The position numbers and the translations under genes were made by a program. From Conexibacter arvalis (GTDB lineage Bacteria; Actinomycetota; Thermoleophilia; Solirubrobacterales; Solirubrobacteraceae), in the NCBI RefSeq assembly GCF_014199525.1, contig NZ_JACHNU010000001.1:1218182-1282181 (forward strand): a stretch of DNA of 64,000 nt. Direction: 5' to 3'. Below are positions 1 through 64,000 of this stretch, piece after piece. The notes below the pieces were generated by a model. It did no database searches and was not told the DNA's origin. It was given only the letters and a program-made list of their open reading frames with translations. Numbering within the stretch: position 1 is the stretch's first letter; each line of letters begins with the position of its first letter.

Positions 1-2
1 TG

Positions 3-89
3 CAGACGCTGGCCGAGGGCGCCGAGGCGGCGCGCGAGCCGGAGCTGGAGCAGCTGCGGCGGATGCTCGACCGCTACCTCGCGCCCTGA
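3..89 (+). CDS. C-terminal fragment of an unidentified protein
   Basis: An open frame enters from the left edge and ends at the TGA at 87-89, giving 28 residues rich in Glu, Leu, Arg and Ala that end in RYLAP. The composition suits the C-terminal helix of a high-GC gene. It converges on glpD, whose stop codon lies inside this frame, so the two 3' ends overlap by 16 bases. No function can be assigned from so short a piece. The frame itself could still be chance. Confidence 0.5.
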   Translation, partial: QTLAEGAEAAREPELEQLRRMLDRYLAP

Positions 90-1666
90 GCCGCCGCGGC
101 GGCCTCCAGCGCCTCGCCCGCGGCCGCGAGCGCGCGCTCCCGCCGCTCCGGCACCAGCCCCATGCGGGTGCGCCGGTCGAGCAGGTCCTCCACGGTCAGC
201 GCCAGCTCGTGCGCGACGGCGAAGTGCAGCTCGGCGCGGGAGACGGGGACGTCGGGCGCGATCGGGTCGAGCAGGCGCCGGTCGCCGTCGGCGAGCGCGG
301 CGACGCGGCCGGCCTCGGCGCCGTAGCGGCGCACGAGCGGCGGCGGCAGCTCGCCGGCGGCCGGCGCGCTGCCGCGCGGCGGGGCGCCGACGAGCGGCAG
401 GCGGCGGGTGACGCACGGGCCGGCGCTCGCGCCCGGGCGTGACGCGATCGCGTCGAGCACGTCCTGCGCCATGCGGCGGGCCGTCGTCAGCTTGCCGCCG
501 ACGACGGTCAGGACGCCGCCGTGGTCGAGCACGGCGTGGCGGCGGGAGAGGTCGGCGGTCGTCTCGTCGGCGGCACCGGCGAGCAGCGGGCGCAGGCCGG
601 CGTAGCGGCCGACGACGTCGTCGGAGGCGAGCGGCCGGTCGAGCACCCGGCTGACGCTCTCCAGCAGGAAGCGCTCCTCGGCTGCGTCGACCCCGGGCGC
701 GACCGGCGGGGAGCCGTCGCCGTCGTAGGGGTCGTCGGTGAGGCCGATCAGCACGAGGCCGTCGGGGCGCGGGGCCGCGAAGACGAGCCGCAGCCCGTCG
801 TTGCCGGGGACCGGCGCGCTGATCGAGGCGCGCGGCTCGCCGAGGCGGTCGGCCCGCACGAGCAGGTGGGCGCCCTTGCTCGGCCGCAGCTCGATGCCGC
901 CGCTCAGCTCGCCGGCCCAGACGCCGGTCGCGTTGACGACGTGGCGCGCCGAGATCGCGAGCCGGCCGCCGCCGTGCTCGTCGACGACGGTCGCGCCGTC
1001 GGCGGTCAGCCGCTCGGCGCGCGCGTAGGTGAGGATCCGCGCGCCGTGCGCGGCGGCGGTGCGGGCGACCGCGAGGACCAGCCGCGCGTCGTCCTCGATC
1101 TGGCCGTCCCAGTGGAGGATCGCGCCGCGCAGGTTGCGGTCGCTGAGCGCGGGCGCGAGCCGCCGCGCCTCCTCGCCGGAGATGCGCCGCATCGGCGGGA
1201 GCCGGCGGCGGCTCGTGCCCGCGGCGGCGCGCATCCGGTCGCCGATGCGGATGCCGGCCTCCAGCTTGGCGCCGGCGGCGCGGCCGATCGAGTCGCCGAG
1301 CGGCATCAGCATCGGCAGCGCCCGGATCAGGTGCGGCGCGCTGACGTCCATCAGGATCGCCCGCTCGGCGGCCGACTCCCACGCGAGCCCGAAGTCGAGG
1401 TGAGCGAGGTAGCGCAGCCCGCCGTGGGCGAGCTTGCTGCTCCAGCGGCTCGTCCCGCTCGCGAGGTCGCCCCGCTCGACGAGCGCGACCGACAGCCCGC
1501 GCGTCGCGGCGTCGAGCGCCGTCCAGGCGCCGGTGATCCCGCCGCCGACGACCAGCACGTCGACGCTCTCCCCGTCCGCCAGCGCCTCCAGCTCCCGCGC
1601 CCGCCGCCCGGCGTCGAGCGAGTCGGAGCCCGAGGCCGCCGGCAGCCGTGTGCGACGAAGTGACAT
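74..1666 (-). CDS. glpD: Aerobic glycerol-3-phosphate dehydrogenase, FAD-dependent
   Basis: Oxidises sn-glycerol-3-phosphate to dihydroxyacetone phosphate, passing electrons through FAD to the respiratory quinone pool; peripheral membrane enzyme of glycerol catabolism. The 530-residue product has the Rossmann FAD motif VVGGGITGA at about residues 39-47, the family signature SSKLAHGGLRY some 40 residues later, and VVGGKLTT near the C-terminus. The length is normal for bacterial GlpD. An in-frame ATG 72 bases upstream exists, but the start at 1666 is preferred because it leaves about 25-40 residues before the FAD motif, as usual. An inverted repeat is centred on this start codon. No glpK or glpF is visible here. 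Family assignment is secure; the exact start is less so. Confidence 0.9.
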   Translation of the reverse strand: MSLRRTRLPAASGSDSLDAGRRARELEALADGESVDVLVVGGGITGAWTALDAATRGLSVALVERGDLASGTSRWSSKLAHGGLRYLAHLDFGLAWESAAERAILMDVSAPHLIRALPMLMPLGDSIGRAAGAKLEAGIRIGDRMRAAAGTSRRRLPPMRRISGEEARRLAPALSDRNLRGAILHWDGQIEDDARLVLAVARTAAAHGARILTYARAERLTADGATVVDEHGGGRLAISARHVVNATGVWAGELSGGIELRPSKGAHLLVRADRLGEPRASISAPVPGNDGLRLVFAAPRPDGLVLIGLTDDPYDGDGSPPVAPGVDAAEERFLLESVSRVLDRPLASDDVVGRYAGLRPLLAGAADETTADLSRRHAVLDHGGVLTVVGGKLTTARRMAQDVLDAIASRPGASAGPCVTRRLPLVGAPPRGSAPAAGELPPPLVRRYGAEAGRVAALADGDRRLLDPIAPDVPVSRAELHFAVAHELALTVEDLLDRRTRMGLVPERRERALAAAGEALEAAAAAQGAR

Positions 1667-1678
1667 TCTGAGTCGCAC
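1650..1678. promoter_or_regulatory. Inverted repeat centred on the glpD start codon, candidate operator
   Basis: Arms GTGCGAC (1650-1656) and GTCGCAC (1672-1678) are perfectly complementary with a 15-base spacer. The dyad centre falls on the glpD start codon (1664-1666). A bound repressor would block initiation, especially if the transcript is leaderless. The regulator is unknown. Confidence 0.4.
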
Positions 1679-1801
1679 TGTAACACCGGTGTCCAGTGCC
1701 CGCGCAGGCTGCTCCGAGCGCCCGGCCCGGCTCTTCACCCTGCCGCCGCACGCGCCGGTCGGCTACCATGTGCGCCCCGCCGGGTCTGCGCCGGCTGGTC
1801 T

Positions 1802-1874
1802 GCCGACATAGCTCAGCTGGTAGAGCACTTCACTCGTAATGAAGGGGTCCCCGGTTCGAGTCCGGGTGTCGGCT
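1802..1874 (+). tRNA. tRNA-Thr (anticodon CGT)
   Basis: A 73-base cloverleaf. The acceptor strands are GCCGACA (1802-1808) and TGTCGGC (1867-1873), with discriminator T1874 and no encoded CCA. The anticodon stem CTTCA/TGAAG holds loop CTCGTAA, giving anticodon CGT, which reads ACG. The T arm is CCCGG-TTCGAGT-CCGGG. A possible -10 TACCAT lies at 1764-1769. The 3' half from the anticodon loop onward is repeated at 7942 and 9506, so this gene is the integration target of the neighbouring island. Confidence 0.97.
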
Positions 1875-1915
1875 CCTCAGACGAAAGCCCCGCTGCGGCG
1901 GGGCTTTCGGCGTTT
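1833..1915 (+). repeat. attL-like 83-bp direct repeat, copy 1 (tRNA 3' end plus terminator)
   Basis: Runs from the tRNA-Thr anticodon loop through the terminator. It is identical over 83 bases to 7942-8024 and close to 9506-9588. Integrases of the tyrosine family commonly cross over in the anticodon or T arm of tRNA genes, restoring the tRNA with an element-borne copy. Confidence 0.85.
1882..1909 (+). terminator. Rho-independent terminator of tRNA-Thr
   Basis: A perfect 12-bp stem, CGAAAGCCCCGC (1882-1893) with GCGGGGCTTTCG (1898-1909), closes a TGCG loop and is followed by CGTTTTC. The hairpin lies inside the duplicated att sequence, so each integration copied it. Confidence 0.85.
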
Positions 1916-1960
1916 TCGGGGCCGTGCTCTTTGACGCTCTAAGGGCGTTTTAGGGGCGTT

Positions 1961-1980
1961 GGGGCAACGGATGGGGCAAC
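1961..1980. promoter_or_regulatory. Pair of putative arm-type integrase binding sites (left)
   Basis: Octamer GGGGCAAC occurs at 1961-1968 and again at 1973-1980, a 12-base period. The same pair, degenerate in one member, precedes each right-hand repeat (7823-7842 and 9390-9409) at 96-100 bases from the core. Such repeated short sites flanking a core are typical of the arm sites bound by the N-terminal domain of tyrosine integrases. The rest of 1916-2085 shows nothing else. Confidence 0.5.
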
Positions 1981-2085
1981 GCGGCTCGGTGCGAGAGGGC
2001 GAGGAGTCATCCCCTCCAACCCGTACGAGAAAGAAACCCACCCCCTCTGCGGCTGCCGATCCCCGGCGAGGGGGTTGGCCCCCAC

Positions 2086-2847
2086 CTACGCCACGGGCGG
2101 AGACTCGACGACCTCAACGTCGATGATCGCCTCGGGCGGAACTGCCGTGCCGCTGCCGTCGAAGCCGCCGCATGATGAGAAACCGAGGGGTTCTCCGCTC
2201 AGCCGCGCGTGGAGGAAACAGAACGCCGTTTCGACATGCCATGCCGAGACGCACGGTGCCCAGAACTTCACGATGCAAGGCGTCGATGCTTCGACGAAGC
2301 GTGCTTCCAGGTCGGCGACCTCGTAGCAGCGAGAGATGTCTTGGACGATTTCGGGACAGCTCAGGTAGTCGTGGCTGCTCTGCGGAAGATCAACGTGTAC
2401 CTCCCGCACGAGATGCGCCTGCGGACCGTGATGCATGGCGTCGTGAGTCTTCAGCCGATAGAGGTAGCCGTCGTGCCCTCCGCCGTCACTCTCAATGGTG
2501 GCTCGGAATGCCTCCCACTCCTTGTGCGACGCCTCGGCGAGAATGCGCAGCACCTGCCAAGTCTCGTCCAGCATCACATCGAGCGGCAGCAGCCCGCGCC
2601 GTCTGAACGTGCTCGGATTGACGACTCGCGTGCCGTGGAAGAAACAGGCGCCGTCGAAGCGCGCCTGGCTCAGGTCTGTTCCCAGATCCGTGAGCACCGA
2701 GAGGGCGACGTCTTCGTACGGGTAATCCGCGAGTCGCGCCGAGTCGTATCGGTGGATCGCGTCCGCCAGGTGGTCCGGTTCGACACCGATCGCCCGGCCG
2801 ATTGATGCGAGCGTCGAAGCGCTGTCAAAGCAGTCGAGCAGGTGCAT
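2086..2847 (-). CDS. Hypothetical protein with an ADP-ribosyltransferase-like HGT motif
   Basis: A 253-residue soluble protein of no family I can name. Its most conserved-looking stretch, at about residues 67-93, reads CFFHGTR, then FRRRGLLPL about ten residues later. The spacing of an HGT triad followed by a Gly-Leu turn recalls the NAD-binding start of PARP-like and KptA-like ADP-ribosyltransferases, but the remaining catalytic residues cannot be confirmed by eye. It contains several Cys and His residues in the C-terminal half (around VKFWAPC and WHVETAFCF). It lies at the left end of the island and is transcribed toward the att site, with an XRE repressor gene upstream on the same strand 199 bases away. 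GC is lower than that of chromosomal neighbours. The function is unknown; a cargo effector or toxin is possible. Confidence 0.55.
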   Translation of the reverse strand: MHLLDCFDSASTLASIGRAIGVEPDHLADAIHRYDSARLADYPYEDVALSVLTDLGTDLSQARFDGACFFHGTRVVNPSTFRRRGLLPLDVMLDETWQVLRILAEASHKEWEAFRATIESDGGGHDGYLYRLKTHDAMHHGPQAHLVREVHVDLPQSSHDYLSCPEIVQDISRCYEVADLEARFVEASTPCIVKFWAPCVSAWHVETAFCFLHARLSGEPLGFSSCGGFDGSGTAVPPEAIIDVEVVESPPVA

Positions 2848-3046
2848 GAGGTGTTCTACATTGGCTGTGCCGTTCGCGACCTTGGAGGGCGATGGTGTGA
2901 TCCTGCCTGGCCCTCCAACCTCCGGGTGGCGTCACGTTCGTTGCGAGCCAAGTCCATTCGGGCTTTTCAGGTTACCCGCCGGTATGGACGACATTCGGTC
3001 GTTTTCGGACTGTCTTCCGGGCCGTCTGGTGTGGCCGGTCGTCGAG

Positions 3047-3301
3047 CTACTCGAAGTCTGTTCCGTCTTTTCGGCTCTCGTAGAGACGCATCAGCTCGGA
3101 CAGGCGAACTCCAAGGCCGTCGGCGAGCTTCGCGAGGTTGTCGAAAGACGGGCTGACCTCGCCGCGTTCGACCATGCCGACGAAGTTGCGCGAGAGATCG
3201 GCACGGTCGGCGACGGCTTCCTGTGAGAGGCGTTGGCGAGTGCGCATCTCGTAGACGGCTTGAGCGAGGCGCTCGCGCGCTGAGCGACTGGGGCGATTCA
3301 T
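3047..3301 (-). CDS. XRE-family helix-turn-helix repressor
   Basis: An 84-residue protein that is almost entirely a Cro/C1-type DNA-binding domain. The helix-turn-helix reads LSQEAVADRADLSRNFVGMV, at about residues 25-44, followed by the usual RGE-SPS--NL-KLADGL helix. It is divergent from a second XRE gene at 3400 with 98 bases between the starts. The two share RNFVGMVERGEVSPS versus RNYVGAVERGEVSPT and so are paralogues. Such pairs usually control excision and lysogeny genes of integrated elements. Direct TAGTCAT repeats and a CTACC/GGTAG dyad in the shared promoter are plausible sites for one or both. Confidence 0.85.
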   Translation of the reverse strand: MNRPSRSARERLAQAVYEMRTRQRLSQEAVADRADLSRNFVGMVERGEVSPSFDNLAKLADGLGVRLSELMRLYESRKDGTDFE

Positions 3302-3336
3302 GCGCCTCGCAAACTCCCAGTGATCCGTTGTTGCCT

Positions 3337-3371
3337 CTACCCCAGTAGGTAGTCATTCTGACCATAGTCAT
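3337..3371. promoter_or_regulatory. Operator candidates in the divergent XRE-XRE promoter
   Basis: The 98-base gap holds an inverted repeat CTACC-N6-GGTAG (3337-3352) and a direct repeat TAGTCAT at 3350-3356 and 3365-3371, 15 bases apart. Both kinds of site suit small Cro/C1-type dimers. No promoter hexamers stand out clearly. Confidence 0.4.
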
Positions 3372-3399
3372 AGGTACTTGGGTTGACACGGAGGTCAGG

Positions 3400-3678
3400 A
3401 TGTCGCCTCGTGACCGAGGGTGTTCGGGCAGGCGCCCCGCTCGCGGGCGGGCGCTGGGGCTCGGCGGGGCCGTGCGCGTGCTGCGGGCTCGGCACGGGTT
3501 CAGTCAGGAGTCGTTCGGCTTCGCCGCAGGCTTGCACCGCAACTACGTGGGCGCAGTAGAGCGTGGGGAGGTCAGTCCGACACTGCCCACCTTGCAGCGA
3601 ATCGCCGACGGCTTCTCGATCCCCGCCTCAGAGCTGCTCGCACTCGCCGAACGCTTGACGAAGGAGGCCGAGGAATGA
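3400..3678 (+). CDS. XRE-family helix-turn-helix regulator
   Basis: A 92-residue protein. After a basic N-terminal tail of about 20 residues comes a single Cro/C1 domain: helix-turn-helix FSQESFGFAAGLHRNYVGAV, then RGEVSPTLPTLQRIADGF. It is paralogous to the divergent 84-residue repressor at 3301. It is followed after 45 bases by the excisionase-like gene and then the integrase, all on the + strand, so it heads the likely int operon and may regulate excision. An earlier or later start cannot be excluded because the N-terminal tail is not conserved-looking. Confidence 0.8.
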   Translation: MSPRDRGCSGRRPARGRALGLGGAVRVLRARHGFSQESFGFAAGLHRNYVGAVERGEVSPTLPTLQRIADGFSIPASELLALAERLTKEAEE

Positions 3679-3723
3679 CGGTGCTACCGAACGCCGTCAC
3701 TACCGCCTCGCAGGCTTCTCGCC

Positions 3724-3987
3724 ATGCCGAATCCAGCGGACTTTCCCGACGACCTCCTCGAAGCTGCGGCCGCTCCCGTGGCGGACTTGGCTGCGGCGCG
3801 CGAGCGCGTGCAGACGCCTTGGCTGCGAGCGGAGGAGGCGGCCGAATACCTCCGGGCTCCCGTGTCGCGGGTGCGCAAGCTGACGATGATGGGCACCATC
3901 CCGCACGAGAAGGACGGGCGCCGCGTGCTCTACCACCGCGACGAGCTGGACGCCTTCCTGCGCGGCGGCGGTTCGTACTCTCCGTGA
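3724..3987 (+). CDS. Excisionase-like DNA-binding protein (MerR/HTH_17 type)
   Basis: An 87-residue protein with a winged helix-turn-helix of the kind found in recombination directionality factors: TPWLRAEEAAEYLRAPVSRV, then a turn and GTIPHEKDGRRVLYHRDELD, which is the typical wing and following helix. Its place 12 bases upstream of the integrase is the normal xis-int order of actinobacterial integrative elements. It should bind next to the arm sites and tip the integrase toward excision. A simple regulatory role is the alternative. Confidence 0.8.
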   Translation: MPNPADFPDDLLEAAAAPVADLAAARERVQTPWLRAEEAAEYLRAPVSRVRKLTMMGTIPHEKDGRRVLYHRDELDAFLRGGGSYSP

Positions 3988-3999
3988 CGATCCGGTTCG

Positions 4000-5094
4000 A
4001 TGGCCGCTGAAGCGTCCGATCCGCGCCGGCTGGAGCCGACTGGCCATGCCGGCGTCTACCGGAAGCAGAACCGCTACATGGTCGTGTGGCGACATCGCGG
4101 GCGCCAGCGCAAGCGGAGCTTCCGTACGTTGACGGAGGCGCGCCGGTTCAAGGCGCAGACGGCGGTCGGCGGTACAGCGCCGACCTCGCGGGAGCCGTTC
4201 GTCGCTTTCGCGGAGCGCTGGCTCGACGGTTACAGGGGCCGCACCTCGAAAGGGCTCGCTCCAACTACGCGCACGAGCTACGCCGACGTGGTCGCGCGTG
4301 TGATCGTGCCCTACTTCCGGCGCGAACTGCCGACCCTGAAGCTCGACGAGCTGAGTCCGTCCGACCTGCGCGACTTCATTGCGCACATGGCCGGCGAGGG
4401 CCACGCGCCCGCGACCGTTCGGCGCTACTACGCCCCGCTGCGGGCAATGCTCGCGACGGCGTACGAGGATGGTCGCATCACGCGCAACCCGGCGGCCGGC
4501 ATCCGTGTCGTCGTGCCCGGCGAGCGCGCTGCGCGCTCCAAGCGCCTCACGCCCGACCAGACGCGCGCCCTGCTCGCCGAGATGCCACCGGAGCATGCGG
4601 ACCTCACCTACCTGCTCGCCGCGACGGGTCTGCGGATCGGTGAGGCCCTCGCGCTGACGTGGGGCGACCTCGGCCCCGACGACGCCGGACGCCTCGTCCT
4701 GCACGTGCGTCGCTCGAAGACGGTTGCCGGCATCCGCGCGGTCCCGCTTTCGCCGGAGACGCTGCGCCGCCTGACCCTCCGGCGCTCCTCCGTCGAGTGG
4801 GCTGGCGACGAGCACGCGATCTTCGCCAGCACCTTCGGCACCGCCCTCGATCCGCACAACTTCCGCCGCCGCGTCTTCAAGCCGGCGGCGAGACGCGCCG
4901 GCATCCCGTCAGCGACCCCGCACGGCCTTCGTCACGGCATGGCGAGCCTGATGGCCGAGCGCGGCTACTCTCCCGCACAGATCGCCGCCCACCTTGGCCA
5001 CGCCGACGGCGGCGTCCTCGCGCTGCGCACCTACATCAGAACCGAGGCGATCGACACGCCGACGTTCGTGGATGAGGCGTTGGCCGCCGGCTAG
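4000..5094 (+). CDS. int: Tyrosine-type site-specific integrase
   Basis: A 364-residue phage-type recombinase that should catalyse insertion at the tRNA-Thr 3' end. An N-terminal arm-binding domain (about 15-60, with YRKQNRYMVVW and a basic RKRSFRTLTEA) is followed by a SAM-like core-binding domain (65-170) and the catalytic domain (185-350). Catalytic residues are visible: Arg212 in GLRIGEAL, Lys in RRSKT, His308 and Arg311 in HGLRHG, His334 in LGHADGG and Tyr345 in TYIRTE. The set is complete, so the enzyme looks active. Its stop shares the tetranucleotide CTAG with the stop of the convergent vapC-like gene. Two degraded copies of its 3' end occur at 6722 and 8058. Confidence 0.95.
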   Translation: MAAEASDPRRLEPTGHAGVYRKQNRYMVVWRHRGRQRKRSFRTLTEARRFKAQTAVGGTAPTSREPFVAFAERWLDGYRGRTSKGLAPTTRTSYADVVARVIVPYFRRELPTLKLDELSPSDLRDFIAHMAGEGHAPATVRRYYAPLRAMLATAYEDGRITRNPAAGIRVVVPGERAARSKRLTPDQTRALLAEMPPEHADLTYLLAATGLRIGEALALTWGDLGPDDAGRLVLHVRRSKTVAGIRAVPLSPETLRRLTLRRSSVEWAGDEHAIFASTFGTALDPHNFRRRVFKPAARRAGIPSATPHGLRHGMASLMAERGYSPAQIAAHLGHADGGVLALRTYIRTEAIDTPTFVDEALAAG

Positions 5095-5540
5095 CGGACC
5101 GGATCGTCGAGCAGCAGACTGAGCCCCGGCATTCCTGCGAAGTCGCTGTCCTCAGTAAGCAAGGGAAGTTTGTAGAGGCGAGCCGTAGCGGCAATCCAAG
5201 CGTCGTGCGCCTGCGCCTTCTGGCCGAGGGCATGGCCTGGACTCATGCCACGTGCCTCGTTGGACAGACGTGCCCATTCGTGGGCGAGGTCCTCGGTCGG
5301 TTGGACGACCACGGTGCCCGCGATGTCTGATTCGAGACGCCGTCTGCGGGCCACCCCGTACTGCTGCGCATACGCGCCCCGCCAAAGCTCCGCCACGCTA
5401 ACGAAAGAGAGAACGACTCGCCGTCCTTCGACGTAGGGAAGGAAGCGCTGCGCTCTCTCCTGGCCTCGCGCGAGGTAGATAAAGACAGTCGTGTCCACAA
5501 GGACGTAGTCCTCATGTTCCCCAACGGCTACGATCGCCAC
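5091..5540 (-). CDS. PIN-domain ribonuclease toxin, VapC-like
   Basis: A 149-residue PIN-domain protein, normal VapC size. The expected acidic metal ligands are present: Asp16 in LVDTTVFI, Glu51 in SVAELWRG, Asp113 in HDAWIAATA and Asp131/Asp133 in LTEDSDF. VapC toxins cut RNA, often initiator tRNA or rRNA. The start is a GTG only five bases after the stop of the 317-residue gene upstream, so the two are one operon. That partner is much larger than the usual VapB antitoxin. The family and nuclease fold are clear, but the target is unknown. The gene converges on the integrase with a four-base overlap. Confidence 0.85.
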   Translation of the reverse strand: MAIVAVGEHEDYVLVDTTVFIYLARGQERAQRFLPYVEGRRVVLSFVSVAELWRGAYAQQYGVARRRRLESDIAGTVVVQPTEDLAHEWARLSNEARGMSPGHALGQKAQAHDAWIAATARLYKLPLLTEDSDFAGMPGLSLLLDDPVR

Positions 5541-5545
5541 AGCGG

Positions 5546-6499
5546 TTAGCTCTCGTCCTCGATCGCCGCGATGAGAGCATCGGCCTCATCGTCGTCGTAC
5601 CAGTCGTCGTCCGCATCGCGTCGGCGGAACGCCTCCACGCCTTGAGCTGCGGCAAGCTCGGCGACGGACTCTCGTCTCCAAAACAGCTCGGTATCGAAGG
5701 TTGGCGTTTCGTAGACAACGGCGATGCTCGTTGCGTGCAATCTCCGAGGGCGCGACTCGCCTGGGAAGAACTCACCCATCCCCGAGACGCGGACGTACTT
5801 TCTCCCGTGGCCAGCGGCCCAGGCCGTTTCGCGGTCCTTCTCGTCGAAGTAGCAGCTCACTCTCTGAGTGGACGGTTGCTCGATGCGAAATTCCAGAGTC
5901 GAGTCGTCGACCATCCGTAAAGCACCTTCAACCGTCGCATGGGCACGATACGGACGTCTGACCAACTGTCTCGCCATCCGGAGACGCGTCGGATCGAGCT
6001 GGGTCGTCGTTTGGGAAACGCCGTGGACCGAGGTCGTGAAGACGATTCGATCGATCCCGTGACGGAACGTCTGCCGAAACCCGTCGATCGCCTTCAGCAC
6101 GCCTCGGTCGTAGCCGCGCGGCAGTTCGACCGTGTCGTCAGACAAATGGTCTAACCCGTCGATAAACGCCCTGAGCGCCTCATCTCCCAATCGGGGATCT
6201 ACATCTGGGATCAAGCCCTCTTGATCCGTGGTGGAGGCGTCAGGCGTTGCCATCTCCAGCACGAAGCTGCCGGCTCGGGCGCCGCCGATGACGTTGAGGT
6301 CAACGGATCGCTCGATGAAGCCTCTAACTCGCCCACCTCGACCACTGGGGCCGTAGTCAGTCAGGACGATCGCAATGCTCCGCAAGGTGCCACGCAGTCT
6401 TTCGGCGACACGCTGAAGCTCCGACAAAGGCAGCAGATGGTCTGCCACCGACGGGCCTTCGAGTCTGAGTCTCAGGTGCAGCGCATCCCGACCCTTCAT
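5546..6499 (-). CDS. Hypothetical protein paired with the PIN toxin, possible large antitoxin
   Basis: A 317-residue protein I do not recognise. The start ATG at 6499 (MKGRDALHLRL) is preferred over one 63 bases upstream because of coding quality. The N-terminal two thirds look like an alpha/beta domain: HLLPLSELQRVAERL, then a basic GRGGRVRGF loop and a GSFVLEMATP strand. The middle repeats strand-rich segments (VEGALRMVD, LEFRIEQP) that recall a PIN-associated beta domain. The C-terminus is very acidic (DADDDWYDDDEADALIAAIEDES), like the toxin-neutralising tails of antitoxins. Its stop is five bases from the toxin start. It has no obvious helix-turn-helix, so if it is an antitoxin its autoregulation would be unusual. 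Confidence 0.55.
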   Translation of the reverse strand: MKGRDALHLRLRLEGPSVADHLLPLSELQRVAERLRGTLRSIAIVLTDYGPSGRGGRVRGFIERSVDLNVIGGARAGSFVLEMATPDASTTDQEGLIPDVDPRLGDEALRAFIDGLDHLSDDTVELPRGYDRGVLKAIDGFRQTFRHGIDRIVFTTSVHGVSQTTTQLDPTRLRMARQLVRRPYRAHATVEGALRMVDDSTLEFRIEQPSTQRVSCYFDEKDRETAWAAGHGRKYVRVSGMGEFFPGESRPRRLHATSIAVVYETPTFDTELFWRRESVAELAAAQGVEAFRRRDADDDWYDDDEADALIAAIEDES

Positions 6500-6721
6500 A
6501 TCCAAGAGCGTAGACGAGCCAGCAGCCCGACGGGCGCAATGCAAACGCGCTGGCACGCGCATCGTGGTTCAGCGCGATCTCCCGGCCTGTTCTGTGGCTG
6601 CAGTATCTCTCGCCCGGCCTTTCTCCGTCGAATGAACAAGCTGGGAGAAGAGAGGTCGCTCGTGCCTTCGGCATCGCACTCCATCCTCACCATCCTGCTG
6701 CCCGTGGCCATCTAGTCTCGT

Positions 6722-6851
6722 CGCGCAGCGTGGCTTCTCCCTGCACAGATCGCGGCCCATCTCGGCGACACCGACGGCGGCGTCCTCGCGCTGCGCACCT
6801 ACATCAGAACCGACGTGATCGACACGCCGACGTTCGTGGATGAGGCGTTGG
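6722..6851 (+). pseudogene. Fragment of an integrase gene 3' end, copy 2
   Basis: About 130 bases nearly identical to the last part of the intact integrase (4962-5085). The translated remnant reads AQIAAHLGDTDGGVLALRTY. The catalytic His of the LGHA motif is replaced (GHA to GDT), and the rest of the gene is missing upstream. Probably the scar of an earlier element or of recombination between tandem copies. Apart from this fragment the 425 bases between 6499 and 6925 hold no gene I can support. Confidence 0.8.
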
Positions 6852-6924
6852 TCTGGCCTCTCCCGGAGACGACGTTCCGCTGCGATCCGCTTTGCCCTCC
6901 GGACGGCCAGCAATAATCAACCTC

Positions 6925-7566
6925 ATGATGGAGTTTCAGGTCACCTGGATTACCGAGCACGATGGCACTCGACTTGCTTTTGCCGAAGCTCTTCGCGCCG
7001 TTGTGCCGGTGGGCGAAGACCTCCATGACGGCGAGAACGGCATGCCGTTCCTCCTTCATGAATGCGAAGACAAGACCGGCGCGCTGCACCTTGCCCGCCG
7101 CTATCGACTTGCCGCATGTGAGCGTGCGGGCATCGACCCCACGAACGTCGTCGATGACGCCAGAATCACATGGAGAGTCGTTCACGAGCTGATGCAGGAC
7201 TTCCCGGACTATGGGGCGCAGGCGGCCGCCGCAGAGGAGCGGGCGTTGGAGTTGGCCGAGAGGTCCTTGTCCGAAGGATTGACGCCCGTCGAGCAAGAAG
7301 AAATGGCAGCGGCGTTTGCGGAGTCCAGCGTCTACGGAGAGATGGCGGTGGTATCCGGCATTTTGGATGCCAACACGTTCCGGTCGACGATCCAGTCCCA
7401 AAGCATGGAGATCGATGCTGACGCGATTGTGAACCTCACCTTGAAGAAGCGAGGCGGTTCCCGAGAGGCAGTCGAAGCTCAGCTCGAAGAAGCAATGCGG
7501 AGATCAGGGGGAGTGCGCGAGCGCGTTGGCGACCGTTGGATATACCGGGTCCCCCTCAGAGGCTGA
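6925..7566 (+). CDS. Hypothetical island protein, first of a two-gene unit
   Basis: A 213-residue soluble protein with no family I can identify. The start is set at ATG 6925 (MMEFQVTW), since upstream codons overlap noncoding DNA after the integrase fragment. The middle is strongly helical and acidic, with AAAAEERALELAERSL and TPVEQEEMAAAFAES. The C-terminus is a compact winged-helix-like piece: LTLKKRGGSREAVEAQLEEAMRR, then VGDRWIYRVPLRG, where the last strand looks like a wing. One base separates its stop from the next gene, which encodes a small membrane protein, so the two are surely co-transcribed and may act together. Codon use is less GC-biased than in flanking chromosomal genes, as expected of cargo. 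Confidence 0.6.
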   Translation: MMEFQVTWITEHDGTRLAFAEALRAVVPVGEDLHDGENGMPFLLHECEDKTGALHLARRYRLAACERAGIDPTNVVDDARITWRVVHELMQDFPDYGAQAAAAEERALELAERSLSEGLTPVEQEEMAAAFAESSVYGEMAVVSGILDANTFRSTIQSQSMEIDADAIVNLTLKKRGGSREAVEAQLEEAMRRSGGVRERVGDRWIYRVPLRG

Positions 7567-7567
7567 C

Positions 7568-7822
7568 ATGTCCCGCATAACCCTCTGGGCAACCATCATC
7601 CTTGGGCTCGCCATGGCCCAACGGGTCAATGCGAAGGCTTGGGACGAAGCGAACCGCTCGGTGCAGGAAGCGGCAACGCTGTATGGAGAGCGGCTTCGCG
7701 AGCAAGACCGCCAGCAAGAGCGAATGATGATGCTCGCAGCACGACAGGTGCGCCTCGGATGGCTCGCACTGTTCGTCGCCGTCGGATCTCTGCTGCTGGC
7801 ACTCGTAGCGTTGTTCGTCTAG
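7568..7822 (+). CDS. Small protein with a C-terminal membrane helix
   Basis: An 84-residue protein. An N-terminal hydrophobic segment (TLWATIILGLAMAQ) could be a membrane anchor or signal, followed by a charged helical linker (EANRSVQEAATLYGERLREQ and QQERMMM) and a clear C-terminal transmembrane helix (LGWLALFVAVGSLLLALVALFV). The start at 7568 lies one base after the preceding stop, favouring translational coupling. Holin-like topology (two segments, short charged loop) is one possibility, and a membrane anchor or pore for the upstream protein is another. Neither can be shown from sequence alone. Confidence 0.6.
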   Translation: MSRITLWATIILGLAMAQRVNAKAWDEANRSVQEAATLYGERLREQDRQQERMMMLAARQVRLGWLALFVAVGSLLLALVALFV

Positions 7823-7842
7823 AGGGCAACACCCGGGGCAAC
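7823..7842. promoter_or_regulatory. Pair of putative arm-type integrase binding sites (middle)
   Basis: AGGGCAAC at 7823-7830 and GGGGCAAC at 7835-7842 repeat the 12-base period seen at 1961-1980. They lie 100 bases before the middle att copy. The remaining bases up to 7941 are C-rich and show no gene. Confidence 0.5.
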
Positions 7843-7941
7843 ACCGCCCCCGAACTGCACCGAACGCCGAGCACACAAAATCGCCCGGCCCCACCGGCCT
7901 CACCGAACCCCAGCGAACCGCTCCGACAGCCCCGCCCAAAT

Positions 7942-8024
7942 CTCGTAATGAAGGGGTCCCCGGTTCGAGTCCGGGTGTCGGCTCCTCAGACGAAAGCCCC
8001 GCTGCGGCGGGGCTTTCGGCGTTT
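7942..8024 (+). repeat. att-like 83-bp direct repeat, copy 2
   Basis: Identical base for base to 1833-1915: the tRNA-Thr 3' half from the anticodon loop, discriminator region and terminator. It lacks the 5' half, so it is not a tRNA gene. It marks the right junction of the first unit and the left junction of the second. Confidence 0.9.
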
Positions 8025-8057
8025 CGGGATAGTCGCGCGACCGCTGCCGTCCGGTGG

Positions 8058-8215
8058 GCGATGGTCACGGCATGGCGAGCCTCACCGCCGAGCGCGGCTC
8101 CTCACCCGTGCGGTTCGCCGCCCATCTCGGCCACGCCGAGAGCGGCGTTCTCGTCCTTCGCGCCTACATCAGAGTCAAGCGATCGACACGACGGTCGTGG
8201 ACGAGGCGCTGGCGA
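8058..8215 (+). pseudogene. Fragment of an integrase gene 3' end, copy 3
   Basis: Homologous to 4930-5085 of the intact integrase. The frame reads HGMASLTAERG, then FAAHLGHAESG and LVLRAYIRV, after which one base is missing relative to the intact gene and the frame is lost. It is more diverged than the copy at 6722 and probably comes from a different, older integrase. It begins only about 35 bases after att copy 2. The 497 bases from 7823 to 8319 hold only this fragment, the arm sites and the att repeat. Confidence 0.8.
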
Positions 8216-8319
8216 GTGATCGAGCTCCGGTCCGTCGCACCTGTTGCAATGCAGGCGTTGTCGGAACGACGCGGAAGTAGCTCGACAGGAAAGTAGGTGT
8301 GGGTAGGATTTCCTGTGCT

Positions 8320-8958
8320 ATGGCGGCGGCACCATCAGCAATCGGCTACTACACGGCGGGCGATGTCGCCCGGCTCGCTGGAGTGACGCCTCAGCGAATC
8401 GGGCGCTGGGCGCGCGAGGAGCTGATCCTTCCTTCGGTCAGTCAGAGGCCGAACATCTACTCGTACGCGGATGCTGGCGAAGCAATTCTCGTGCACTACC
8501 TCGTGGAGCAAGGGAAGACGCCTGCGGAGATCAAGCAGGTGGTGCATGAGCTTCGGCGGTACTGCGGGCCTTGGCCGCTGGCGAATGCTCCGCTTGAACA
8601 CGATGGATCGCTCGTGACGATCCGCGATCCTGACCGGGGCATCCACGTTTCGGTCGACAAGCCGAGGCACGACTTGATTCCCAAGACGCTTCCGGCTCTT
8701 AGAAAGATCCGCGATGCATTGTCGCGCGGCGGCTGGGTCGCCCTGGAGAGCCCCCGCGACCACATCGAAGTTGACCCCCAACGGCATTCCGGTGTACCGG
8801 TGATTCGTGGTCGGCGCATTCCCACCTCGCTTGTCGCTAGTCTCGCCTCCACCGATGGAGGCCGTGAGGCGCTGCGAGACGAATACGGACTCACCGACGG
8901 CGAGATAGATGACGCCGTCGGATACGAGCACGACATCGCCGCAGCCATCGCGGCCTGA
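8320..8958 (+). CDS. MerR-like HTH protein with DUF433 domain, putative antitoxin
   Basis: A 212-residue two-domain protein. Residues about 8-75 form a MerR-type helix-turn-helix (YYTAGDVARLAGVTPQRIGR, then a YSYADAGEA wing). The C-terminal 65 residues carry a DUF433 domain, with VDPQRHSGVPVIRGRRIPTS as its signature. DUF433 proteins are commonly encoded just before DUF5615 PIN-like proteins and are considered antitoxins. Here the next gene is exactly such a protein and overlaps by 50 bases. The ATG at 8320 is chosen because a good -10 (TAGGAT, 8304-8309) with TCGACA 16 bases upstream leaves a very short leader. It is the only intact cargo of the 1.5-kb right-hand unit. Confidence 0.75.
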   Translation: MAAAPSAIGYYTAGDVARLAGVTPQRIGRWAREELILPSVSQRPNIYSYADAGEAILVHYLVEQGKTPAEIKQVVHELRRYCGPWPLANAPLEHDGSLVTIRDPDRGIHVSVDKPRHDLIPKTLPALRKIRDALSRGGWVALESPRDHIEVDPQRHSGVPVIRGRRIPTSLVASLASTDGGREALRDEYGLTDGEIDDAVGYEHDIAAAIAA

Positions 8959-9376
8959 GACGCGACGGCTCGTCATCGACGAGGACATCAGCCGCAAGCT
9001 GTCGTTCGAGTTGCAGCGCCGCGGTCGAGCAAACGCCATCGCGGTTCTCGACGCGAGATTGAACGGACGTAAAGACGGCGCGCTCTTCAAGGCGCTGATC
9101 GATTTTGAGCCGTGCGTGCTCGTTACCTACGACAACCGGATGCCGTTTGTTCATACCCGCGAGTTGGAACACCATGGAACCACGGTTGCCGTTGTCAGTC
9201 GGCGGGCATTTCGCCGCTCGTGGCACACGGTCGAAGACAATTACATACGGGATGTCGTGCATCGCTGGGCCCATGTGATCGAGATGCAGACCGCTGGGAC
9301 CGTCCGTAGCTACGGCGACAAGTCGGTGACGCGGGCGAGAACGCCTCGCGCCTACGCGGATACGACGCGGCCCTGA
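8909..9376 (+). CDS. DUF5615 PIN-like protein, putative toxin
   Basis: A 155-residue protein. The core begins RLVIDEDISRKLSFELQRRG, the DUF5615 pattern in which an acidic LIDEDLS strand starts a PIN-like fold. Then come RKDGALFKALIDFEPCVLV and TYDNRMPF, a position occupied by the second acidic cluster of the fold. Predicted metal ligands are Asp and Glu in IDED and Asp in TYDN. The family is associated with RNA cleavage in toxin-antitoxin pairs, but activity is unproven. The start overlaps the DUF433 gene by 50 bases; a later non-ATG start is possible. The C-terminal 25 residues look unstructured and may be extended by decay of the gene end. Confidence 0.65.
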   Translation: MTPSDTSTTSPQPSRPETRRLVIDEDISRKLSFELQRRGRANAIAVLDARLNGRKDGALFKALIDFEPCVLVTYDNRMPFVHTRELEHHGTTVAVVSRRAFRRSWHTVEDNYIRDVVHRWAHVIEMQTAGTVRSYGDKSVTRARTPRAYADTTRP

Positions 9377-9389
9377 CGTTCGCATAGGC

Positions 9390-9409
9390 GGGGCGCCGCG
9401 TGGGGCAAT
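9390..9409. promoter_or_regulatory. Pair of putative arm-type integrase sites (right, degenerate)
   Basis: GGGGCGCC (9390-9397) and GGGGCAAT (9402-9409) keep the 12-base period of the other two pairs and lie 96 bases before att copy 3. Degeneration matches the greater age of this end. Confidence 0.4.
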
Positions 9410-9505
9410 GCACTTCCCGACCGCCCCGAACGCCAGCGCCACCGACGGCCCGACACACCGCCGGATCCGAACCCGACGAGATCGCGCCGAACACTCCGTC
9501 CAAAC

Positions 9506-9588
9506 CTCGGAACGAAGGGGTCCCCGGTTCGAGTCCGGGTGTCGGCTCCTCAGACGAGAGCCCCGCTGCGGCGGGGCGTTCGGCGCTT
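9506..9588 (+). repeat. att-like direct repeat, copy 3 (diverged)
   Basis: Aligns end to end with copies 1 and 2. Differences lie in the first ten bases (CTCGGAAC against CTCGTAAT), in the terminator stem (GAGAGCCCC against GAAAGCCCC, GGGGCGTTCG against GGGGCTTTCG) and near the last bases. The T-arm sequence is unchanged. It is the outermost right boundary; ordinary chromosomal genes begin directly after it. Confidence 0.8.
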
Positions 9589-9597
9589 CGCGGCGCG

Positions 9598-10140
9598 CTA
9601 CTCGGCGACCGCGTCGAAGGTCAGCTGGCCGGCCATCGGCTCGGGCGGCGGCGGCTCCAGGACTCTGCGCTCGGCGTCGAACGCCTGGACTCTCGCGAGC
9701 TTGCGCTCCTTCGCCGCCAGCCTGCGCTCCAGCCTCGCGACCTTCTGGTTGAGCTGCCTGCGCTCGGCGTCGAGCCGGTCGACGTGGGCGATCGCCCCGT
9801 CGAGCGCGGCCGTCAGCTCGCGGCGCGCGGCCGTCCGAGCGGCCTCGCGCGCCGACGCCTCGGCCGCCTCTCGGCGCGTCGCCTGCTCATGCAGGCGCGT
9901 CAGCGCGAAGGCCGCGCCGCCGGCGGCGAGCAGGCCGACGACGACCGCCGGCAGGCTGAGCGAGACGACGCCGGTCAGCCCGCCGAGCGCGGCGAGCGCG
10001 AGCCCGCCGAGCAGCGTCGCGAGCACGTGCCCGGCCCAGCGGTCGGCGGCCGCGCGCACGGCCGGCCGCTCGCCGTCGGCCGCCCAGCGGTCGGCGGCGG
10101 CGCCGAGCGCGGCGAGATCGTCGTGGTGGTCGTCGGACAT
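9598..10140 (-). CDS. Membrane protein with two helices and a C-terminal coiled coil
   Basis: A 180-residue protein of unknown family. An N-terminal acidic cytosolic part (MSDDHHDDLAALGAAADRWA) leads to two adjoining transmembrane segments (HVLATLLGGLALAALGGL and VVSLSLPAVVVGLLAAGG). Then comes a long charged alpha-helix (about 95-165, with RREAAEASAREAARTAARRE and NQKVARLERRLAAKERKL) that should form a coiled coil. The tail is Pro-rich. The stop lies ten bases from att copy 3, so it is the first chromosomal gene right of the island. A recD2-like gene lies upstream on the same strand 116 bases away. No function can be given. Confidence 0.75.
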   Translation of the reverse strand: MSDDHHDDLAALGAAADRWAADGERPAVRAAADRWAGHVLATLLGGLALAALGGLTGVVSLSLPAVVVGLLAAGGAAFALTRLHEQATRREAAEASAREAARTAARRELTAALDGAIAHVDRLDAERRQLNQKVARLERRLAAKERKLARVQAFDAERRVLEPPPPEPMAGQLTFDAVAE

Positions 10141-10256
10141 CGCGAGGGATCGTACGCGGCCACCCGGCGCTCCGCCGGCCGGCCGCGACCGCGCCGGACG
10201 GGGTGCGCGGAACGGCTGCTCGCGCGCCGCCTCGCGATGGCGGCCGCCTGCCGCCC

Positions 10257-12509
10257 CTACCCGTGCAGCACGTCCAGCCGCTGCGCGAGGCGGCTGTGGC
10301 GGCGGCCGGCGTCGGTCGTGCGGGCGGCGCGGGCGACCATCTCCGGCGTCCCGACGACGATCGTCGCGATCGTCGAGCGCGTGATCGCGGTGTAGAGCAT
10401 CTCGCGGCGCAGGAAGCGGCCGCCCGCCGCGGGGTGGGCGACGACGATCGCGATCGGCAGCTCGATCCCCTGCCCGCGGTGGACCGAGCAGGCGTAGGCG
10501 AGCTGGAGCTGCCCGACCTCGGCCTGCGGGATCCGCACGACCGCGCCGCCGTCGACGCCGACCAGCAGGCCGCCGCCGTCGCCCCCTCTCGCCGCTCGCG
10601 CGCCGTCGCTGCCGCCCTCCTCCTCGCCGGGCTCGTCCTCGTCGTCGCGCTCGGCCGGCGCCAGCTCGTCGAGCAGGCGCAGCAGCGTCCCGTTCATCAC
10701 GCCCAGCTCGTGCAGGTTGCGCCCGACGAGCATCAGCTTGTCGCCGATCCGGAGGCGGCCGTTGCCGACCTCTCTCCCGTCCGGGTTGAGCGCCGCCCGC
10801 AGTGATCTGTTGAGCGCGTCGATCCCCAGCTCGCCGCGATAGACCGGCGCGAACACCTGGATGTCGCCGTGGGGGTCGACGCCGTAGTGTCTCGGCAGCC
10901 GCGCGCTGACGAGCGAGACGATCTCCTCCCGCGCGGCGACCGGGTCGGCGCGCGCGATGAAGAAGAGGTCGTGGCGCATCCCCTCGGCGCGCACGAACGA
11001 CGGCGCCCGACCCTCGCGGATCGCGTGCGCCCCCTGCACGATCATCGACCCGGCCGCCTGGCGGAAGATATGCTGCAGCCGCGCGGTCGGCACGCGGCCG
11101 GAGGCGACGAGCTCGGCGAACGGCTTGCCGGCCCCGACCGGCGCCAGCTGGTCGGCGTCGCCGACGAGCACGACGTGCGTGCCCGGCCCGATCGCGCGCA
11201 GCAGCGTCACGAGCAGCTCGAGGTTGGCCATCGACGTCTCGTCGACGATCACGAGGTCGCATCTGAGCGGCAGGTCCTCGTCGTGGACCGGGCCCTCGCC
11301 GGGGATCCAGCCGAGCGCCGAGTGGACGGTCGACGCGTCGAGCTGCGTCGCCGCCGTCATCCGCAGCGCGGCGCGGCCGGTCGGCGCCACCAGCAGCACG
11401 CTCGCTCTCTGCTCGCGCGCGATCTGGCCGATCTCGCGGATGCTGGCGGTCTTGCCGGTCCCGGGCCCGCCGGTGACGACCGAGAGACGGTGGACGAACG
11501 CGCCGCGCACGCCGGCCCATTGCTCCGGCGTCAGCTCGACGCCCTCGGCGCCGGCGTCGTCGGGCTCGACAGGATCTCTCAGCTTCGCCGACAGGTCGCT
11601 GGCGAGCAGCTCGGTGACGCGCTCCGCCAGCTCGCGTTCCAGCCGCGCCGTCTCGGCGCGGTAGACCCACACCGCCTCGTCGTCCTGCTCCAGCTCGACG
11701 TCGCCGTTGTCGGCCAGCTCGTTGAGGAAGCCCGCGGGCGGGGAGGAGCCGTCGAGCAGCTCGCGGGTGCGCATCAGCAGCGCGGCGGCCGGCTGACAGG
11801 TCGAGCCGTCGCGCTCGCCCTCGCCGAGCGCGTGCAGGATCGCCGCTCGCGCGCGGGCCGGGCTGTCGGAGGGCGCGCCGAGCCCGCGCGCGATCGCGTC
11901 GGCGGTCGCGAAGCCGACGCCGAAGACGCTCGTCAGCTCGTACGGCCGCTCGCGCACGACGCGGTACGCGCGGTCGCCGTAGTGCTGGTGGATGCGGCTC
12001 GCGAGATGGGCGAGCCCGTGCGGCGCGAGCAGCAGGTGCAGGCCGCGGGTGGCGCGCAGCGCGTCCCACGAGCGGGCCGCCTCGGCGGCTCGCTGCGGCC
12101 GCAGCCCGGCGCGCTCGAAGGCCGCTCTCGGGTCGTGGTCGATCGCGCTCAGCACCTCGCCGCCGAACGCGTCCAGCAGCGCGGCGGCGCGGCGCGGCCC
12201 GACGTGGCGGACTCTGCGCAGGTAGGCGGTCAGCGCGGCGTCGTCGACCGGCGTCACCGGATGGGCCTCGCGGACCTTCACCTGCGGCCCGTAGCGCGGG
12301 TCGATCGTCCAGCTGCCGGCGACGGCCGCGTGCTCGTTCAGCTCGAGGTGGACGAGCGGCCCGACCAGCACGATCCGTTCGCCGTCCCATTCGCCGTCGA
12401 GGACCGCGAAGCCGCTGTCCTCGTTCGCGAAGCGGCGGTTGCGGATGACGACCTCGCCGGCGAACTCCTCGCCTTCGGCGGGCGGCCAGCTGACGGGCGC
12501 GGACGGCAT
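10257..12509 (-). CDS. recD2: RecD2-type ATP-dependent DNA helicase
   Basis: A 750-residue superfamily 1B helicase, the normal size for RecD2/YrrC proteins that act without RecBC and unwind DNA 5' to 3'. The N-terminal OB-like region (10-80) is followed by tandem helix-hairpin-helix motifs (about 90-200, RHVGPRRAAALLDAFG). Walker A is VTGGPGTGKT near residue 345, motif II is IVDETSMANLELL, and motif III is VLVGDADQLAPV. The C-terminal motif VHRGQGIELP and YTAITRS correspond to motifs V and VI. No recB or recC is nearby. A low-complexity acidic insert (DEDEPGEEEGGSDGARAARG) lies before motif IV. The role is DNA repair or replication-fork processing. Confidence 0.92.
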   Translation of the reverse strand: MPSAPVSWPPAEGEEFAGEVVIRNRRFANEDSGFAVLDGEWDGERIVLVGPLVHLELNEHAAVAGSWTIDPRYGPQVKVREAHPVTPVDDAALTAYLRRVRHVGPRRAAALLDAFGGEVLSAIDHDPRAAFERAGLRPQRAAEAARSWDALRATRGLHLLLAPHGLAHLASRIHQHYGDRAYRVVRERPYELTSVFGVGFATADAIARGLGAPSDSPARARAAILHALGEGERDGSTCQPAAALLMRTRELLDGSSPPAGFLNELADNGDVELEQDDEAVWVYRAETARLERELAERVTELLASDLSAKLRDPVEPDDAGAEGVELTPEQWAGVRGAFVHRLSVVTGGPGTGKTASIREIGQIAREQRASVLLVAPTGRAALRMTAATQLDASTVHSALGWIPGEGPVHDEDLPLRCDLVIVDETSMANLELLVTLLRAIGPGTHVVLVGDADQLAPVGAGKPFAELVASGRVPTARLQHIFRQAAGSMIVQGAHAIREGRAPSFVRAEGMRHDLFFIARADPVAAREEIVSLVSARLPRHYGVDPHGDIQVFAPVYRGELGIDALNRSLRAALNPDGREVGNGRLRIGDKLMLVGRNLHELGVMNGTLLRLLDELAPAERDDEDEPGEEEGGSDGARAARGGDGGGLLVGVDGGAVVRIPQAEVGQLQLAYACSVHRGQGIELPIAIVVAHPAAGGRFLRREMLYTAITRSTIATIVVGTPEMVARAARTTDAGRRHSRLAQRLDVLHG

Positions 12510-12595
12510 CGCCCGCCAGCGTAGTCGCTCGCCGCGTCGCCCCGGGCGCGCGGGCGGGCTCGCACGGCCGCAGGCGCGGCTGAGATGATGGCGGG

Positions 12596-13240
12596 GTGGC
12601 GGCAGAGTCTGAGCGGACCTGGGGAGGGCAGACGCTCGAGGATCGGCGGGCGGCGCGGCGCAGGCGCCTGCTCGATGCCGGCTACGACCTGGTCGGGACC
12701 GGCGGCGCGGCGCAGTTGACCGTGCGCGGCGTCTGCCGCGCCGCGAGACTGACCGAGCGCTACTTCTACGAGAGCTTCGCCGACCGCGAGGAGCTGCTGC
12801 TCGCCGTCCACACGCGCACGGCCGCCGAGGCGCGCGACGCGATCGCCGCCGCGGTCGCCGCCGCTCCGCCGGAGCCGGTCGCGGTCGCGACGGCGGCCGT
12901 CGACGCCTTCGTCGACCTGCTGCAGGACGACCCGCGCCGGGGCCGGGTGCTGCTGACCGAGGTCTTCGCGGACGAGCGGCTGACGAGAGCGGGCGTCGAG
13001 CTGATCCCGAGCTTCGCCGCGCTGCTGGTCGAGCAGATCCGCGCGATCTACGGCGACGGCGCGGAGGGCGGCCCCGACGCGGTCGACGCGCAGGTGACCT
13101 CGGTCGCGCTCGTCGGCGCGCTCGCCCACCTCTTCACGGGCTGGCTCGACGGGACGCTCTCGATCTCGCGCGAGCGGCTCGTCGCCCACGTCGTGCGGCT
13201 GATCCTCGCCGCCGCGCCCGTCAGCTCGCGGGACGCCTGA
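12596..13240 (+). CDS. TetR-family transcriptional regulator
   Basis: A 214-residue protein with the TetR N-terminal DNA-binding domain: RRRRLLDAGYDLV, then LTVRGVCRAARLTERYFYES, the usual helix-turn-helix with the YFYE--F signature. The C-terminal ligand domain is Ala-rich and of typical length. The start is GTG at 12596. It reads into an MpaB-type oxygenase gene 56 bases downstream. Two copies of the dyad TGACA-N8-TGTCA sit in that gap and are the likely binding sites. Control of the downstream oxygenase is therefore a good inference; the inducer is unknown. Confidence 0.9.
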   Translation: MAAESERTWGGQTLEDRRAARRRRLLDAGYDLVGTGGAAQLTVRGVCRAARLTERYFYESFADREELLLAVHTRTAAEARDAIAAAVAAAPPEPVAVATAAVDAFVDLLQDDPRRGRVLLTEVFADERLTRAGVELIPSFAALLVEQIRAIYGDGAEGGPDAVDAQVTSVALVGALAHLFTGWLDGTLSISRERLVAHVVRLILAAAPVSSRDA

Positions 13241-13255
13241 GCCGCCCCCCTCCAT

Positions 13256-13302
13256 TTGACAGCGCGCGTTGTCACACCCTAAGCTGACAACGCACCATGT
13301 CA
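13256..13302 (+). promoter_or_regulatory. Promoter with two TetR operator copies
   Basis: Two 18-base dyads, TGACA-N8-TGTCA, lie at 13257-13274 and 13285-13302 with centres 28 bases apart. The first covers a consensus -35 TTGACA (13256-13261). A -10-like TAAGCT follows at 13280-13285 after 18 bases, and the second dyad covers the ATG at 13297. The product would be a nearly leaderless transcript fully blocked by repressor. Confidence 0.7.
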
Positions 13303-14196
13303 CTTGCTGCGACAGCCGAGACGGGGGCGCGGGGCGCGGAGCGGGCCGCCGGGGACGAGCGGCCCGCTCCGCTGGGCCCTGACTCGCTCACCTGGCAGTG
13401 CTTCGGCGACCTGCGCGGCCTGCTGCTGATCGGCCGCGCGGGGATCCTCCAGAACATGCACCCGGCGATCGGCGCCGGCGTGGGGCAGCACTCCGACTAC
13501 TTCGCCAACCCGTGGAACCGCCTGCTGCGCTCGGCCTCGCCGATCCTCGGCGTCGTCTACGACGGCGGCGGCGCGCTCGCCACGGGCGCGACCGTGCGCG
13601 ACTACCACCGCGAGATCAAGGGCGTCGACCAGCACGGCGCGCGCTACCACGCGCTCCAGCCCGACGTCTACTACTGGGCGCACGCCACCTTCTTCGAGTC
13701 GCAGATCGTGATGCGCGAGCTGTTCGGCAGACCGCTGACCGAGGCCGAGCAGGAGCGGATCTACGCCGAGTCGGTCCAGTGGTACGCCCAGTACGGCCTC
13801 TCGATGCGCCCGGTGCCGCCCGACCTCCCCGCCTTCCGCGCCTACTGGAAGCGGACGGTCGAGGAGGTGCTGACGCTGACCGAGCCGGTCCGCTGGTCGC
13901 TCGACCCGGCGCGCCGGCGCGACATCGCGGCGCCGTACGACTGGATCCCGCGGCCGGTCTGGTGGGCGCTGCGCCCGCTCGTGATGGGCGGCTCGATGTG
14001 GTTGGCCGCCGGCACGATGCCGCCGGTCGCCCGGGCGAAGCTCGGCCTCGTCTGGACCGACCGCGACGAGCGTCGCCTGCGGCTCCTCGGCCGCGTCGTC
14101 AGGGCGCTGTGGCCGCTGCTGCCGGACCGCCTGCGCTGGTTCCCGCGCGCGCGGCGCGGCTGGGAGCGCGTCCGCCGCGAGCAGCGCGCCCGCTGA
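13297..14196 (+). CDS. MpaB/DUF2236-family oxygenase-like protein
   Basis: A 299-residue protein of the DUF2236 family, related to the catalytic domain of latex-clearing rubber oxygenase and fungal MpaB. These proteins bind b-type haem. Visible family motifs are GRAGILQNMHPAIGAGVGQH (about 47-66), REIKGVDQHGARYHAL and DVYYWAHATFFESQI. The conserved His in YYWAHAT and the Arg-rich ring of REIKG are the usual signature. The substrate is unknown; many bacterial members are annotated only as oxygenases. Two TetR operators overlap its promoter, so expression probably follows an effector sensed by the upstream regulator. The basic C-terminal tail is not conserved. Confidence 0.85.
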   Translation: MSLAATAETGARGAERAAGDERPAPLGPDSLTWQCFGDLRGLLLIGRAGILQNMHPAIGAGVGQHSDYFANPWNRLLRSASPILGVVYDGGGALATGATVRDYHREIKGVDQHGARYHALQPDVYYWAHATFFESQIVMRELFGRPLTEAEQERIYAESVQWYAQYGLSMRPVPPDLPAFRAYWKRTVEEVLTLTEPVRWSLDPARRRDIAAPYDWIPRPVWWALRPLVMGGSMWLAAGTMPPVARAKLGLVWTDRDERRLRLLGRVVRALWPLLPDRLRWFPRARRGWERVRREQRAR

Positions 14197-14277
14197 GCCT
14201 GCTCGCGGGTGGCGCGCCCGCTGAGTCACGGGCGCGCCGGCTGGTCAGCGCGCGTCCGGGCGAGGGCCAGCGCTCGC

Positions 14278-14301
14278 TAAGATGGTTGCGTACGCAATCA
14301 T
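14278..14301 (+). promoter_or_regulatory. Promoter -10 and palindromic operator before the hydroquinone reductase
   Basis: A -10 element TAAGAT (14278-14283) adjoins the perfect 12-base palindrome TTGCGTACGCAA (14286-14297). It extends to the 20-base dyad ATGGTTGCGTACGCAATCAT (14282-14301) with one mismatched pair. The dyad would cover the transcription start. A ribosome site GGAGGG follows, and the gene starts at 14319. A redox-sensing MarR- or HxlR-type repressor is plausible. Confidence 0.6.
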
Positions 14302-14318
14302 TCCGGAGGGTCGTGCCG

Positions 14319-15272
14319 ATGACGTCCACCAGCGCCGCGCAGTTCCCGAGCGAGTCCGACGAGCGGGGCGCCTTCAGGCGCCAGGAGAGCCGCTTCCGCG
14401 ACTGGGTCAGCGGCGACGGCTCGACGGGCTACCCGGCGGAGAAGGGCCGCTACCACCTGTACGTCTCGCTCGCCTGCCCATGGGCGTCGCGGGTGGTGAT
14501 CGTGCGCAAGCTCAAGCGGCTGGAGGAGGCGATCGGCCTGACCGTCGTCGACCCGATCCGCGACGAGCGCGGCTGGCGCTTCCTGCCCAACGAGCCCGAT
14601 CCGGTCAACGGCTTCGCCTACCTGTCGGAGGCCTACCTCGCCTCCGACCCGACCTTCGATGGCCGCGTCACCGTCCCAGTGCTGTGGGACAAGGAGCGCG
14701 GCCGGATCGTCAACAACGAGAGCGCCGACCTCGTCCGGATGCTCGGGTCGGCCTTCGACGCGTGGGGCGACGCGTCGGTCGACCTCTACCCGGAGCCGCT
14801 GCGCGAGCAGATCGACGCGATCAACGAGCGCGTCTACGAGACGGTCAACAACGGCGTCTACCGCGCCGGCTTCGCGACGACGCAGGAGGCCTACGAGGAG
14901 GCGTTCGACGCGCTCTTCGACTCGCTCGACTGGCTCGACGAGCGGCTGGCGCAGCGCCGCTACCTGCTCGGATCGGCGATCACCGAGGCCGACTGGCGGC
15001 TGTTCGTCACGCTCGTGCGCTTCGACGCTGTCTACGTCGGTCACTTCAAGTGCAACCGGCGGCGCATCGACGACTACCCGAACCTCTCCGGCTACCTGCG
15101 CGACCTCTATCAGCAGCCGGGCATCGCCGAGACGGTCGACTTCGACCACATCAAGCGTCACTACTACATGACCCATCCGCAGTTGAACCCGACGCGGATC
15201 GTGCCGAAGGGGCCGCAGCTCGACCTCGACGCACCCCACGGCCGCGAGCTGCTCGCCCCCGCCGCGGGCTGA
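14319..15272 (+). CDS. Glutathionyl-hydroquinone reductase-like protein (Xi-class GST, YqjG/ECM4)
   Basis: A 317-residue Xi-class glutathione transferase. Such enzymes reduce glutathionyl-hydroquinones to free hydroquinones through a Cys in a thioredoxin fold. The active-site motif SLACPWASR places the catalytic Cys at residue 53. Further family signatures are VDPIRDERGWRF, RVTVPVLWDKERGRIVNNES and the helical C-terminal domain with TEADWRLFVTLVRFDAVYVGHFKCN. Most actinobacteria lack glutathione and use mycothiol, so the natural thiol partner may differ. The gene is preceded by a clear -10 and a 20-base palindrome that overlaps the likely transcription start, indicating repression-type control, possibly by quinones or electrophiles. 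Confidence 0.92.
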   Translation: MTSTSAAQFPSESDERGAFRRQESRFRDWVSGDGSTGYPAEKGRYHLYVSLACPWASRVVIVRKLKRLEEAIGLTVVDPIRDERGWRFLPNEPDPVNGFAYLSEAYLASDPTFDGRVTVPVLWDKERGRIVNNESADLVRMLGSAFDAWGDASVDLYPEPLREQIDAINERVYETVNNGVYRAGFATTQEAYEEAFDALFDSLDWLDERLAQRRYLLGSAITEADWRLFVTLVRFDAVYVGHFKCNRRRIDDYPNLSGYLRDLYQQPGIAETVDFDHIKRHYYMTHPQLNPTRIVPKGPQLDLDAPHGRELLAPAAG

Positions 15273-15312
15273 GCCGCCGCGGCGCCCGCCACGCTTCGCC
15301 GGTCGGCTCTTC

Positions 15313-15355
15313 CCGAAAAAAGGGGCCGGCCGCGCCAGGGGGAGCGCGACCGGCC
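15313..15355 (-). terminator. Second minus-strand terminator after the aminotransferase gene
   Basis: On the minus strand a stem made from 15344-15355 and 15324-15335 (six pairs, one mismatch, five pairs) is followed by CCCC and TTTTTT (complement of 15315-15320). It lies downstream of the class III aminotransferase. It also separates the convergent reductase gene. Confidence 0.65.
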
Positions 15356-15414
15356 GGGGAGCCACGCGGGGCGGCGTGGCCCGTGACGACCTCGGGGGAG
15401 AAGCCGTCACGCTT

Positions 15415-15460
15415 TGAAAAACCCTCACAGGTGACCCGCGTTGGAATCACCGTGAGGGTT
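15415..15460 (-). terminator. First minus-strand terminator after the aminotransferase gene
   Basis: AACCCTCAC (15420-15428) pairs with GTGAGGGTT (15452-15460), and inside it GGTGA pairs with TCACC after a one-base bulge. Read on the minus strand the stem runs into TTTTTC. With the second hairpin it fills most of the 324-base gap between 15272 and 15597, where no gene is visible. Confidence 0.7.
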
Positions 15461-15596
15461 ACAGTGTGGCGCTTTCCGCCGACGTTCGCATTCCGACAGT
15501 GAAGAGGTCTTCACCAATGCGGGCGTGTCGATCGATGTCAGCGCGATCGCCGACGTGGCGGGGCGAGCGCGGGTGCGCCAGCCCCGCCGAGCGGCG

Positions 15597-16883
15597 TCAC
15601 GCCACCGACGCCGCGGCGACGGCGTCGAGCGCGCCGCCGATGCCGTCGGCGAGCACGCCCAGCTCCTCGCGCGTGATGTTGAGCGGCGGCGAGACGGCGA
15701 TCCCCTGTCCGAGGGCGCGGACGAGCACGCCGCGCTCGCGCGCCGCGGCGAAGGCGGCGGCCGGCGCGCCGTTCGCCAGCGCCTCGGCGGTGAACTCGAC
15801 CGCGGCGAGCAGGCCGACGCCGCCGCGCACCTCTCTCACGAGCGGGTTGGCCGCGAACGGCTTCAACCCGTCGAGCAGCACCGACTCCAGCTCCAGCGCG
15901 CCGGCGAGCATCCCCTCCCGCTCGAGCAGGTCGATGTTGGCGAGGCCGGCGACGCAGCAGGCGGCGTGGGCCGAGTAGGTCGCGCCATGGCGCAGCATGT
16001 TCCCGGGCTCGTCCCAGAACGGCTCGGCGACGCGCGCGGAGGCGACGACGCCGCCGAGCGGCAGGTACCCGCTCGTCACGCCCTTCGCGAAGGTGAGCAT
16101 GTCCGGCGTGAGGCCGAAGCGCTCGGAGCCGAACCAGTGGCCGAGGCGGCCGAAGCCGCAGATCACCTCGTCGGCGACGAACAGGATCCCGTGCTCCTCG
16201 CAGATCGCCTGGACGCCCTGGAGGTAGCCCTCCGGCGGCGGCAGCACGCCGCCGGCGCCGATCACCGGCTCGGCGAAGACGGCCGCGACCCGGTCGGCGC
16301 CGACGCGCAGGATCTCCTCCTCCAGCGCCGTCAGCGAGTCCCACTGGACCTGGGAGGTCTGCGGCATCAGCGGCCCGAACCCGGAGCGGTTGGCCTCGAT
16401 CCCGCCGATGCTGGTGCCGTAGCCGTTGGTGCCGTGGTAGCCGCCGGTGCGGCCGATGATGTGGACGCGCTCTGGCTTGCCCTTCGCATTCCAGTAGCGG
16501 CGGGCGATCTTCGCGGCCGAGTCGAGCGCCTCGCCGCCGCCGGTCGTGAAGAAGACGCGTGCGTCCTCGAGCGGCGAGAGGTCGGCGATCCGCGCGGCCA
16601 GCTCCTGCGCCGGCGGCGTCGTGAAGTCGCCGAAGGCCGAGTAGGCCTCGAGCTTGCCGAACTGCTCCATCACCGCGTCGGCGATCTCGCGCCGACCGTG
16701 GCCGACGTTCGCGTACCAGAGGCTCGCCGTGCCGTCGAGGTATCTGCGGCCCTCGTCGTCGAAGACCCACACCCCCTCTCCGCGCGTCAGCAGGAACTCG
16801 CTGCGGCGCACCGCGGCCATGTCGGAGAAGGGATGCCACAGCCGCGTGTCCGCGACCGCCGCATCGGAGCGATCGGTGGTCAT
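15597..16883 (-). CDS. Class III aminotransferase, omega-amino acid type
   Basis: A 428-residue PLP-dependent aminotransferase of the family that includes beta-alanine-, putrescine- and taurine-pyruvate transaminases. Motifs: N-terminal LWHPFSDM, VFFTTGGGEALDSAAKIARR (phosphate-binding region), GGYHGTNGYGTS, FVADEVICGFGRLGHWF with the PLP-pyridine Asp, and FAKGVTSGYLPLGG with the Schiff-base Lys. The C-terminal PPLNITREEL binds the carboxylate. The start ATG at 16883 gives MTTDRSD, well placed before LWHPF. An IclR-type regulator lies just upstream on the same strand, 137 bases away, and probably controls it. The specific amino donor cannot be told from sequence. Confidence 0.9.
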   Translation of the reverse strand: MTTDRSDAAVADTRLWHPFSDMAAVRRSEFLLTRGEGVWVFDDEGRRYLDGTASLWYANVGHGRREIADAVMEQFGKLEAYSAFGDFTTPPAQELAARIADLSPLEDARVFFTTGGGEALDSAAKIARRYWNAKGKPERVHIIGRTGGYHGTNGYGTSIGGIEANRSGFGPLMPQTSQVQWDSLTALEEEILRVGADRVAAVFAEPVIGAGGVLPPPEGYLQGVQAICEEHGILFVADEVICGFGRLGHWFGSERFGLTPDMLTFAKGVTSGYLPLGGVVASARVAEPFWDEPGNMLRHGATYSAHAACCVAGLANIDLLEREGMLAGALELESVLLDGLKPFAANPLVREVRGGVGLLAAVEFTAEALANGAPAAAFAAARERGVLVRALGQGIAVSPPLNITREELGVLADGIGGALDAVAAASVA

Positions 16884-17020
16884 GGCCTCGACTGTCTCAG
16901 CGCGAGCGCGGCGCGGCAAGACGCCAAGGGTCCAACGTCGTCGTCGCGCCTTGTGCACGATGGCAGAGCGCCGCGGCGCCGTCGGGCACGGCGGACGCGG
17001 GCGCGCGGCGCGTCCGGCCG

Positions 17021-17926
17021 TCAGACCGCGCTCGGGGCGGTGGTCGAGGCGCCGGCGCCACCCGCCGGCGTGCCGGTGCCCGAGGTCGGCTCGTAGCCGA
17101 GCTCGCGCGAGACCTCGAGCATCCGGCCGCGCACCAGCTCGCCGAGCTCGGAGAGGTCCTGCCGAAGCAGGCGCGCGGCGGGGCCCGAGACGCTGGTCGC
17201 GGCGAGCACCTCGCCGTTGGAGCCGAAGATCGGGGCGGCGATGCAGAGGACGCCGTCCTCGAACTCCTCGCGGTCGATCGCGTAGCCGCGCGAGTGGGCC
17301 CGCTGCAGCTCGACCTCCAGTTCCTCGGCGGCGGTGATCGTGTGGGGCGTCAGCGACGGGAAGGGGGCGCGCTGGCGCAGGTCGGCGAGCACGTCGGGCG
17401 ACTCGAAGGCGAGCATCGCCTTCCCGGCGGCGCAGGCGTGCGCCGGCACGCGCCGGCCGAGCTCGGTGAACATCCGCACCGTGCGGCTGCTCTCGGCCTG
17501 GTCGACGTAGACGATCGTGAAGCGGTCGAGCACGCAGAGGTTGGTCGTCTCGTCGGTCGCGTCGCGGATCATCAGCAGGTGGGGGCGCACCGCGGTGCGC
17601 AGCCGCTGCATCCGGTGCTCCTGGCCGCCGGCCAGCTCGACGACCTTGTGGCTGAGCCGGTAGCGGCTGGTCTGCGGGTTCTGGACGACGTAGCCGCAGG
17701 CGATCAGGGTCGCCAGCAGGCGGTGGGTCGTGCTCGGCTGCAGGCCCGTGCGATGGGCCAGCTCTACGAGGCCGATCTCGTCCTCGGCGGCGACGGCTTC
17801 GAGCAGGTCGAAGCCGCGCGCGACGGACTGCACGATCGCGGGACTCTTCGCCTGCCTGGGAATCGCTGACCTCGTTTCCGGGATGCGGAACGACGACCGT
17901 ACCAGAGCAGGGGCGATCGGCGGCAA
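17021..17926 (-). CDS. IclR-family transcriptional regulator
   Basis: A 301-residue regulator. Residues about 33-90 form the winged helix-turn-helix (VQSVARGFDLLEAVAAEDEI, then LVELAHRTGLQPSTTHRLLA). The IclR effector domain follows with VYVDQAESSRTVRMFTELG, PAHACAAGKAMLAF and GYAIDREEFEDGVLCIAAPI, the last carrying the conserved Glu-Glu-Asp and Cys. The C-terminal Gly/Thr-rich tail is extra. The N-terminal 30 residues may be over-extended. It faces the aminotransferase gene on the same strand and probably regulates amine or amino-acid catabolism there. Candidate dyads lie about 180 bases upstream. Confidence 0.9.
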   Translation of the reverse strand: MPPIAPALVRSSFRIPETRSAIPRQAKSPAIVQSVARGFDLLEAVAAEDEIGLVELAHRTGLQPSTTHRLLATLIACGYVVQNPQTSRYRLSHKVVELAGGQEHRMQRLRTAVRPHLLMIRDATDETTNLCVLDRFTIVYVDQAESSRTVRMFTELGRRVPAHACAAGKAMLAFESPDVLADLRQRAPFPSLTPHTITAAEELEVELQRAHSRGYAIDREEFEDGVLCIAAPIFGSNGEVLAATSVSGPAARLLRQDLSELGELVRGRMLEVSRELGYEPTSGTGTPAGGAGASTTAPSAV

Positions 17927-17973
17927 TGGTCCGACCAGTCGTCGGCGGAGTCCGCTCTCGCGCGCCCGCGTGC

Positions 17974-18032
17974 GCGCGACACCCGTCCCGCGTCCGGTTC
18001 CGCGTCCCGCGCGACACCCGTCCCGCGTCCGG
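17974..18032 (+). repeat. 24-bp direct repeat, two copies at a 35-base period
   Basis: The same 24 bases, starting GCGCGACACCCGTCCC, occur at 17974-17997 and 18009-18032. They sit just upstream of the IclR gene and may be regulator sites or slippage products. Confidence 0.7.
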
Positions 18033-18105
18033 CGCGACGCTGAAAGATGAGTATTCGTTTGTCAGGAACGCGAACAACCGCTACGACCGAGAAAGTCAGG
18101 AGGCG

Positions 18106-18117
18106 TCTGTATACAGA
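18106..18117. promoter_or_regulatory. Perfect 12-base palindrome, candidate operator
   Basis: TCTGTATACAGA is fully self-complementary and lies in the AT-richer patch about 180 bases upstream of the IclR gene. TGTATACA cores are typical of GntR-type and some IclR-type sites. The protein that binds is unknown. Confidence 0.45.
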
Positions 18118-18623
18118 GTTCGATTCGGTGATCTGGACGTAATTAACGAGTTGACGCGGGCGTCCAGGCGCGTTAGCGTGCCCAACGCGAAACCTCGCGG
18201 CTGCGGCGGTTTCGAGTCGTGAGGGGATCGTGCCCGAGCGGGCATCTGATGAAGCGAAGCATGCTGGAAGCTCTTCGGTTATCCGAAGATTAATCATGGG
18301 ATCGGAAACCGAGCCAAACCTGTCGATCGAGCATCTGCCCGGATGCGCGTCCGCCGCCTGCGCCCTCCTGCACGGGGCGTGCGACGGCGGGCGGCCCCGC
18401 GCCTGCGCGAGGTCCGATCGGCAGCGAACGGCGGCGCTCCGCGCGTCGCGCCACCCGCTGCGCAGATCCGGAGAGGCCGCGCCCTCGCACGCGCGCGGCC
18501 TCTTCTACCCCGGATCAGCGCGCGTGGCGCGGCGGCGGACGGTCGCCGCCGTCCGCCCGTAGGCCGCCTCGAATCGGCCCGCGGCTTCGGCGGCCACCGT
18601 GTGGGGGACACGGTGGCCGCCGA

Positions 18624-19298
18624 TCAACTTGCCGGCGGCCGCGGCCGCTCGAAGCGCGCGAGGAAGTCGGCGGCGAGCGGGCCGTCGCCCTCGATCCGGA
18701 GGCCGTTCGAGCCGTCTCCCGGGCTCAGCGCGTGGACCCACTGCTCCTGCGAGCCGCTGATGCGGGCGGCCGGCGCGATCGCCCGACGGCGCTCCACGCG
18801 GGCGCGCCCGCCGACCTCGACGAAGGCGTAGTGCTCGGCGCCGTCGCCGTGCTCGATCGTCAGCCCCAGCTCACGCGGCGGGCCGGCGTCGTCGGGCATC
18901 GGGCGCAGGAACGGCGCGAGCCGGAAGCAGGCCGCGACGTCGACCCATTCGTCGGCGTGGGGACGCGACCACTGCGTGCGCAGCTCCCAGCGGGCGATCG
19001 CGCCGATCACGGGCAGCAGCGCCCGGCCGCGCTCGGTCAGCTCGAGGTCGACGCGCGGCGGCAGCGAGCGCATGCGGCGGCGGACGATCAGCCGCTCGTC
19101 GGCCATCTTCGCCAGGCGCGACTCGAGCGCGCCCGCCGAGATGCCGGGCAGCCAGCGGCGCAGCTCGTCCAGTCGCAGCGGGCCGGCCGCGAGGTCGCGC
19201 ACGATCACCATCAGCCAGCGGTCGCCGACGACGTTCAGCGCACGCGCGTCGGGCGCCCACTGGCGGCGCGGCTTCCCACCGACGTCCGGTTGCGTCAT
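18624..19298 (-). CDS. HxlR-family transcriptional regulator with C-terminal extension
   Basis: A 224-residue protein. The N-terminal 105 residues are an HxlR-type winged helix: LNVVGDRWLMVIVRDLAAGP, LRLDELRRWLPGISAGALES and ERGRALLPVIGAIARWE. A second domain of about 100 residues follows (LGLTIEHGDGAEHYAFVEVG, then RISGSQEQWVHALSP and LADFLARF), resembling a small sterol-carrier-like fold found in some HxlR proteins of actinobacteria. The start at 19298 has GGAGGG eight bases before it, which decides against an upstream ATG. It is monocistronic and its target is unknown. The flanking 19299-19510 holds only its promoter. Confidence 0.85.
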   Translation of the reverse strand: MTQPDVGGKPRRQWAPDARALNVVGDRWLMVIVRDLAAGPLRLDELRRWLPGISAGALESRLAKMADERLIVRRRMRSLPPRVDLELTERGRALLPVIGAIARWELRTQWSRPHADEWVDVAACFRLAPFLRPMPDDAGPPRELGLTIEHGDGAEHYAFVEVGGRARVERRRAIAPAARISGSQEQWVHALSPGDGSNGLRIEGDGPLAADFLARFERPRPPAS

Positions 19299-19510
19299 AT
19301 CGCCCTCCCCCAAGGCCGTCCCCGTCGCGCAGCAGCGGATGCCGGCGCGACGCCCCGAGCGGCCGTCGCAGTGTCTCGCGCTCTCGGCGCTTCGACGGCT
19401 CTGGAACACGGATGTTCCCAGGCCGCGCGAGAAGATACCAAAATCCCATCACTTGCTGGGACGATGCGGCGGAGCGGCGCCTGCGTTGGCGGGCCGCGCG
19501 CGCGGCGCGG

Positions 19511-20782
19511 CTAGCCGTATCTGAACGGCGCGCCGGTCAGCTCGGCGACCGTCACGAAGCGGTAGCCGCGCGCCTTCAGCGTGTCGATGATCCGCGGCAG
19601 CGCCGCGAGGCCCTGCGACCGCGGCCCGCCGCCGTCGTGCATCAGCACGATCGAGCCGTTGCGGACCCGGTTGACGACGCGCGAGTAGACGGCGCCGGCA
19701 CCCGGCAGCTGCCAGTCGTTCGTGTCGACGTCCCACTGCACGGTCGTGAAGCCGAGCGTCCGCGCCAGCGACGTCAGCGCCCCGCTGACGGCGCCGTACG
19801 GAGCGCGGAAGTGGCAGGGCCGGAAGCCGGTCGCCGCCTGGATCGCGTTGGCGGTCGAGGTGATCTGGCTCGACGCCGCCGAGCCGCCGGCGGAGACGTT
19901 CGGATGGCTCCACGTGTGGTCGGCCAGCTCGTGGCCCTCCGCGAGCATCCGCCGCACCATCGCGGCGTTCGGCCCGACCTGCTGGCCGAGCATGAAGAAG
20001 GTGCCTCTGACGCCCTTGCGTCTGAGCACGTCGAGGAAGCCGGGCGTGTAGCTCGACGGGCCGTCGTCGAAGGTCAGCGCGACCAGCTTGCGCGCGCGCG
20101 GGCCGCTGGTGATGTACGCGGGGCCGGCCGGCGCGCAGCCGATCGGTCTCGGCAGTCTCAGCTGCAGGACGGCGCCGTCGCGCGGTCGCGCGGTGAAGCA
20201 GTCGCCCGCGCGGCCGACGTCGCAGCCGTCGGTGCTCGCGAGCACCCGCCAGCGGACGGTCGTCCCGTTCGGGATCCCGACGCGGTCGAGCGCGAAGCGC
20301 GCCGCCAGCGAGCGCGGGCTGGGCTTGCGCACGCGCGCGGTCAGCTCGTGCAGCGGTCCGTGGCCGCCGGAGCGCAGCACGCGCGCGAGCGTCAGCGTCG
20401 TCTTCGCGCCTCTGCGGCGGACGCAGACGTCGCGGGAGTTGACGGCGAAGGTCTCGTAGACGAGCCGCAGGCAGAGCGACTGCCTGTCGCGGCGCAGCGA
20501 CGCCGGCGACCAGCGGGCGGTCGTCGCCGCTCTCCACACGAGGACGCCGCCGTCCTGCGTCAGCGACGCGCTCTGGAGCGCGAGCGGCGCCGGGCCGCTG
20601 ACGACGCCGCCCTGCGCGCCGCCGCTCTGGGCGGCGCCACCCTGCCCGGCGCCACGCTGCGACGCGGTCACGGCGCCCTCGGCCTGGGCCTCGCCCAGCT
20701 GCGGTGCGCCGAGCACCGCGCTCGACGGCGCCGCGAGCGCGAGCGCGGACAGCAGGAGGAACTGGGGGAGGCGTCGGGGCAT
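19511..20782 (-). CDS. Secreted polysaccharide deacetylase (NodB homology domain)
   Basis: A 423-residue exported protein. The signal peptide is RRLPQFLLLSALALAAPSS. A Gly/Gln-rich linker and a beta-rich domain of about 150 residues follow, then a carbohydrate esterase family 4 domain (about 235-420). Catalytic motifs: TFDDGPSSYT with the two Asp residues, HTWSHPN with both metal His residues, RAPYGAVSG with the conserved Arg, WDVDTNDW, and LMHDGG with the final catalytic His. The likely role is N-deacetylation of peptidoglycan or another cell-wall glycan outside the cell. The beta-rich domain has two Cys pairs that could form disulfides. The start ATG at 20782 precedes the signal peptide by three residues. 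Confidence 0.9.
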   Translation of the reverse strand: MPRRLPQFLLLSALALAAPSSAVLGAPQLGEAQAEGAVTASQRGAGQGGAAQSGGAQGGVVSGPAPLALQSASLTQDGGVLVWRAATTARWSPASLRRDRQSLCLRLVYETFAVNSRDVCVRRRGAKTTLTLARVLRSGGHGPLHELTARVRKPSPRSLAARFALDRVGIPNGTTVRWRVLASTDGCDVGRAGDCFTARPRDGAVLQLRLPRPIGCAPAGPAYITSGPRARKLVALTFDDGPSSYTPGFLDVLRRKGVRGTFFMLGQQVGPNAAMVRRMLAEGHELADHTWSHPNVSAGGSAASSQITSTANAIQAATGFRPCHFRAPYGAVSGALTSLARTLGFTTVQWDVDTNDWQLPGAGAVYSRVVNRVRNGSIVLMHDGGGPRSQGLAALPRIIDTLKARGYRFVTVAELTGAPFRYG

Positions 20783-20861
20783 GCGCGTGACCGTAGTCAT
20801 CGGCACCGGCGGCCGCGACCTGAGCAACGGTTCGTGCAGCGGCGGCCTGCGGCGCGCGGCC

Positions 20862-22049
20862 TCAGACCGGCGTCAGCGTCAGCTTCCCGCCGGCGATCGT
20901 GACCGCCCGTCTGCCGGCGAGCAGCTCCGCGACCTCCTCGCCGACCAGCTCCCGCCGCCAGCCGCCGAGCGCGCGCACGTCGGGCTCGGGGTCGCCGCGG
21001 CGGGCGGCGATCACGATCTGCTCGAGCTCGGCGCGGGAGGCGACCAGCTCGTAGGCGAGGCCGGCTTCGATCGCCCGCGCGCGGATGACCGCCTCGACGA
21101 GCGCGATCAGCGGGGCGTCGCCCTGCTCCCCGCCGGGCCTGCGCGCCTCGCGCGGGATCGGCTCGGCCTCCCTGCCGCGCGCGACGGCGTCGACGATCGC
21201 CTGCCCGCGGCGGCGCAGGTGGCCGCCGTGCAGGCCGCGGATCTGCTCCAGCTCGCGCGGGCTCGACGGCTTGCGCTTGGCGATCTCGACCAGCGCCGGG
21301 TCGGGCAGGATCGTGCCGACCGGCTTGTCCTCTGAGGAAGCCGTCCGCTCGCGCCAGGCGGCGAGCTCGCGCGCGACCGCGCGCGAGCGCGGGTCGAGCT
21401 GGCCGGAGCGCGGGAGCCGCTCGTAGACGGTCTCGGGGTCGCGCTCGTCGGTGGCGTCGTCGAGCCTGCGGCATTCCTCGCGCGCCCATTCGAGCCGGCC
21501 GCTGGCGCGCAGCTGCTCGTGCAGCCTGTCGCTCAGCTGCAGCAGGTAGACGACGTCCTCGCGAGCGTAGGAGAGCTGCTCCTCGGTCAGCGGGCGGGCG
21601 TCCCAGCGCGTGTAGCTGGCGGTCTTGCCGACGCGCAGCCCGAGCGCGGCGCCGAGCAGGTTGCCGTAGCCCGTCTGCGCGCCGTAGCCGGCGAAGCCGG
21701 CGGCGACCTGCGTGTCGAAGACGTTGCTGACGTCGGTGCCCCACGCGCGGCGCAGGATCGCGACGTCCTGGCGGGCGGCGTGCAGGACGATCTCGACGTC
21801 CGGGTCGGCGAGCGCCGCCGCGAGCGGCGCGAAGTCGAGCCGCTCGAACGGGTCGAAGAGCGCGATGCGGACGCCGTCGGGGGCGTCGGGGTCGGGCACG
21901 GCGACCTGGACGAGGCAGAGCAGCGCGCGGTAGCGGCCCTCCGACATGAACTCGGTGTCGATTCCGAGCCGGCCGCTCGCGTGCGCCAGCTCGGCGATGC
22001 GGCCGATCTCGTCTGCGCCGGCCAGCGCGGGAACAGATGCGTGTGGCAC
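20862..22049 (-). CDS. rnd: Ribonuclease D
   Basis: A 395-residue DEDD-family 3'-5' exoribonuclease that trims tRNA and other RNA 3' ends. Exo I is LGIDTEFMSEGRY, Exo II LHAARQDVAIL and Exo III SYAREDVVYLLQL with the Tyr-Asp pair. Two HRDC-type helical regions follow (PRELEQIRGLHGGHLRR and VRALGGWRRELVGEEVAELL). A GTG start at 22049 is preferred: a -10-like CATAGT lies just upstream and it leaves VPHASVPAL before the fold. ATG starts at 22106 and beyond would almost touch the divergent iscR-like start. The suf cluster begins on the other strand. Confidence 0.88.
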   Translation of the reverse strand: MPHASVPALAGADEIGRIAELAHASGRLGIDTEFMSEGRYRALLCLVQVAVPDPDAPDGVRIALFDPFERLDFAPLAAALADPDVEIVLHAARQDVAILRRAWGTDVSNVFDTQVAAGFAGYGAQTGYGNLLGAALGLRVGKTASYTRWDARPLTEEQLSYAREDVVYLLQLSDRLHEQLRASGRLEWAREECRRLDDATDERDPETVYERLPRSGQLDPRSRAVARELAAWRERTASSEDKPVGTILPDPALVEIAKRKPSSPRELEQIRGLHGGHLRRRGQAIVDAVARGREAEPIPREARRPGGEQGDAPLIALVEAVIRARAIEAGLAYELVASRAELEQIVIAARRGDPEPDVRALGGWRRELVGEEVAELLAGRRAVTIAGGKLTLTPV

Positions 22050-22109
22050 GTGGGGGACTATGCCCGAGCCGCCGGTCGGCCGTCGTCCGAGGAACACCGA
22101 CCCCATTGG

Positions 22110-22115
22110 TAGGAT
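22110..22115 (+). promoter_or_regulatory. -10 element TAGGAT of the suf regulator gene
   Basis: TAGGAT ends seven bases before the ATG at 22123, so the transcript would start at or next to the start codon. No clear -35 is visible 16-18 bases upstream, consistent with a regulated promoter. Confidence 0.55.
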
Positions 22116-22122
22116 TTGGACC

Positions 22123-22650
22123 ATGATCTTCTCCTCCAAGGCGGAGTACGGCGTGCGCCTGATGGTCGAGCTGGGCCGGCAGGATCCGGGCCAGCCGGTC
22201 AGCCTGAAGGCGATCGCGGCCGCGGAGAACCTCCCGCTCGCCTACCTCGAGCAGGTGGTCGCGCGGCTGAAGAAGGCCGAGCTGGTCAGAAGCGCCCGCG
22301 GCGCGCACGGCGGCTATTGGCTGGCGCGTCCCGCCGAGGAGATCACGATGGACGAGGTCGTGCTCGCGCTCGAGGGCGCGATCGCGCCGATGGAGTGCTT
22401 CGTGAACGAGCAGACCGAGCGGGTGCTGTGCTCGCACCTGGAGCACAGAAGCCCCGACCACACGTGCGCGACGAAGCTGCTGTGGATGCGCGTGCAGGGC
22501 GGCGTCGTCCGCTCGCTGCAGACGACCTCGCTCGCCGAGCTGGTCGAGTTCTCGCGTCGCGAGGGCACCCCGCGTCCGCAGGCGGCCGCTTCCCCGGGAG
22601 CTCCGCTCCAGGTCGCCGCACCTGCCGCACCCGCCACGCCCGCGGCGTGA
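22123..22650 (+). CDS. Rrf2-family Fe-S-sensing regulator of the suf cluster, IscR-like
   Basis: A 175-residue Rrf2 protein. The N-terminal winged helix reads MIFSSKAEYGVRLMVEL, VSLKAIAAAENLPLAYLEQV and SARGAHGGYWLARPAEEIT. Three Cys residues, in MECFVNE, VLCSHLE and HTCATKL, have the spacing of the Fe-S ligands of IscR-type sensors. The C-terminal Ala/Pro-rich tail is variable. It is the first gene of the suf cluster with a leaderless-type promoter (TAGGAT seven bases before the ATG), and sufC follows after 35 bases. It most likely represses suf when its cluster is loaded. In other actinobacteria the first gene is the ArsR-like sufR, so this arrangement is distinct. Confidence 0.9.
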   Translation: MIFSSKAEYGVRLMVELGRQDPGQPVSLKAIAAAENLPLAYLEQVVARLKKAELVRSARGAHGGYWLARPAEEITMDEVVLALEGAIAPMECFVNEQTERVLCSHLEHRSPDHTCATKLLWMRVQGGVVRSLQTTSLAELVEFSRREGTPRPQAAASPGAPLQVAAPAAPATPAA

Positions 22651-22685
22651 CCGCCGCGTCCCCCAACCCAGAAACCCCGGAGACC

Positions 22686-23456
<771 letters not shown>

Positions 23457-23469
23457 CCTCGCGAGAGCC

Positions 23470-24711
23470 ATGACCGCAAGCGCCGCCACCAGCTTCGACG
23501 CCGCCGCGGTGGCGGCGCAGTTCCCGATCCTCCAGCGCGACGTCGACGGGAAGCGGATCGTCTACCTCGACTCCGGCGCCACCGCGCAGAAGCCGGCGGC
23601 GGTGATCGAGACGATCGAGCAGTCGTTCCGGCTCCACAACGCCAACATCCATCGCGGCGTCTACACGCTCGCGCAGGAGGCGACCGACCGCTTCGAGGGC
23701 GCCCGCGCGACGATCGCGCGCTTCGTCGGCGCGCGTTCGCCGGAGACGATCTTCACGAAGAACGTGACCGAGGCGATCAACCTCGTCGCCTACTCGTGGG
23801 GCCGGGCCAACGTCGGCGCCGGCGACACGATCGTGCTCACGCCGATGGAGCACCACGCCAACATCGTGCCGTGGCAGCAGCTCGCGAAGGAGCGGGGCGC
23901 GAGACTGGCCTACGTCGAACTGACCGCGGACGGCCGGCTCGACCTCGACTCGCTCGACCGGCTGCTGGCGCTGGAGCCGAAGCTGGTCGCCGTCGCGCAC
24001 ATCTCCAACGTGCTCGGCACCGTCAACCCGGTCGAGGAGATCGTCCGCCGCGCCCACGCGGCCGGCGCGGTCGTGCTGGTCGACGGCGCCCAGGCCGTCC
24101 CGCAGCGGCCGGTCGACGTCGCGGCGATCGGCGCCGACTTCTATGGCTTCACCGGCCACAAGGTCTACGGTCCGACCGGCGTCGGCGTGCTGCACGGCCG
24201 CCGCGAGCTGCTGGAGGCGATGGAGCCGTTCCTGACCGGCGGCGACATGATCTCGCAGGTCGACTTCGACGGCTCGACGTGGAAGGAGCTGCCGTGGAAG
24301 TTCGAGGCCGGCACCTCCCCGTACGTCGAGGCGACCGGCCTTGGGGCCGCCGTCGAGTGGCTCGACGGCCTCGGCCGCGAGGCGGTCCACGCCCACGAGG
24401 CCGAGATCACCCGCTACGCGATGGAGCGGCTCGCCGAGGTCCCCGGCCTGACGATCTACGGCCCCGCCGCCGAGCACCGCGGCGCGCTCGTCTCGTTCGC
24501 GCTCGAGGGCGCCCACCCGCACGACGTCGCCGACATCCTTGGGCGCGACCAGATCTGCGTCCGCGCCGGACACCACTGCGCCCAGCCGCTGATGCGCCGC
24601 CTCGGCGTGCCCGCGACGACGCGCGCGAGCTTCGGCGCACACACGACGCGCGCCGACGTCGACGCGCTGATCGACGGCCTCCACGGCGTCCGCCGCATCT
24701 TCGGGCTGTAG
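23470..24711 (+). CDS. sufS: Cysteine desulfurase SufS
   Basis: A 413-residue PLP enzyme that takes sulfur from L-cysteine as a persulfide and passes it to SufU. The PLP Lys is residue 231 in FTGHKVYGPTG and the persulfide Cys is residue 370 in GHHCAQPLM, on the short lid typical of group II desulfurases. Other motifs: FTKNVTEAINLVAYSWG, MEHHANIVPWQ and VLVDGAQAVP. It starts 13 bases after sufC. Two strong hairpins and a separate dyad lie between it and sufU, so sufU onward may have its own promoter. Confidence 0.96.
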   Translation: MTASAATSFDAAAVAAQFPILQRDVDGKRIVYLDSGATAQKPAAVIETIEQSFRLHNANIHRGVYTLAQEATDRFEGARATIARFVGARSPETIFTKNVTEAINLVAYSWGRANVGAGDTIVLTPMEHHANIVPWQQLAKERGARLAYVELTADGRLDLDSLDRLLALEPKLVAVAHISNVLGTVNPVEEIVRRAHAAGAVVLVDGAQAVPQRPVDVAAIGADFYGFTGHKVYGPTGVGVLHGRRELLEAMEPFLTGGDMISQVDFDGSTWKELPWKFEAGTSPYVEATGLGAAVEWLDGLGREAVHAHEAEITRYAMERLAEVPGLTIYGPAAEHRGALVSFALEGAHPHDVADILGRDQICVRAGHHCAQPLMRRLGVPATTRASFGAHTTRADVDALIDGLHGVRRIFGL

Positions 24712-24726
24712 AGCTTCGTGTGAGGC

Positions 24727-24803
24727 GCTCCGCGCCGGTTCGCCGGCCGGCGCGGAGCAGCCCCGAAAAGGCGACGGGGGGTGTGGTCGCGACACCCCCC
24801 GTC
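24727..24803 (+). terminator. Two strong hairpins between sufS and sufU
   Basis: The first is GCTCCGCGCCGG (24727-24738) with CCGGCGCGGAGC (24747-24758). The second is GACGGGGGGTGT (24773-24784) with ACACCCCCCGTC (24792-24803), a perfect 12-bp stem. Neither has a T run, so they may act as partial terminators or mRNA stabilisers that uncouple the upstream and downstream halves of the cluster. Confidence 0.55.
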
Positions 24804-24896
24804 GGTTCGCCGCGTGCAAGCCCGCGTCCCCGCGAGCAGGTGGATGGCGGCAGGTCGGGCCGATTGCGGGGCGCGTGAGCGCCGCCTCGACCAGAC

Positions 24897-24916
24897 GAGC
24901 GTCATACTAGACGCTC
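24897..24916. promoter_or_regulatory. 20-base inverted repeat upstream of sufU
   Basis: GAGCGTC (24897-24903), ATACTA, GACGCTC (24910-24916) is a perfect dyad. It is followed by TTTCTA, so it could be a weak terminator, or an operator for the AT-rich promoter that follows. A -10-like TACGCT at 24992-24997 lies nine bases before sufU. Confidence 0.45.
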
Positions 24917-25006
24917 TTTCTACAGAAGTAAAGTGCATAGAGTGCGACGTCCGCGTCGACACTCGCGACCGGCGCCTCGCGGCAGCCCCGCTACGCTTCA
25001 GGTCTG

Positions 25007-25423
25007 ATGGACGACCTCTATCGCGAGTACATCCTCGAGCATTACAAGCGGCCCCACAACTGGTCGCCGCCGGAGGCGGAGCTGGCCTCTCCCGATCTCG
25101 AGTTCGAGGACGCCAACCCGCTCTGCGGCGACACGCTGCGCGTCCAGATCGCCGTTGACGGCGACAACAGGGTCGAGCAGATCCGCTTCTCCGGCCACGG
25201 CTGCGCGATCTCGCAGGCTGCCGCCTCGATGAGCTCCGACGAGGTCATCGGGATGCCGGTCGACGAACTGCTGGCGCTCGACAAGTCGTTCGTGCTCGAC
25301 CTGCTCGGCATCGACATCTCCGCGACGCGGATGAAGTGCGCGCTGCTGTCGCTCAAGGTGCTCAAGAGCGCGGCGCTCGGCGGCGCGGCCGCCTGGCCGG
25401 ACGCCGACGACGAGGCCGCCTAG
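25007..25423 (+). CDS. sufU: SufU-type zinc-dependent sulfurtransferase
   Basis: A 138-residue IscU-like protein. Cys40 in NPLCGD with Asp42, Cys66 in GHGCAIS and Cys111 in RMKCALL are the zinc ligands and sulfur acceptor of SufU. In gram-positive systems SufU accepts persulfide sulfur from SufS and is not itself the scaffold. The region between Cys66 and Cys111 has the insert that separates SufU from IscU. A TACGCT -10-like box nine bases before the ATG suggests a separate leaderless transcript. The acidic tail is typical. Confidence 0.95.
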   Translation: MDDLYREYILEHYKRPHNWSPPEAELASPDLEFEDANPLCGDTLRVQIAVDGDNRVEQIRFSGHGCAISQAAASMSSDEVIGMPVDELLALDKSFVLDLLGIDISATRMKCALLSLKVLKSAALGGAAAWPDADDEAA

Positions 25424-25530
25424 CGAGCCGAGCCCCGAGCGGCGGCGTTCGGCCGAGGACGAGGCCGCCTGGCCGCCTGGAGCCGCCGGGCCCGCGCGCG
25501 CGGGCCGCGGGGTCTCGGCGGGGTCCCCGC

Positions 25531-25554
25531 TACAATCGGACGGGCAAATCCGAT
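25531..25554 (+). promoter_or_regulatory. Promoter -10 overlapping a dyad before the Rieske-sufBD genes
   Basis: TACAAT (25531-25536) is a near-perfect -10. Its last bases form the left arm of ATCGGA-N8-TCCGAT (25535-25554), which would sit over the transcription start and could bind a repressor such as the cluster's own Rrf2 protein. The leader to the GTG at 25580 is about 37 bases. Confidence 0.55.
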
Positions 25555-25579
25555 CATCTGACTAGGACTTATCTCCCCC

Positions 25580-25897
25580 GTGCCGGAAACGATCACCGTC
25601 TGTCCACTCGCCGAGCTGCCCCCCGGAGCGATGAAGCTCGTCGAGCTGGACGACCTCGAGATCGGCGTCTTCAACTGCGCCGGAACGATCTACGCGATCG
25701 AGGACCGCTGCTCGCACGACGACGGGCCGCTCGTCGAGGGCCTGCTCGACGAGCAGGAGTGCACGATCGAATGCCCCCGCCACGGGTCTCTCTTCGACCT
25801 GAAGACCGGAGCGCCGCTCACGCTGCCGGCATATGTCCCGGTGGACACGTTCCCCGTGGTCATCGACGACAACGTGATCAAGCTGGAGGTTGACTGA
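25580..25897 (+). CDS. Rieske-type [2Fe-2S] ferredoxin of the suf cluster
   Basis: A 105-residue single-domain Rieske protein. The cluster ligands are visible as Cys44-x-His46 (CSHDDG) and Cys65-x2-His68 (CPRHGS). Length and sequence resemble the ferredoxin component of dioxygenases and the non-haem ferredoxins found in actinobacterial suf clusters. It ends one base before the sufB start. It probably supplies electrons for cluster assembly, although direct evidence for this role is thin. Its GTG start has no strong ribosome site, so the upstream start is uncertain by a few codons. Confidence 0.92.
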
Positions 25898-25898
25898 C

Positions 25899-27341
25899 AT
25901 GGCCACTCCTGAAGTCATCGCCGAGCAGGAGGCGCTCAAGGGCATCAACGCCGACTACACCGAGCGCTTCGGCTTCCGCGATGCCGAGAACTACCTGTAC
26001 AAGGCGCCCAAGGGCATCAACCGCGAGATCGTCGAGAAGATCTCCGAGTTCAAGTCCGAGCCCGCGTGGATGCGCGAGTTCCGGCTCAAGTCGCTCGAGC
26101 ACTTCTTCGCCCACGGCATGCCGAGATGGTCGCCGCCGGCCTCGCCGATGCTCGACGAGGTCGACTTCGACAACATCCACTACTTCGTGCGCGCCTCCGA
26201 GCGGGCCGAGCGCTCGTGGGACGACGTGCCCGAGGACGTCAAGAAGACCTTCGACCGCCTCGGCATCCCGGAGGCGGAGCGCAGATTCCTCGCCGGCGTC
26301 GGCGCCCAGTACGAGTCCGAGGTCGTGTACCACCAGGTGCGCGAGGACCTCGAGAAGCAGGGCGTGATCTTCGTCGACATGGACTCGGGCCTGCGCGAGC
26401 ACGAGGAGCTGGTGAAGAGATACTTCGCCACGGTCATCCCGGCCAACGACAACAAGCTCGCCGCGCTCAACTCCGCGGTCTGGTCGGGCGGCTCGTTCGT
26501 CTACGTCCCGCCGGGCGTCCACGTCGAGATGCCGCTGCAGGCCTACTTCCGCATCAACACGGAGAACATGGGCCAGTTCGAGCGGACGCTGATCATCGCC
26601 GACGAGGGCTCCTACGTTCACTACGTCGAGGGCTGCACCGCGCCGACCTACTCGTCGGACTCGCTGCACTCGGCCGTCGTCGAGCTGATCGCGCTCAGAG
26701 GGGCGCGGATCCGCTACACGACCGTCCAGAACTGGTCGCAGAACGTCTTCAACCTCGTCACCAAGCGCGCGATCGCGCACGAGGACGCGACCGTCGAGTG
26801 GGTCGACTGCAACCTCGGCTCGAAGCTGACGATGAAGTACCCGTCCGTCTACCTGATGGGCGAGCGGGCGCACGGCGAGATCCTCTCGATCGCCTTCGCC
26901 GGCGCCGGCCAGCACCAGGACGCCGGCGGCAAGATCGTCCACGTCGCGCCGAACACGACGTCGAACATCTTCGCCAAGTCGATCTCCAAGGACGGCGGGC
27001 GCGGCTCCTACCGCGGTCTGCTGGAGGTCGCGAAGGGCGCCCACGGCGCCAAGTCGAAGGTCGTCTGCGACGCGCTGCTGCTCGACGAGCAGTCGCGCTC
27101 GGACACCTATCCGACGATCCGCATCGGCGAGGACGACGTCGACGTCGGACACGAGGCGACCGTCTCGAAGATCGGCGAGGAGCAGGTCTTCTACCTGCAG
27201 TCGCACGGGATCGACGAGGAAGAGGCGTCGAAGCTGATCGTGAACGGCTTCATCGAGCCGATCACGAAGGAGCTGCCGATGGAGTACGCGGTCGAGATGA
27301 ACCGCCTGATCGAGCTGCAGATGGAGGGTTCCATTGGCTAG
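25899..27341 (+). CDS. sufB: Fe-S cluster assembly scaffold SufB
   Basis: A 480-residue SufB, the scaffold on which nascent 4Fe-4S clusters are built in the SufBCD complex. Motifs: [55 protein letters not shown], and the C-terminal [19 protein letters not shown] with the conserved Glu and His of the SufB-SufD interface. ATG at 25899 has GGAGG ten bases upstream, better placed than the in-frame TTG nine bases earlier. The last eight bases overlap sufD. Confidence 0.97.
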
Positions 27342-28596
27342 TGCGACGATCGAGCAGCCGAGCTGGCTGGCGGAGCGCCGTGCGCGCGCCGCCGGCCTGA
27401 CCGAGCGGCTCGACCTTCCCACCTACAAGGGCAGACCGGGGTGGGAGTTCACCGACATCTCCGCGCTCGACCTCGGCGCCTACGCGCCGGCCTCCGCCGG
27501 CGCGGCCGGCGCCGTCGCCGGAGCCGACGCGCTGTTCGTCGGCCTGGAGCAGCCGATCGTCGTCACGCAGGTCGACGCGGCGACCGTCGAGGTCACCGGC
27601 GAGCTGCCGGAGGGCGTCGTCGTCAGCTCGCTCGAGCAGGCGGCCGCCACCCATCCGCAGCTGGTCGAGCAGCACCTCGGCACGATCGTCGCCGGCGAGG
27701 ACGCCTTCGTCGCGCGCAACGAGGCCGGCTTCGCCGGCGGGCTGTTCGTCCACGTCGGGCGCGGCGTCGCGCTGGAGCGCCCGGTGCTCGTCACCGTCGT
27801 CCAGGACAGCGACAAGACGGCGCTCAACTGGCGCTCGCTGATCGTGGTCGAGGAGGGCGCCCAGGCCGAGGTGTGGGAGCAGTACCTGTCGGCCGGCGCC
27901 GACCGCGACGGTCTCTTCAACACCGTCGTCGAGCTGGTCGTCGGCGACAACGCCAACCTGCGCTTCGTCAACGGCCAGAACCTGTCGGAGAAGAGCTGGA
28001 TCTTCGGCTCCCAGCGCGCCGAGGTCGGCCGCGACGGGGCGCTCGACTGGGTCTCGCTCGGCTTCGGCTCGGCGCGCGGCAAGGTCCGCACCGAGACCAA
28101 GCTCGCCGGCCAGGGCGCCGACGGCAGAGTGACCGGCGCCTACGCCAGCCACAAGCGCCAGCACATCGACTACGACACGACGCAGGAGCATGCCGCTCCG
28201 CACACGACCTCCGACCTCGCCTTCCGCGGCGTGCTGCAGGGCCGCTCGGAGGCCGTCTGGCGCGGCAACATCATCGTCGACCCCGGCGCGCAGCAGACCG
28301 ACGCCTTCCAGGAGAGCCGCAACCTGCTGCTGTCCAAGAGAGCGCACGCCGACGCGATCCCGGGCCTCGAGATCCAGGCCAACGACGTCCGCTGCACCCA
28401 CGCGGCCGCGATCGCCCAGATCGACGCCGACCAGCTGTTCTACCTGCGCTCGCGCGGCCTCAAGGAGGACGTCGCGAAGCGGCTCGTGATCGAGGGCTTC
28501 CTCGCCGAGCTGGTCGAGCGCTTCGAGGAGGGCCCGGTCCGCCAGGTCCTCGGCGGCGCGCTGGAGCGCCGCCTCGCGCTCATCCTCGACGCCTGA
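27334..28596 (+). CDS. sufD: Fe-S cluster assembly protein SufD
   Basis: A 420-residue paralogue of SufB. It begins with a TTG start overlapping the sufB stop by eight bases (TTGGCTAG), a translational coupling. SufD signatures: [11 protein letters not shown] near the N-terminus, then [33 protein letters not shown] and [20 protein letters not shown], where the Cys-Thr-His triad completes the cluster-binding face. SufD with SufB and SufC forms the assembly complex. The operon ends in a strong hairpin 24 bases downstream. Confidence 0.96.
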
Positions 28597-28619
28597 ACCC
28601 GGCACCGCCCGTCACGAAC

Positions 28620-28652
28620 GCGGCGCGAGCGTCCCGAGGACGCTCGCGCCGC
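28620..28652 (+). terminator. Terminator of the suf operon
   Basis: GCGGCGCGAGCGTCC (28620-28634) pairs perfectly over 15 bases with GGACGCTCGCGCCGC (28638-28652) around a CGA loop. The following GTGTCGTTTCG is only weakly T-rich. Confidence 0.8.
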
Positions 28653-28745
28653 GTGTCGTTTCGGGGGCCGGCCGCCGGCCCGGCCGGCGAGAGGTCGGCC
28701 GACCAGGCGGCCGCTCGGCCCGGGCGCGTCGGCCCGGCCGGTCCG

Positions 28746-29672
28746 CTACGGCCGCGTCAGCTCGCGGTAGCCGCGCGCGGGCGGGAGGTCGCTGCCCTGC
28801 AGCTGCGCCTCGAGTCTCGCCAGCGCCGCGATCCGCTTCTCCAGCGGGGGATGGGTCGCGAACAGGCCGGCGATCGCCTTGCGCGGGGACGCGGGCAGGA
28901 TGAAGAAGGCGTTCATCTCGCTGGCCGCGCGCAGGTCGCGCTGCGGGACGCGGCTCATCGAGCCGCTGATCTTCATCAGCGCCGAGGCGAGCGCGCTCGG
29001 ACGGCCGGTGATGATCGCCGCGCCGCGGTCCGCGGCGAACTCGCGGTAGCGCGACAGCATCTGCATCAGCAGGAACGAGACGGCGTAGACCGCGAAGGAG
29101 ACCGCGATCAGGGGCAGGATGCCCGGGCTCTCGCGGTTGTTGCCGCCGAAGAAGAAGCCCCACTGCATGATGAAGGCGGCGATGCTCGCGAAGAACGAGG
29201 CGATCGTCATGATCATCACGTCGCGATGCTGGACGTGCGCGAGCTCGTGGGCCATCACGCCCTCCAGCTCGTGCGGCTCCAGCAGGTCGATGATCCCCGT
29301 CGTCGCGCAGACGGTCGCCGTCTTCTGCGAGCGGCCGATCGCGAAGGCGTTCGGCACGCTCGTCTGGGCGATCGCGATCTTCGGCTTCGGCAGATCGGCC
29401 TGGACGCAGAGCCGCTCGACCATCGCGTGCAGCTGCGGCGCCTCCTGCGGGGAGACGACCTTCGCGTGCATCGCGCGCAGCGCCAGCTTGTCGGAGGCGA
29501 CCAGCTGAACGAAGAAGAGTCCGCCCGCGATCGCGATCGCCGATGCGATCCCGAGCCCTGAGGCGGCGACGGCCGCCATCAGCACGACGTAGACCGCGCC
29601 GAGCAGGAACATCGTGAGGATCATCCGGGCTTGGAGGCCCGGGTCGCGGCCGAACGTGGACGGACTGCGCAT
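28746..29672 (-). CDS. htpX: Membrane zinc metalloprotease HtpX
   Basis: A 308-residue M48 protease of the cytoplasmic membrane that degrades misfolded membrane proteins. Two N-terminal transmembrane segments (MILTMFLLGAVYVVLMAAVA and SAIAIAGGLFFVQLVA) precede the catalytic HELAH in GVMAHELAHVQHRDV, and two more follow. The third ligand Glu is in REFAADRGAA. LPPARGYRELTRP forms the tail. It converges on the suf operon. Expression elsewhere is driven by envelope stress. The upstream region shows no clear operator. Confidence 0.95.
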   Translation of the reverse strand: MRSPSTFGRDPGLQARMILTMFLLGAVYVVLMAAVAASGLGIASAIAIAGGLFFVQLVASDKLALRAMHAKVVSPQEAPQLHAMVERLCVQADLPKPKIAIAQTSVPNAFAIGRSQKTATVCATTGIIDLLEPHELEGVMAHELAHVQHRDVMIMTIASFFASIAAFIMQWGFFFGGNNRESPGILPLIAVSFAVYAVSFLLMQMLSRYREFAADRGAAIITGRPSALASALMKISGSMSRVPQRDLRAASEMNAFFILPASPRKAIAGLFATHPPLEKRIAALARLEAQLQGSDLPPARGYRELTRP

Positions 29673-29984
29673 CGTGGGGTACCGGCTCCTGTCTTCTGAG
29701 CAAACGGCCCGCGCGGCGCGCCGGGAGTCAGAGATGGGGCCGGCGCGCCGCGTGGCCTTGGAGGCGCCGGTGGCGCGTCAGGCCCCGACGCGTTGCCCCA
29801 CCGGCGTGCAATCACTATGCGACACCGCGCGAGCGGCGAGCACGGGTCGAGCGTCGCGAGCTGCGACGGGTTCGCCCCCTTCGATCGCACCCCCGCCGAT
29901 CGGAGGGTGAGGCCGTCGGCGCGCCGACGTGACGGCACGCGAACGCGCCAGAACGAGGCCCCGGAGCTGCGCCTCCCGCGTGGG
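29673..29984. other. 312-base divergent intergenic region, htpX to the GGDEF/EAL gene
   Basis: It should contain both promoters, but I see no convincing -35/-10 pair or dyad. In-frame codons upstream of 29985 exist back to 29793, so part of this could be coding if the signalling protein starts earlier. Confidence 0.4.
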
Positions 29985-31868
29985 ATGGCCGATCATCTGT
30001 GTGTGGGGGACGCCACGATCGATCGCGGGAGCGCGGGCGAGCCGCTGCACGACGGGACGCCGCAGATGCTGCGGGCGCACAGCGACGTCCACGAGCTGAT
30101 GGTGCACGAGGCGCCGCTGTCGCAGGTGCTGTCCGAGCTCGTGCTCGCGGTCGAGCGCCAGAGCGACGGCCTGCTCGGCTCGCTGCTGCTGTTCGACGCC
30201 GAGCGGCGCACGCTCCACCACGGCGCGGCGCCGAACCTCCCGAGGGAGTACGTCGAGGCGGTCGACGGCGCGCGGGTCGGCCCCGACGTCGGCTCCTGCG
30301 GCAGCGCCGCCCACCACGGCAGAGAGGTGATCGTCGTCGACATCGAGCGCGACGACCGCTGGCGCGCCTTCCGCGACCTCGCGCGCGTCCACGGCCTCGG
30401 CGCCTGCTGGTCGGTCCCGGTGCTCGACGCCGGCGGCGCGGTGCTCGGCACCTTCGCGTTCTACTGCAGATCGCCGCGAGCGCCCAGCAACGCCGAGCTG
30501 CTGCTCGTCCGTCAGGCGAGCCGGCTCGCCGCACTCGCGATCGAGCGCCATCGCGCCCACGCCGAGCTGCGGCGGCTCGCGACCCGCGACCAGCTCACCG
30601 ACCTGCCCAACCGCGCGCTGCTGCTCGATCGGCTCATCCACACGCTCGCCCGCTCGCTGCGCACCGGCAGCGAGGTCGCGGTCGTCTGCCTCGACGTCGA
30701 CGACTTCACGCTGTTCAACGACTCGATGGGCCATGAGATGGGCGACTGGGTCCTGCGCCAGGTCGCGCAGCGGCTGTCGACGACGGTCCGCCCGGGCGAC
30801 ACCGTCGCGCGCTTCGGCGGCGACGAGTTCGTGATCGTCGCCGACGGCGTCGACGCCGGCGGCGCGCGCAGGCTCGCCGACCGCCTCCATGCGGCGCTCG
30901 TCGCGCCGCTCGTCCATCCGGACGGCAGCGAGCACGTCGTCTCCGCGACCCTGGGCGTCGCGCTCGCCCGCGCCGGCAGCGTCGCCGCCGACGCGATCCG
31001 CCGCGCCGACAGCGCGCTGTACGACGCCAAGCGGACCGGCGTCCCGACGCGGCTGTACAGCTCGGAGCTGCGCCGCCGCGCGACCGCTCAGCTGCAGCTC
31101 CACGGCGCGTTGCGGCGGGCGCTCGCGCGCGAGGAGATGCACCTCGCCTACCAGCCGGTGCTCGACCTCGTCGACGGCGGGATCGTCGCGTTCGAGGCGT
31201 TGATGCGCTGGGACAACCCGCAGCTCGGCCGCGTGCCGCCGAGCCGCTTCATCCCGGCTGCCGAGGAGACCGGCCTGATCATCGAGCTGGGCGACTGGGC
31301 GCTCGCCGCGGCCGCCGCGCAGGGACGGCGCTGGGCGGATCTCGGCGCGCCGGTCGCGGTCGCCGTCAACATCTCCAGCCGCCAGCTCGCCGACGCGGCG
31401 CTGCCGGCGCGCGTCGAGCGGATCGTCGCCGACGCGGGGCTCGATCCCGAGTACCTCGTGATCGAGATCACCGAGACGGCGCTGATCGAGCACGACGAGC
31501 AGGCTGCGCGGTCGCTGTCGGCGCTGAGCGACCTGGGCGCGGCGATCGCGCTCGACGACTTCGGCACCGGCTACTCGAGCTTCGCGCGCCTGCGCCGGCT
31601 GCCGATCGGGATCATCAAGATCGACCGCGAGTTCGTCGCCGGCCTCGGCGCCGACCCCGACGCCGACGCGATCGTGACCGCGATGGTCGGGCTGGCGCAG
31701 GGGCTCGGGCTGCTCGTCACGGCCGAGGGCGTCGAGACCCCGGAGCAGCTGTCGGCGCTGTCGGAGCTCGGCTGCACGCACGTGCAGGGCCACCTGCTCG
31801 GGCGCCCGCAGTCGGCGGCCGAGGCGACGCGGACGCTGCTGAACCAGAGCGCCCTGCCGCCCGGCTGA
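29985..31868 (+). CDS. GAF-GGDEF-EAL cyclic di-GMP signalling protein
   Basis: A 627-residue soluble protein. A GAF sensor (about 35-185: SQVLSELVLAVERQSDG, then PREYVEAVDGARVGPDVGSC and VDIERDDRWRAFRDLA) is followed by a GGDEF domain with intact RFGGDEFVIV, and an EAL domain with FEALMRW, NISSRQLAD, EITETALIEHD and DDFGTGYSSFARL. Both catalytic cores look complete, so it may make and break cyclic di-GMP. The ATG at 29985 (MADHLCVG) is preferred because codons upstream lack domain character. A response regulator starts 13 bases downstream, which suggests one signalling unit. Confidence 0.93.
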   Translation: MADHLCVGDATIDRGSAGEPLHDGTPQMLRAHSDVHELMVHEAPLSQVLSELVLAVERQSDGLLGSLLLFDAERRTLHHGAAPNLPREYVEAVDGARVGPDVGSCGSAAHHGREVIVVDIERDDRWRAFRDLARVHGLGACWSVPVLDAGGAVLGTFAFYCRSPRAPSNAELLLVRQASRLAALAIERHRAHAELRRLATRDQLTDLPNRALLLDRLIHTLARSLRTGSEVAVVCLDVDDFTLFNDSMGHEMGDWVLRQVAQRLSTTVRPGDTVARFGGDEFVIVADGVDAGGARRLADRLHAALVAPLVHPDGSEHVVSATLGVALARAGSVAADAIRRADSALYDAKRTGVPTRLYSSELRRRATAQLQLHGALRRALAREEMHLAYQPVLDLVDGGIVAFEALMRWDNPQLGRVPPSRFIPAAEETGLIIELGDWALAAAAAQGRRWADLGAPVAVAVNISSRQLADAALPARVERIVADAGLDPEYLVIEITETALIEHDEQAARSLSALSDLGAAIALDDFGTGYSSFARLRRLPIGIIKIDREFVAGLGADPDADAIVTAMVGLAQGLGLLVTAEGVETPEQLSALSELGCTHVQGHLLGRPQSAAEATRTLLNQSALPPG

Positions 31869-31881
31869 TACAAACGCACGT

Positions 31882-32529
31882 GTGAGCGCTTCCCCTCCCC
31901 GCGTGCGCGTGCTCGTCGCCGACGACCACCCGCTCTTCCGCGAGGCGATCGTGCGGACGATCCGCGAGCGGCCCGAGTTCGAGCTGGTCGCCGAAGCGGC
32001 CGACGGGCGGGCGGCGCTGGAGGCGATCCGCGACCTGCGCCCGGACGTCGCCGTGATCGACGTGAAGATGCCCGAGCTCGACGGCCTCCAGGTCGTCGCC
32101 GCGATCAGACGCGACGAGCTGGAGACGCGCGCTCTGCTGCTGAGCGCGTACCTCGACAGCGCGATCGTCTTCCAGGCGGTCGGCGCCGGCGCCGCCGGCT
32201 ACCTCTCCAAGGAGGCCGACCGGCGGGTGATCGGCGACGCGATCGCCGCGGTCGCGCGCGGCGAGACCGTGCTCTCGCCGGAGGCGCAGGCCGGGATCGC
32301 CGCCGAGGTTCGCTCGCGCCAGAGCGACGAGCGGCCGCTGCTGACCCCGCGCGAGCGCGAGGTGCTCGCGCACGTCGCGGCCGGGCGCGGCGCGCCGGAG
32401 ATCGCGCGGCTGATCCACCTCAGCCCGGCGACCGTCAAGGGGCATCTGCAGAGCCTCTACGAGAAGCTCGGCGTCTCCGACCGCGCGGCGGCCGTCGCGG
32501 AGGCGATGCGCCGCGGCCTGCTGGAATGA
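31882..32529 (+). CDS. NarL/LuxR-type response regulator
   Basis: A 215-residue regulator. The receiver domain (1-125) has the acidic pair in VADDHPLFREA, phosphoacceptor Asp in VAVIDVKMPELDG and Lys in YLSKEAD. The LuxR-type helix-turn-helix (150-212) reads LTPREREVLAHVAAGRGAPE, then IHLSPATVKGHLQSLYEKLG. GTG start, 13 bases after the GGDEF/EAL gene. The next gene, 76 bases on, is a HisKA_3-type kinase, its natural partner. Confidence 0.95.
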   Translation: MSASPPRVRVLVADDHPLFREAIVRTIRERPEFELVAEAADGRAALEAIRDLRPDVAVIDVKMPELDGLQVVAAIRRDELETRALLLSAYLDSAIVFQAVGAGAAGYLSKEADRRVIGDAIAAVARGETVLSPEAQAGIAAEVRSRQSDERPLLTPREREVLAHVAAGRGAPEIARLIHLSPATVKGHLQSLYEKLGVSDRAAAVAEAMRRGLLE

Positions 32530-32605
32530 GCGGAGCGCGGCGGTCTGCGGCCCTGCCTTCCGCCGGGCGGGCCCGCCCGGCGGCTCGCTCGCCCAGGGGG
32601 ACGCG

Positions 32606-33799
32606 GTGACCGGCGCGCCGCTGCCGCGCGCCCACCGCCGCGAGGCGGTGCGGGTGTGGGCGCTGATCCGCCTGGCGGCGCTGCCGGCGATCTTCCTCGG
32701 CGAGCGGCTGGTCGCGCATCCGAGCCCGCGCAGCGACCCGTTCGTCCCGCTGATGATCGCGGCGACGGTCTATGCGCTGATCGCGTGCGTCGTCGCGTTC
32801 GCGCCGCGGGCGCGGCAGCTCCCGCCGCAGCTGCTGGCGACCTTCGACCTCGCCTTCATCTGGGCGCTGACCTACACCTCCGGCGGCCCCTTCTCGCAGC
32901 TCCGCTACGCCTTCTTCCTGCTGCCGATCGGCGCGGCGCTGCTGCTGCGGCCGCCGCTGACGGCGTGGGCGTCGCTGGGGATCGTCGTCGGCTACGTCGC
33001 GATCGCGCTGCTCTACCCGACCGAGGACGCCGCCGACTTCGAGCTGACGCAGGGGCTGTACCTCGTGTGGATGGGGATCGTCGCGGTGCTGCTGTCGCGC
33101 CTGCTCGCCCGTCGCGCCGACGAGGTCGAGCGGCTCGCCGCCAGCCGCGGCAGGCTCGTCGCGCAGGCGCTCGACGCCGAGGACCGCGAGCGCAGCCGGC
33201 TCGCCGGAGCGCTCCACGACGAGGCGGTCCAGAACCTGCTCGCCGCGCGTCACGAGCTGGCGGCCGGCGGCGACCTCGGCTTCGTCCAGCAGGGGCTCGA
33301 CCGCACGATCGGCCAGCTGCGCGACGCGATCTTCGACCTCCACCCGGCCGCGCTCGACCACGCCGGCCTCGCGGCGGCGCTCGACGCGGTCGCCGAGCAC
33401 GCCGGCAGGCGGGCCGGCTTCGGCTGGCGGGTCGTGGTCGAGCCGGACGCCACCGGCATGCACGACCAGCTGCTGTTCTCGCTGGCGCGCGAGCTGATCC
33501 TCAACGTCGCCGAGCACGCGCGCGCGAGATCGCTGACCGTGCGGGTGCGGCGGACGCCGGCGGAGCTGGTGCTGGAGGTCGCCGACGACGGCGTCGGGCT
33601 CGACCCCGAGCGCCTGCGGGACGCGCCGCTGGCCGGCCACATCGGGCTCGCCTCGGCGACCGAGCGGGTCGAGGCGCTCGACGGGCTGCTGGAGATCGCC
33701 GCCCGTCCCGGCCAGGGGACGCTCGTGCGCGCCCGCATCCCGGTGACCTCGGCCGAGGCGACCCGCCGCGACGCCGGCGCCGCCGCCGACCCATCCTGA
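32606..33799 (+). CDS. Sensor histidine kinase, NarX/DesK (HisKA_3) type
   Basis: A 397-residue membrane kinase. Five or six transmembrane helices (about 20-165, e.g. FVPLMIAATVYALIACVVAF and RYAFFLLPIGAALLLRPPLT) form a sensor with almost no loop outside the membrane. The dimerisation helix has phosphoacceptor His in RSRLAGALHDEAVQNLL, and the ATPase domain ends with LEVADDGVGLD and IGLASATERVEAL. The N box reads NVAEHARARS, a variation on the usual NALKHA. The ligand is unknown, probably a membrane or redox signal. Its partner is the LuxR-type regulator immediately upstream. Confidence 0.92.
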   Translation: MTGAPLPRAHRREAVRVWALIRLAALPAIFLGERLVAHPSPRSDPFVPLMIAATVYALIACVVAFAPRARQLPPQLLATFDLAFIWALTYTSGGPFSQLRYAFFLLPIGAALLLRPPLTAWASLGIVVGYVAIALLYPTEDAADFELTQGLYLVWMGIVAVLLSRLLARRADEVERLAASRGRLVAQALDAEDRERSRLAGALHDEAVQNLLAARHELAAGGDLGFVQQGLDRTIGQLRDAIFDLHPAALDHAGLAAALDAVAEHAGRRAGFGWRVVVEPDATGMHDQLLFSLARELILNVAEHARARSLTVRVRRTPAELVLEVADDGVGLDPERLRDAPLAGHIGLASATERVEALDGLLEIAARPGQGTLVRARIPVTSAEATRRDAGAAADPS

Positions 33800-33845
33800 A
33801 TTCACACCGCCGCTCGGGATACGCTGCCGGCAACGCCCCGGGACG

Positions 33846-33882
33846 ACCGGTCCGCGTGCACGGAGGTCGCACGCGGACCGGT
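33846..33882 (+). terminator. Terminator hairpin after the NarX-type kinase
   Basis: ACCGGTCCGCGTGC (33846-33859) pairs perfectly with GCACGCGGACCGGT (33869-33882) around a nine-base loop. No T run follows, as often in high-GC actinobacteria. Confidence 0.65.
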
Positions 33883-33932
33883 GGGGCGGTCCCTCCGGCT
33901 TCAGTAGGCTCGCTCGCGACGAGAGGAGCCGC

Positions 33933-34037
33933 ATGGAGCAGCTGATGCTGACGCCACGCCCGCGCAGAGCGCCCGCCGCCACCCGCGACGCCCTCTGCCC
34001 GACTTGGCGCCGGCGGCTCGCCATGCATCTGGCCTGA
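33933..34037 (+). CDS. Possible 34-residue basic peptide
   Basis: A short frame (MEQLMLTPRPRRAP...RRLAMHLA) with a strong ribosome site GAGAGGAG five bases before its ATG, and seven or more Arg residues. The remainder of 33800-34101 holds the hairpin at 33846 and no other gene. Nothing else supports translation, and the frame could be chance. A leader-peptide role for the downstream gene is possible. Confidence 0.35.
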   Translation: MEQLMLTPRPRRAPAATRDALCPTWRRRLAMHLA

Positions 34038-34101
34038 GCCGACCGGTGAACGGGTAGTCCGTCACTGCGACCAGTGAGCGGACCAGAGACGAGGAGGACC
34101 G

Positions 34102-34332
34102 GTGAAGTTCAACCGCATCGCCGAGAAGGCCAAGCAGGCGATCGACAGACGCGGCGGCATCGACGCGCTGAAGGAGGACCTGCAGGAGGTGAAGGACGCG
34201 GCGACCCGGAGAGGGAGCTTCAAGGACAAGGCGAGAGCGGCGGCCGACGCGGTCAAGACACCGGGCAGAAACCCGGACCGCGCGAGAGCCCCGTCGGATC
34301 AGACGCCTCCGAGCCCGCCGCCGGCGGCCTGA
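34102..34332 (+). CDS. Small basic protein resembling Rv0909/MT0933-type antitoxins
   Basis: A 76-residue protein with GTG start and GAGGAGG seven bases upstream. The N-terminal FNRIAEKAKQAIDRRGG, followed by ALKEDLQEVKDAATRRG and SFKDKARAAADAVK, has the alternating Lys/Ala/Asp helix pattern of the MT0933-like antitoxin family, which is also close to CsbD-like stress proteins. The tail is Pro-rich. No cognate toxin gene lies next to it. A stress-related helical protein is as likely as an antitoxin. Confidence 0.55.
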   Translation: MKFNRIAEKAKQAIDRRGGIDALKEDLQEVKDAATRRGSFKDKARAAADAVKTPGRNPDRARAPSDQTPPSPPPAA

Positions 34333-34351
34333 CGGGGTTGCGACGGGGTCG

Positions 34352-34693
34352 TCAGCAGGGCGCGGCTTCGACCGCCGCGGTGAGCGCGTGCTCCAGCGCG
34401 TCGCGCTGGAACGGCTTCAGCACGTGCGCGACCGGCTCGAGCCCCTGCAGCTGCGGGCTCGGCGGGAAGATGCTGCAGATCACGATCGGCAGCTCGGGAT
34501 GCTCGGCGCGCAGCGTCCGCGCCAGCTCGAGCCCGCCGTTGAAGGCCGGCTCGAGCAGCAGCACGTCCGCGTTCTCCGCAGCCGCGGCGGTGTGCCGGTC
34601 GTGGACGACCGGCTCGTGGCCCAGCCGGACGATCGAGCGCTCCAGCAGCGCCCGCACGTCGGCGGACGGTTCGGCGATCAGGACCCGAGCCAT
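34352..34693 (-). CDS. Degenerate receiver-domain protein
   Basis: A 113-residue single CheY-like domain: ARVLIAEPSADVRALLERS, ENADVLLLEPAFNGGLELA, LPIVICSIF and VAHVLKPFQRDALEHAL. The fold is clear, with the conserved Lys93 and Ser74 in place. The phosphoacceptor Asp is replaced by Glu48, and one of the usual N-terminal acidic residues is Glu8 followed by Pro. Glu at this place often mimics phosphorylation, so the protein may be constitutively active or respond to something other than a kinase. It is divergent from a PhoB-type regulator, with 65 bases between the two starts. Confidence 0.8.
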   Translation of the reverse strand: MARVLIAEPSADVRALLERSIVRLGHEPVVHDRHTAAAAENADVLLLEPAFNGGLELARTLRAEHPELPIVICSIFPPSPQLQGLEPVAHVLKPFQRDALEHALTAAVEAAPC

Positions 34694-34758
34694 TGAAGGA
34701 TCATCCGGTGATCGCGTGGCGGGCGTGCATGAATCCGGTATGGACATGGAGGTGAGCC

Positions 34759-35478
34759 ATGGCTGATGTGCTCGTCGTCGAGGACGAGGAGGACGTCCGC
34801 CGGCTGGTGCGGGTCCTGCTCGAGCGGGCCGGGCACTCGGTCGCCGAGGCCGGCAACGGGATCGAGGCGCTCGCGCTCGTCCAGGCCGACGCGCCCGACC
34901 TCGTCGTGCTCGACGTGACGATGCCCGAGCTCGACGGCTGGCAGACGCTGGAGCGGATCCGCGACCTGTGCGAGGTCCCGGTGCTGATGCTGACGGCGCG
35001 CGCCGGCGAGCTCGACAAGGTTCGCGGGCTCAAGAGCGGCGCCGACGACTACGTCACCAAGCCGTTCGGCCGCCAGGAGCTGCTCGCGCGCGTCGAGGCG
35101 CTGCTGCGCCGCACCTCGGGCCCCCCGGAGGTCCGTCCCGCCTACAGAGACGCCGCCGTGACGGTCGACTACGTCAGCCGAGAGGTGCAGGTCGGCGGGC
35201 GCCCGGTCCAGCTGACCCCGCTCGAGTTCAAGCTGCTGTCGGCGTTCGTGCGCCATCCCAACGAGACGCTCGGCCGCGACCGCCTGCTGGAGCTGGTGTG
35301 GGGCGACAGCGAGGGCTTCGGCGGCGACCAGGTGAAGCTGTACGTCGGCTACCTGCGCCGCAAGCTCGGCTGGGACGCCGCCGCGCCGTCGCCGATCGAG
35401 ACGGTGCGCGGCTTCGGCTACCGCTACCGACCGCCGGAGCGGCGCAGCGGCCAGGCCGCTCAGCCGTCGGCCGAGTAG
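34759..35478 (+). CDS. OmpR/PhoB-type response regulator
   Basis: A 239-residue regulator. Receiver domain (1-120): VEDEEDVRRLVRVLLERAGH, phosphoacceptor Asp in LVVLDVTMPELDG, Thr in LMLTARAG and Lys in YVTKPFG. The winged helix (130-232) reads VQLTPLEFKLLSAFVRHPNE, then GGDQVKLYVGYLRRKLGW and ETVRGFGYRY. Its last 19 bases overlap the end of a convergent sensor kinase gene, which is probably its partner, although the opposite orientation is unusual for a pair. Confidence 0.95.
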   Translation: MADVLVVEDEEDVRRLVRVLLERAGHSVAEAGNGIEALALVQADAPDLVVLDVTMPELDGWQTLERIRDLCEVPVLMLTARAGELDKVRGLKSGADDYVTKPFGRQELLARVEALLRRTSGPPEVRPAYRDAAVTVDYVSREVQVGGRPVQLTPLEFKLLSAFVRHPNETLGRDRLLELVWGDSEGFGGDQVKLYVGYLRRKLGWDAAAPSPIETVRGFGYRYRPPERRSGQAAQPSAE

Positions 35479-37412
35479 TCGCCGTCCTCGGGCGGGCGGT
35501 CGCGGTAGGCGACCGGCGCGAGGACCCTGCCGTCCGGGCGACGCGAGGTGGTCAGCGGCAGGCGCACGGTGAAGGTGGTGCCGACGCCGACCTCGCTGGA
35601 GACGGCGATCTCGCCGCCGTGGGCCGCGACGATCGCGCGCACGATCATCAGCCCCAGGCCGACGCCGGGCACCGCTCTGGCGGTCGCGTTGGAGGCGCGG
35701 AAGAAGCGGTCGAAGAGGCGCGCCTGCTCCTCGGCCGGGACGCCGACGCCGGTGTCGGAGACTTCGATGCGCGCCTGGCCGCCGTCGCTGCTGAGCCGCA
35801 CCTCGACGTGGCCGTCGGAGGGCGTGAACTTGAGCGCGTTCGAGATCAGGTTGTCGAACACCTGCGCGATCCGGTCGCGGTCGCCGACGCACGGCTCGAC
35901 GGGCTCGATCTTGGCGCTCAGCAGGATGCCGGCGTCCTCGGCGCGCGGCCGCGCGCCCTCGACCGCCTCGCGCGTGATCTGGGGGAGGTCGACGATGCCG
36001 GGGTCGAGCAGCAGCGAGCCCGACTCGACCTGCGCGGCGAACAGCAGGTCGCCGACGAGCCGCAGGAGGCGATGGGCGTTGCGCTCGACGATCTGGAGAT
36101 GGCGGATCTGCTCCTCGTCGGCGGCGTCCTCGCGCGCGTGCTCGCCGAGCACCAGCTCGACGTACCCAAGGATCGCCGTCAGCGGCGTCCGCAGCTCATG
36201 CGAGACGAGCGCGAAGAACTCCTCCTTGACGCGCTCGGCCTCGCGCTCGCCGGTCACCTCGCGCAGGACGAGCAGCCGGCCGATCAGCCGCCCGTGGCTG
36301 TCGTGGACCGGAGCGGCGTAGCGCGCGAAGGCGCGGCGCGTGCCCAGCAGCGTGATCTCGTCGCGGGATTCGCCGGCCTCGTGACCGAGGTCGAGCGGCA
36401 GCAGCGTGCCGTGCTGGTCGATCGCGGTGGCGCGCGGCCCGAACGCCTTGCGGACGGCTCGCATCGGCGGGTTGTCGACGATCGGGACGCCGTTGGAGTC
36501 GAGCAGCGCGATCGCGTCCGGCGTCGCGTCGAGCACCGCGCGCAGGACGCTGGCGCCCTCCCGCGCGGAGCGGACCGCGTCGACCAGCTCGGCGCCGCGG
36601 TTCTCCAGCTCGGCGTTCTGCCGCTCGAGGCGGCTGCGGCTCTCCTGCAGCGACGCTCCCATCTGGTCGAAGGTCTGCGCCAGCTCGGCGACCTCGCCGG
36701 TGCCGCCGTGCTCGGCGCCGACGCGCGCGTTGAGGTCGCCGGCGGCGATCGCGCGCGCCGTGTCTGCGACGCGGCCGAGCGGCCCCAGCACGGCGCGCCG
36801 CATGTACAGCAGGCAGCCGACGACGAGCAGGATCGTCGCGACGATGCCGACGACGCCGACGTACTCGGCCAGCTCCGCGAGGCGGCCGGTCCTCTCGCGC
36901 CGCGGCAGCAGCGTGTCGCGCTGACCGTCGACGAGCTGGCTGAGACGGACGCCGGTCCGCTCGGCCGCCTCCTCTCTGACCGCGAGCTCGCCGACGGTCG
37001 GCAGGTTCGACGGCGCCAGCGCCAGGATCGGGCGGGCGGTCCCGTGGACGTAGCGCTGCGCGTCGACCAGCTCGCGCCGGATCGCGGCGGTGCCCGGCTC
37101 GGGGTGGCTGTCGATCGTCTCTTCGGCGAGCGTCAGCCGGCGGTCGAGCGTCGCGACCAGCCGGGTCAGCACCGCGCGGTTGCGCAGGCTCGGGTCGCGC
37201 ACGTAGTCGCGCAGCACCGGCTCCAGCGCCTGCAGCGCGCCCTGGACTCTGCTCGTCGCGACGACGACCCTCGCGGTCTGCGCCGCCCGCTCGTCGGTGC
37301 CGCGCAGCTCGCGTATCGCGACGAGCATCACGACGAGCACGGCGAGGAAGAGGACCGTCATCGTGCCGATCCCCGCGAGAAGCCTCCTCCGCAGACCTCC
37401 GGTGCGGCGCAT
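35460..37412 (-). CDS. Sensor histidine kinase with CHASE3-like, HAMP and PAS domains
   Basis: A 650-residue membrane kinase. The first transmembrane helix (LLAGIGTMTVLFLAVLVVML) is followed by an extracytoplasmic helical sensor of about 145 residues resembling CHASE3, and a second helix (YVGVVGIVATILLVVGCLLY). Next come HAMP, a PAS domain (RAVLDATPDAIALLDSNG), HisKA with the His in FFALVSHELRTPLTAILGY, and the ATPase with NLISNALKFTPSDG, DTGVGVPAEEQARLF and GLGLMIV. All kinase boxes are intact. It converges with the PhoB-type regulator, overlapping by 19 bases. fdhD is divergent from it. Confidence 0.93.
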   Translation of the reverse strand: MRRTGGLRRRLLAGIGTMTVLFLAVLVVMLVAIRELRGTDERAAQTARVVVATSRVQGALQALEPVLRDYVRDPSLRNRAVLTRLVATLDRRLTLAEETIDSHPEPGTAAIRRELVDAQRYVHGTARPILALAPSNLPTVGELAVREEAAERTGVRLSQLVDGQRDTLLPRRERTGRLAELAEYVGVVGIVATILLVVGCLLYMRRAVLGPLGRVADTARAIAAGDLNARVGAEHGGTGEVAELAQTFDQMGASLQESRSRLERQNAELENRGAELVDAVRSAREGASVLRAVLDATPDAIALLDSNGVPIVDNPPMRAVRKAFGPRATAIDQHGTLLPLDLGHEAGESRDEITLLGTRRAFARYAAPVHDSHGRLIGRLLVLREVTGEREAERVKEEFFALVSHELRTPLTAILGYVELVLGEHAREDAADEEQIRHLQIVERNAHRLLRLVGDLLFAAQVESGSLLLDPGIVDLPQITREAVEGARPRAEDAGILLSAKIEPVEPCVGDRDRIAQVFDNLISNALKFTPSDGHVEVRLSSDGGQARIEVSDTGVGVPAEEQARLFDRFFRASNATARAVPGVGLGLMIVRAIVAAHGGEIAVSSEVGVGTTFTVRLPLTTSRRPDGRVLAPVAYRDRPPEDGDYSADG

Positions 37413-37471
37413 GCACGCCACACCGTAGCGCGCATCGGGCGCCTTGCCGAGCGGCCGCGTACGATCGTCGC

Positions 37472-38254
37472 ATGGCGGGAAGCGCCGAAGACGTGAAGGT
37501 GCGCGGAATGCACGCGGCGATCGAGCGCGACGGCGTCCGCGACTACGTCGCGGTCGAGGAGCCGCTCGAGATCCGGGTCGACGGCCGTCCGCTGGCGGTG
37601 ACGATGCGGACGCCCGGCGACGACGAGCGGCTCGCCGCCGGCTTCCTGCACGGCGAGGGGCTGATCGACCGCTGGCCGCCGATCGGGCCGAGCGGCGACC
37701 TCGCCGCCAACGTCGTCGAGGTCGCGGGGCCGCTGCTGCGCGACCCGGGCGCGCGCAGCTTCTACACGACCTCCTCGTGCGGCGTCTGCGGCAAGGGCGC
37801 GATCGACCAGGTCGCCGTCGACGCGCCGCCGCTGCCGCTCGACGCCGACCTGCCGCCGCTGCCGCGGGCGCTGCTCGCCACCCTGCCCGAGCGCCTCGTC
37901 CAGCCGGAGTTCGCCCGCACCGGCGGCCTGCACGCGACCGGCCTCTTCGACCGCGACGGCGGGCCGCGCTGCGTGAGAGAGGACGTCGGCCGCCACAACG
38001 CCTTCGACAAGGTCGTCGGCTGGGCGCTGGAGCGCGGCGAGCTGCCGCTGCGCGACGCGCTGCTGTGCGTCAGCGGGCGGCTCTCGTTCGAGCTGGTGCA
38101 GAAGGCGGTGCTGGCCGGTGCGCCGGTGCTCGTCGGCGTCGGCGCGCCGACCTCGCTCGCGGTCGCGCTCGCCCGCGACCGGGGCCTCACGCTGTGCGGC
38201 TTCGCGCGCGGCGGTCGGGTCAACGTCTACAGCGGAGAGGAGCGGGTGGCGTGA
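37472..38254 (+). CDS. fdhD: Sulfurtransferase FdhD
   Basis: A 260-residue protein that passes sulfur from a cysteine desulfurase to the molybdenum cofactor of formate dehydrogenase. Two catalytic Cys residues lie in TSSCGVCGKGAID, and VREDVGRHNAFDKVVGWALE is the family signature. A -10 TACGAT six bases before the ATG suggests a leaderless message. No formate dehydrogenase gene is in the window. Its stop overlaps the start of a persulfide-dioxygenase fusion, which suggests related sulfur handling. Confidence 0.95.
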   Translation: MAGSAEDVKVRGMHAAIERDGVRDYVAVEEPLEIRVDGRPLAVTMRTPGDDERLAAGFLHGEGLIDRWPPIGPSGDLAANVVEVAGPLLRDPGARSFYTTSSCGVCGKGAIDQVAVDAPPLPLDADLPPLPRALLATLPERLVQPEFARTGGLHATGLFDRDGGPRCVREDVGRHNAFDKVVGWALERGELPLRDALLCVSGRLSFELVQKAVLAGAPVLVGVGAPTSLAVALARDRGLTLCGFARGGRVNVYSGEERVA

Positions 38255-39639
38255 CGCGCATGCTGCTGCGCCAGGTGATCCACGACGACCTCGGCTGCGC
38301 CTCGTACCTCGTGGGCGACGCGGGCGCCGGCGTTGCCGCCGTCGTCGACCCGCGCTACGACGTCGGCGAGTACCTGTCGCTCGCGCGCTTCCTCGGCGTC
38401 CGCATCGCCCACGTGCTGGAGACGCACACCCACGCCGATCACGTCTCCGGCCACGGCCGGCTCGCCGCCGCGACCGGCGCGACGATCCACATCCACCGCC
38501 TCGCGCAGGCGCGCTTCGAGCACGTGCCGTTCGACGACGGCTGGGAGCTGGAGCTCGGGGAGCTGCGCGTGCGGGCGCTCCACACCCCCGGCCACCGGCC
38601 CGAGCACACCGCCTTCACGCTCCACGACGTCGGTCGCGCCGACGAGCCGTGGGCGGTGCTGACCGGCGACAGCCTGTTCGTCGGCGACGTCGCGCGGCCC
38701 GACCTCGCGATCGAGAAGCGCGACGGCGCCCGCGGGATCTTCCGCTCCCTGCACGAACGGCTGCTGACGCTGCCGGACATGACGGAGGTGTGGCCCGGCC
38801 ACCTTGGCGGCTCGATGTGCGGCGGCCCGGGGATGGACCTCAAGGTCGCCTCGACGATCGGCTACGAGCGCCGCCACAACGCCCGGCTGCAGGAGCGCGA
38901 CGAGGAGCGGTGGGTCGAGCAGGCCGTCGCCGGGCTCGGTCCGCAGCCGCCGAACTTCGAGGCGATCGTCGCGCTCAACAACGGGCCGCTGCTCGCCGGC
39001 GGGGCCGAGCTTCCGCCGCTGGAGCCGCACGAGGTCGAGCGCCGCGCCGGCGCCGGCGCGCTCGTCGTCGACGTGCGCACCGACGTCCAGTTCGACGACG
39101 CCCACATCCCCGGCGCGGTCTCGATCCCGATCCAGCATGCCGGCTTCGGCACCAAGCTCGCGTGGGTGCTCGCGCCCGACCAGCCGCTGGTGCTCGTCGG
39201 CCGCGACGACGACGACGCCGAGCACGCCGCCGCGCTCGCGCTGGCGGTCGGCGTGCGTCGCTTCGACGGCCGGCTCGCGGGCGGGATGACGACCTGGCGC
39301 GCCGACGGGATGCCGGTCGCGCGGATCGAGCGGGTGGCGGCCGAGCGGCTGCCGGAGCGCCGCGCGAGCGACCCGGAGCTGCAGGTGCTCGACGTGCGCG
39401 AGCGGAGCGAGTGGGAGGCGGGGCGCCTCCCCGGCTCGCTGCACGCGCCGTATCACGAGCTGAGGGAGCTGCCGGAGGCGATCGACCCGCGCCGTCCCGT
39501 CGCGGCGATCTGCGCGAGCGGGCAGCGCAGCGGCGTCGCGGCGAGCCTGCTCGCGCGGCTCGGCGTGCGCGAGGTCGTCCACGTCGTGAGAGGCGGCGTC
39601 GGCACGCTCGAGCGAGCCGGCGTGCCCTTGGAGCGCTGA
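38251..39639 (+). CDS. Persulfide dioxygenase fused to two rhodanese domains
   Basis: A 462-residue fusion. Residues 1-240 are an ETHE1-like metallo-beta-lactamase domain with ETHTHADHVSG, HTPGHRPEH and LTGDSLFVGDVARPDL, which provide the iron ligands. Such enzymes oxidise persulfides to sulfite. Two rhodanese domains follow. In the first (about 260-355, VVDVRTDVQFDDAHIPGAVS) the loop reads LVGRDDDD where the active Cys should be, so it is probably inactive. In the second (365-460) AAICASGQRSGVAAS has the Cys. The GTG start overlaps the fdhD stop (GTGA). A role in sulfide or persulfide detoxification is likely. Confidence 0.93.
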   Translation: MTRMLLRQVIHDDLGCASYLVGDAGAGVAAVVDPRYDVGEYLSLARFLGVRIAHVLETHTHADHVSGHGRLAAATGATIHIHRLAQARFEHVPFDDGWELELGELRVRALHTPGHRPEHTAFTLHDVGRADEPWAVLTGDSLFVGDVARPDLAIEKRDGARGIFRSLHERLLTLPDMTEVWPGHLGGSMCGGPGMDLKVASTIGYERRHNARLQERDEERWVEQAVAGLGPQPPNFEAIVALNNGPLLAGGAELPPLEPHEVERRAGAGALVVDVRTDVQFDDAHIPGAVSIPIQHAGFGTKLAWVLAPDQPLVLVGRDDDDAEHAAALALAVGVRRFDGRLAGGMTTWRADGMPVARIERVAAERLPERRASDPELQVLDVRERSEWEAGRLPGSLHAPYHELRELPEAIDPRRPVAAICASGQRSGVAASLLARLGVREVVHVVRGGVGTLERAGVPLER

Positions 39640-39728
39640 GGCGACCGCGGCCGTTGCCTGCGCGCCGCTCGCGGGCAGACTGGGAGTGATCCGCGTCCCC
39701 GCGGCCGCCCGCATCGGAGGTGCCCGCC

Positions 39729-40166
39729 ATGACGGAGCCCGCTCGCATCCTGCTCGTCGCCAATCGCACCGCCTCGACCGAGGGGCTGCGCGAGGCGGTG
39801 CGCGCCCGCGCCGCCCGCGGCCCGGCGACCTTCCACCTCGTCGTCCCGGCCCATCCGCACGGGCTGCACCGGGTCGTCGACCCGCAGGAGGGAGACGCGG
39901 GCACGGCGCAGCATGTTCTCGACGAGGCGCTGCCGGGGCTCTCCAAGGCGGCCGGCACGCCGGTCACCGGCAACGTCGGCGACGCCGAGCCGCTGATGGC
40001 GATCGCCGACGCCGTCAACCGCGACCGCTACGACGAGATCGTGATCTCGACGCTGCCGCGGCGGATATCGCGCTGGCTCCACCTCGACCTGGTCAGCAAG
40101 GCGAGAGGCCTCGGTCTGCCGGTGACCCACGTCGAAGCGGTCGACCGGGAGGTCCCGGCCGGGTGA
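39729..40166 (+). CDS. Universal-stress-like or nucleotide-binding alpha/beta protein
   Basis: A 145-residue Usp-like protein: RILLVANRTASTEGLREAVR, FHLVVPAHPHGLHRVV and RYDEIVISTLPRRISRWLHL. It is a single alpha/beta domain resembling the fold but without the G-x2-G-x9-G-S loop of the ATP-binding Usp type. ATG at 39729 has GGAGG eight bases upstream. An overlapping GTG nine bases earlier would be too close to that site. It stands alone between the persulfide dioxygenase and clpP. Confidence 0.8.
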   Translation: MTEPARILLVANRTASTEGLREAVRARAARGPATFHLVVPAHPHGLHRVVDPQEGDAGTAQHVLDEALPGLSKAAGTPVTGNVGDAEPLMAIADAVNRDRYDEIVISTLPRRISRWLHLDLVSKARGLGLPVTHVEAVDREVPAG

Positions 40167-40226
40167 GGCCGCGCGGCGAGCGGGGCCGCGGCCAGGCCCC
40201 GCGGACGCTCGGCCGCAGCGGGCCGC

Positions 40227-40808
40227 TCAGTGCTTGTCGATCACGCGGTCGATCAGGCCGTACTCGACGGCCTGCTCGGGCTTGAAGAAGCGGTCGCGCT
40301 CCATGTCTGCGTGGACTCTCTCCTCGCTCTGCCCGGTGTGGTAGGCGTAGATCTCGTCGATCCGCTTGCGCGTCTTGAGGATCTCGTTGGCGTGGATCTC
40401 GATGTCGGTCGACTGGCCCTCGAAGCCGGCGGAGGGCTGGTGGATCAGGATCCGGCTGTTGGGCAGCGACATGCGCTTGCCTCTCGCGCCGCCCATCAGC
40501 AGCAGCGAGCCCATCGACATCGCGATCCCGACGCAGATCGTCTGCACGTCGGGCTTGATGAACTGCATCGTGTCGTAGATCGCGAGGCCGGCGTAGATCG
40601 AGCCGCCCGGCGAGTTGATGTAGATCGAGATGTCCTTGTCGGGGTCGCTCGACTCGAGATGGAGGAGCTGGGCCACGATCAGGTTCGCGATCTGGTCGTC
40701 GACCGGCTGCCCGAGGAAGATGATCCGCTCGTTGAGCAGGCGGCTGTAGATGTCGAACTCGCGCTCGCCGCGCGCGGTGCGCTCGATGACCATCGGGACG
40801 AGGGGCAT
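40227..40808 (-). CDS. clpP: ATP-dependent Clp protease proteolytic subunit
   Basis: A 193-residue ClpP serine protease that forms tetradecamers with ClpX or ClpC. The catalytic Ser is in [14 protein letters not shown], His in LIHQPSAG and Asp in the [20 protein letters not shown] region. The usual QAAS before the Ser motif is IAMS here, a small difference. It is one clpP; actinobacteria usually carry two. No clpX is adjacent. It heads a minus-strand gene with no visible partner. Confidence 0.95.
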
Positions 40809-40899
40809 GTGCGGGTCGGACCTCCTTGGTGGCGCGGCGTGGTGGGAACGGCGGTGCTGCTGTCTTCCACTCTGGCAGATCGGCGGCGGCGACAGCCGC

Positions 40900-41982
40900 T
40901 CAGGCGACGCGCAGCACGGCGGCGCCCTCGAAGGCGCCGGTGCGCAGGTCGGCGAGCGCCCGCTCTGCGGCGTCGAGCGGGTAGGTCGTGATCTCGGTGC
41001 GCAGCGGCACCGCGGGCGCGAGCGCGAGGAACTCCTCGCCGTCGGCGCGCGTCAGGTTGGCGACCGATCTGATCGTCCGCTCGCCCCACAGGTCGAGGTA
41101 CGGGAACGAGGGGATGTCGCTCATGTGGATCCCGGCGCAGATCACGCTCCCGCCGCGCACGACGTTGCGCAGCGCGATCGGCACGAGCGCGCCGACCGGC
41201 GCGAAGATCAGCGCCGCGTCGAGCGGCTCCGGCGGGCGCTCGGCGCTCGCGCCTGCCCAGACGGCGCCGAGCTCGCGCGCGAAACGCTGACCGGCGGCGT
41301 CGCCCTCGCGCGTGAAGGCGAAGACGTCGCGGCCCTCGTGGACGGCGACCTGGCAGATCAGGTGGGCGGCGGCGCCGAAGCCGTAGATGCCGAGGCGCGC
41401 CGCGTCGCCGGCCATCCGCAGCGCGCGGTAGCCGATCAGGCCCGCGCACAGCAGCGGCGCGAGCTGCTCGTCGGAGACTGGATCGGTCGCGGCCTGCCGG
41501 CCGCCCGCCGCGGCCGCGGCCTCGCGACCGGCCGCCGCGCCCGCGCCGCCCGCCGCGCCCGCGCCGCCGCCGCGATCGGGCAGCGGGAAGCAGAAGCGGG
41601 CGTCGGCGGCGGTCAGCTCGGCGTACCCGCCGTCGCGGTCGCAGCCGGTGAACTGCGCCCTGGCGCAGAGGTTCTCGCGGCCGCTGGTGCAGTAGGCGCA
41701 GAGGCCGCAGGTCCAGCCCAGCCACGGCACGCCGACGCGCGCGCCGACCGCGGCCCGCGCGCCGGCCTCGACGTCGCCGCCGATCACCTCGCCGACGATC
41801 TGGTGGCCGAGCACGAGCGGGCTGCGCCCGGCCGCCAGCTCGCCGTCGCGCAGGTGCAGGTCGGTGCGGCAGACGCCGCAGGCCCGCACGCGCAGCAGCA
41901 GCTCGCCCGGACCGGGCTCCGGATCGGGCAGCTCGGCCGCTCGCAGCGGCCGGTCCGGGGCGTCGAGCACCATCGCGCGCAC
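40900..41982 (-). CDS. Zinc-dependent alcohol dehydrogenase with Ala/Gly-rich insert
   Basis: A 360-residue medium-chain dehydrogenase of the AdhA-like group. The catalytic zinc ligands are Cys in [10 protein letters not shown] and His in LGHQIVG; the structural zinc uses the Cys cluster [17 protein letters not shown]. The Rossmann motif is [12 protein letters not shown], and [11 protein letters not shown] near the C-terminus is family-typical. Between the two domains is an extra stretch of about 30 residues that is almost only Gly and Ala (about 41500-41590), which would form a flexible loop. Upstream, an ABC exporter is transcribed in the same direction. Confidence 0.92.
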
Positions 41983-42004
41983 GCCCCGATCCTGCCCTGC
42001 TCGC

Positions 42005-42829
42005 CTACGCCTTCAACTTCTTGCCGGTCGCGAACAGCCAGCTGCTCCAGGCGATCATCACGGCCGCGAGCACGGCCATCACGCCGAGCGACAGCCAGAC
42101 GTTGACGTCGCTGACGCCGAGGAAGCCGTGGCGGATCGCGTCGATGACGAAGAACAGCGGGTTGACGTGGGAGATCTCCTGCCACGGCGACGGCAGCGTC
42201 TCGACCGAGTAGAAGGTGCCGCCGAGGAACGAGAGCGGGACGATCACGATGTTCTGCACGAAGCTGGCGTGGTCCCACGACTGCGCGTAGACGCCGACGA
42301 TCACGCCGAGCGAGGAGAAGATCGTCAGCGCCAGCACGACGGCGAGCGCGAGCACGAGCGGGTCGTGGACGGGCACGTCGACGATCGGCAGCGCCAGCAG
42401 CACGAGCACGAGCGCGATGATCAGCGCCCGTACCGCGCCGCCGAGCGACAGGCCGAGGTTGACCTCCCAGCTCTTCATCGGCGAGGCGAGCACGTCGTTG
42501 ATGTAGCGGTCGAAGCGCGCCTGGAAGACCGACGAGGAGTTGTTCGAGTACGCGGCCTGCACCATCGCCATCGTCACGAGGCCGGGGACGATGAAGACGT
42601 CGTAGTCGACCCCCGCGATCCCGCTGATGCGGCTGCCGAGCGACAGGCCGAAGACGAGGATGAAGAGGAACGAGGAGATGACCGGCGCGGCGATCGTCTG
42701 CTGCCACAGCTTCATCACGCGCGCGACCTCGCGGCCGGTCAGCGCGATCAGGCCGCGGTGGCGGTCGCGCAGGCCGCGCGCCTCCGCCGGCTCTGGGAGA
42801 GCCGGGCTCTGCTGCTCGACGACGCTCAC
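42005..42829 (-). CDS. ABC-2 type transporter permease
   Basis: A 274-residue integral membrane protein with six predicted transmembrane helices, such as ISSFLFILVFGLSLGS, FIVPGLVTMAMVQAAY and LVLALAVVLALTIFSSLGVI. The ABC-2 signature is GGTFYSVETLPSPWQEISHV and the preceding PLSFL. Its GTG start overlaps the stop of the ATPase gene upstream (GTGA), so the two are one drug- or polysaccharide-exporter unit. The C-terminus ends with a helix and GKKLKA. Confidence 0.93.
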   Translation of the reverse strand: MSVVEQQSPALPEPAEARGLRDRHRGLIALTGREVARVMKLWQQTIAAPVISSFLFILVFGLSLGSRISGIAGVDYDVFIVPGLVTMAMVQAAYSNNSSSVFQARFDRYINDVLASPMKSWEVNLGLSLGGAVRALIIALVLVLLALPIVDVPVHDPLVLALAVVLALTIFSSLGVIVGVYAQSWDHASFVQNIVIVPLSFLGGTFYSVETLPSPWQEISHVNPLFFVIDAIRHGFLGVSDVNVWLSLGVMAVLAAVMIAWSSWLFATGKKLKA

Positions 42830-43647
42830 GCCGTCGCTCCGTCGCGGGAAGAACGAGCCCCCTGGGCGAGGTCTTCCGACCGAGTCCAAGGCCTCCGGCC
42901 GCCGGACTCGGCCATCGCCTTGACGTACACGTCGGCGAGCGTGCCGACGCCGTAGTGGGCGCGCAGCCCGTCGGCCGAGTCGCGCGCGAGCAGCCTGCCG
43001 CCGCGGATCAGCGCGATCTCGTTGCACAGCTCCTCGGCCTCTTCGAGGTAGTGCGTCGTCAGCAGGACGGTCGTCCCCTCGCCGTGGAGGCGGCGGATGT
43101 ACTGCCACAGGTCGAGCCGCAGCTCGAAGTCGACGCCCGCGGTCGGCTCGTCGAGGATCAGCAGCGGCGGCTCGTGCATCAGGGCGCGGGCGATCAGCAG
43201 CCGCCGGCGCATGCCGCCCGACAGCATCGGCGCGCGCGTCTGGGCCTTCGAGCTGAGGTCGAAGATCTCCATCATCTCCTTCGCCCGCCGCTTCGCGTGG
43301 GCGCGCTCCATGCCGTAATAGCCGCCGTGGTAGAGCAGCGTCTCCTCGACGTTCAGGAAGCGGTCGAGGTTGATGTCCTGCTCGGCGAGGCCGATCAGGC
43401 GGCGCGCGCCGGGGACGCGGTGGTCGTGGCCGAAGATGCGGATCTCGCCGTCGGTCGTGCGGATCAGGTTGCAGACGGCGCTGATGAGGGTCGTCTTGCC
43501 GGCGCCGTTGGGGCCGAGCAGCCCGAAGAACTCGCCGGCCGGCACGGTCAGGTCGAAGCCCTCCAAGGCCAGGAACCCGTCGTCGTAGCGCTTCGTGAGC
43601 CTCCGCAGCTCGAGCGCCGGCGGGGAAGTGGTTGCGTGATCCATCAC
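42826..43647 (-). CDS. ABC transporter ATPase, DrrA-like
   Basis: A 273-residue ATPase. Walker A is GLLGPNGAGKTTLI, the signature LSGGMRRRLLIARAL, Walker B LLILDEPTAGVDFE and the switch His is in LLTTHYLEEAEEL. The family exports drugs or lipids. Its C-terminal 25 residues (GGRRPWTRSEDLAQGARSSR) are unlike the conserved end and are encoded by a DNA segment related to the repeat after pgsA. It is translationally coupled to the permease. pgsA is divergent from it. Confidence 0.94.
   Translation of the reverse strand: MMDHATTSPPALELRRLTKRYDDGFLALEGFDLTVPAGEFFGLLGPNGAGKTTLISAVCNLIRTTDGEIRIFGHDHRVPGARRLIGLAEQDINLDRFLNVEETLLYHGGYYGMERAHAKRRAKEMMEIFDLSSKAQTRAPMLSGGMRRRLLIARALMHEPPLLILDEPTAGVDFELRLDLWQYIRRLHGEGTTVLLTTHYLEEAEELCNEIALIRGGRLLARDSADGLRAHYGVGTLADVYVKAMAESGGRRPWTRSEDLAQGARSSRDGATA
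42847..42910. repeat. Diverged copy of the two-hairpin repeat inside the ABC ATPase gene
   Basis: GGAAGA (42847-42852) pairs with TCTTCC (42872-42877), and CGAGTCC (42881-42887) with GGACTCG (42904-42910). Between them GAGCC and GGGCGAG match the repeat units at 44277-44504, and the linker CGAC is shared. Stem bases differ from the units in paired fashion. The segment encodes the ATPase C-terminus. Confidence 0.6.
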
Positions 43648-43688
43648 CTTCGAGGCTAGTACACGTGCGCGGTACGCTCCGTGGCCCC

Positions 43689-44279
43689 GTGTTCCCGGTC
43701 AACGTCCCCAACGTCCTGACGCTGCTTCGCATCCTGCTGGTGCCGGTGCTGGTCGTGGCGCTGCTGGGGGAGACGCCCAACGGGGACCTGCTGGCGGCGG
43801 CCGTCTTCGCCGTCGCGTCGCTGACCGACATGCTCGACGGCTACCTCGCCCGCTCGCGCAACGCGATCACGACGTTCGGGAAGCTGATGGACCCGATCGC
43901 CGACAAGCTGCTGGTGATCGCGGCGCTGGTCTCGCTGGTCTCGCTCGGGCGGGTCGCCGCGTGGGTCGCGATGGTCGTGATCGCGCGCGAGTTCGCGGTC
44001 ACCGCGCTGCGGATGGCGGCGACCTCGCAGGGCGTCGTGATCTCGGCCAGCTTCTTCGGGAAGCTGAAGACCTGCTTCCAGATCGCGATGGTGATGGCGC
44101 TGATCCTCGCCGGCAGCGCGCTGTGGGTCGACCTGCTCGTCTACGCGACGGTCGCCGTCACGGTCGCCTCGGGCGCCGACTACTTCTTCGGCCTGCGCCG
44201 GACCCTCGGCGCGCGCGACCGCGCCAAGGCGAAGGCCGCCGAGCGCGCGGCGTCCCGCGGCGGCGCCGAAGGCGCCTGA
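43689..44279 (+). CDS. pgsA: CDP-diacylglycerol-glycerol-3-phosphate 3-phosphatidyltransferase-like protein
   Basis: A 196-residue integral membrane enzyme of phosphatidylglycerol or cardiolipin synthesis. The CDP-alcohol transferase motif D-x2-DG-x2-AR-x9-G-x3-D-x3-D is intact in TDMLDGYLARSRN and FGKLMDPIADK. About five transmembrane helices follow. GTG at 43689 (VNVPNVLTLLR follows) is chosen with a TACGCT box ten bases upstream; a GTG at 43665 is the alternative. The stop lies in the first unit of a three-fold 76-base repeat. Confidence 0.9.
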   Translation: MFPVNVPNVLTLLRILLVPVLVVALLGETPNGDLLAAAVFAVASLTDMLDGYLARSRNAITTFGKLMDPIADKLLVIAALVSLVSLGRVAAWVAMVVIAREFAVTALRMAATSQGVVISASFFGKLKTCFQIAMVMALILAGSALWVDLLVYATVAVTVASGADYFFGLRRTLGARDRAKAKAAERAASRGGAEGA

Positions 44280-44504
44280 GCGCTGGGGAGAAGGAGCCTC
44301 TGGCGAGTTCTCCGGACCGAATCCGAGCCGCTGGGCGAAGGATTCGGCGCCTTGAGCGCTGGGGAGAAGGAGCCTCTGGCGAGTTCTCCCGACCGAATCC
44401 GAGCCGCTAGGCGAAGGATTCGGCGCCTTGAGCGCTGGGGAGAAGGAGCCTCTGGCGAGTTCTCCCGACCGAATCCGAGCCGCTAGGCGAAGGATTCGGC
44501 GCCG
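44277..44504. repeat. Three tandem 76-bp units, each able to form two hairpins
   Basis: Units lie at 44277-44352, 44353-44428 and 44429-44504 and differ at only a few positions. Each has GGAGAA/TTCTCC arms (first unit 44287-44292 and 44308-44313) with an inner GCC-TCT-GGC stem. A second stem is CGAATCC/GGATTCG (44318-44324 and 44340-44346). The first TGA is the pgsA stop, and the last unit encodes the final codons of the convergent gene, so the array fills the whole intergenic space between two convergent genes. It could be a bidirectional terminator that was amplified, or a dispersed REP-like repeat. Confidence 0.85.
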
Positions 44505-45493
44505 TCGAGCCAGGCGCGGCGCGAGACGTGCGTCGGCGAGTGCTCGCCGGTCTCCAGCTCGCGCCGGACCTCACCGAGCAGCCCGAACCGCTCGGCGTCG
44601 ACGTTGTGCTGGTGGATCGTCTCGAGGTTCTTCTGGTGGGCGGAGAAGAAGGTGTCGTCGCCGAGGTGGGCGAACCGGTCGACGACGCCGCGGACCATCT
44701 CGCGCACGCAGTCCTCGACGAAGCGCGGGCGGCGGTGGGCCTTCTCGACGACCGACCCCTCGTCGGTCCGCTTCATCAGCTCGTAGATCTCCGACGACAT
44801 CGAGTTCTCGACGATGTCGAGCAGCGTCTGCGCCGGGACGTCCTCGTCGCTGTGCTCGGGCAGCCCGATGTGGAGCGTGCCGAGGCCGCGCTGGTTGTGG
44901 GTCGCGACCGGGACGTGGTCGAAGATCCGCTCGATCTCGTCCTCGCTGAAGCCGTCGGCGAGCAGCCGCTCGCGCGAGGAGCCCTGGACCAGCTGCTGCG
45001 CGCACGGGCAGGCGGTCATGCCGGCGGCGGCGACGCCGACCAGCCGGCGGGTGCCCTGCTCGGAGGCGACCGCGGAGCCGAACAGCGTGTAGATCTCCTG
45101 CGTCTGGATGCCGGAGACCGGCGCCGGCTTGTGTTCCGGATAGCGCGCCTCGATCGTCACCTCGGCGCGGCGGGCGCCCTGGCGCTCGCGCACGCGCTCG
45201 GCGACGTGTCGGGCGAGCGTCTCGGCGCGGAAGGTCGCCTCGCCGAGGATCACCTCGCCGATCGCGTCGTTGACGACCTCCTCGAAGCGCGACATGTGGG
45301 CGCCCTTCTGGCGGGGCCCGAGGTCGACGTAACATTCGAGTCTCGCGGAGAAGAGCTGTTCCGCGCCATCTTGCTTGATGCGGATGACCTTCTCGACGCC
45401 GGTGACGCCCACGCGCGAGAGGCTGACCTCGAGCGCGGGGAGCTGCGCCTGGACGTCAGGCGCCTGGATGCTTGCGGTGCGCGATTGCGACAT
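44483..45493 (-). CDS. folE2: GTP cyclohydrolase, FolE2/MptA type
   Basis: A 336-residue enzyme of the COG1469 family that opens the GTP ring for folate or pterin synthesis with a metal other than obligate zinc. Motifs: DVQAQLPALEVSLSRVGVTG, the RQKGAHMSRFEE signature, AAGMTACPCAQQ with the metal-binding Cys, and FSAHQKNLETIHQHNVDAER. FolE2 often replaces the zinc enzyme under zinc limitation. No Zur-like site was recognised. The ATG at 45493 is preferred over one 87 bases upstream. Its last codons (AESFA, TAG) lie in the third repeat unit. Confidence 0.92.
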   Translation of the reverse strand: MSQSRTASIQAPDVQAQLPALEVSLSRVGVTGVEKVIRIKQDGAEQLFSARLECYVDLGPRQKGAHMSRFEEVVNDAIGEVILGEATFRAETLARHVAERVRERQGARRAEVTIEARYPEHKPAPVSGIQTQEIYTLFGSAVASEQGTRRLVGVAAAGMTACPCAQQLVQGSSRERLLADGFSEDEIERIFDHVPVATHNQRGLGTLHIGLPEHSDEDVPAQTLLDIVENSMSSEIYELMKRTDEGSVVEKAHRRPRFVEDCVREMVRGVVDRFAHLGDDTFFSAHQKNLETIHQHNVDAERFGLLGEVRRELETGEHSPTHVSRRAWLDGAESFA

Positions 45494-45551
45494 GAGAGGC
45501 CTGAAGGGTAGCGGGGTGGAGGCGCTCGCTCCCCTCGCCGCCGAGAAAGGG

Positions 45552-45580
45552 TTGGGGATCGGCTCGGCGTGTGGTATCAA
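45552..45580 (+). promoter_or_regulatory. Candidate promoter of the sigma factor gene
   Basis: TTGGGG (45552-45557) and TATCAA (45575-45580) are separated by 17 bases. A leader of about 160 bases would follow, containing a small CCTGC/GCAGG hairpin at 45704-45716. The rest of 45494-45748 shows nothing else. Confidence 0.4.
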
Positions 45581-45748
45581 TCCGCACCTGGCTGGAAGCC
45601 TGCCTCCACGCTTGAGGGCGGGAGAGCGTTGAATGGCTCAGCCCATCGCGACTGCCGTCGCGGACGTAGCGTTCAGTTACGAGGTGCATTGAGGAGAGGG
45701 GGGCCTGCTGCGCAGGTCCGAATCGCGTCTCGATAGGAACGGCTTATC

Positions 45749-46888
45749 GTGAGGGAGAAGGCTGCAGTTCTGTTGGCGGACGAGGCTCCGATCGCGGAGA
45801 TGGAGGAGTTCCGTCAGCTGATCGCGGAAGGTCAGGAGCGCGGATACCTGACCTTCGAGGAGATCGCCACCACGCTGGAAGAGGTGGAGGTCACGAAGGA
45901 GCAGGTGCAGGAGCTGCACGCGCACCTGGAGGAGAACGGCATCGACGTCGTCGAGGCCGACGGCAAGCCGGCCGTCTCCGCGGCGGGGTCCGCGGAGGGG
46001 GAGCGGCCGGACACGCGGCGCGGCAACGCGTCGAAGCGCCCGGAGATCGACCTGACCGTCGAGCCGAGCCTCGACTCGCTGCGCCTCTACCTGCGCTCGA
46101 TCGGCAGAGTCAGCCTGCTGACCGCCGAGCAGGAGGTCCACCTGGCGCAGCGCATCGAGCGCGGCGACATGCAGGCCAAGCAGCAGATGATCGAGGCGAA
46201 CCTGCGGCTCGTCGTCTCGATCGCGAAGGGCTATCTCGGTCGCGGGCTGACCTTCCTCGACCTGATCCAGGAGGGCTCGCTCGGCCTGATCCGGGCGGTC
46301 GAGAAGTTCGACCATCGGCGCGGCTTCAAGTTCTCGACGTACGCGACCTGGTGGATCCGTCAGGCCGTGACGCGCGCGATCGCCGACAAGGGGCGGACGA
46401 TACGCATCCCCGTCCACATGGTCGAGAAGCTCAACAAGGTCGTCCACGTCGAGCGGCAGCTGGTCCAGTCGCTCGGCCGCGAGCCCTCGCCCGAGGAGAT
46501 CGCGGCGGAGCTGGAGTGCACGGTGAGGGAAGTCCGGGACATCCTGCGGATGGCCCAGCAGCCGGTGTCGCTCGAGAAGCCGATCGGCGAGGAGGAGGAG
46601 TCGGAGCTGGGCGACTTCGTCGAGGACCAGACGGCCGAGTCGCCGTTCGAGCTCGCGTCGGAGAACCTCCGTCGCGACAACGTCCGGCGGGCGCTGCAGG
46701 CGCTCCCGCAGCGCGAGCGCGAGGTGATCGAGATGCGCTTCGGCCTCGGCGGCGGCAGGCCGCGCACGCTGGAGGAGGTCGGCCGCGCGTTCAACGTCAC
46801 GCGCGAGCGGATCCGCCAGATCGAGAACCACACGCTCAAGAAGCTCGAGGCGCTGCCGGAGGCGCAGCGCCTGCGCGACGCGTCATAG
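45749..46888 (+). CDS. rpoD: RNA polymerase principal-type sigma-70 factor
   Basis: A 379-residue group 1/2 sigma factor. Region 1.1 is acidic and short (1-80). Region 1.2 is [20 protein letters not shown], region 2 includes [20 protein letters not shown] and [20 protein letters not shown] (the -10-recognising part), region 3 [19 protein letters not shown], and region 4 [20 protein letters not shown] with the helix-turn-helix [15 protein letters not shown]. Complete region 1.1 suggests the housekeeping sigma. The start is GTG with GAGGG overlapping it, so an earlier start is conceivable. Confidence 0.95.
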
Positions 46889-46983
46889 GCGTTCGCGAAC
46901 GATCGGCCCGGTTCGCCGTCCCACACGTGGGGCGGCGGCTTCCGGGCGGCCTCGCTACACTTCGCCAGCCTGAATCGCTCGAT

Positions 46984-47065
46984 GGGCGGATGTCCGAGTG
47001 GTTAAAGGAGACGGGCTGTAAACCCGTTGGCTATGCCTACGCAGGTTCGAATCCTGCTCCGCCCA
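46984..47065 (+). tRNA. tRNA-Tyr (anticodon GTA)
   Basis: An 82-base class II tRNA. Acceptor GGGCGGA (46984-46990) pairs with TCCGCCC (47058-47064); discriminator A47065. The anticodon stem ACGGG/CCCGT holds loop CTGTAAA, giving GTA. The T arm is GCAGG-TTCGAAT-CCTGC. A TACACT box at 46956-46961 lies 22 bases upstream. Confidence 0.97.
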
Positions 47066-47071
47066 CTCTCA

Positions 47072-47100
47072 CGAAGGCCCGGCTTCGCGCCGGGCCTTCG
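47072..47100 (+). terminator. Terminator of tRNA-Tyr
   Basis: CGAAGGCCCGGC (47072-47083) pairs with GCCGGGCCTTCG (47089-47100) around TTCGC. GCGTTCGGG follows. Confidence 0.85.
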
Positions 47101-47145
47101 GCGTTCGGGGCGCGGCACGGTCGCCCGCCTGCCACACTGCGGTCG

Positions 47146-47442
47146 ATGAAACAGCTCGCGCGCATCGCCATCGACGACTCGCGGTACGAGCCGCGCCTCT
47201 GGGAGATCCTGGAGGCGACCGGCCTCGACCGCGACGACTTCGAGGGGCTCGACTACTACAGCCTGCTGCCGTTCTTCGTGCTGGCCGGCGCCTCCGTCAG
47301 ATCGCACGTCCACCTGCACGACGACCACAGCCACTTCGAGGCGGTCACGCTCGAGATCGACGAGCAGCTGGAGGAGGCCTTCTACGGCGTCCTGCCGGAG
47401 CTTCTCGCGCAGCTGACCGAGGATCACGACCACGAGCACTGA
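47146..47442 (+). CDS. Hypothetical acidic protein
   Basis: A 98-residue protein, MKQLARIAIDDSRYEPRLWE at the start and a C-terminus rich in His, Asp and Glu (HLHDDHSHFEAVTLEIDEQL, ending DHDHEH). The His pattern could bind metal. A CACACT box seven bases before the ATG supports a leaderless transcript. No family is recognised. It stands alone after tRNA-Tyr. Confidence 0.7.
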   Translation: MKQLARIAIDDSRYEPRLWEILEATGLDRDDFEGLDYYSLLPFFVLAGASVRSHVHLHDDHSHFEAVTLEIDEQLEEAFYGVLPELLAQLTEDHDHEH

Positions 47443-47523
47443 ACGTCCATTCCTCTCGCTCCAGGTGGGCGGACCGATGTATGCTCGCCGGCAGGCGGGA
47501 ACCGGTACGCGGGGGCGACGAGG

Positions 47524-48762
47524 TTGAACGACGAGGAAAGGGCGGTCGCGACGCGATCGCGCGAAGGTGAGGCCGCGGCGATGTCGATGGGCTTCCCGGT
47601 GCAGCTGCTGCTGGTCGAGGACGACGTCGGCGACGCGCTGCTCGTGCGCGAGCTGCTCGCCGACGCGGCGCCCCAGATGGAGGTCGTCCACGTCGGAACC
47701 CTCCGCGAGGCCGAGGAGCTGCTGCCCGGCGGCGTCGACTGCGTCCTGCTCGACCTCGGCCTCCCCGACGCGATCGGCATGGAGCCGGTCGAGCGGCTGC
47801 GCGCGACCGCGCCGGACGCGGCGCTCGTGGTGCTGACCGGCCACGACGACGAGCACCGTGGGATCGAGGCGCTCTCCTCGGGCGCCCAGGACTACCTCGC
47901 GAAGGCCGGCGTCGAGGGCGCGATGCTGGCGCGCGCGATCCGCTACGCGATCGAGCGGCGGAGGCTGGAGCGTTCGCGGCGCGAGTTGCTCGAGGCGCGC
48001 CTGCAGGCGCGCGAGAACGCCCGCCTGGAGCGCAGCCTGCTGCCGACGGCGCTCGTCCGCGACGAGCGCGTCGCGCTCACGACCGGGTACCGCCCGGGCC
48101 GCCGGCGCGCGCTGATCGGCGGCGACTTCTACGACGCCGTCGAGCTGGCCGACGGCACGCTCCACGTACTGATCGGCGACGTCAGCGGCCACGGCCCCGA
48201 CGAGGCGGCGCTCGGCGCCTGCCTGCGGATCGCGTGGCGCAGCCTGACGCTCGCCGGCCACCGTCCCGGCGAGGTGCTCGCCGGCATGCAGGAGATGCTG
48301 CGCCACGAGCGCCACGAGCCCGACATGTTCGCGACGCTGTGCGTGCTGGTCGCCGACCCGGATCGTTCGCGCGCGCAGGTCTTCCTCGCCGGCCACCCGC
48401 CGCCGGTGCTCGCCGACGACGCCGGCGTGCGGCTCGTCGACGCGGAGCTGGTCAGCCCGCCGCTCGGCTTCGCCGACCCCGACGGATGGGCCGGCAACCC
48501 GGTCGAGTTCGCCGGCGACTGGACGCTGCTGCTGTACACCGACGGCTTGATCGAGGGCCGGATCGGCCGCGGCTCCGAGCGTCTCGGGCCGGAGCGGCTT
48601 GTGGAGATGCTGGTGCGCCAGCGGCTCGGCGAGGTCGCGCGCAACGGCGGCGACGCCGGGCCGCTGCTCGACGAGCTGGTCGCCGAGGTCGAGACGCTGC
48701 ACGGGGGCGAGCTGACCGACGACCTCGCGATGGTGCTGGTCGCGACGCGGCGCAGCAGGTGA
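47524..48762 (+). CDS. Receiver-PP2C (SpoIIE-type) phosphatase
   Basis: A 412-residue fusion. The receiver (about 25-145) has VEDDVGDALLVRELL and phosphoacceptor Asp in CVLLDLGLPDA. The SpoIIE-like PP2C domain (about 185-410) reads LLPTALVRDERVALTTGYRP, GGDFYDAVEL, VLIGDVSGHGPDEA and YTDGLIEGR, with metal-binding Asp residues in place. Such proteins dephosphorylate anti-anti-sigma factors under kinase control. TTG at 47524 or ATG at 47581 may be the start. It is the first of a three-gene phosphorelay. Confidence 0.92.
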   Translation: MNDEERAVATRSREGEAAAMSMGFPVQLLLVEDDVGDALLVRELLADAAPQMEVVHVGTLREAEELLPGGVDCVLLDLGLPDAIGMEPVERLRATAPDAALVVLTGHDDEHRGIEALSSGAQDYLAKAGVEGAMLARAIRYAIERRRLERSRRELLEARLQARENARLERSLLPTALVRDERVALTTGYRPGRRRALIGGDFYDAVELADGTLHVLIGDVSGHGPDEAALGACLRIAWRSLTLAGHRPGEVLAGMQEMLRHERHEPDMFATLCVLVADPDRSRAQVFLAGHPPPVLADDAGVRLVDAELVSPPLGFADPDGWAGNPVEFAGDWTLLLYTDGLIEGRIGRGSERLGPERLVEMLVRQRLGEVARNGGDAGPLLDELVAEVETLHGGELTDDLAMVLVATRRSR

Positions 48763-48764
48763 CG

Positions 48765-50335
48765 ATGGCGCGCGGAGGCGACCGGGAGCCGTCGACGCCG
48801 CGCCCGCCGCTGGTGAGCCGGCTGACCGTCAGCCAGTGGTTCACGTGGGCGGCGATCGCGATGGGTGTCCTGACCGCGATCAGCATCGTGCTCGGCGTGA
48901 TCGCGATCCTGCGCCTGTCGGATGCCCGCGCGCTGGTGGTCGAGCGCAACGGACCGGCGCTGACGGCGTCGCTGCAGCTCTCCAACGGTCTCATCAACCA
49001 GGAGACGGGCGTCCGCGGCTTCTCGCTCAGCGGCGAGGACACCTTCCTCGTCCCCTACAGACGCGGCCGCCGCGAGGCGGCGGCCGCGATGAGAGAGCTG
49101 CGCGCGGTGACGACGATCGACGAGCACGAGGCGATCCGTCGCGATCTCGACGAGATCGAGCGGCGCGTCGCGGCATGGCAGGACAGCTACGCCGAGCCGA
49201 CGATCGCCGCCGTGCGCGCCGGCGGCCCGAGATCGCCCGACAAGCCCGACCCCGAGCTCGGCCGCAGGCTGTTCGACGCGGTGCGCGACGCGCTCGACGC
49301 CGAGCAGGCCGACATGCTCGAGGTCCGCAACGCCGGCCGCGCCGACCTCGACACCGCCGCCAACTTCCTGACGGCGACGTTCATCGTGATCGCGGTGCTG
49401 ATCGTGGTCGGGATCGGCGGCGTCGTGGTGGCGCTGCGGAGCTTCGTGAGCCGTCCGATGCGCGGCGTCGGCCGCGCCGTCCGCCGCACCGCGCGCGGCG
49501 ACTTCGAGCACGAGATCGCGGGCGAGGGACCGCGCGACATGGTCGACCTGGCCGGCGACGTCGACGTGATGCGCCGGCGGATCCTCTCCGAGCTGGAGGA
49601 GATCAAGGAGGCGCATCGCCAGCTCGACGAGCAGACGCGCGAGCTGCAGCGCTCCAACGCCGAGCTGGAGCAGTTCGCCTACGTCGCGTCGCACGACCTG
49701 CAGGAGCCGCTGCGCAAGGTCGCGAGCTTCTGCCAGCTGCTGGAGAAGCGCTACAAGGGTCAGCTCGACGAGCGCGGCGACCAGTACATCGAGTTCGCCG
49801 TCGACGGCGCCAAGCGGATGCAGCAGCTGATCAACGACCTGCTCGCCTTCTCGCGCGTCGGCCGGATCACGAGCGAGCAGGAGGCGATCGAGAGCGAGGC
49901 GGTGCTGCAGCAGGCGCTGACGAGCCTCGCGACCGCGATCGAGGAGAGCGACGCGGAGATCGTCGTCGCGCGGCCGCTGCCGCGGGTGCGCGGGGAGGCG
50001 TCGCTGCTCGCCGGCGTCTTCCAGAACCTCGTCGGCAACGCGCTGAAGTTCCGCGGCGAGGGGCGTCCGCGGATCGCCGTCGCCGCCGAGCGCGACGGCG
50101 AGATGTGGCGGTTCACGGTCACCGACAACGGCATCGGGATCGAGCCCGACTACGCTGAGCGGATCTTCATGATCTTCCAGCGCCTCCACGCGAAGGACGT
50201 CTACGCCGGCACCGGCATCGGCCTCGCGATGTGCCGCAAGATCATCGAGTACCACGGCGGACGGATCTGGCTCGACACCGAGTCGACCGAGGGCACGACC
50301 TTCCGCTTCACCCTCCCCGCCCTCCCGGAGGACGC

Positions 50336-50339
<4 letters not shown>
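48765..50339 (+). CDS. CHASE3-type sensor histidine kinase
   Basis: A 524-residue membrane kinase. One transmembrane helix near residues 20-45 and a second near 205-225 flank a CHASE3-like extracytoplasmic domain, seen in NQETGVRGFSLSGEDTFLVP. HAMP follows, then a coiled-coil linker, HisKA with the His in VASHDLQEPLRKVASFC and an ATPase with NLVGNALKFRGEG, DNGIGIEPDYAERIF and GTGIGLAMC. All boxes are intact. The ATG starts right after the phosphatase gene, and its stop overlaps the next receiver gene (ATGA). Confidence 0.94.
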
Positions 50340-50782
<443 letters not shown>

Positions 50783-50806
50783 CGGCGGGGCGCGGCCGAC
50801 TCCCGA

Positions 50807-50812
50807 TAGGCT
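50807..50812 (+). promoter_or_regulatory. -10 element TAGGCT before the microprotein
   Basis: TAGGCT lies seven bases upstream of the ATG at 50820, the same arrangement as TAGGAT before the suf regulator. Confidence 0.4.
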
Positions 50813-50819
50813 GCCGCCC

Positions 50820-50906
50820 ATGTCGCCGACGTGGATCTGGATGCAGATCGCGATCGTCATCTGCGTGCTCGCGGGGATCGTGATCGCGATCGTCAAGCTG
50901 CTCTGA
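50820..50906 (+). CDS. 28-residue single-span membrane microprotein
   Basis: MSPTWIWMQIAIVICVLAGI is followed by VIAIVKLL and a stop, i.e. a short hydrophobic peptide with one transmembrane helix and one Lys near the C-terminus. It has its own TAGGCT box seven bases upstream and no ribosome site, as expected for a leaderless transcript. It sits between the Rcp1-like regulator and a Usp gene. The hydrophobic pattern and the promoter make it a good candidate, but no homologue can be named. Confidence 0.5.
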   Translation: MSPTWIWMQIAIVICVLAGIVIAIVKLL

Positions 50907-50987
50907 CCTGCGGGCGACCGGCTCGGACCCGCCCAGCGCGGGGATATGATGCGCGCGCGCCCGATCAACGGAAAGGGAGGGAGGCGC

Positions 50988-51434
50988 GTGTTCGGCTCGA
51001 TCGTCGTGGGAACCGATGGCTCCGATACGGCCCAGGAGGCCGTCAAGCAGGCGATCGAGCTCGCTCGGATCGCTGACTCCGCGCTCGAGGTCGTGAGCGC
51101 CTACGAACCGGTCTCGGCGCAGCGTCTCCGCGACGAGGCGGTCGAGGCGCCGAAGGACCTGCAGTGGTCGATCAGCCCGCGCGAGGACGTCGACGCGACG
51201 CTCCGCGAGGTCGAGGAGCAGGCGAAGGCGGCGGGGGTCGGGACGGTCCGCACCTTCGCCCGCCAGGGCGACCCGGCCGACGCGATCCTCGACGTCGCCG
51301 AGGAGCAGGGCAGCGGCCTGATCGTCGTCGGCAACAAGGGCATGACCGGTGCGAAGCGCTTCCTGCTCGGGTCGGTCCCGAACAAGGTCTCGCACCACGC
51401 GCCCTGCTCGGTCCTGATCATCCGCACGACGTAG
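50988..51434 (+). CDS. Universal stress protein (UspA family)
   Basis: A 148-residue protein: VFGSIVVGTDGSDTAQEAV at the N-terminus and IVVGNKGMTGAKRFLLGSVP, which contains the G-x2-G-x9-G-S ATP-binding loop, near the C-terminus. GTG at 50988 is chosen because GGGAGGGAGG lies directly upstream. A TATGAT box at 50945-50950 is the likely -10. Usp proteins of this type bind ATP and help survival under stress or starvation. Confidence 0.9.
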   Translation: MFGSIVVGTDGSDTAQEAVKQAIELARIADSALEVVSAYEPVSAQRLRDEAVEAPKDLQWSISPREDVDATLREVEEQAKAAGVGTVRTFARQGDPADAILDVAEEQGSGLIVVGNKGMTGAKRFLLGSVPNKVSHHAPCSVLIIRTT

Positions 51435-51942
51435 CGGCGGGTCCTCGCCGCCCGAGCGGGCGGGCCGCTGCGGCGTCGGGCGCGACGGCTGCTGAGCGGG
51501 AGCCGGCCCCCGTCGTGCGTGGAGGCCGGCTCCGCCCGCTTTCGGCACGCAGGCGCGGAGCGCTCGGTCCTGAAGAGCGCTCTGCACACCCGCGCCTTCC
51601 CCCATCGGCGGCCGCGCCGGCTGCGCTGGATCCCGGGCGGTGAGCGGCGCAATCGGCACCCCCTCGCACCGACCCCCTCTGCGCCGCTCACGGCCCGGTA
51701 TCCCGGCGCGCCTTCCCCCTCGGACACGCGGCCGTACCCAAACCTATGTCGGCTGGCTCCCCGGAGTCAACCCCGATATGGAAGCGATGTTCCGAAGCGG
51801 ACAGCTGCACGCCGCCGATCGGTGGAGGTAGCCCGTCAGGTTGGTCCTGACGCGGACACGCGAGCCGTGACGGTTGGGCGCCGGCTGCCACTTCGTCACG
51901 CGTCGGCGCGTGCGCAGGGGGGCCTCCGAGGCCCCGGGCCGC
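51435..51942. other. 508-base gene-poor stretch before the subtilase
   Basis: Convergent gap between the Usp gene and the subtilase. 51730-51860 is less GC-rich than its surroundings and contains the perfect hairpin CGTCAGG-TTGGT-CCTGACG at 51834-51852, plus short frames on both strands, none convincing. It resembles no riboswitch class I can name. The remainder looks featureless. Confidence 0.4.
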
Positions 51943-53373
51943 TCAGCGCGGGTTCGCGCGCGCCGCGCGCGACATGCAGCTCGGCGAGGCGACGGTCGGG
52001 GAGGTCGCGGCGCCGGCGTCGACGAGCCCCCAGCCGTAGATGCGGTTGGGGCCCGGGATGCCGAGCCTGCGCGCGGTCGCCTTTATGCGGCACTCGACCT
52101 GGGCCGGCGTCGGTCTGGCGCCGAGCACCTTGCTGGCGATCACGAGCGCCGCGGTGGCGGAGACGTGCGGTGCGGCCATCGAGGTGCCGTGGTAGCCGGA
52201 GGGGAGGCCGAACCTGCGGACCGAGTTGGTGTAGGTCATCTGGTAGATGTCGCGGCCGCGGTGGCCGGCGACGCAGGCCGGATCCTGCGCCAGCTGCGCG
52301 TCGTTGCCGCCGCCGGGAGCGACGATGTCGAGCCCGACGCCGTCGTTGGAGTAGCTCGCGAGGCAGGCGTTGTCGGTCGTCGCCCCGACGGAGATGACGA
52401 TCCCCGCGCGCGCGGGGTAGGCGACGCGGGCCTCGCCCTCGTTGCCGGTGCTGCCGACGACGACGGCGCCGCGCTTGTTGGCGTAGCGGATCGCGGCGAG
52501 GATGTCGGGTATCTCCGACGCGCGCACGCTCGTGGAGAACTCCAGGCTCAGGTTGATGACCTTGGCGTTGTGCCGCGCGGCGTAGCGGATCCCCTTGGCG
52601 ATCGTCGCGGCGTCGCCGTAGCCGTTGGAGTCGAGCACGCGGATCGGGATCACCGTCACGCCCCACGCGAGGCCGGTCACGCCGATGCGGTTGTTGGTCG
52701 ACTCGGCGATCGTACCGGCGACGTGGGTGCCGTGCCCGTTGCGGTCGACGACCTCTCTCCTGCCGTCGACGAAGTCGTAGGGGGCGACGAACTTCGTGTT
52801 GGCGAAGTCGGGCGAGCGCTTGAAGCGTCCGACGTTGCGGTACGCGACGCCGGTGTCGAGCACGGCGACACGCACGCCGCGACCGCCCGGCGCGCCGGCG
52901 GCGGCGACGTTGCCCCATGCCGCGAGGGCGTTGACCCCGTTGGGGCCGAAGAAGTTCCACTGCACCCCGGCGAGCCCGCCGGGGAAGCCGCGGATGCCGA
53001 CGTCGTCGGGCATCGCGGGCTCCTGGCTGGCGCGGGCGATCGGGTTGGGGGCGGCGTAGGCGACGCCCGGCATTCTCCGCAGCTTCGCGACGGTCGCGCG
53101 GACCTTCCCGGGCTTGACGTGAAGGACGCGCGTGCGCGTGCTCGGCGCCGTCCCGGCACGCGCGCCGACGGCCTTCGCCGCGGCGGCGCGGGCGCCCGAG
53201 CCGGTCCCCGACTCGTAGCCGACGACGACCTCGCCCGGGACGTATGCGGGCGCTCCCCCGTTGGAGGCGGCGGTCGCGCTGCCGACGCCGAGGCCGAGCG
53301 CGACGCAGGCGGCGCTCAGCACGCCGGTGAGGCGCCGGCGGGCGGGATGACGGTGCGGGTGAGGGGTGGGCAA
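51943..53373 (-). CDS. Secreted subtilisin-like serine protease
   Basis: A 476-residue S8 protease. The signal peptide is RRLTGVLSAACVALGLGVGS, and an I9-like prodomain follows (PGEVVVGYESG and RVLHVKPGKVRATVAKLRRM). The catalytic triad is Asp in VAVLDTGVAYR, His in NGHGTHVAGTIAE and Ser in YHGTSMAAPHVSATAAL, with the oxyanion Asn in VVGSTGNEGEA. Several Cys residues (TDNACLASY, QDPACVAG, QVECRIKA) suggest disulfides. The start ATG at 53373 gives a basic n-region (MPTPHPHRHPARRR). tadA is divergent. Confidence 0.95.
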   Translation of the reverse strand: MPTPHPHRHPARRRLTGVLSAACVALGLGVGSATAASNGGAPAYVPGEVVVGYESGTGSGARAAAAKAVGARAGTAPSTRTRVLHVKPGKVRATVAKLRRMPGVAYAAPNPIARASQEPAMPDDVGIRGFPGGLAGVQWNFFGPNGVNALAAWGNVAAAGAPGGRGVRVAVLDTGVAYRNVGRFKRSPDFANTKFVAPYDFVDGRREVVDRNGHGTHVAGTIAESTNNRIGVTGLAWGVTVIPIRVLDSNGYGDAATIAKGIRYAARHNAKVINLSLEFSTSVRASEIPDILAAIRYANKRGAVVVGSTGNEGEARVAYPARAGIVISVGATTDNACLASYSNDGVGLDIVAPGGGNDAQLAQDPACVAGHRGRDIYQMTYTNSVRRFGLPSGYHGTSMAAPHVSATAALVIASKVLGARPTPAQVECRIKATARRLGIPGPNRIYGWGLVDAGAATSPTVASPSCMSRAARANPR

Positions 53374-53450
53374 GCGGTCGGGCGTCGGGGAGGCGGGGAA
53401 CGGCGCAGCCTCAGAAAGCTTGCCGCACGATTCTTAAGACATCATCGGCA

Positions 53451-53465
53451 GGGGAAAGTTTCCCC
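53451..53465. promoter_or_regulatory. Inverted repeat in the subtilase-tadA promoter region
   Basis: GGGGAAA-G-TTTCCCC is a dyad with seven-base arms. It lies 25 bases upstream of tadA and 77 upstream of the divergent subtilase, and could control either. Confidence 0.45.
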
Positions 53466-53489
53466 GAACCAACCCCTTCCTTCGCGCTC

Positions 53490-53972
53490 ATGGGCGCGCA
53501 GACCTCCATGTCCGCTCGCTTCTTTCCCCGTGACGAGTACTTCATGCGGCTCGCGATCCGCGAGGCCGACCTGGCGCTCGAGCACGACGACGTCCCGGTC
53601 GGCGCCGTCGTGGTCCATGAAGGCGAGGTCGTCGCGACCGGTCACAACGAGCGCGAGCTGCGCCAGGACCCGACCGCCCACGCCGAGGCGATCGCCCTGC
53701 GCGAGGCGGCGAGGCACCTCGGCAGCTGGCGCGTGCTCGACGCGGTCCTCTACGTGACGCTCGAGCCGTGCGCGATGTGCGCCGGCGCGATCGTCCTGTC
53801 GCGGGTCCCGCGCGTCGTCTTCGGCACCTGGGACCCGAAGGCCGGCGCGGCCGGCAGCGTCCTGAGCATCCTCGACCACCCGCAGCTGAACCACCGCCCC
53901 GAGGTCGCCGGCGGCCTGCTCGCCGACGAGTGCGCCGCGCAGTTGCGCGCCTTCTTCGCCAGCCGCCGTTGA
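53490..53972 (+). CDS. tadA: tRNA-specific adenosine deaminase
   Basis: A 160-residue zinc deaminase that converts wobble A34 of tRNA-Arg(ACG) to inosine. Motifs: DVPVGAVVVHEGEVVATGHN, HAEAIAL with the His ligand and catalytic Glu, and LEPCAMCAGAI with the two Cys ligands. The first residues are variable, so starts at 53508 or 53544 are equally possible. Next on the same strand is tRNA-Ser(CGA). Confidence 0.95.
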   Translation: MGAQTSMSARFFPRDEYFMRLAIREADLALEHDDVPVGAVVVHEGEVVATGHNERELRQDPTAHAEAIALREAARHLGSWRVLDAVLYVTLEPCAMCAGAIVLSRVPRVVFGTWDPKAGAAGSVLSILDHPQLNHRPEVAGGLLADECAAQLRAFFASRR

Positions 53973-54027
53973 GGCCGGTTCGCACGTCGCCGCCGGCCCG
54001 AACCCGCTACCCTCTGCGATCCACCCT

Positions 54028-54117
54028 GGAGGGGTGGCAGAGCGGTTGAATGCGGCGGTCTCGAAAACCGTTATAGGCCGGACAGGTCTATCGAGGGTTC
54101 GAATCCCTCCCCCTCCG
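54028..54117 (+). tRNA. tRNA-Ser (anticodon CGA)
   Basis: A 90-base class II tRNA. Acceptor GGAGGGG (54028-54034) pairs with CCCCTCC (54110-54116), discriminator G54117. The anticodon stem GCGGT/ACCGT holds loop CTCGAAA, giving CGA, which reads TCG. The long variable arm and the T arm GAGGG-TTCGAAT-CCCTC are clear. A -10-like TACCCT lies at 54008. It begins the lower-GC block of glycosyltransferase and envelope genes to its right. Confidence 0.96.
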
Positions 54118-54269
54118 TCAGCAGCGCCACGCTCCGATGCCGTCATGCGGCGCGGAGCACCGTTCGCGCGAGTGCCCCGGTAAGCAGTCCACTTTGTGGT
54201 ACGTTCGGCGCTCCGCGTCAGAGGGGGTCACATGGGGACCGGGGGCGAAGCGCGCCTGTTGGGACGGTC

Positions 54270-55274
54270 ATGCGCATAGCGTTCATCGCCGATCCGTCGT
54301 TGCCCGGCGCCTGGTACCGGGCAATAGGGCCGCTCGTCGCAATGGCGGCGCATGGGCATGAGATCCGGCAGGTCGAGCGGCCTGGAAGATCGCGGCGCAG
54401 CGAGCTGATCGACGGTTGCGATGTGCTGCACGTCCATCGCTATCACGACGCGGAGACGCTGCGGCTGGTCAAGCGGGCGAGAGCCGCTGGGACGGCGGTC
54501 CTGTGGGACAACGACGACAACCTCGTCGCGATCCCGAAGGGCAGCCCGCACTACCGCGACCTCGGTGGTCTCGCCTCGCTGCGGACCACGACGGATCTGC
54601 GGCGGATGGTCCAAGCCGTCGACGTCGTCACGACGCCGAGCCGGCGGCTCGCGGAGATCTTCGAAGGCTTCGGAGCGCGAACGGCGGTCGTCGTCGAGAA
54701 CTTCGTCCGCGACGAGCTGGTGGACGTGCCGAGAGCGACGCGCTCGGGCGACGGCGTGGTGATCGGCTGGCTCGCCGGCGCCGAGCATCAGTTCGACGCG
54801 GAGCGGATCCCCTTGCGCGACGCCTTCACGCGGTTGCTGGATCGACATGCCGACGTCCGGCTGCGGACGATCGGCGTCAGCATGGGGATGAAGCACGATC
54901 GCTACGAGCGGATACCGAGCGTGCCGTTCGTCGATCTGCCGCGCGCGATGGTCGACTTCGACGTCGGGATCGCCCCGCTGGCGGAGGTCCCGTTCAACGA
55001 GGCCCGTTCGAACGTCAAGGTCAAGGAGTACGCCGTGCTCGGCATCCCGTGGCTGGCGTCCGCGGTCGGTCCTTATCGGGACCTCGGCGAGCGGGAGGGC
55101 GGGCGGCAGGTCGCTGACGCCGACGGCTGGCTCGACGCGCTGGAGCGGCTCGTGACGAGCGGCCGCGAGCGCAGGAAGCTTGGCAAGCGCGCGTCACGCT
55201 GGGGGCGCAAGCAGACCATCTCGCGCAATCTCTCCCATTGGGTCGCCGTGTACGACGCGCTGCTGTCGCGCTGA
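54270..55274 (+). CDS. Glycosyltransferase-like protein, paralogue 1
   Basis: A 334-residue GT-B-like protein, MRIAFIADPSLPGAWYRAIG at the N-terminus. The motif VLWDNDDNLVAIPKGSPHYR is shared by the three paralogues here. The second half has VVIGWLAGAEHQFDAER and SNVKVKEYAVLGIPWLASAV, where Glu in KEYA lies at the donor-binding place of GT4-type enzymes. The Cys-free domain has no signal peptide and no membrane helix. It is likely to build a surface polysaccharide, donor unknown. It is 41% or so like its neighbours by eye, not measured. Confidence 0.75.
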   Translation: MRIAFIADPSLPGAWYRAIGPLVAMAAHGHEIRQVERPGRSRRSELIDGCDVLHVHRYHDAETLRLVKRARAAGTAVLWDNDDNLVAIPKGSPHYRDLGGLASLRTTTDLRRMVQAVDVVTTPSRRLAEIFEGFGARTAVVVENFVRDELVDVPRATRSGDGVVIGWLAGAEHQFDAERIPLRDAFTRLLDRHADVRLRTIGVSMGMKHDRYERIPSVPFVDLPRAMVDFDVGIAPLAEVPFNEARSNVKVKEYAVLGIPWLASAVGPYRDLGEREGGRQVADADGWLDALERLVTSGRERRKLGKRASRWGRKQTISRNLSHWVAVYDALLSR

Positions 55275-55282
55275 CCGGAGGC

Positions 55283-56299
55283 TCAGCCGCGCAGGCGTGC
55301 GCGGGCGCGTTCGCTGGCGTCGAGGTAGGCCTTCTCCCACGCCGCGATCTGCTTTCCGATCGTCTGGCCTTTCGCCCACTTCGAGGCGCGCTTCGCGAGC
55401 TTCCGGCGCTCGCGCGCGTGGGTGATCAGGCGATCGAGCGCGGCGTGCCAGCCGTCGTCGGGGACGAGGTGTCCGCCCTCGCGCTCGCCCATCCCCAGGT
55501 ATCCGCCGACCGGCGATGCGAGCCAGGCCAGCCCGGCAGCGCCGTACTCCTTCAGCTTCACGTTCGAACGCGCTTGGTTCCAGGGGATGTCGACGAGCGG
55601 CGCGATCCCGATGTCGGCGCGCGACAGGAACTTCGGGATCTCGAAGAAGTCGATCTGCTTGACGTGCTCGTACCGGTCGCTCTCGAGCCCGAGACCCAGG
55701 CCTATGCTGGAGATGCGCAGGTCGGCATGGGCGTCGAGCAGCCGGTCGAGCGTCTCGCGCAGGCGAAGCGACTGGTAGTCGACCTGGTGCTCGAGGCCGG
55801 CGAGCCAGGCGACGACGACGCCGTCGTGCCGGACCGATGCGGTGCCGGGAAACGCGTCGGGGAGGTAGTTCTCGATCACGCGCACGTCATCCGCGCCGCT
55901 GGCCCTGAACGATGCGGCGAGCCGTTCGCTCGGCGTCGTCACGACGTCGGCGGCGCGGACGATCGAGCCGATCGCACGGGCGACGGCCGCTCCGCGAGCT
56001 CCGCTGTACTTCGCGTACTTGGGGTTCGATCTGGGGACGTTCGTGAGGTCGTCGTCGTTGTCCCAGACGATGCCGACGCCTCGCTCTCGGAGCTGGTCGA
56101 CCAAGCGCTGCATCTCCCCGCCGCGGTAGCGGTGGATGTGAACGACATCGCTCTGAACGATCTCCGAGAGACGGAACAGCGGCTCCCCTCTGCGGTTGTA
56201 GGAGACGTGATGGCCCTGCCCCATCAACGTCGCCATCGGCTGATAGGCGCGGTAGTTCGAATTGACGCCGTCCGGATCGGAGATGTAAGCGATGCGCAC
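55283..56299 (-). CDS. Glycosyltransferase-like protein, paralogue 2 (inverted)
   Basis: A 338-residue protein, VRIAYISDPDGVNSNYRAYQ from the GTG start. VWDNDDDLTNVPRSNPKYAK, VVAWLAGLEHQVDYQSLRLR and SNVKLKEYGAAGLAWLASPV match the other two copies. GTG at 56299 is preferred because GGTGAGAG precedes it and it aligns with the N-termini of its paralogues. It is on the opposite strand, converging on paralogue 1 and divergent from paralogue 3. Such inversions may result from recombination between the copies. Confidence 0.75.
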   Translation of the reverse strand: MRIAYISDPDGVNSNYRAYQPMATLMGQGHHVSYNRRGEPLFRLSEIVQSDVVHIHRYRGGEMQRLVDQLRERGVGIVWDNDDDLTNVPRSNPKYAKYSGARGAAVARAIGSIVRAADVVTTPSERLAASFRASGADDVRVIENYLPDAFPGTASVRHDGVVVAWLAGLEHQVDYQSLRLRETLDRLLDAHADLRISSIGLGLGLESDRYEHVKQIDFFEIPKFLSRADIGIAPLVDIPWNQARSNVKLKEYGAAGLAWLASPVGGYLGMGEREGGHLVPDDGWHAALDRLITHARERRKLAKRASKWAKGQTIGKQIAAWEKAYLDASERARARLRG

Positions 56300-56376
56300 G
56301 CTCTCACCATCTCGGATCGAGGGCGGTCCTCGCAAGGGCGAGGCGTCGGAAGGCGAGAAACTCGCTCATCGATCAA

Positions 56377-56394
56377 CAAACGTCTGGTAGTTTG
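56377..56394. promoter_or_regulatory. Dyad in the divergent promoter of paralogues 2 and 3
   Basis: CAAAC-N8-GTTTG lies in an AT-richer patch between two divergent genes, 78 bases from paralogue 2 and 63 from paralogue 3. It is a candidate operator shared by both. Confidence 0.4.
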
Positions 56395-56456
56395 GATCGT
56401 GTCGTCGAAGGGGAGCCGGCGGAGCGGCTGGGCCGCTGCCGACGGGGGAGGACGTC

Positions 56457-57512
56457 GTGAAGATCGCCTATCTCGCCAATCCAGAGAGCCCGAACGGCTG
56501 GTACCGCGGGATAGGGCCGATGTCCGCGCTGAAGCGCAGGGGGCACGAGATCCGGCAGGTCATAGGCCTGGGCGGCAGATTCAAGCCGGAGCTGGTGCAG
56601 GGCTGCGACGTCGTCCACATCCACAGGGAGCACGACCGCCCCACGTTGCAGGTGGCCCGGTACGCCAAGGAGAACGGGATCGCCGTCTGGTGGGACAACG
56701 ACGACGACCTCACCTCGATCCCGAAGAACAACCCGTCGTACAGGAGCAGCTACGGCGGCGCCAAGGGCGCCCGCGCCGCGGTCGAGATACGGAAGATGCT
56801 GGAGGCCGCGGACGTGGTGACGACGCCGAGCCGCCGCCTCGCCGAGCTCTACCGAGAGATGGGGGCCGCGCGCGTCGAGGTGATCGAGAACTACGTCCGC
56901 GACGAAGCCGCCGCGAGCGGCTCGAAACGACCGGCCGACGGCAGAGTCGTCGTCGGCTGGGTCGCAGGCAAGGAGCACCATCTCGACGTCGAGCGTCTGC
57001 CGATACGAGCCGCGCTCGCCGAGCTGCTCGAGCGCCGGCCGGAGGTGGAGATCGTCACCGTCGGCGTCGGGCTTGGCCTGCGCAGCGACCGCTACCGCCA
57101 CATCCCCGCCGTCCGCTTCTTCGACCTGCCGGCGGTGACGCGCGAGTTCGACCTCGGTCTCGCCCCGATCGCCGACATCCCGCTCAACCGCTCACGCTCC
57201 AACGTCAAGCTCAAGGAGTACGCCGCCGCCGGCGTCCCCTGGCTCGCCTCCCCGATAGGCGCGTACGCCGCGCTCGGCAAGCGCGAGGGCGGCCGCCTCG
57301 TCGCCGACGACGACTGGCCCCGCGCCCTCGACGAGCTGATCGACCGCAAACGCGACCGGCGAAAGCTCGCTGGCCGCGCATTCAAATGGGGCAGTGGCGA
57401 GACGGTCTCCGCGAACGTCGGTCGCTGGGAGCGGTTGCTCGGAGACGTCGTGGGTTTGGCGCGACCGGAAAGTGATTCAGTGAGACGTCGCATATCGCCG
57501 CGCCTTCGTTGA
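56457..57512 (+). CDS. Glycosyltransferase-like protein, paralogue 3
   Basis: A 351-residue protein with a GTG start and GGGGAGG seven bases upstream. N-terminus KIAYLANPESPNGWYRGIGP, then VWWDNDDDLTSIPKNNPSYR, VVGWVAGKEHHLDVERLPIR and SNVKLKEYAAAGVPWLASPI. It is the closest copy in length to the other two. The extra C-terminal 15 residues are basic (SVRRRISPRLR). The three genes together probably assemble a variable surface glycan. Confidence 0.75.
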   Translation: MKIAYLANPESPNGWYRGIGPMSALKRRGHEIRQVIGLGGRFKPELVQGCDVVHIHREHDRPTLQVARYAKENGIAVWWDNDDDLTSIPKNNPSYRSSYGGAKGARAAVEIRKMLEAADVVTTPSRRLAELYREMGAARVEVIENYVRDEAAASGSKRPADGRVVVGWVAGKEHHLDVERLPIRAALAELLERRPEVEIVTVGVGLGLRSDRYRHIPAVRFFDLPAVTREFDLGLAPIADIPLNRSRSNVKLKEYAAAGVPWLASPIGAYAALGKREGGRLVADDDWPRALDELIDRKRDRRKLAGRAFKWGSGETVSANVGRWERLLGDVVGLARPESDSVRRRISPRLR

Positions 57513-57645
57513 ACGCCCTGTTGGCAGTTGCTGTCGCCGGTGGAGGCGAACGCTGGGCTGCCTGCGGGTCGGGCGCTCTCGACGTGAAGAGGAGGTGGCG
57601 GCACGCGGCCGCCACCTCCCGGTCTCTACCTAACTGCTCGTGAGG

Positions 57646-58239
57646 CTAAACTAGCGTGATGATCGGCGGAGTGCCTAGGACGGTCAGCGTGCCTCTTATG
57701 TTGCCGGAGGCGGGGCAGAATATGCTGTTGCCCGCAGCCCCGGGGAGGTTGTTCGTGTTGAACGTCGCGCCGGTGACGTTCCCGCCCGACACGTTGAATC
57801 TTATGCCGATCAGTCTTCCACCATATAGGCAGCTTCCTATTATCGTATTGAGTAGGAAGCCGGCTGGATTGGCGTAGACGTTTATTTCCGTTATGCCAGT
57901 CGGTAGCACGCCGTCCCAGGAAGAGAAGAGCACCGGTATCGGCGCTGCGGCAGTGGCTAGCACTTGGCCGCTGGTGGCGAGATTGTTGCAGTTGGTGATG
58001 GTTCCGCCTGTCACGCCGCCGACGCGGGTATCGATGACCTTCGCTATGGAAGCAGCGGTTGTGAGCGTGAGTAGCACGTCGCAGACGGTGTCGCCGTCGT
58101 TGAGCGTCAATCTGCCGCCCGCGCCTATAGATGTTCTGTTGATCGAGACGCCTCTAGAAGCCTGGGCGACTGACGTGCTGAACGCGACCGTGGCCAGCGC
58201 CGCGAGGGCCACGAACAGCAATCGAAGATGCTTGGACAT
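57646..58239 (-). CDS. Secreted hypothetical beta-rich protein
   Basis: A 197-residue protein. The signal peptide is HLRLLFVALAALATVAFS with an AQA-S cleavage site. The mature part is rich in Gly, Thr, Asn and Ile (VGGVTGGTITNCNNLATSG and GGNVTGATFNTNNLPGAAGN), strongly predicted beta, with four Cys residues that could form two disulfides. Its codon use includes many ATA, TAT and CTA codons, unlike the neighbouring genes, which suggests acquisition. It may be an extracellular adhesin or matrix protein. It converges on paralogue 3. Confidence 0.65.
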   Translation of the reverse strand: MSKHLRLLFVALAALATVAFSTSVAQASRGVSINRTSIGAGGRLTLNDGDTVCDVLLTLTTAASIAKVIDTRVGGVTGGTITNCNNLATSGQVLATAAAPIPVLFSSWDGVLPTGITEINVYANPAGFLLNTIIGSCLYGGRLIGIRFNVSGGNVTGATFNTNNLPGAAGNSIFCPASGNIRGTLTVLGTPPIITLV

Positions 58240-58602
58240 GATTTCTCCTGATTAGGTTGATGAACTGTTGCGCGAATGGCTCCGTTCGCGAGCCCGCGCA
58301 GGTACGACCGTGTATTGGTGAAGTAGAGGCCCCCTTCCCCAGAGTTGACGGCTGGCCATGGCGCTATCCCTCTGTGCGTCCACGTCGTGCGTGATACGCG
58401 GGGCTTCGGTGCGCAGCGTCACGCGACGCTCCAGCAACAGGCGTAAAATACAACAGGGAAACAGAAGAATGCAAGTCGTCTGTCTGGGCGCTGGCACTGG
58501 CCCCGTCGCTGTCGGGTCCAGGGTGGTGGGCCTGGTCTCCAGTTCGGGGCGCCCTTGCATCGAGAGTCATCAGCGTTTATTGTGGGATATCGTAGCTCCA
58601 CA
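58240..58602. other. 363-base divergent region between secreted-protein genes
   Basis: It contains an AT-rich patch (58440-58475) and the dyad at 58580. Short frames on both strands do not look coding. It presumably carries the promoter of the gene at 58603. Confidence 0.4.
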
Positions 58603-58603
58603 A
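58580..58603. promoter_or_regulatory. Inverted repeat at the start of the propeller gene
   Basis: TTGTGG-N12-CCACAA (58580-58603) reaches into the ATG. It could be an operator or a small hairpin that blocks initiation. A similar CCAC/GTGG core (54191-54201) lies upstream of glycosyltransferase paralogue 1. Confidence 0.4.
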
Positions 58604-60906
58604 TGAGGAGAGGTAGAGCTGTGGAATCTGTGCTTGCGCGCGGGCGAGGTCGCGCTGCGGCGGTTGCGGCGGCAGCCGCGCTGGCAGCCGTGCCGTTCGC
58701 CGGTCCGTTCGACTGGCTGGTTGGCGAGGGCTACGCGCTTCCGCCTGGAAGCGCGTACGAGAAGGTCAGTTCGGAGGACAAGGGCGACGGTGACGTCTGG
58801 TACCGGTTCTCGACGCTCCGCTCGTCCGCGGACGGGACGCGGGCGATCTACAGCACGCCGACCGGTTCTGAGGACGCCGAGGGCGTTCCGCTCCCTGTCG
58901 AGCATCTCGCGACGCTGAGCAGCAGCGGCTGGGAGGCGCGGAGCATCGCGCCGCCGTACAGCGACAGCGCAGGCGTGCTCACCGATCTCCGGCTCGGCTA
59001 TCAGTGGTATTCGACCGATCTCGCGCGCGGGGTCGTCCTGCCGGGGTTCTCTCAGCTGACGCCGGACGCATCGGGTGAGGTGCGCAATCTCTTCCTGCGA
59101 GAGTTCGGGACGCCCGGATACGCGCTGCTCACCCCAGAGCCGACGGCGCCGGTGAACCCGTTGATCGCGTTCACGTCAGCTCCTGCAGTCGCGGGAGCAT
59201 CGCGCGACCTCCGCCATGTCGTGTTCGAGAGCCCGTTCCAACTGCTGCCGGACGCGATCGTTCCCGGCAACAGACGTGACGCTTACGAATGGGCAGACGG
59301 CACGCTGCGGAACGTCGGCATCCTCCCGAATGGAACAGTCGCGCCTGGCGGTGCGGCCATCGGCGGGGGTGCTGGCGTGTCGAAGATAGCCCAGCAGCGC
59401 AATCGCGGGGCCATCTCGGAGGACGGGTCGAGAATCGTCTTCACGACTCCGTGGAGAAGTGGTGGCGGAGACACGGCCGCTTCCGGGGAACTGTACTTGC
59501 GGGTCAACGGCACCACGACGGTACCGATCTCAGCGTCCCAGCGGACGGTGCCGGAGGAGATGCAGCCGGCGACCTTCCTCGCGGCGACACCCGACACGTC
59601 GAGGGTGTTCTTCAAGAGCTGCGAGAAGTTGACTGACGACGCCACGGCTGAGTGCGGGGTCAGTGAAGACCTCTACATGTTCGACGTCGCGTCGGGAGAT
59701 TTGACCGACCTCACCGCAGGGCTCGACCTCAGAGTTGCGAACGTCGTCGGGATCTCGAACTCCGGTGACCACGTCTACTTCGGTGCGACCGGAGCCACGA
59801 CCGGTGTGTACCTGTGGCACGACGGCACCGTTGTGTCGGTTGTCGGAGGCCTCCAGGGAGGGGACACCACCGCCAATTGGTCGTTCGGCATCGGGTCCAG
59901 GTCCTCGGCGGTGTCAGACGACGGCCGGTTGTTGGTCTTCTCGACTGATCTGCCGCTCGGCGGCGCGAACACCGGCGGTCTGCGGCAGCTCTTCCTCTAC
60001 GACGCAGCAACGAGAGGGACGAGGTGCATGTCGTGCGTCGCTCCAGGGAGAACGACCCTCGGAGAGGCTGTCATCCAACCGTTGCAGAGCTCCACCGCCG
60101 TCTATCGTGCATACGATCCCCGGACGATCAGCGCGGACGGGAGCAAGGTCTTCTTCGAGACCGCCAATCGGCTCGTGCCCGAGGACATCAACGGAAGAAT
60201 CGATGTCTACCAGTACGACACCGCTGCCGGAACGGCGACGCTCGTCTCGAGCGGCGTCGGCGAGTACGACTCACACGTCGGCGATGCCAGCGAGAACGGC
60301 GACACGGTCTTCTTCGTCACGCGCGAGCAGCTGATCCCCGATCTCGACCGAGACAGACTGGACGATCTCTACGTCGCCCGTGCCGGCGCGAAGCCGTACG
60401 TCCCGCCGGCCCGGAGAGATCCGTGCGTAGGCGATGCCTGTCAGGGGGACCTTCCCGCACCGCCCCACGACGACGTTCCCGGCACGGTCGTGTTCACCGG
60501 GCCTGGTGACGTCGAGGACGACGGTGGCTCGGCCACTGAGCCGGTCTTCTCGGTGCGTCCCCTCACGGGCAGACAACGGAGAGCCTGGGCACGGACGGGT
60601 CGCGTCAGGTTGACCGTGCGCGTCTCGGAAGCAGGAAGGGTGCGAGGCAGGGTCACCGCGCGACTCGGCAAGAAGCGAGTCGTCGTCGCGCGGGCGTCGA
60701 GGACCGCGAGGGACGGCGGGCCTGTGGCGCTGACGCTCCGCTTGTCGGCCGCGGCACGCAAGTCGTTGAAGCGGAACGGGCGGCTCACCGTCCGGATCAT
60801 CGTGACGTATGGCCCGAGCGCCGGTGAGAGGCAGGCGGCGACGACGACGTTGCGCACCGTGCGGGGCTCGCGCGGCGCGCAGAACCGGAGCGGAGGCAAG
60901 CGATGA
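58603..60906 (+). CDS. Secreted PD40/TolB-like beta-propeller protein
   Basis: A 767-residue exported protein. A basic N-terminus and hydrophobic segment (GRGRAAAVAAAAALAAVPFA) are followed by a propeller of repeated PD40 blades: TLRSSADGTRAIYSTPTG, ISEDGSRIVFTTPW, AVSDDGRLLVFSTDLPL, ISADGSKVFFETANRL and ASENGDTVFFVTREQL. A linker rich in Asp and Pro and a final basic domain (RQRRAWARTGRVRLTVRVSE and RVTARLGKKRVVVARA) are like the C-terminal domains of other Solirubrobacterales surface proteins. The role is unknown, probably binding or signalling at the envelope. It overlaps the next gene by four bases (ATGA). Confidence 0.8.
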   Translation: MRRGRAVESVLARGRGRAAAVAAAAALAAVPFAGPFDWLVGEGYALPPGSAYEKVSSEDKGDGDVWYRFSTLRSSADGTRAIYSTPTGSEDAEGVPLPVEHLATLSSSGWEARSIAPPYSDSAGVLTDLRLGYQWYSTDLARGVVLPGFSQLTPDASGEVRNLFLREFGTPGYALLTPEPTAPVNPLIAFTSAPAVAGASRDLRHVVFESPFQLLPDAIVPGNRRDAYEWADGTLRNVGILPNGTVAPGGAAIGGGAGVSKIAQQRNRGAISEDGSRIVFTTPWRSGGGDTAASGELYLRVNGTTTVPISASQRTVPEEMQPATFLAATPDTSRVFFKSCEKLTDDATAECGVSEDLYMFDVASGDLTDLTAGLDLRVANVVGISNSGDHVYFGATGATTGVYLWHDGTVVSVVGGLQGGDTTANWSFGIGSRSSAVSDDGRLLVFSTDLPLGGANTGGLRQLFLYDAATRGTRCMSCVAPGRTTLGEAVIQPLQSSTAVYRAYDPRTISADGSKVFFETANRLVPEDINGRIDVYQYDTAAGTATLVSSGVGEYDSHVGDASENGDTVFFVTREQLIPDLDRDRLDDLYVARAGAKPYVPPARRDPCVGDACQGDLPAPPHDDVPGTVVFTGPGDVEDDGGSATEPVFSVRPLTGRQRRAWARTGRVRLTVRVSEAGRVRGRVTARLGKKRVVVARASRTARDGGPVALTLRLSAAARKSLKRNGRLTVRIIVTYGPSAGERQAATTTLRTVRGSRGAQNRSGGKR

Positions 60907-63758
60907 GGCCGTACCCGATGAGGAACGCGACCGCGGTCGCCGGAAAGGAAGCCTGGAAGCGGCGATGGCTGCTCCTCGCAGCCGCGACGCTGCTTGCGAT
61001 CACCGCCTCCGCCGTCCCCGCCGCGGGCGCCGGGTTTGGGATAACGCGCTTCGACGGTGACGTCGTCAACCGAGACGCGCTCGGCGTCGTGACGGCGGCG
61101 ACCCAGGCCGGTTCGCACCCGGACGAGGTCACGGCGTACATCGACTTCGCGACACGCAGCGGAGCGCTGCCAGGTCTCGTCGTGCCGGAGGAGGACGCCA
61201 AGGACATCCGGGTCGATCTGCCCGTTGGCTTCGTGGGGAATCCGCAAGTGGTCACGAAGTGCCGGGAACCCGAGCTCGAAAGCGTCCAGATCGGAACGGA
61301 TTGTCCGCGCGACAGCCAGGTCGGCGTCGCACACGTGATCACCACGTCGACCGCACCGCAGACCGTGCCGGTGTTCAACATGGAGCCGCCGCCGGGCGTT
61401 CCCGGCGCCTTCGGGTTCAGAATCGCCTCGGTGCCGATCCACCTGCGGGCGGTCGTTCGCAGCGACGGCGACTACGGACTGTCGATCCTCGTTCCACGGC
61501 TCAGCCAGGCTGCGCCGATCCTCAGAACCTCGCTCACCTTCTGGGGGGTCCCGGCAGATCCCAAGAACGATGCTGATCGTGGCTGGGTCGTCGACTCCGG
61601 CACTCGTGTGGTCTGTGCCGATACGTCGGATCCGAGCTGTTCGACGACGTCAGGACTGCCGCCGCAGGCGTTCCTGACCAACCCGATGACGTGCAACGGC
61701 CCGGTGGAGACGAGACTCAGCGTGACCAGTTGGCTGGGCAGCAGCGCTCACGCCAGCTTCTTCACGCATCTGCCCGCTCCCGACCAGGAGACGCTGGTCG
61801 GGCCCGAGGGCTGCGATCGGGTGCCGTTCGACGCCAGACTCACCGGCACGCCTGTGAAGGCCAGAGCATCGTCGCCGAGCGGGTTCTCGTTCGATCTGTC
61901 GGTGCCGCAGAACGGCAATCCGACGGGCATCGCGCAAGGCCATCTGAAGAAGGCCGTCGTCAGACTGCCCGAGGGGATGTCGGTCAACCCGTCCTCCGCA
62001 TCTGGCCTCGCGGCGTGCGGCGACGCGCAGATCGGGCTCGGCACGCTGCAGATGCCGAGCTGTCCCGACGGCTCCAAGATCGGGACGCTGACGATCGACA
62101 CGCCGCTGCTCTCGGACCCGCTGACCGGGGCGATCTATCTGCGCGATCCGCTGCCCGGGAACCTCTTCCGGCTGCTGCTCGTCGCGGAGGGGTCGGGCGT
62201 GCTGATCAAGCTTCCGGGCACCGTCACTCCGGACCCGGTCACCGGTCAGCTCACCGCGACGTTCGACAACAACCCGCAGCTGCCGTTCTCGAACCTGCAT
62301 CTCGAGTTCAAGGACGGGCCGCGCGCGCCGCTGACGCTGCCGCCCGCGTGCGGGACGCACACGATCGTCTCCGACCTCACGTCGTGGAGCGGGAAGACGA
62401 CCACCTCGTCGAGCAGCTTCAACGTGTCGCGGGACGGCAACGGCGCGCCCTGTCCGCCGCGCGGATTCAACCCGACGGTCGTCGCCGGCCTCGCGAATCC
62501 CGTGGGCGGCAGCTCGTCCGCGTTCTCGTTGACGTTCGCCCGCGGCGACGCGGACCAGACGCTGCGCGACATCACGGTCGACATGCCCGAGGGGCTGACC
62601 GGCGTGATCGCGAGCGCGGATCTCTGCGACGACGCGGCGGCCAACGCCGGGACCTGCGGCGAGTCCTCGCGGATAGGCTCGACCACCACCGGCGCCGGGA
62701 CGGGCGAGAATCCGTTCTTCCTGCCGGGACGGGTGTACATCACCGGTCCGTACAAGGGCGCGCCGTTCGGCATGTCGATCGTCGTGCCGGCGATCGCCGG
62801 GCCGTTCAACCTCGGGACCGTGGTCGTGCGGGCGGCGATCTTCGTCGACCGCGAGACCGCGAAGCTGAGAGTGGTCTCCGAGCCGCTCCCGACGATTCTC
62901 GAGGGCGTGCCGCTGCTGATCCGCACGGTCAACGTCCGGATCGACAAGCCCGGCTTCATGGTCGCTCCGACGAGCTGCGCGCCGAAGAGCATCGCGGCGC
63001 GCGTCGGGTCCAACGAGGGCGCGTCGGCCGACCGCAGCGTCCGCTTCCAGGTCGGCAGCTGCGCGTCACTTCCCTACAAGCCCAAGATGACGATCAGAAT
63101 GGGCAAGAGAGGGCGGACGAAGGGGCGCATCACCGCTCCGCTCGAGGTCAGACTCGACATGACGCCAGGGCAGGCCAACAACAAGTCGGTCGCCGTGACG
63201 CTGCCGCGCAACGTCAACGCTCGGCTCGAGGTGCTGAACAGATACTCCTGCACGCTCGAGCAGTTCAAGAGCGAGACGTGCCCGAAGTCCAACCGCCTCG
63301 GGACCGCGGTCGCCGTCACGCCGCTTCTGCGAGATCCGCTGGTCGGCGACGTCTTCTTCGTCAGAAATCCTGCGCGGAGAATCCCGGACGTCATGGTCGG
63401 CCTTCGCGGTCAGGTCGCGTTCGACCTCGCCGGCAGAGTCACGATCCCGCGGAACCTGACGCTCCGCACCAACTTCGACCTGGTGCCGGACGTCCCGATA
63501 ACGAAGTTCACGCTGAGATTCGTGGCCGGTAGGAAGGGCCCGGTCGGCTTCGTCGAGAACGCCTGCACGAAGGCGGCGAGACGTGAGAGAGCGAAGCTCG
63601 TCTTCCGTGCGCACAGCGGCAAGGTCGTTCGCGTGCAGCAGAGACTGAAGATCGTCGGCTGCGGCAGAAGAGCCGTCACAAGAGCGAGAGGCAGAAGAGG
63701 CGCGAGAAGAGGCGGCAAGGCGAAGAAGGGCAGAAGAGGAGCGGCCAAGAGGAAGTAG
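60903..63758 (+). CDS. Large secreted repeat protein of Solirubrobacterales type
   Basis: A 951-residue exported protein. After a long n-region, the signal peptide is RWLLLAAATLLAITASAVPA with cleavage near AGAG. The mature protein repeats a beta-rich unit in which a Cys pair brackets a strand: EPELESVQIGTDCPRDSQVG, AACGDAQIGLGTLQMPSCPD and YSCTLEQFKSETCPKSNRLG. The units carry the pattern GxxxVxTPLLxDPLxGxVY (LLSDPLTGAIYLRDPLPGN, then LLRDPLVGDVFFVRNPA). The last 30 residues are almost only Arg, Gly, Lys and Ala. It is coupled to the propeller protein and may form a surface layer with it. Confidence 0.8.
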   Translation: MRPYPMRNATAVAGKEAWKRRWLLLAAATLLAITASAVPAAGAGFGITRFDGDVVNRDALGVVTAATQAGSHPDEVTAYIDFATRSGALPGLVVPEEDAKDIRVDLPVGFVGNPQVVTKCREPELESVQIGTDCPRDSQVGVAHVITTSTAPQTVPVFNMEPPPGVPGAFGFRIASVPIHLRAVVRSDGDYGLSILVPRLSQAAPILRTSLTFWGVPADPKNDADRGWVVDSGTRVVCADTSDPSCSTTSGLPPQAFLTNPMTCNGPVETRLSVTSWLGSSAHASFFTHLPAPDQETLVGPEGCDRVPFDARLTGTPVKARASSPSGFSFDLSVPQNGNPTGIAQGHLKKAVVRLPEGMSVNPSSASGLAACGDAQIGLGTLQMPSCPDGSKIGTLTIDTPLLSDPLTGAIYLRDPLPGNLFRLLLVAEGSGVLIKLPGTVTPDPVTGQLTATFDNNPQLPFSNLHLEFKDGPRAPLTLPPACGTHTIVSDLTSWSGKTTTSSSSFNVSRDGNGAPCPPRGFNPTVVAGLANPVGGSSSAFSLTFARGDADQTLRDITVDMPEGLTGVIASADLCDDAAANAGTCGESSRIGSTTTGAGTGENPFFLPGRVYITGPYKGAPFGMSIVVPAIAGPFNLGTVVVRAAIFVDRETAKLRVVSEPLPTILEGVPLLIRTVNVRIDKPGFMVAPTSCAPKSIAARVGSNEGASADRSVRFQVGSCASLPYKPKMTIRMGKRGRTKGRITAPLEVRLDMTPGQANNKSVAVTLPRNVNARLEVLNRYSCTLEQFKSETCPKSNRLGTAVAVTPLLRDPLVGDVFFVRNPARRIPDVMVGLRGQVAFDLAGRVTIPRNLTLRTNFDLVPDVPITKFTLRFVAGRKGPVGFVENACTKAARRERAKLVFRAHSGKVVRVQQRLKIVGCGRRAVTRARGRRGARRGGKAKKGRRGAAKRK

Positions 63759-63778
63759 CTCGAGGAGAGAGCCCACAG

Positions 63779-63816
63779 GACGACGGGGCGGTGCCGTGAG
63801 GCGCCGCCCCGTCGTC
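63779..63816 (+). terminator. Terminator after the envelope gene pair
   Basis: A 17-pair stem (63779-63795 with 63800-63816, one GU pair) closed by the GNRA loop GTGA. GTT follows. It separates the pair from the ROK gene. Confidence 0.85.
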
Positions 63817-63911
63817 GTTGAGGAGGCCGTCAGGTAGGAATTCCGGAGGATCTCGGCGCCGGTTCCCGGTGGTTCCGTTGCTCTCCGCACAAACCCGGGT
63901 AACCCGCCGCC

Positions 63912-64000
63912 ATGAGGAGGAGCGCGTCCGGAGGGTCGCTGGCCTCGCTGCGCGACCGCAACCGGGGACAGATCGTCGCGGAGCTGCGGACAGCCGGTCG
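63912..64000 (+). CDS. ROK-family regulator or kinase, N-terminal fragment
   Basis: The ATG at 63912 opens a frame that runs off the right edge: MRRSASGGSLASLRDRNRGQ, then IVAELRTAGR. The pattern LRDRN-x2-I-x3-L-x2-AG is the first helix of the helix-turn-helix of ROK repressors such as NagC and XylR. Only 29 codons are visible, so the sugar specificity cannot be given. GGAG sits in the codons after ATG, so its start could be a few codons later. Confidence 0.7.
   Translation, partial: MRRSASGGSLASLRDRNRGQIVAELRTAG

What the first reader, a model, noticed from the sequence alone, without database searches (positions are those of the whole stretch)
42847..42910. Compensatory stem changes in a diverged copy of the two-hairpin element within an ABC gene
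Against the pgsA-folE2 units, both stems keep pairing while their bases differ: GGAGAA/TTCTCC becomes GGAAGA/TCTTCC, and CGAATCC/GGATTCG becomes CGAGTCC/GGACTCG. The inner stem also grows from GCC/GGC to GCCC/GGGC. Paired substitutions on both stems argue for selection on structure, DNA or RNA. The element here encodes the ATPase C-terminus, as the third unit encodes the end of folE2, so insertion at gene ends seems a shared habit.
Basis: seen in the sequence. Interest (0 to 1): 0.75.

Follow-up and report, generated by a model that had tools for sequence, protein, structure and literature searches.

The report
Two-hairpin repeat inserted between operon genes
A 62-66 base two-hairpin DNA element has inserted itself about 55 times between neighbouring genes of this soil bacterium, almost always in the same direction, keeping a reading frame through itself so that protein synthesis can pass from one gene to the next; it resembles the MIRU repeats of tuberculosis bacteria in design but not in sequence.

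Summary
Window 42847-42911 is one of about 55 copies of a 62-66 nt two-hairpin element in this Conexibacter-type genome (5 in the window). Both outer stems covary strongly (212 double changes against 58 in shuffles). The conserved G.A internal-loop mismatches are not corrected. Of 123 copies from six genomes, 101 lie between two co-directional genes in one orientation, 7 in the other, 10 at convergent 3' ends, none between divergent genes. Orthologous empty sites at seven junctions show genes overlapping at RTGA; the element splits this into a stop for gene A and a start for gene B, and carries its own Shine-Dalgarno-like spacer. The distance between the two DTGA sites is 2 mod 3 in 32 of 38 copies, so a mini-ORF of about 25-30 codons links A's stop to B's start; in 21 of 25 other copies gene A reads through in frame to B's start, as the ABC ATPase does here. 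This is the design of mycobacterial MIRUs, without sequence similarity and nearly confined to one Solirubrobacterales family. No RAYT/Y1 transposase is present. How it moves is unknown.

The parts
42847..42911 (-). Whole two-hairpin element at the ABC ATPase/permease junction (mRNA-sense strand is -; the more stable fold is on +)
   Evidence: (R1 82.8 bits)
42847..42877 (+). Hairpin Hb: outer stem GGAAGA/TCTTCC, GA/GA internal loop, inner stem GCCC/GGGC
42880..42911 (+). Hairpin Ha: outer stem CCGAGTCC/GGACTCGG, internal loop AA/GCC, inner stem GGCC/GGCC
42830..42846 (-). 17-nt spacer with Shine-Dalgarno-like GGAG, between Hb and the permease start; 17 nt is the modal spacer in the family
42826..42829 (-). 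GTGA: permease start GTG overlapping ATPase stop TGA
42826..43644 (-). ABC transporter ATPase; the C-terminal tail ...AESGGRRPWTRSEDLAQGARSSRDGATA is read through the element
   Evidence: PF00005
42005..42829 (-). ABC-2 permease (gene B)
   Evidence: PF01061
44286..44347 (-). Tandem unit 1 between convergent pgsA and folE2
44362..44423 (-). Tandem unit 2 (76-nt period)
44438..44499 (-). Tandem unit 3; the folE2 stop at 44483 lies inside it
43665..44279 (+). pgsA-like CDP-alcohol phosphatidyltransferase gene
   Evidence: PF01066
44483..45493 (-). folE2, gene A for the tandem units
   Evidence: PF02649
32531..32594 (+). Fifth, degenerate copy between a response-regulator gene (stop ATGA at 32526-32529) and a histidine-kinase gene (start GTGA at 32606); N = 80, mini-ORF from ATGAGC to the TGA overlapping GTGA
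   Evidence: (34.7 bits)

Best explanation
This is one copy of a dispersed, non-autonomous (MITE-sized) insertion element that occupies stop/start junctions inside operons. It has two hairpins (Ha then Hb in mRNA sense) plus a spacer of about 17 nt carrying a Shine-Dalgarno sequence. At junctions where gene A's stop and gene B's start overlap as RTGA, the inserted state has one DTGA ending gene A and another starting gene B. The element's own frame either forms a mini-ORF of about 25-30 codons from the first DTG to the TGA overlapping B's start, or extends gene A in frame to that same overlap, as in the ABC ATPase here. Ribosomes can therefore still terminate on B's start codon, so translational coupling would survive the insertion and harm is small. 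Shown: dispersal, orientation, empty sites, frame rule, stem covariation, conserved mismatches. Inferred: that it transposes, that coupling actually persists, and that the hairpins serve mobility. The strand complementary to the mRNA folds best and has conserved tandem G.A mismatches, which would suit recognition as folded single-stranded DNA.
For: 55 copies in the genome. 101 copies lie in the same orientation between co-directional genes, 7 in the opposite one, 0 between divergent genes. Empty orthologous sites at accD, folC, ksgA, thrC, aroA, nuoH and the ABC permease overlap at RTGA in same-genus genomes. Example: G003 GACGCCGCATGAGCTTC; G000 GTGCGATGAGCG[element]GGAGGAGGCACGATGAGCGGG. Gene B starts with RTGA in 70/90 and RTGAG in 48/90, against 15/45 and 3/45 in the window. 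N is 2 mod 3 in 32/38; shuffling the part lengths gives mean 13.2, maximum 26 in 20,000. 21/25 other copies are in-frame extensions ending at the overlap. The 32531 copy, outside the tested set, obeys the rule (N = 80). Tandem arrays have 76-77 nt period. Covariation. GA/GA loop kept in 48/53; complementary strand more stable in 111/120.
Against: No transposase or autonomous relative was found, and no two dispersed copies within a genome exceed about 93% identity, so mobility now is unproven. At gyrB-gyrA and rplQ-truA the empty junctions are short gaps, not RTGA overlaps. gyrA and accD insertions are shared by G000 and G001 but absent from other species that group with G000 to the exclusion of G001 on the tree, which needs loss, transfer or parallel insertion. 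The mini-ORF frame is hardly more open than the other two (31, 27 and 29 of 32), so only the length rule supports it. Copies are related, so nominal P values are overstated.
Confidence: 0.78

Rival explanations
1. A resident mRNA regulatory element (attenuator, RNase site or stability hairpin) kept between genes for differential expression, with its placement due to function rather than insertion.
For: Fixed orientation relative to transcription, position right before the Shine-Dalgarno sequence of gene B, structure kept at orthologous junctions such as rplQ-truA.
Against: Patchy presence at the same junction between close species with clean empty sites; unrelated host genes; tandem arrays; the mRNA strand is the less stable fold in 111/120; no Rfam match.
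Confidence: 0.14
2. The paired stem changes reflect template-switch correction of imperfect palindromes rather than selection; the hairpins have no function after insertion.
For: Ha outer stems vary almost freely while staying paired, and orthologous copies can differ across a whole arm (gyrB-gyrA in G000 and G001).
Against: Internal GA/GA loops stay unpaired in 48/53 copies, whereas correction should remove such mismatches; Hb keeps both sequence and pairing.
Confidence: 0.15
3. A REP sequence mobilised by a RAYT (Y1) transposase.
For: Dispersed short imperfect palindromes in pairs, like REP/BIME.
Against: No PF01797 match in G000, G001, G003, G004, G005, G036 or G016, although G000, G001, G003 and G004 carry 25-67 copies; the control genomes ring. 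Frame rule and RTGA junctions are not REP features.
Confidence: 0.03
4. Chance similarity or coding-sequence bias in a high-GC genome.
For: None beyond high GC.
Against:: a genome-wide set with strong scores, absent from almost all of the 397 Actinomycetota sampled.
Confidence: 0.005

Closest known systems
MIRU (mycobacterial interspersed repetitive units; Supply et al. 1997, from own knowledge; PMC12548453; PMC4213456)
   Same: Short dispersed repeats inserted at DTGA start/stop sites in operons, with a mini-ORF coupled to the next gene by a 4-nt overlap, unit sizes 2 mod 3 (53 and 77 bp in the literature; 53 measured in L248 and L251), and tandem arrays. The window even has a copy between two-component genes, as senX3-regX3 does.
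   Different: No sequence similarity. R1 finds nothing in the sampled genomes of the MIRU-bearing genus, and the MIRU core pattern is absent from the window's genome. In-frame C-terminal fusion to gene A is common here. MIRU copies did not fold as two hairpins.
REP/BIME elements with RAYT transposases
   Same: Short imperfect palindromes, dispersed, often between operon genes.
   Different: No Y1 transposase gene; fixed orientation and frame rule.
Rickettsia palindromic elements (own knowledge)
   Same: Palindromic repeats that become part of protein-coding genes in frame.
   Different: Here they sit at gene ends and junctions, not inside genes; sequence not compared.
Integron attC sites (own knowledge, analogy only)
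   Same: Variable stem sequence with conserved mismatches or extrahelical bases on one folded strand.
   Different: No array, no integrase evidence; not tested further.

Membership tests
MIRU | Insertion at DTGA stop/start sites of operons | tested here: met
   Empty sites overlap at RTGA at 7 of 9 junctions
MIRU | Mini-ORF whose ends overlap the neighbouring ORFs (unit length 2 mod 3) | tested here: met
   32/38 copies, permutation mean 13.2
MIRU | Same orientation as the operon | tested here: met
   101 against 7
MIRU | MIRU consensus sequence (core GCAGAGCGCAGCGATGAGGAGGAG, recalled) | tested here: not met
   Pattern absent from G000 and found only in genus g103; R1 finds nothing in that genus
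REP/RAYT | RAYT (Y1 transposase, PF01797) in the genome | tested here: not met
REP/RAYT | Conserved GTAG-type tetranucleotide at the hairpin foot | tested here: not met
   Not seen in the aligned copies
Rfam families | Match to a curated RNA family | tested here: not met
   none at E up to 1
Mobile element (MITE) | Empty sites in relatives | tested here: met
Mobile element (MITE) | Autonomous partner sharing the ends | not tested
   Only Y1 transposases were searched for

The most novel reading that the evidence does not exclude
A second, independently evolved class of element that spreads through operons by using stop/start overlaps: it is recognised as a folded single DNA strand (conserved tandem G.A mismatches, free stem sequence) by an unknown enzyme, targets RTGA, and relays ribosomes through a built-in mini-ORF so that operon genes tolerate it. 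MIRU would then be one instance of a general, convergent kind.
Probability: 0.4. Interest if true: 0.78.

Novelty: new variant of a known kind. Interest (0 to 1): 0.62.

Why it matters
MIRUs are known as typing markers of tuberculosis bacteria, and their mobility mechanism is unknown as far as I know. A sequence-unrelated element with the same junction, orientation and frame rule in a distant actinobacterial lineage suggests that inserting into stop/start overlaps while keeping coupling is a repeatable strategy. It makes the question testable outside mycobacteria, with dozens of natural filled and empty junctions in core genes (gyrB-gyrA, nuoG-nuoH, valS-folC). It also means gene-end annotations in these genomes are altered by element-encoded tails.

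Tried and rejected
Rfam gave no match. G-U against A-C mismatch counts (28 against 15), meant to show which strand is functional, are inconclusive because the model was built on one strand. RAYT was rejected. Three Rhodobacterales matches to the Hb core score only 17.8-19.1 bits with R1, two of them over the Hb part alone, and are taken as unrelated. The idea that each Ha arm is copied from the target was considered: it fits copies whose arm contains gene A's stop (stop offset 0 to +2), but the arms share a consensus and copies with the stop outside the arm covary too. Mini-ORF openness was tried as evidence and dropped, because the other frames are nearly as open. One seed sequence in A2 had a base pair removed for alignment; it does not enter the pair counts. 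No paper on such repeats in Conexibacter/Solirubrobacterales was found. A small tree left the gain/loss order unresolved.

Full report
WHAT IS THERE. The finding's coordinates hold a 65-nt element, 42847-42911. On the + strand it reads Hb (outer stem GGAAGA/TCTTCC, GA/GA internal loop, inner stem GCCC/GGGC), a 2-nt linker, then Ha (outer stem CCGAGTCC/GGACTCGG, small internal loop, GGCC/GGCC). Three tandem units with 76-nt period lie between pgsA and folE2. A covariance model (R1) built from 13 copies of the same genome finds 55 copies at E < 1e-3 in the 5.2 Mb genome, including a fifth, degenerate window copy at 32531-32594.

STRUCTURE. On 53 distinct copies, 93.8% of cells pair, against 75.1% in shuffles and at most 49% when partners are slid. 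There are 212 cells with both sides changed (shuffles 58) and the covariation score is 0.474 against 0.145. Fourteen matches from orthologous loci of relatives give the same picture. A3 and A4 were fitted to the model, so absolute values lean towards the structure, but the slid control keeps relatedness and stays low. The Hb internal loop is GA/GA in 48 of 53 copies and is not repaired to Watson-Crick pairs. That argues against pure template-switch correction as the source of the paired changes. The strand complementary to the mRNA folds more stably in 111 of 120 copies.

PLACE. The sense strand (reverse complement of the finding's strand) reads gene A - Ha - Hb - spacer with Shine-Dalgarno - gene B. 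Among 123 copies from six genomes the flanks are same/same 101, same/antisense (convergent) 10, antisense/antisense 7, divergent 0, unresolved 5. Gene B's start is most often 17 nt after Hb. It begins with RTGA in 70 of 90 cases and RTGAG in 48 of 90, against 15 of 45 and 3 of 45 for genes called in the window.

EMPTY SITES. One concatenated-protein search located nine junctions in ten relatives. At accD, folC, ksgA, thrC, aroA, nuoH and the ABC permease of this finding, same-genus genomes without the element have gene A's stop overlapping gene B's start at RTGA. For the permease, G003 reads ...AAGGCGATGGCGGCCGCCGCATGAGCG... while G000 has the element and spacer before GTGAGCG, so of the same-genus genomes compared only this one has the ATPase tail SGGRRPWTRSEDLAQGARSSRDGATA. 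gyrB-gyrA and rplQ-truA are exceptions with short gaps.

FRAME RULE. With DTGA on both sides (38 copies) the distance N is 77, 80, 83, 86, 89 or 92 in 32 copies, that is 2 mod 3. Stop offset, element length and spacer length each vary by non-multiples of three; shuffling them among copies gives mean 13.2 and maximum 26 in 20,000 trials. N of 2 mod 3 is what is needed for an ORF starting at the first DTG to end on the TGA overlapping gene B's start. In 21 of 25 other copies gene A itself runs through the element to that TGA. The 32531 copy, not in the tested set, also obeys (ATGAGC...GTGA, N = 80) and sits between a response regulator and a histidine kinase.

DISTRIBUTION. Copies occur in most genomes of the genus (4-67) but not in G006, and patchily in other genera of the family. 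In the order, 28 of 232 genomes carry it, all in the same family. Of 397 Actinomycetota, outside the family only one genome (G575) has matches, a tandem pair. The exact Hb core in about 85,000 species occurs in Conexibacter, Paraconexibacter and a Solirubrobacterales bin, plus three Rhodobacterales stretches judged unrelated.

COMPARISON. MIRUs are described as mobile repeats that insert at start codons with a coupled internal ORF at a 4-nt overlap (PMC12548453) and as 77- and 53-bp units between senX3 and regX3 (PMC4213456); the DTGA target and orientation statement of Supply et al. 1997 are from my own knowledge. A recalled MIRU core finds copies only in one genus of the phylum sample, taken to be Mycobacterium. 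Two of these copies have N = 53, again 2 mod 3. They share no sequence with the present element and do not fold as two hairpins. The present element therefore works like a MIRU but is not one by sequence. REP/RAYT fails on the transposase.

OPEN POINTS. How it moves is unknown. gyrA and accD insertions are shared by G000 and G001 but missing from species that group with G000 to the exclusion of G001. Ha can differ wholly between orthologous copies that share Hb and spacer (gyrA in G000 and G001). Coupling itself has not been measured.

Noticed in passing
L108 (G003) 339-433 and L124 (G004) 170-263: The rplQ-truA copies carry an extra hairpin of about 30 nt nested in the apical loop of Hb, in the opposite sense, as if one hairpin unit had inserted into another.
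   Followed up: partly
L110 (G003), positions 136-165: The tyrA-aroA junction holds a solo Ha hairpin without Hb, while G000 has the whole element there.
   Followed up: partly
L238 (G575) 1501-1562 and 1602-1663: Two identical tandem copies of a related element (E 4e-7) in an actinobacterial genome of another family: transfer, contamination of the bin, or a wider distribution.
   Followed up: partly
L035 and L089 (gyrB-gyrA, G000 and G001): Orthologous insertions share spacer and Hb almost fully but have entirely different Ha hairpins; species closer to G000 lack the insertion.
   Followed up: partly
L049 (G000:C1:1359159-1359298): Another tandem pair, 77-nt period, each unit bounded by CGATGAGCT.
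   Followed up: no
window 55358-55616 and 57149-57407: 259-nt inverted repeat, 72% complementary, probably paralogous genes in opposite orientation.
   Followed up: no
window 1773-1917, 7882-8026, 9446-9590: 145-nt direct repeats, 74-81% identical to the reference copy, not examined.
   Followed up: no
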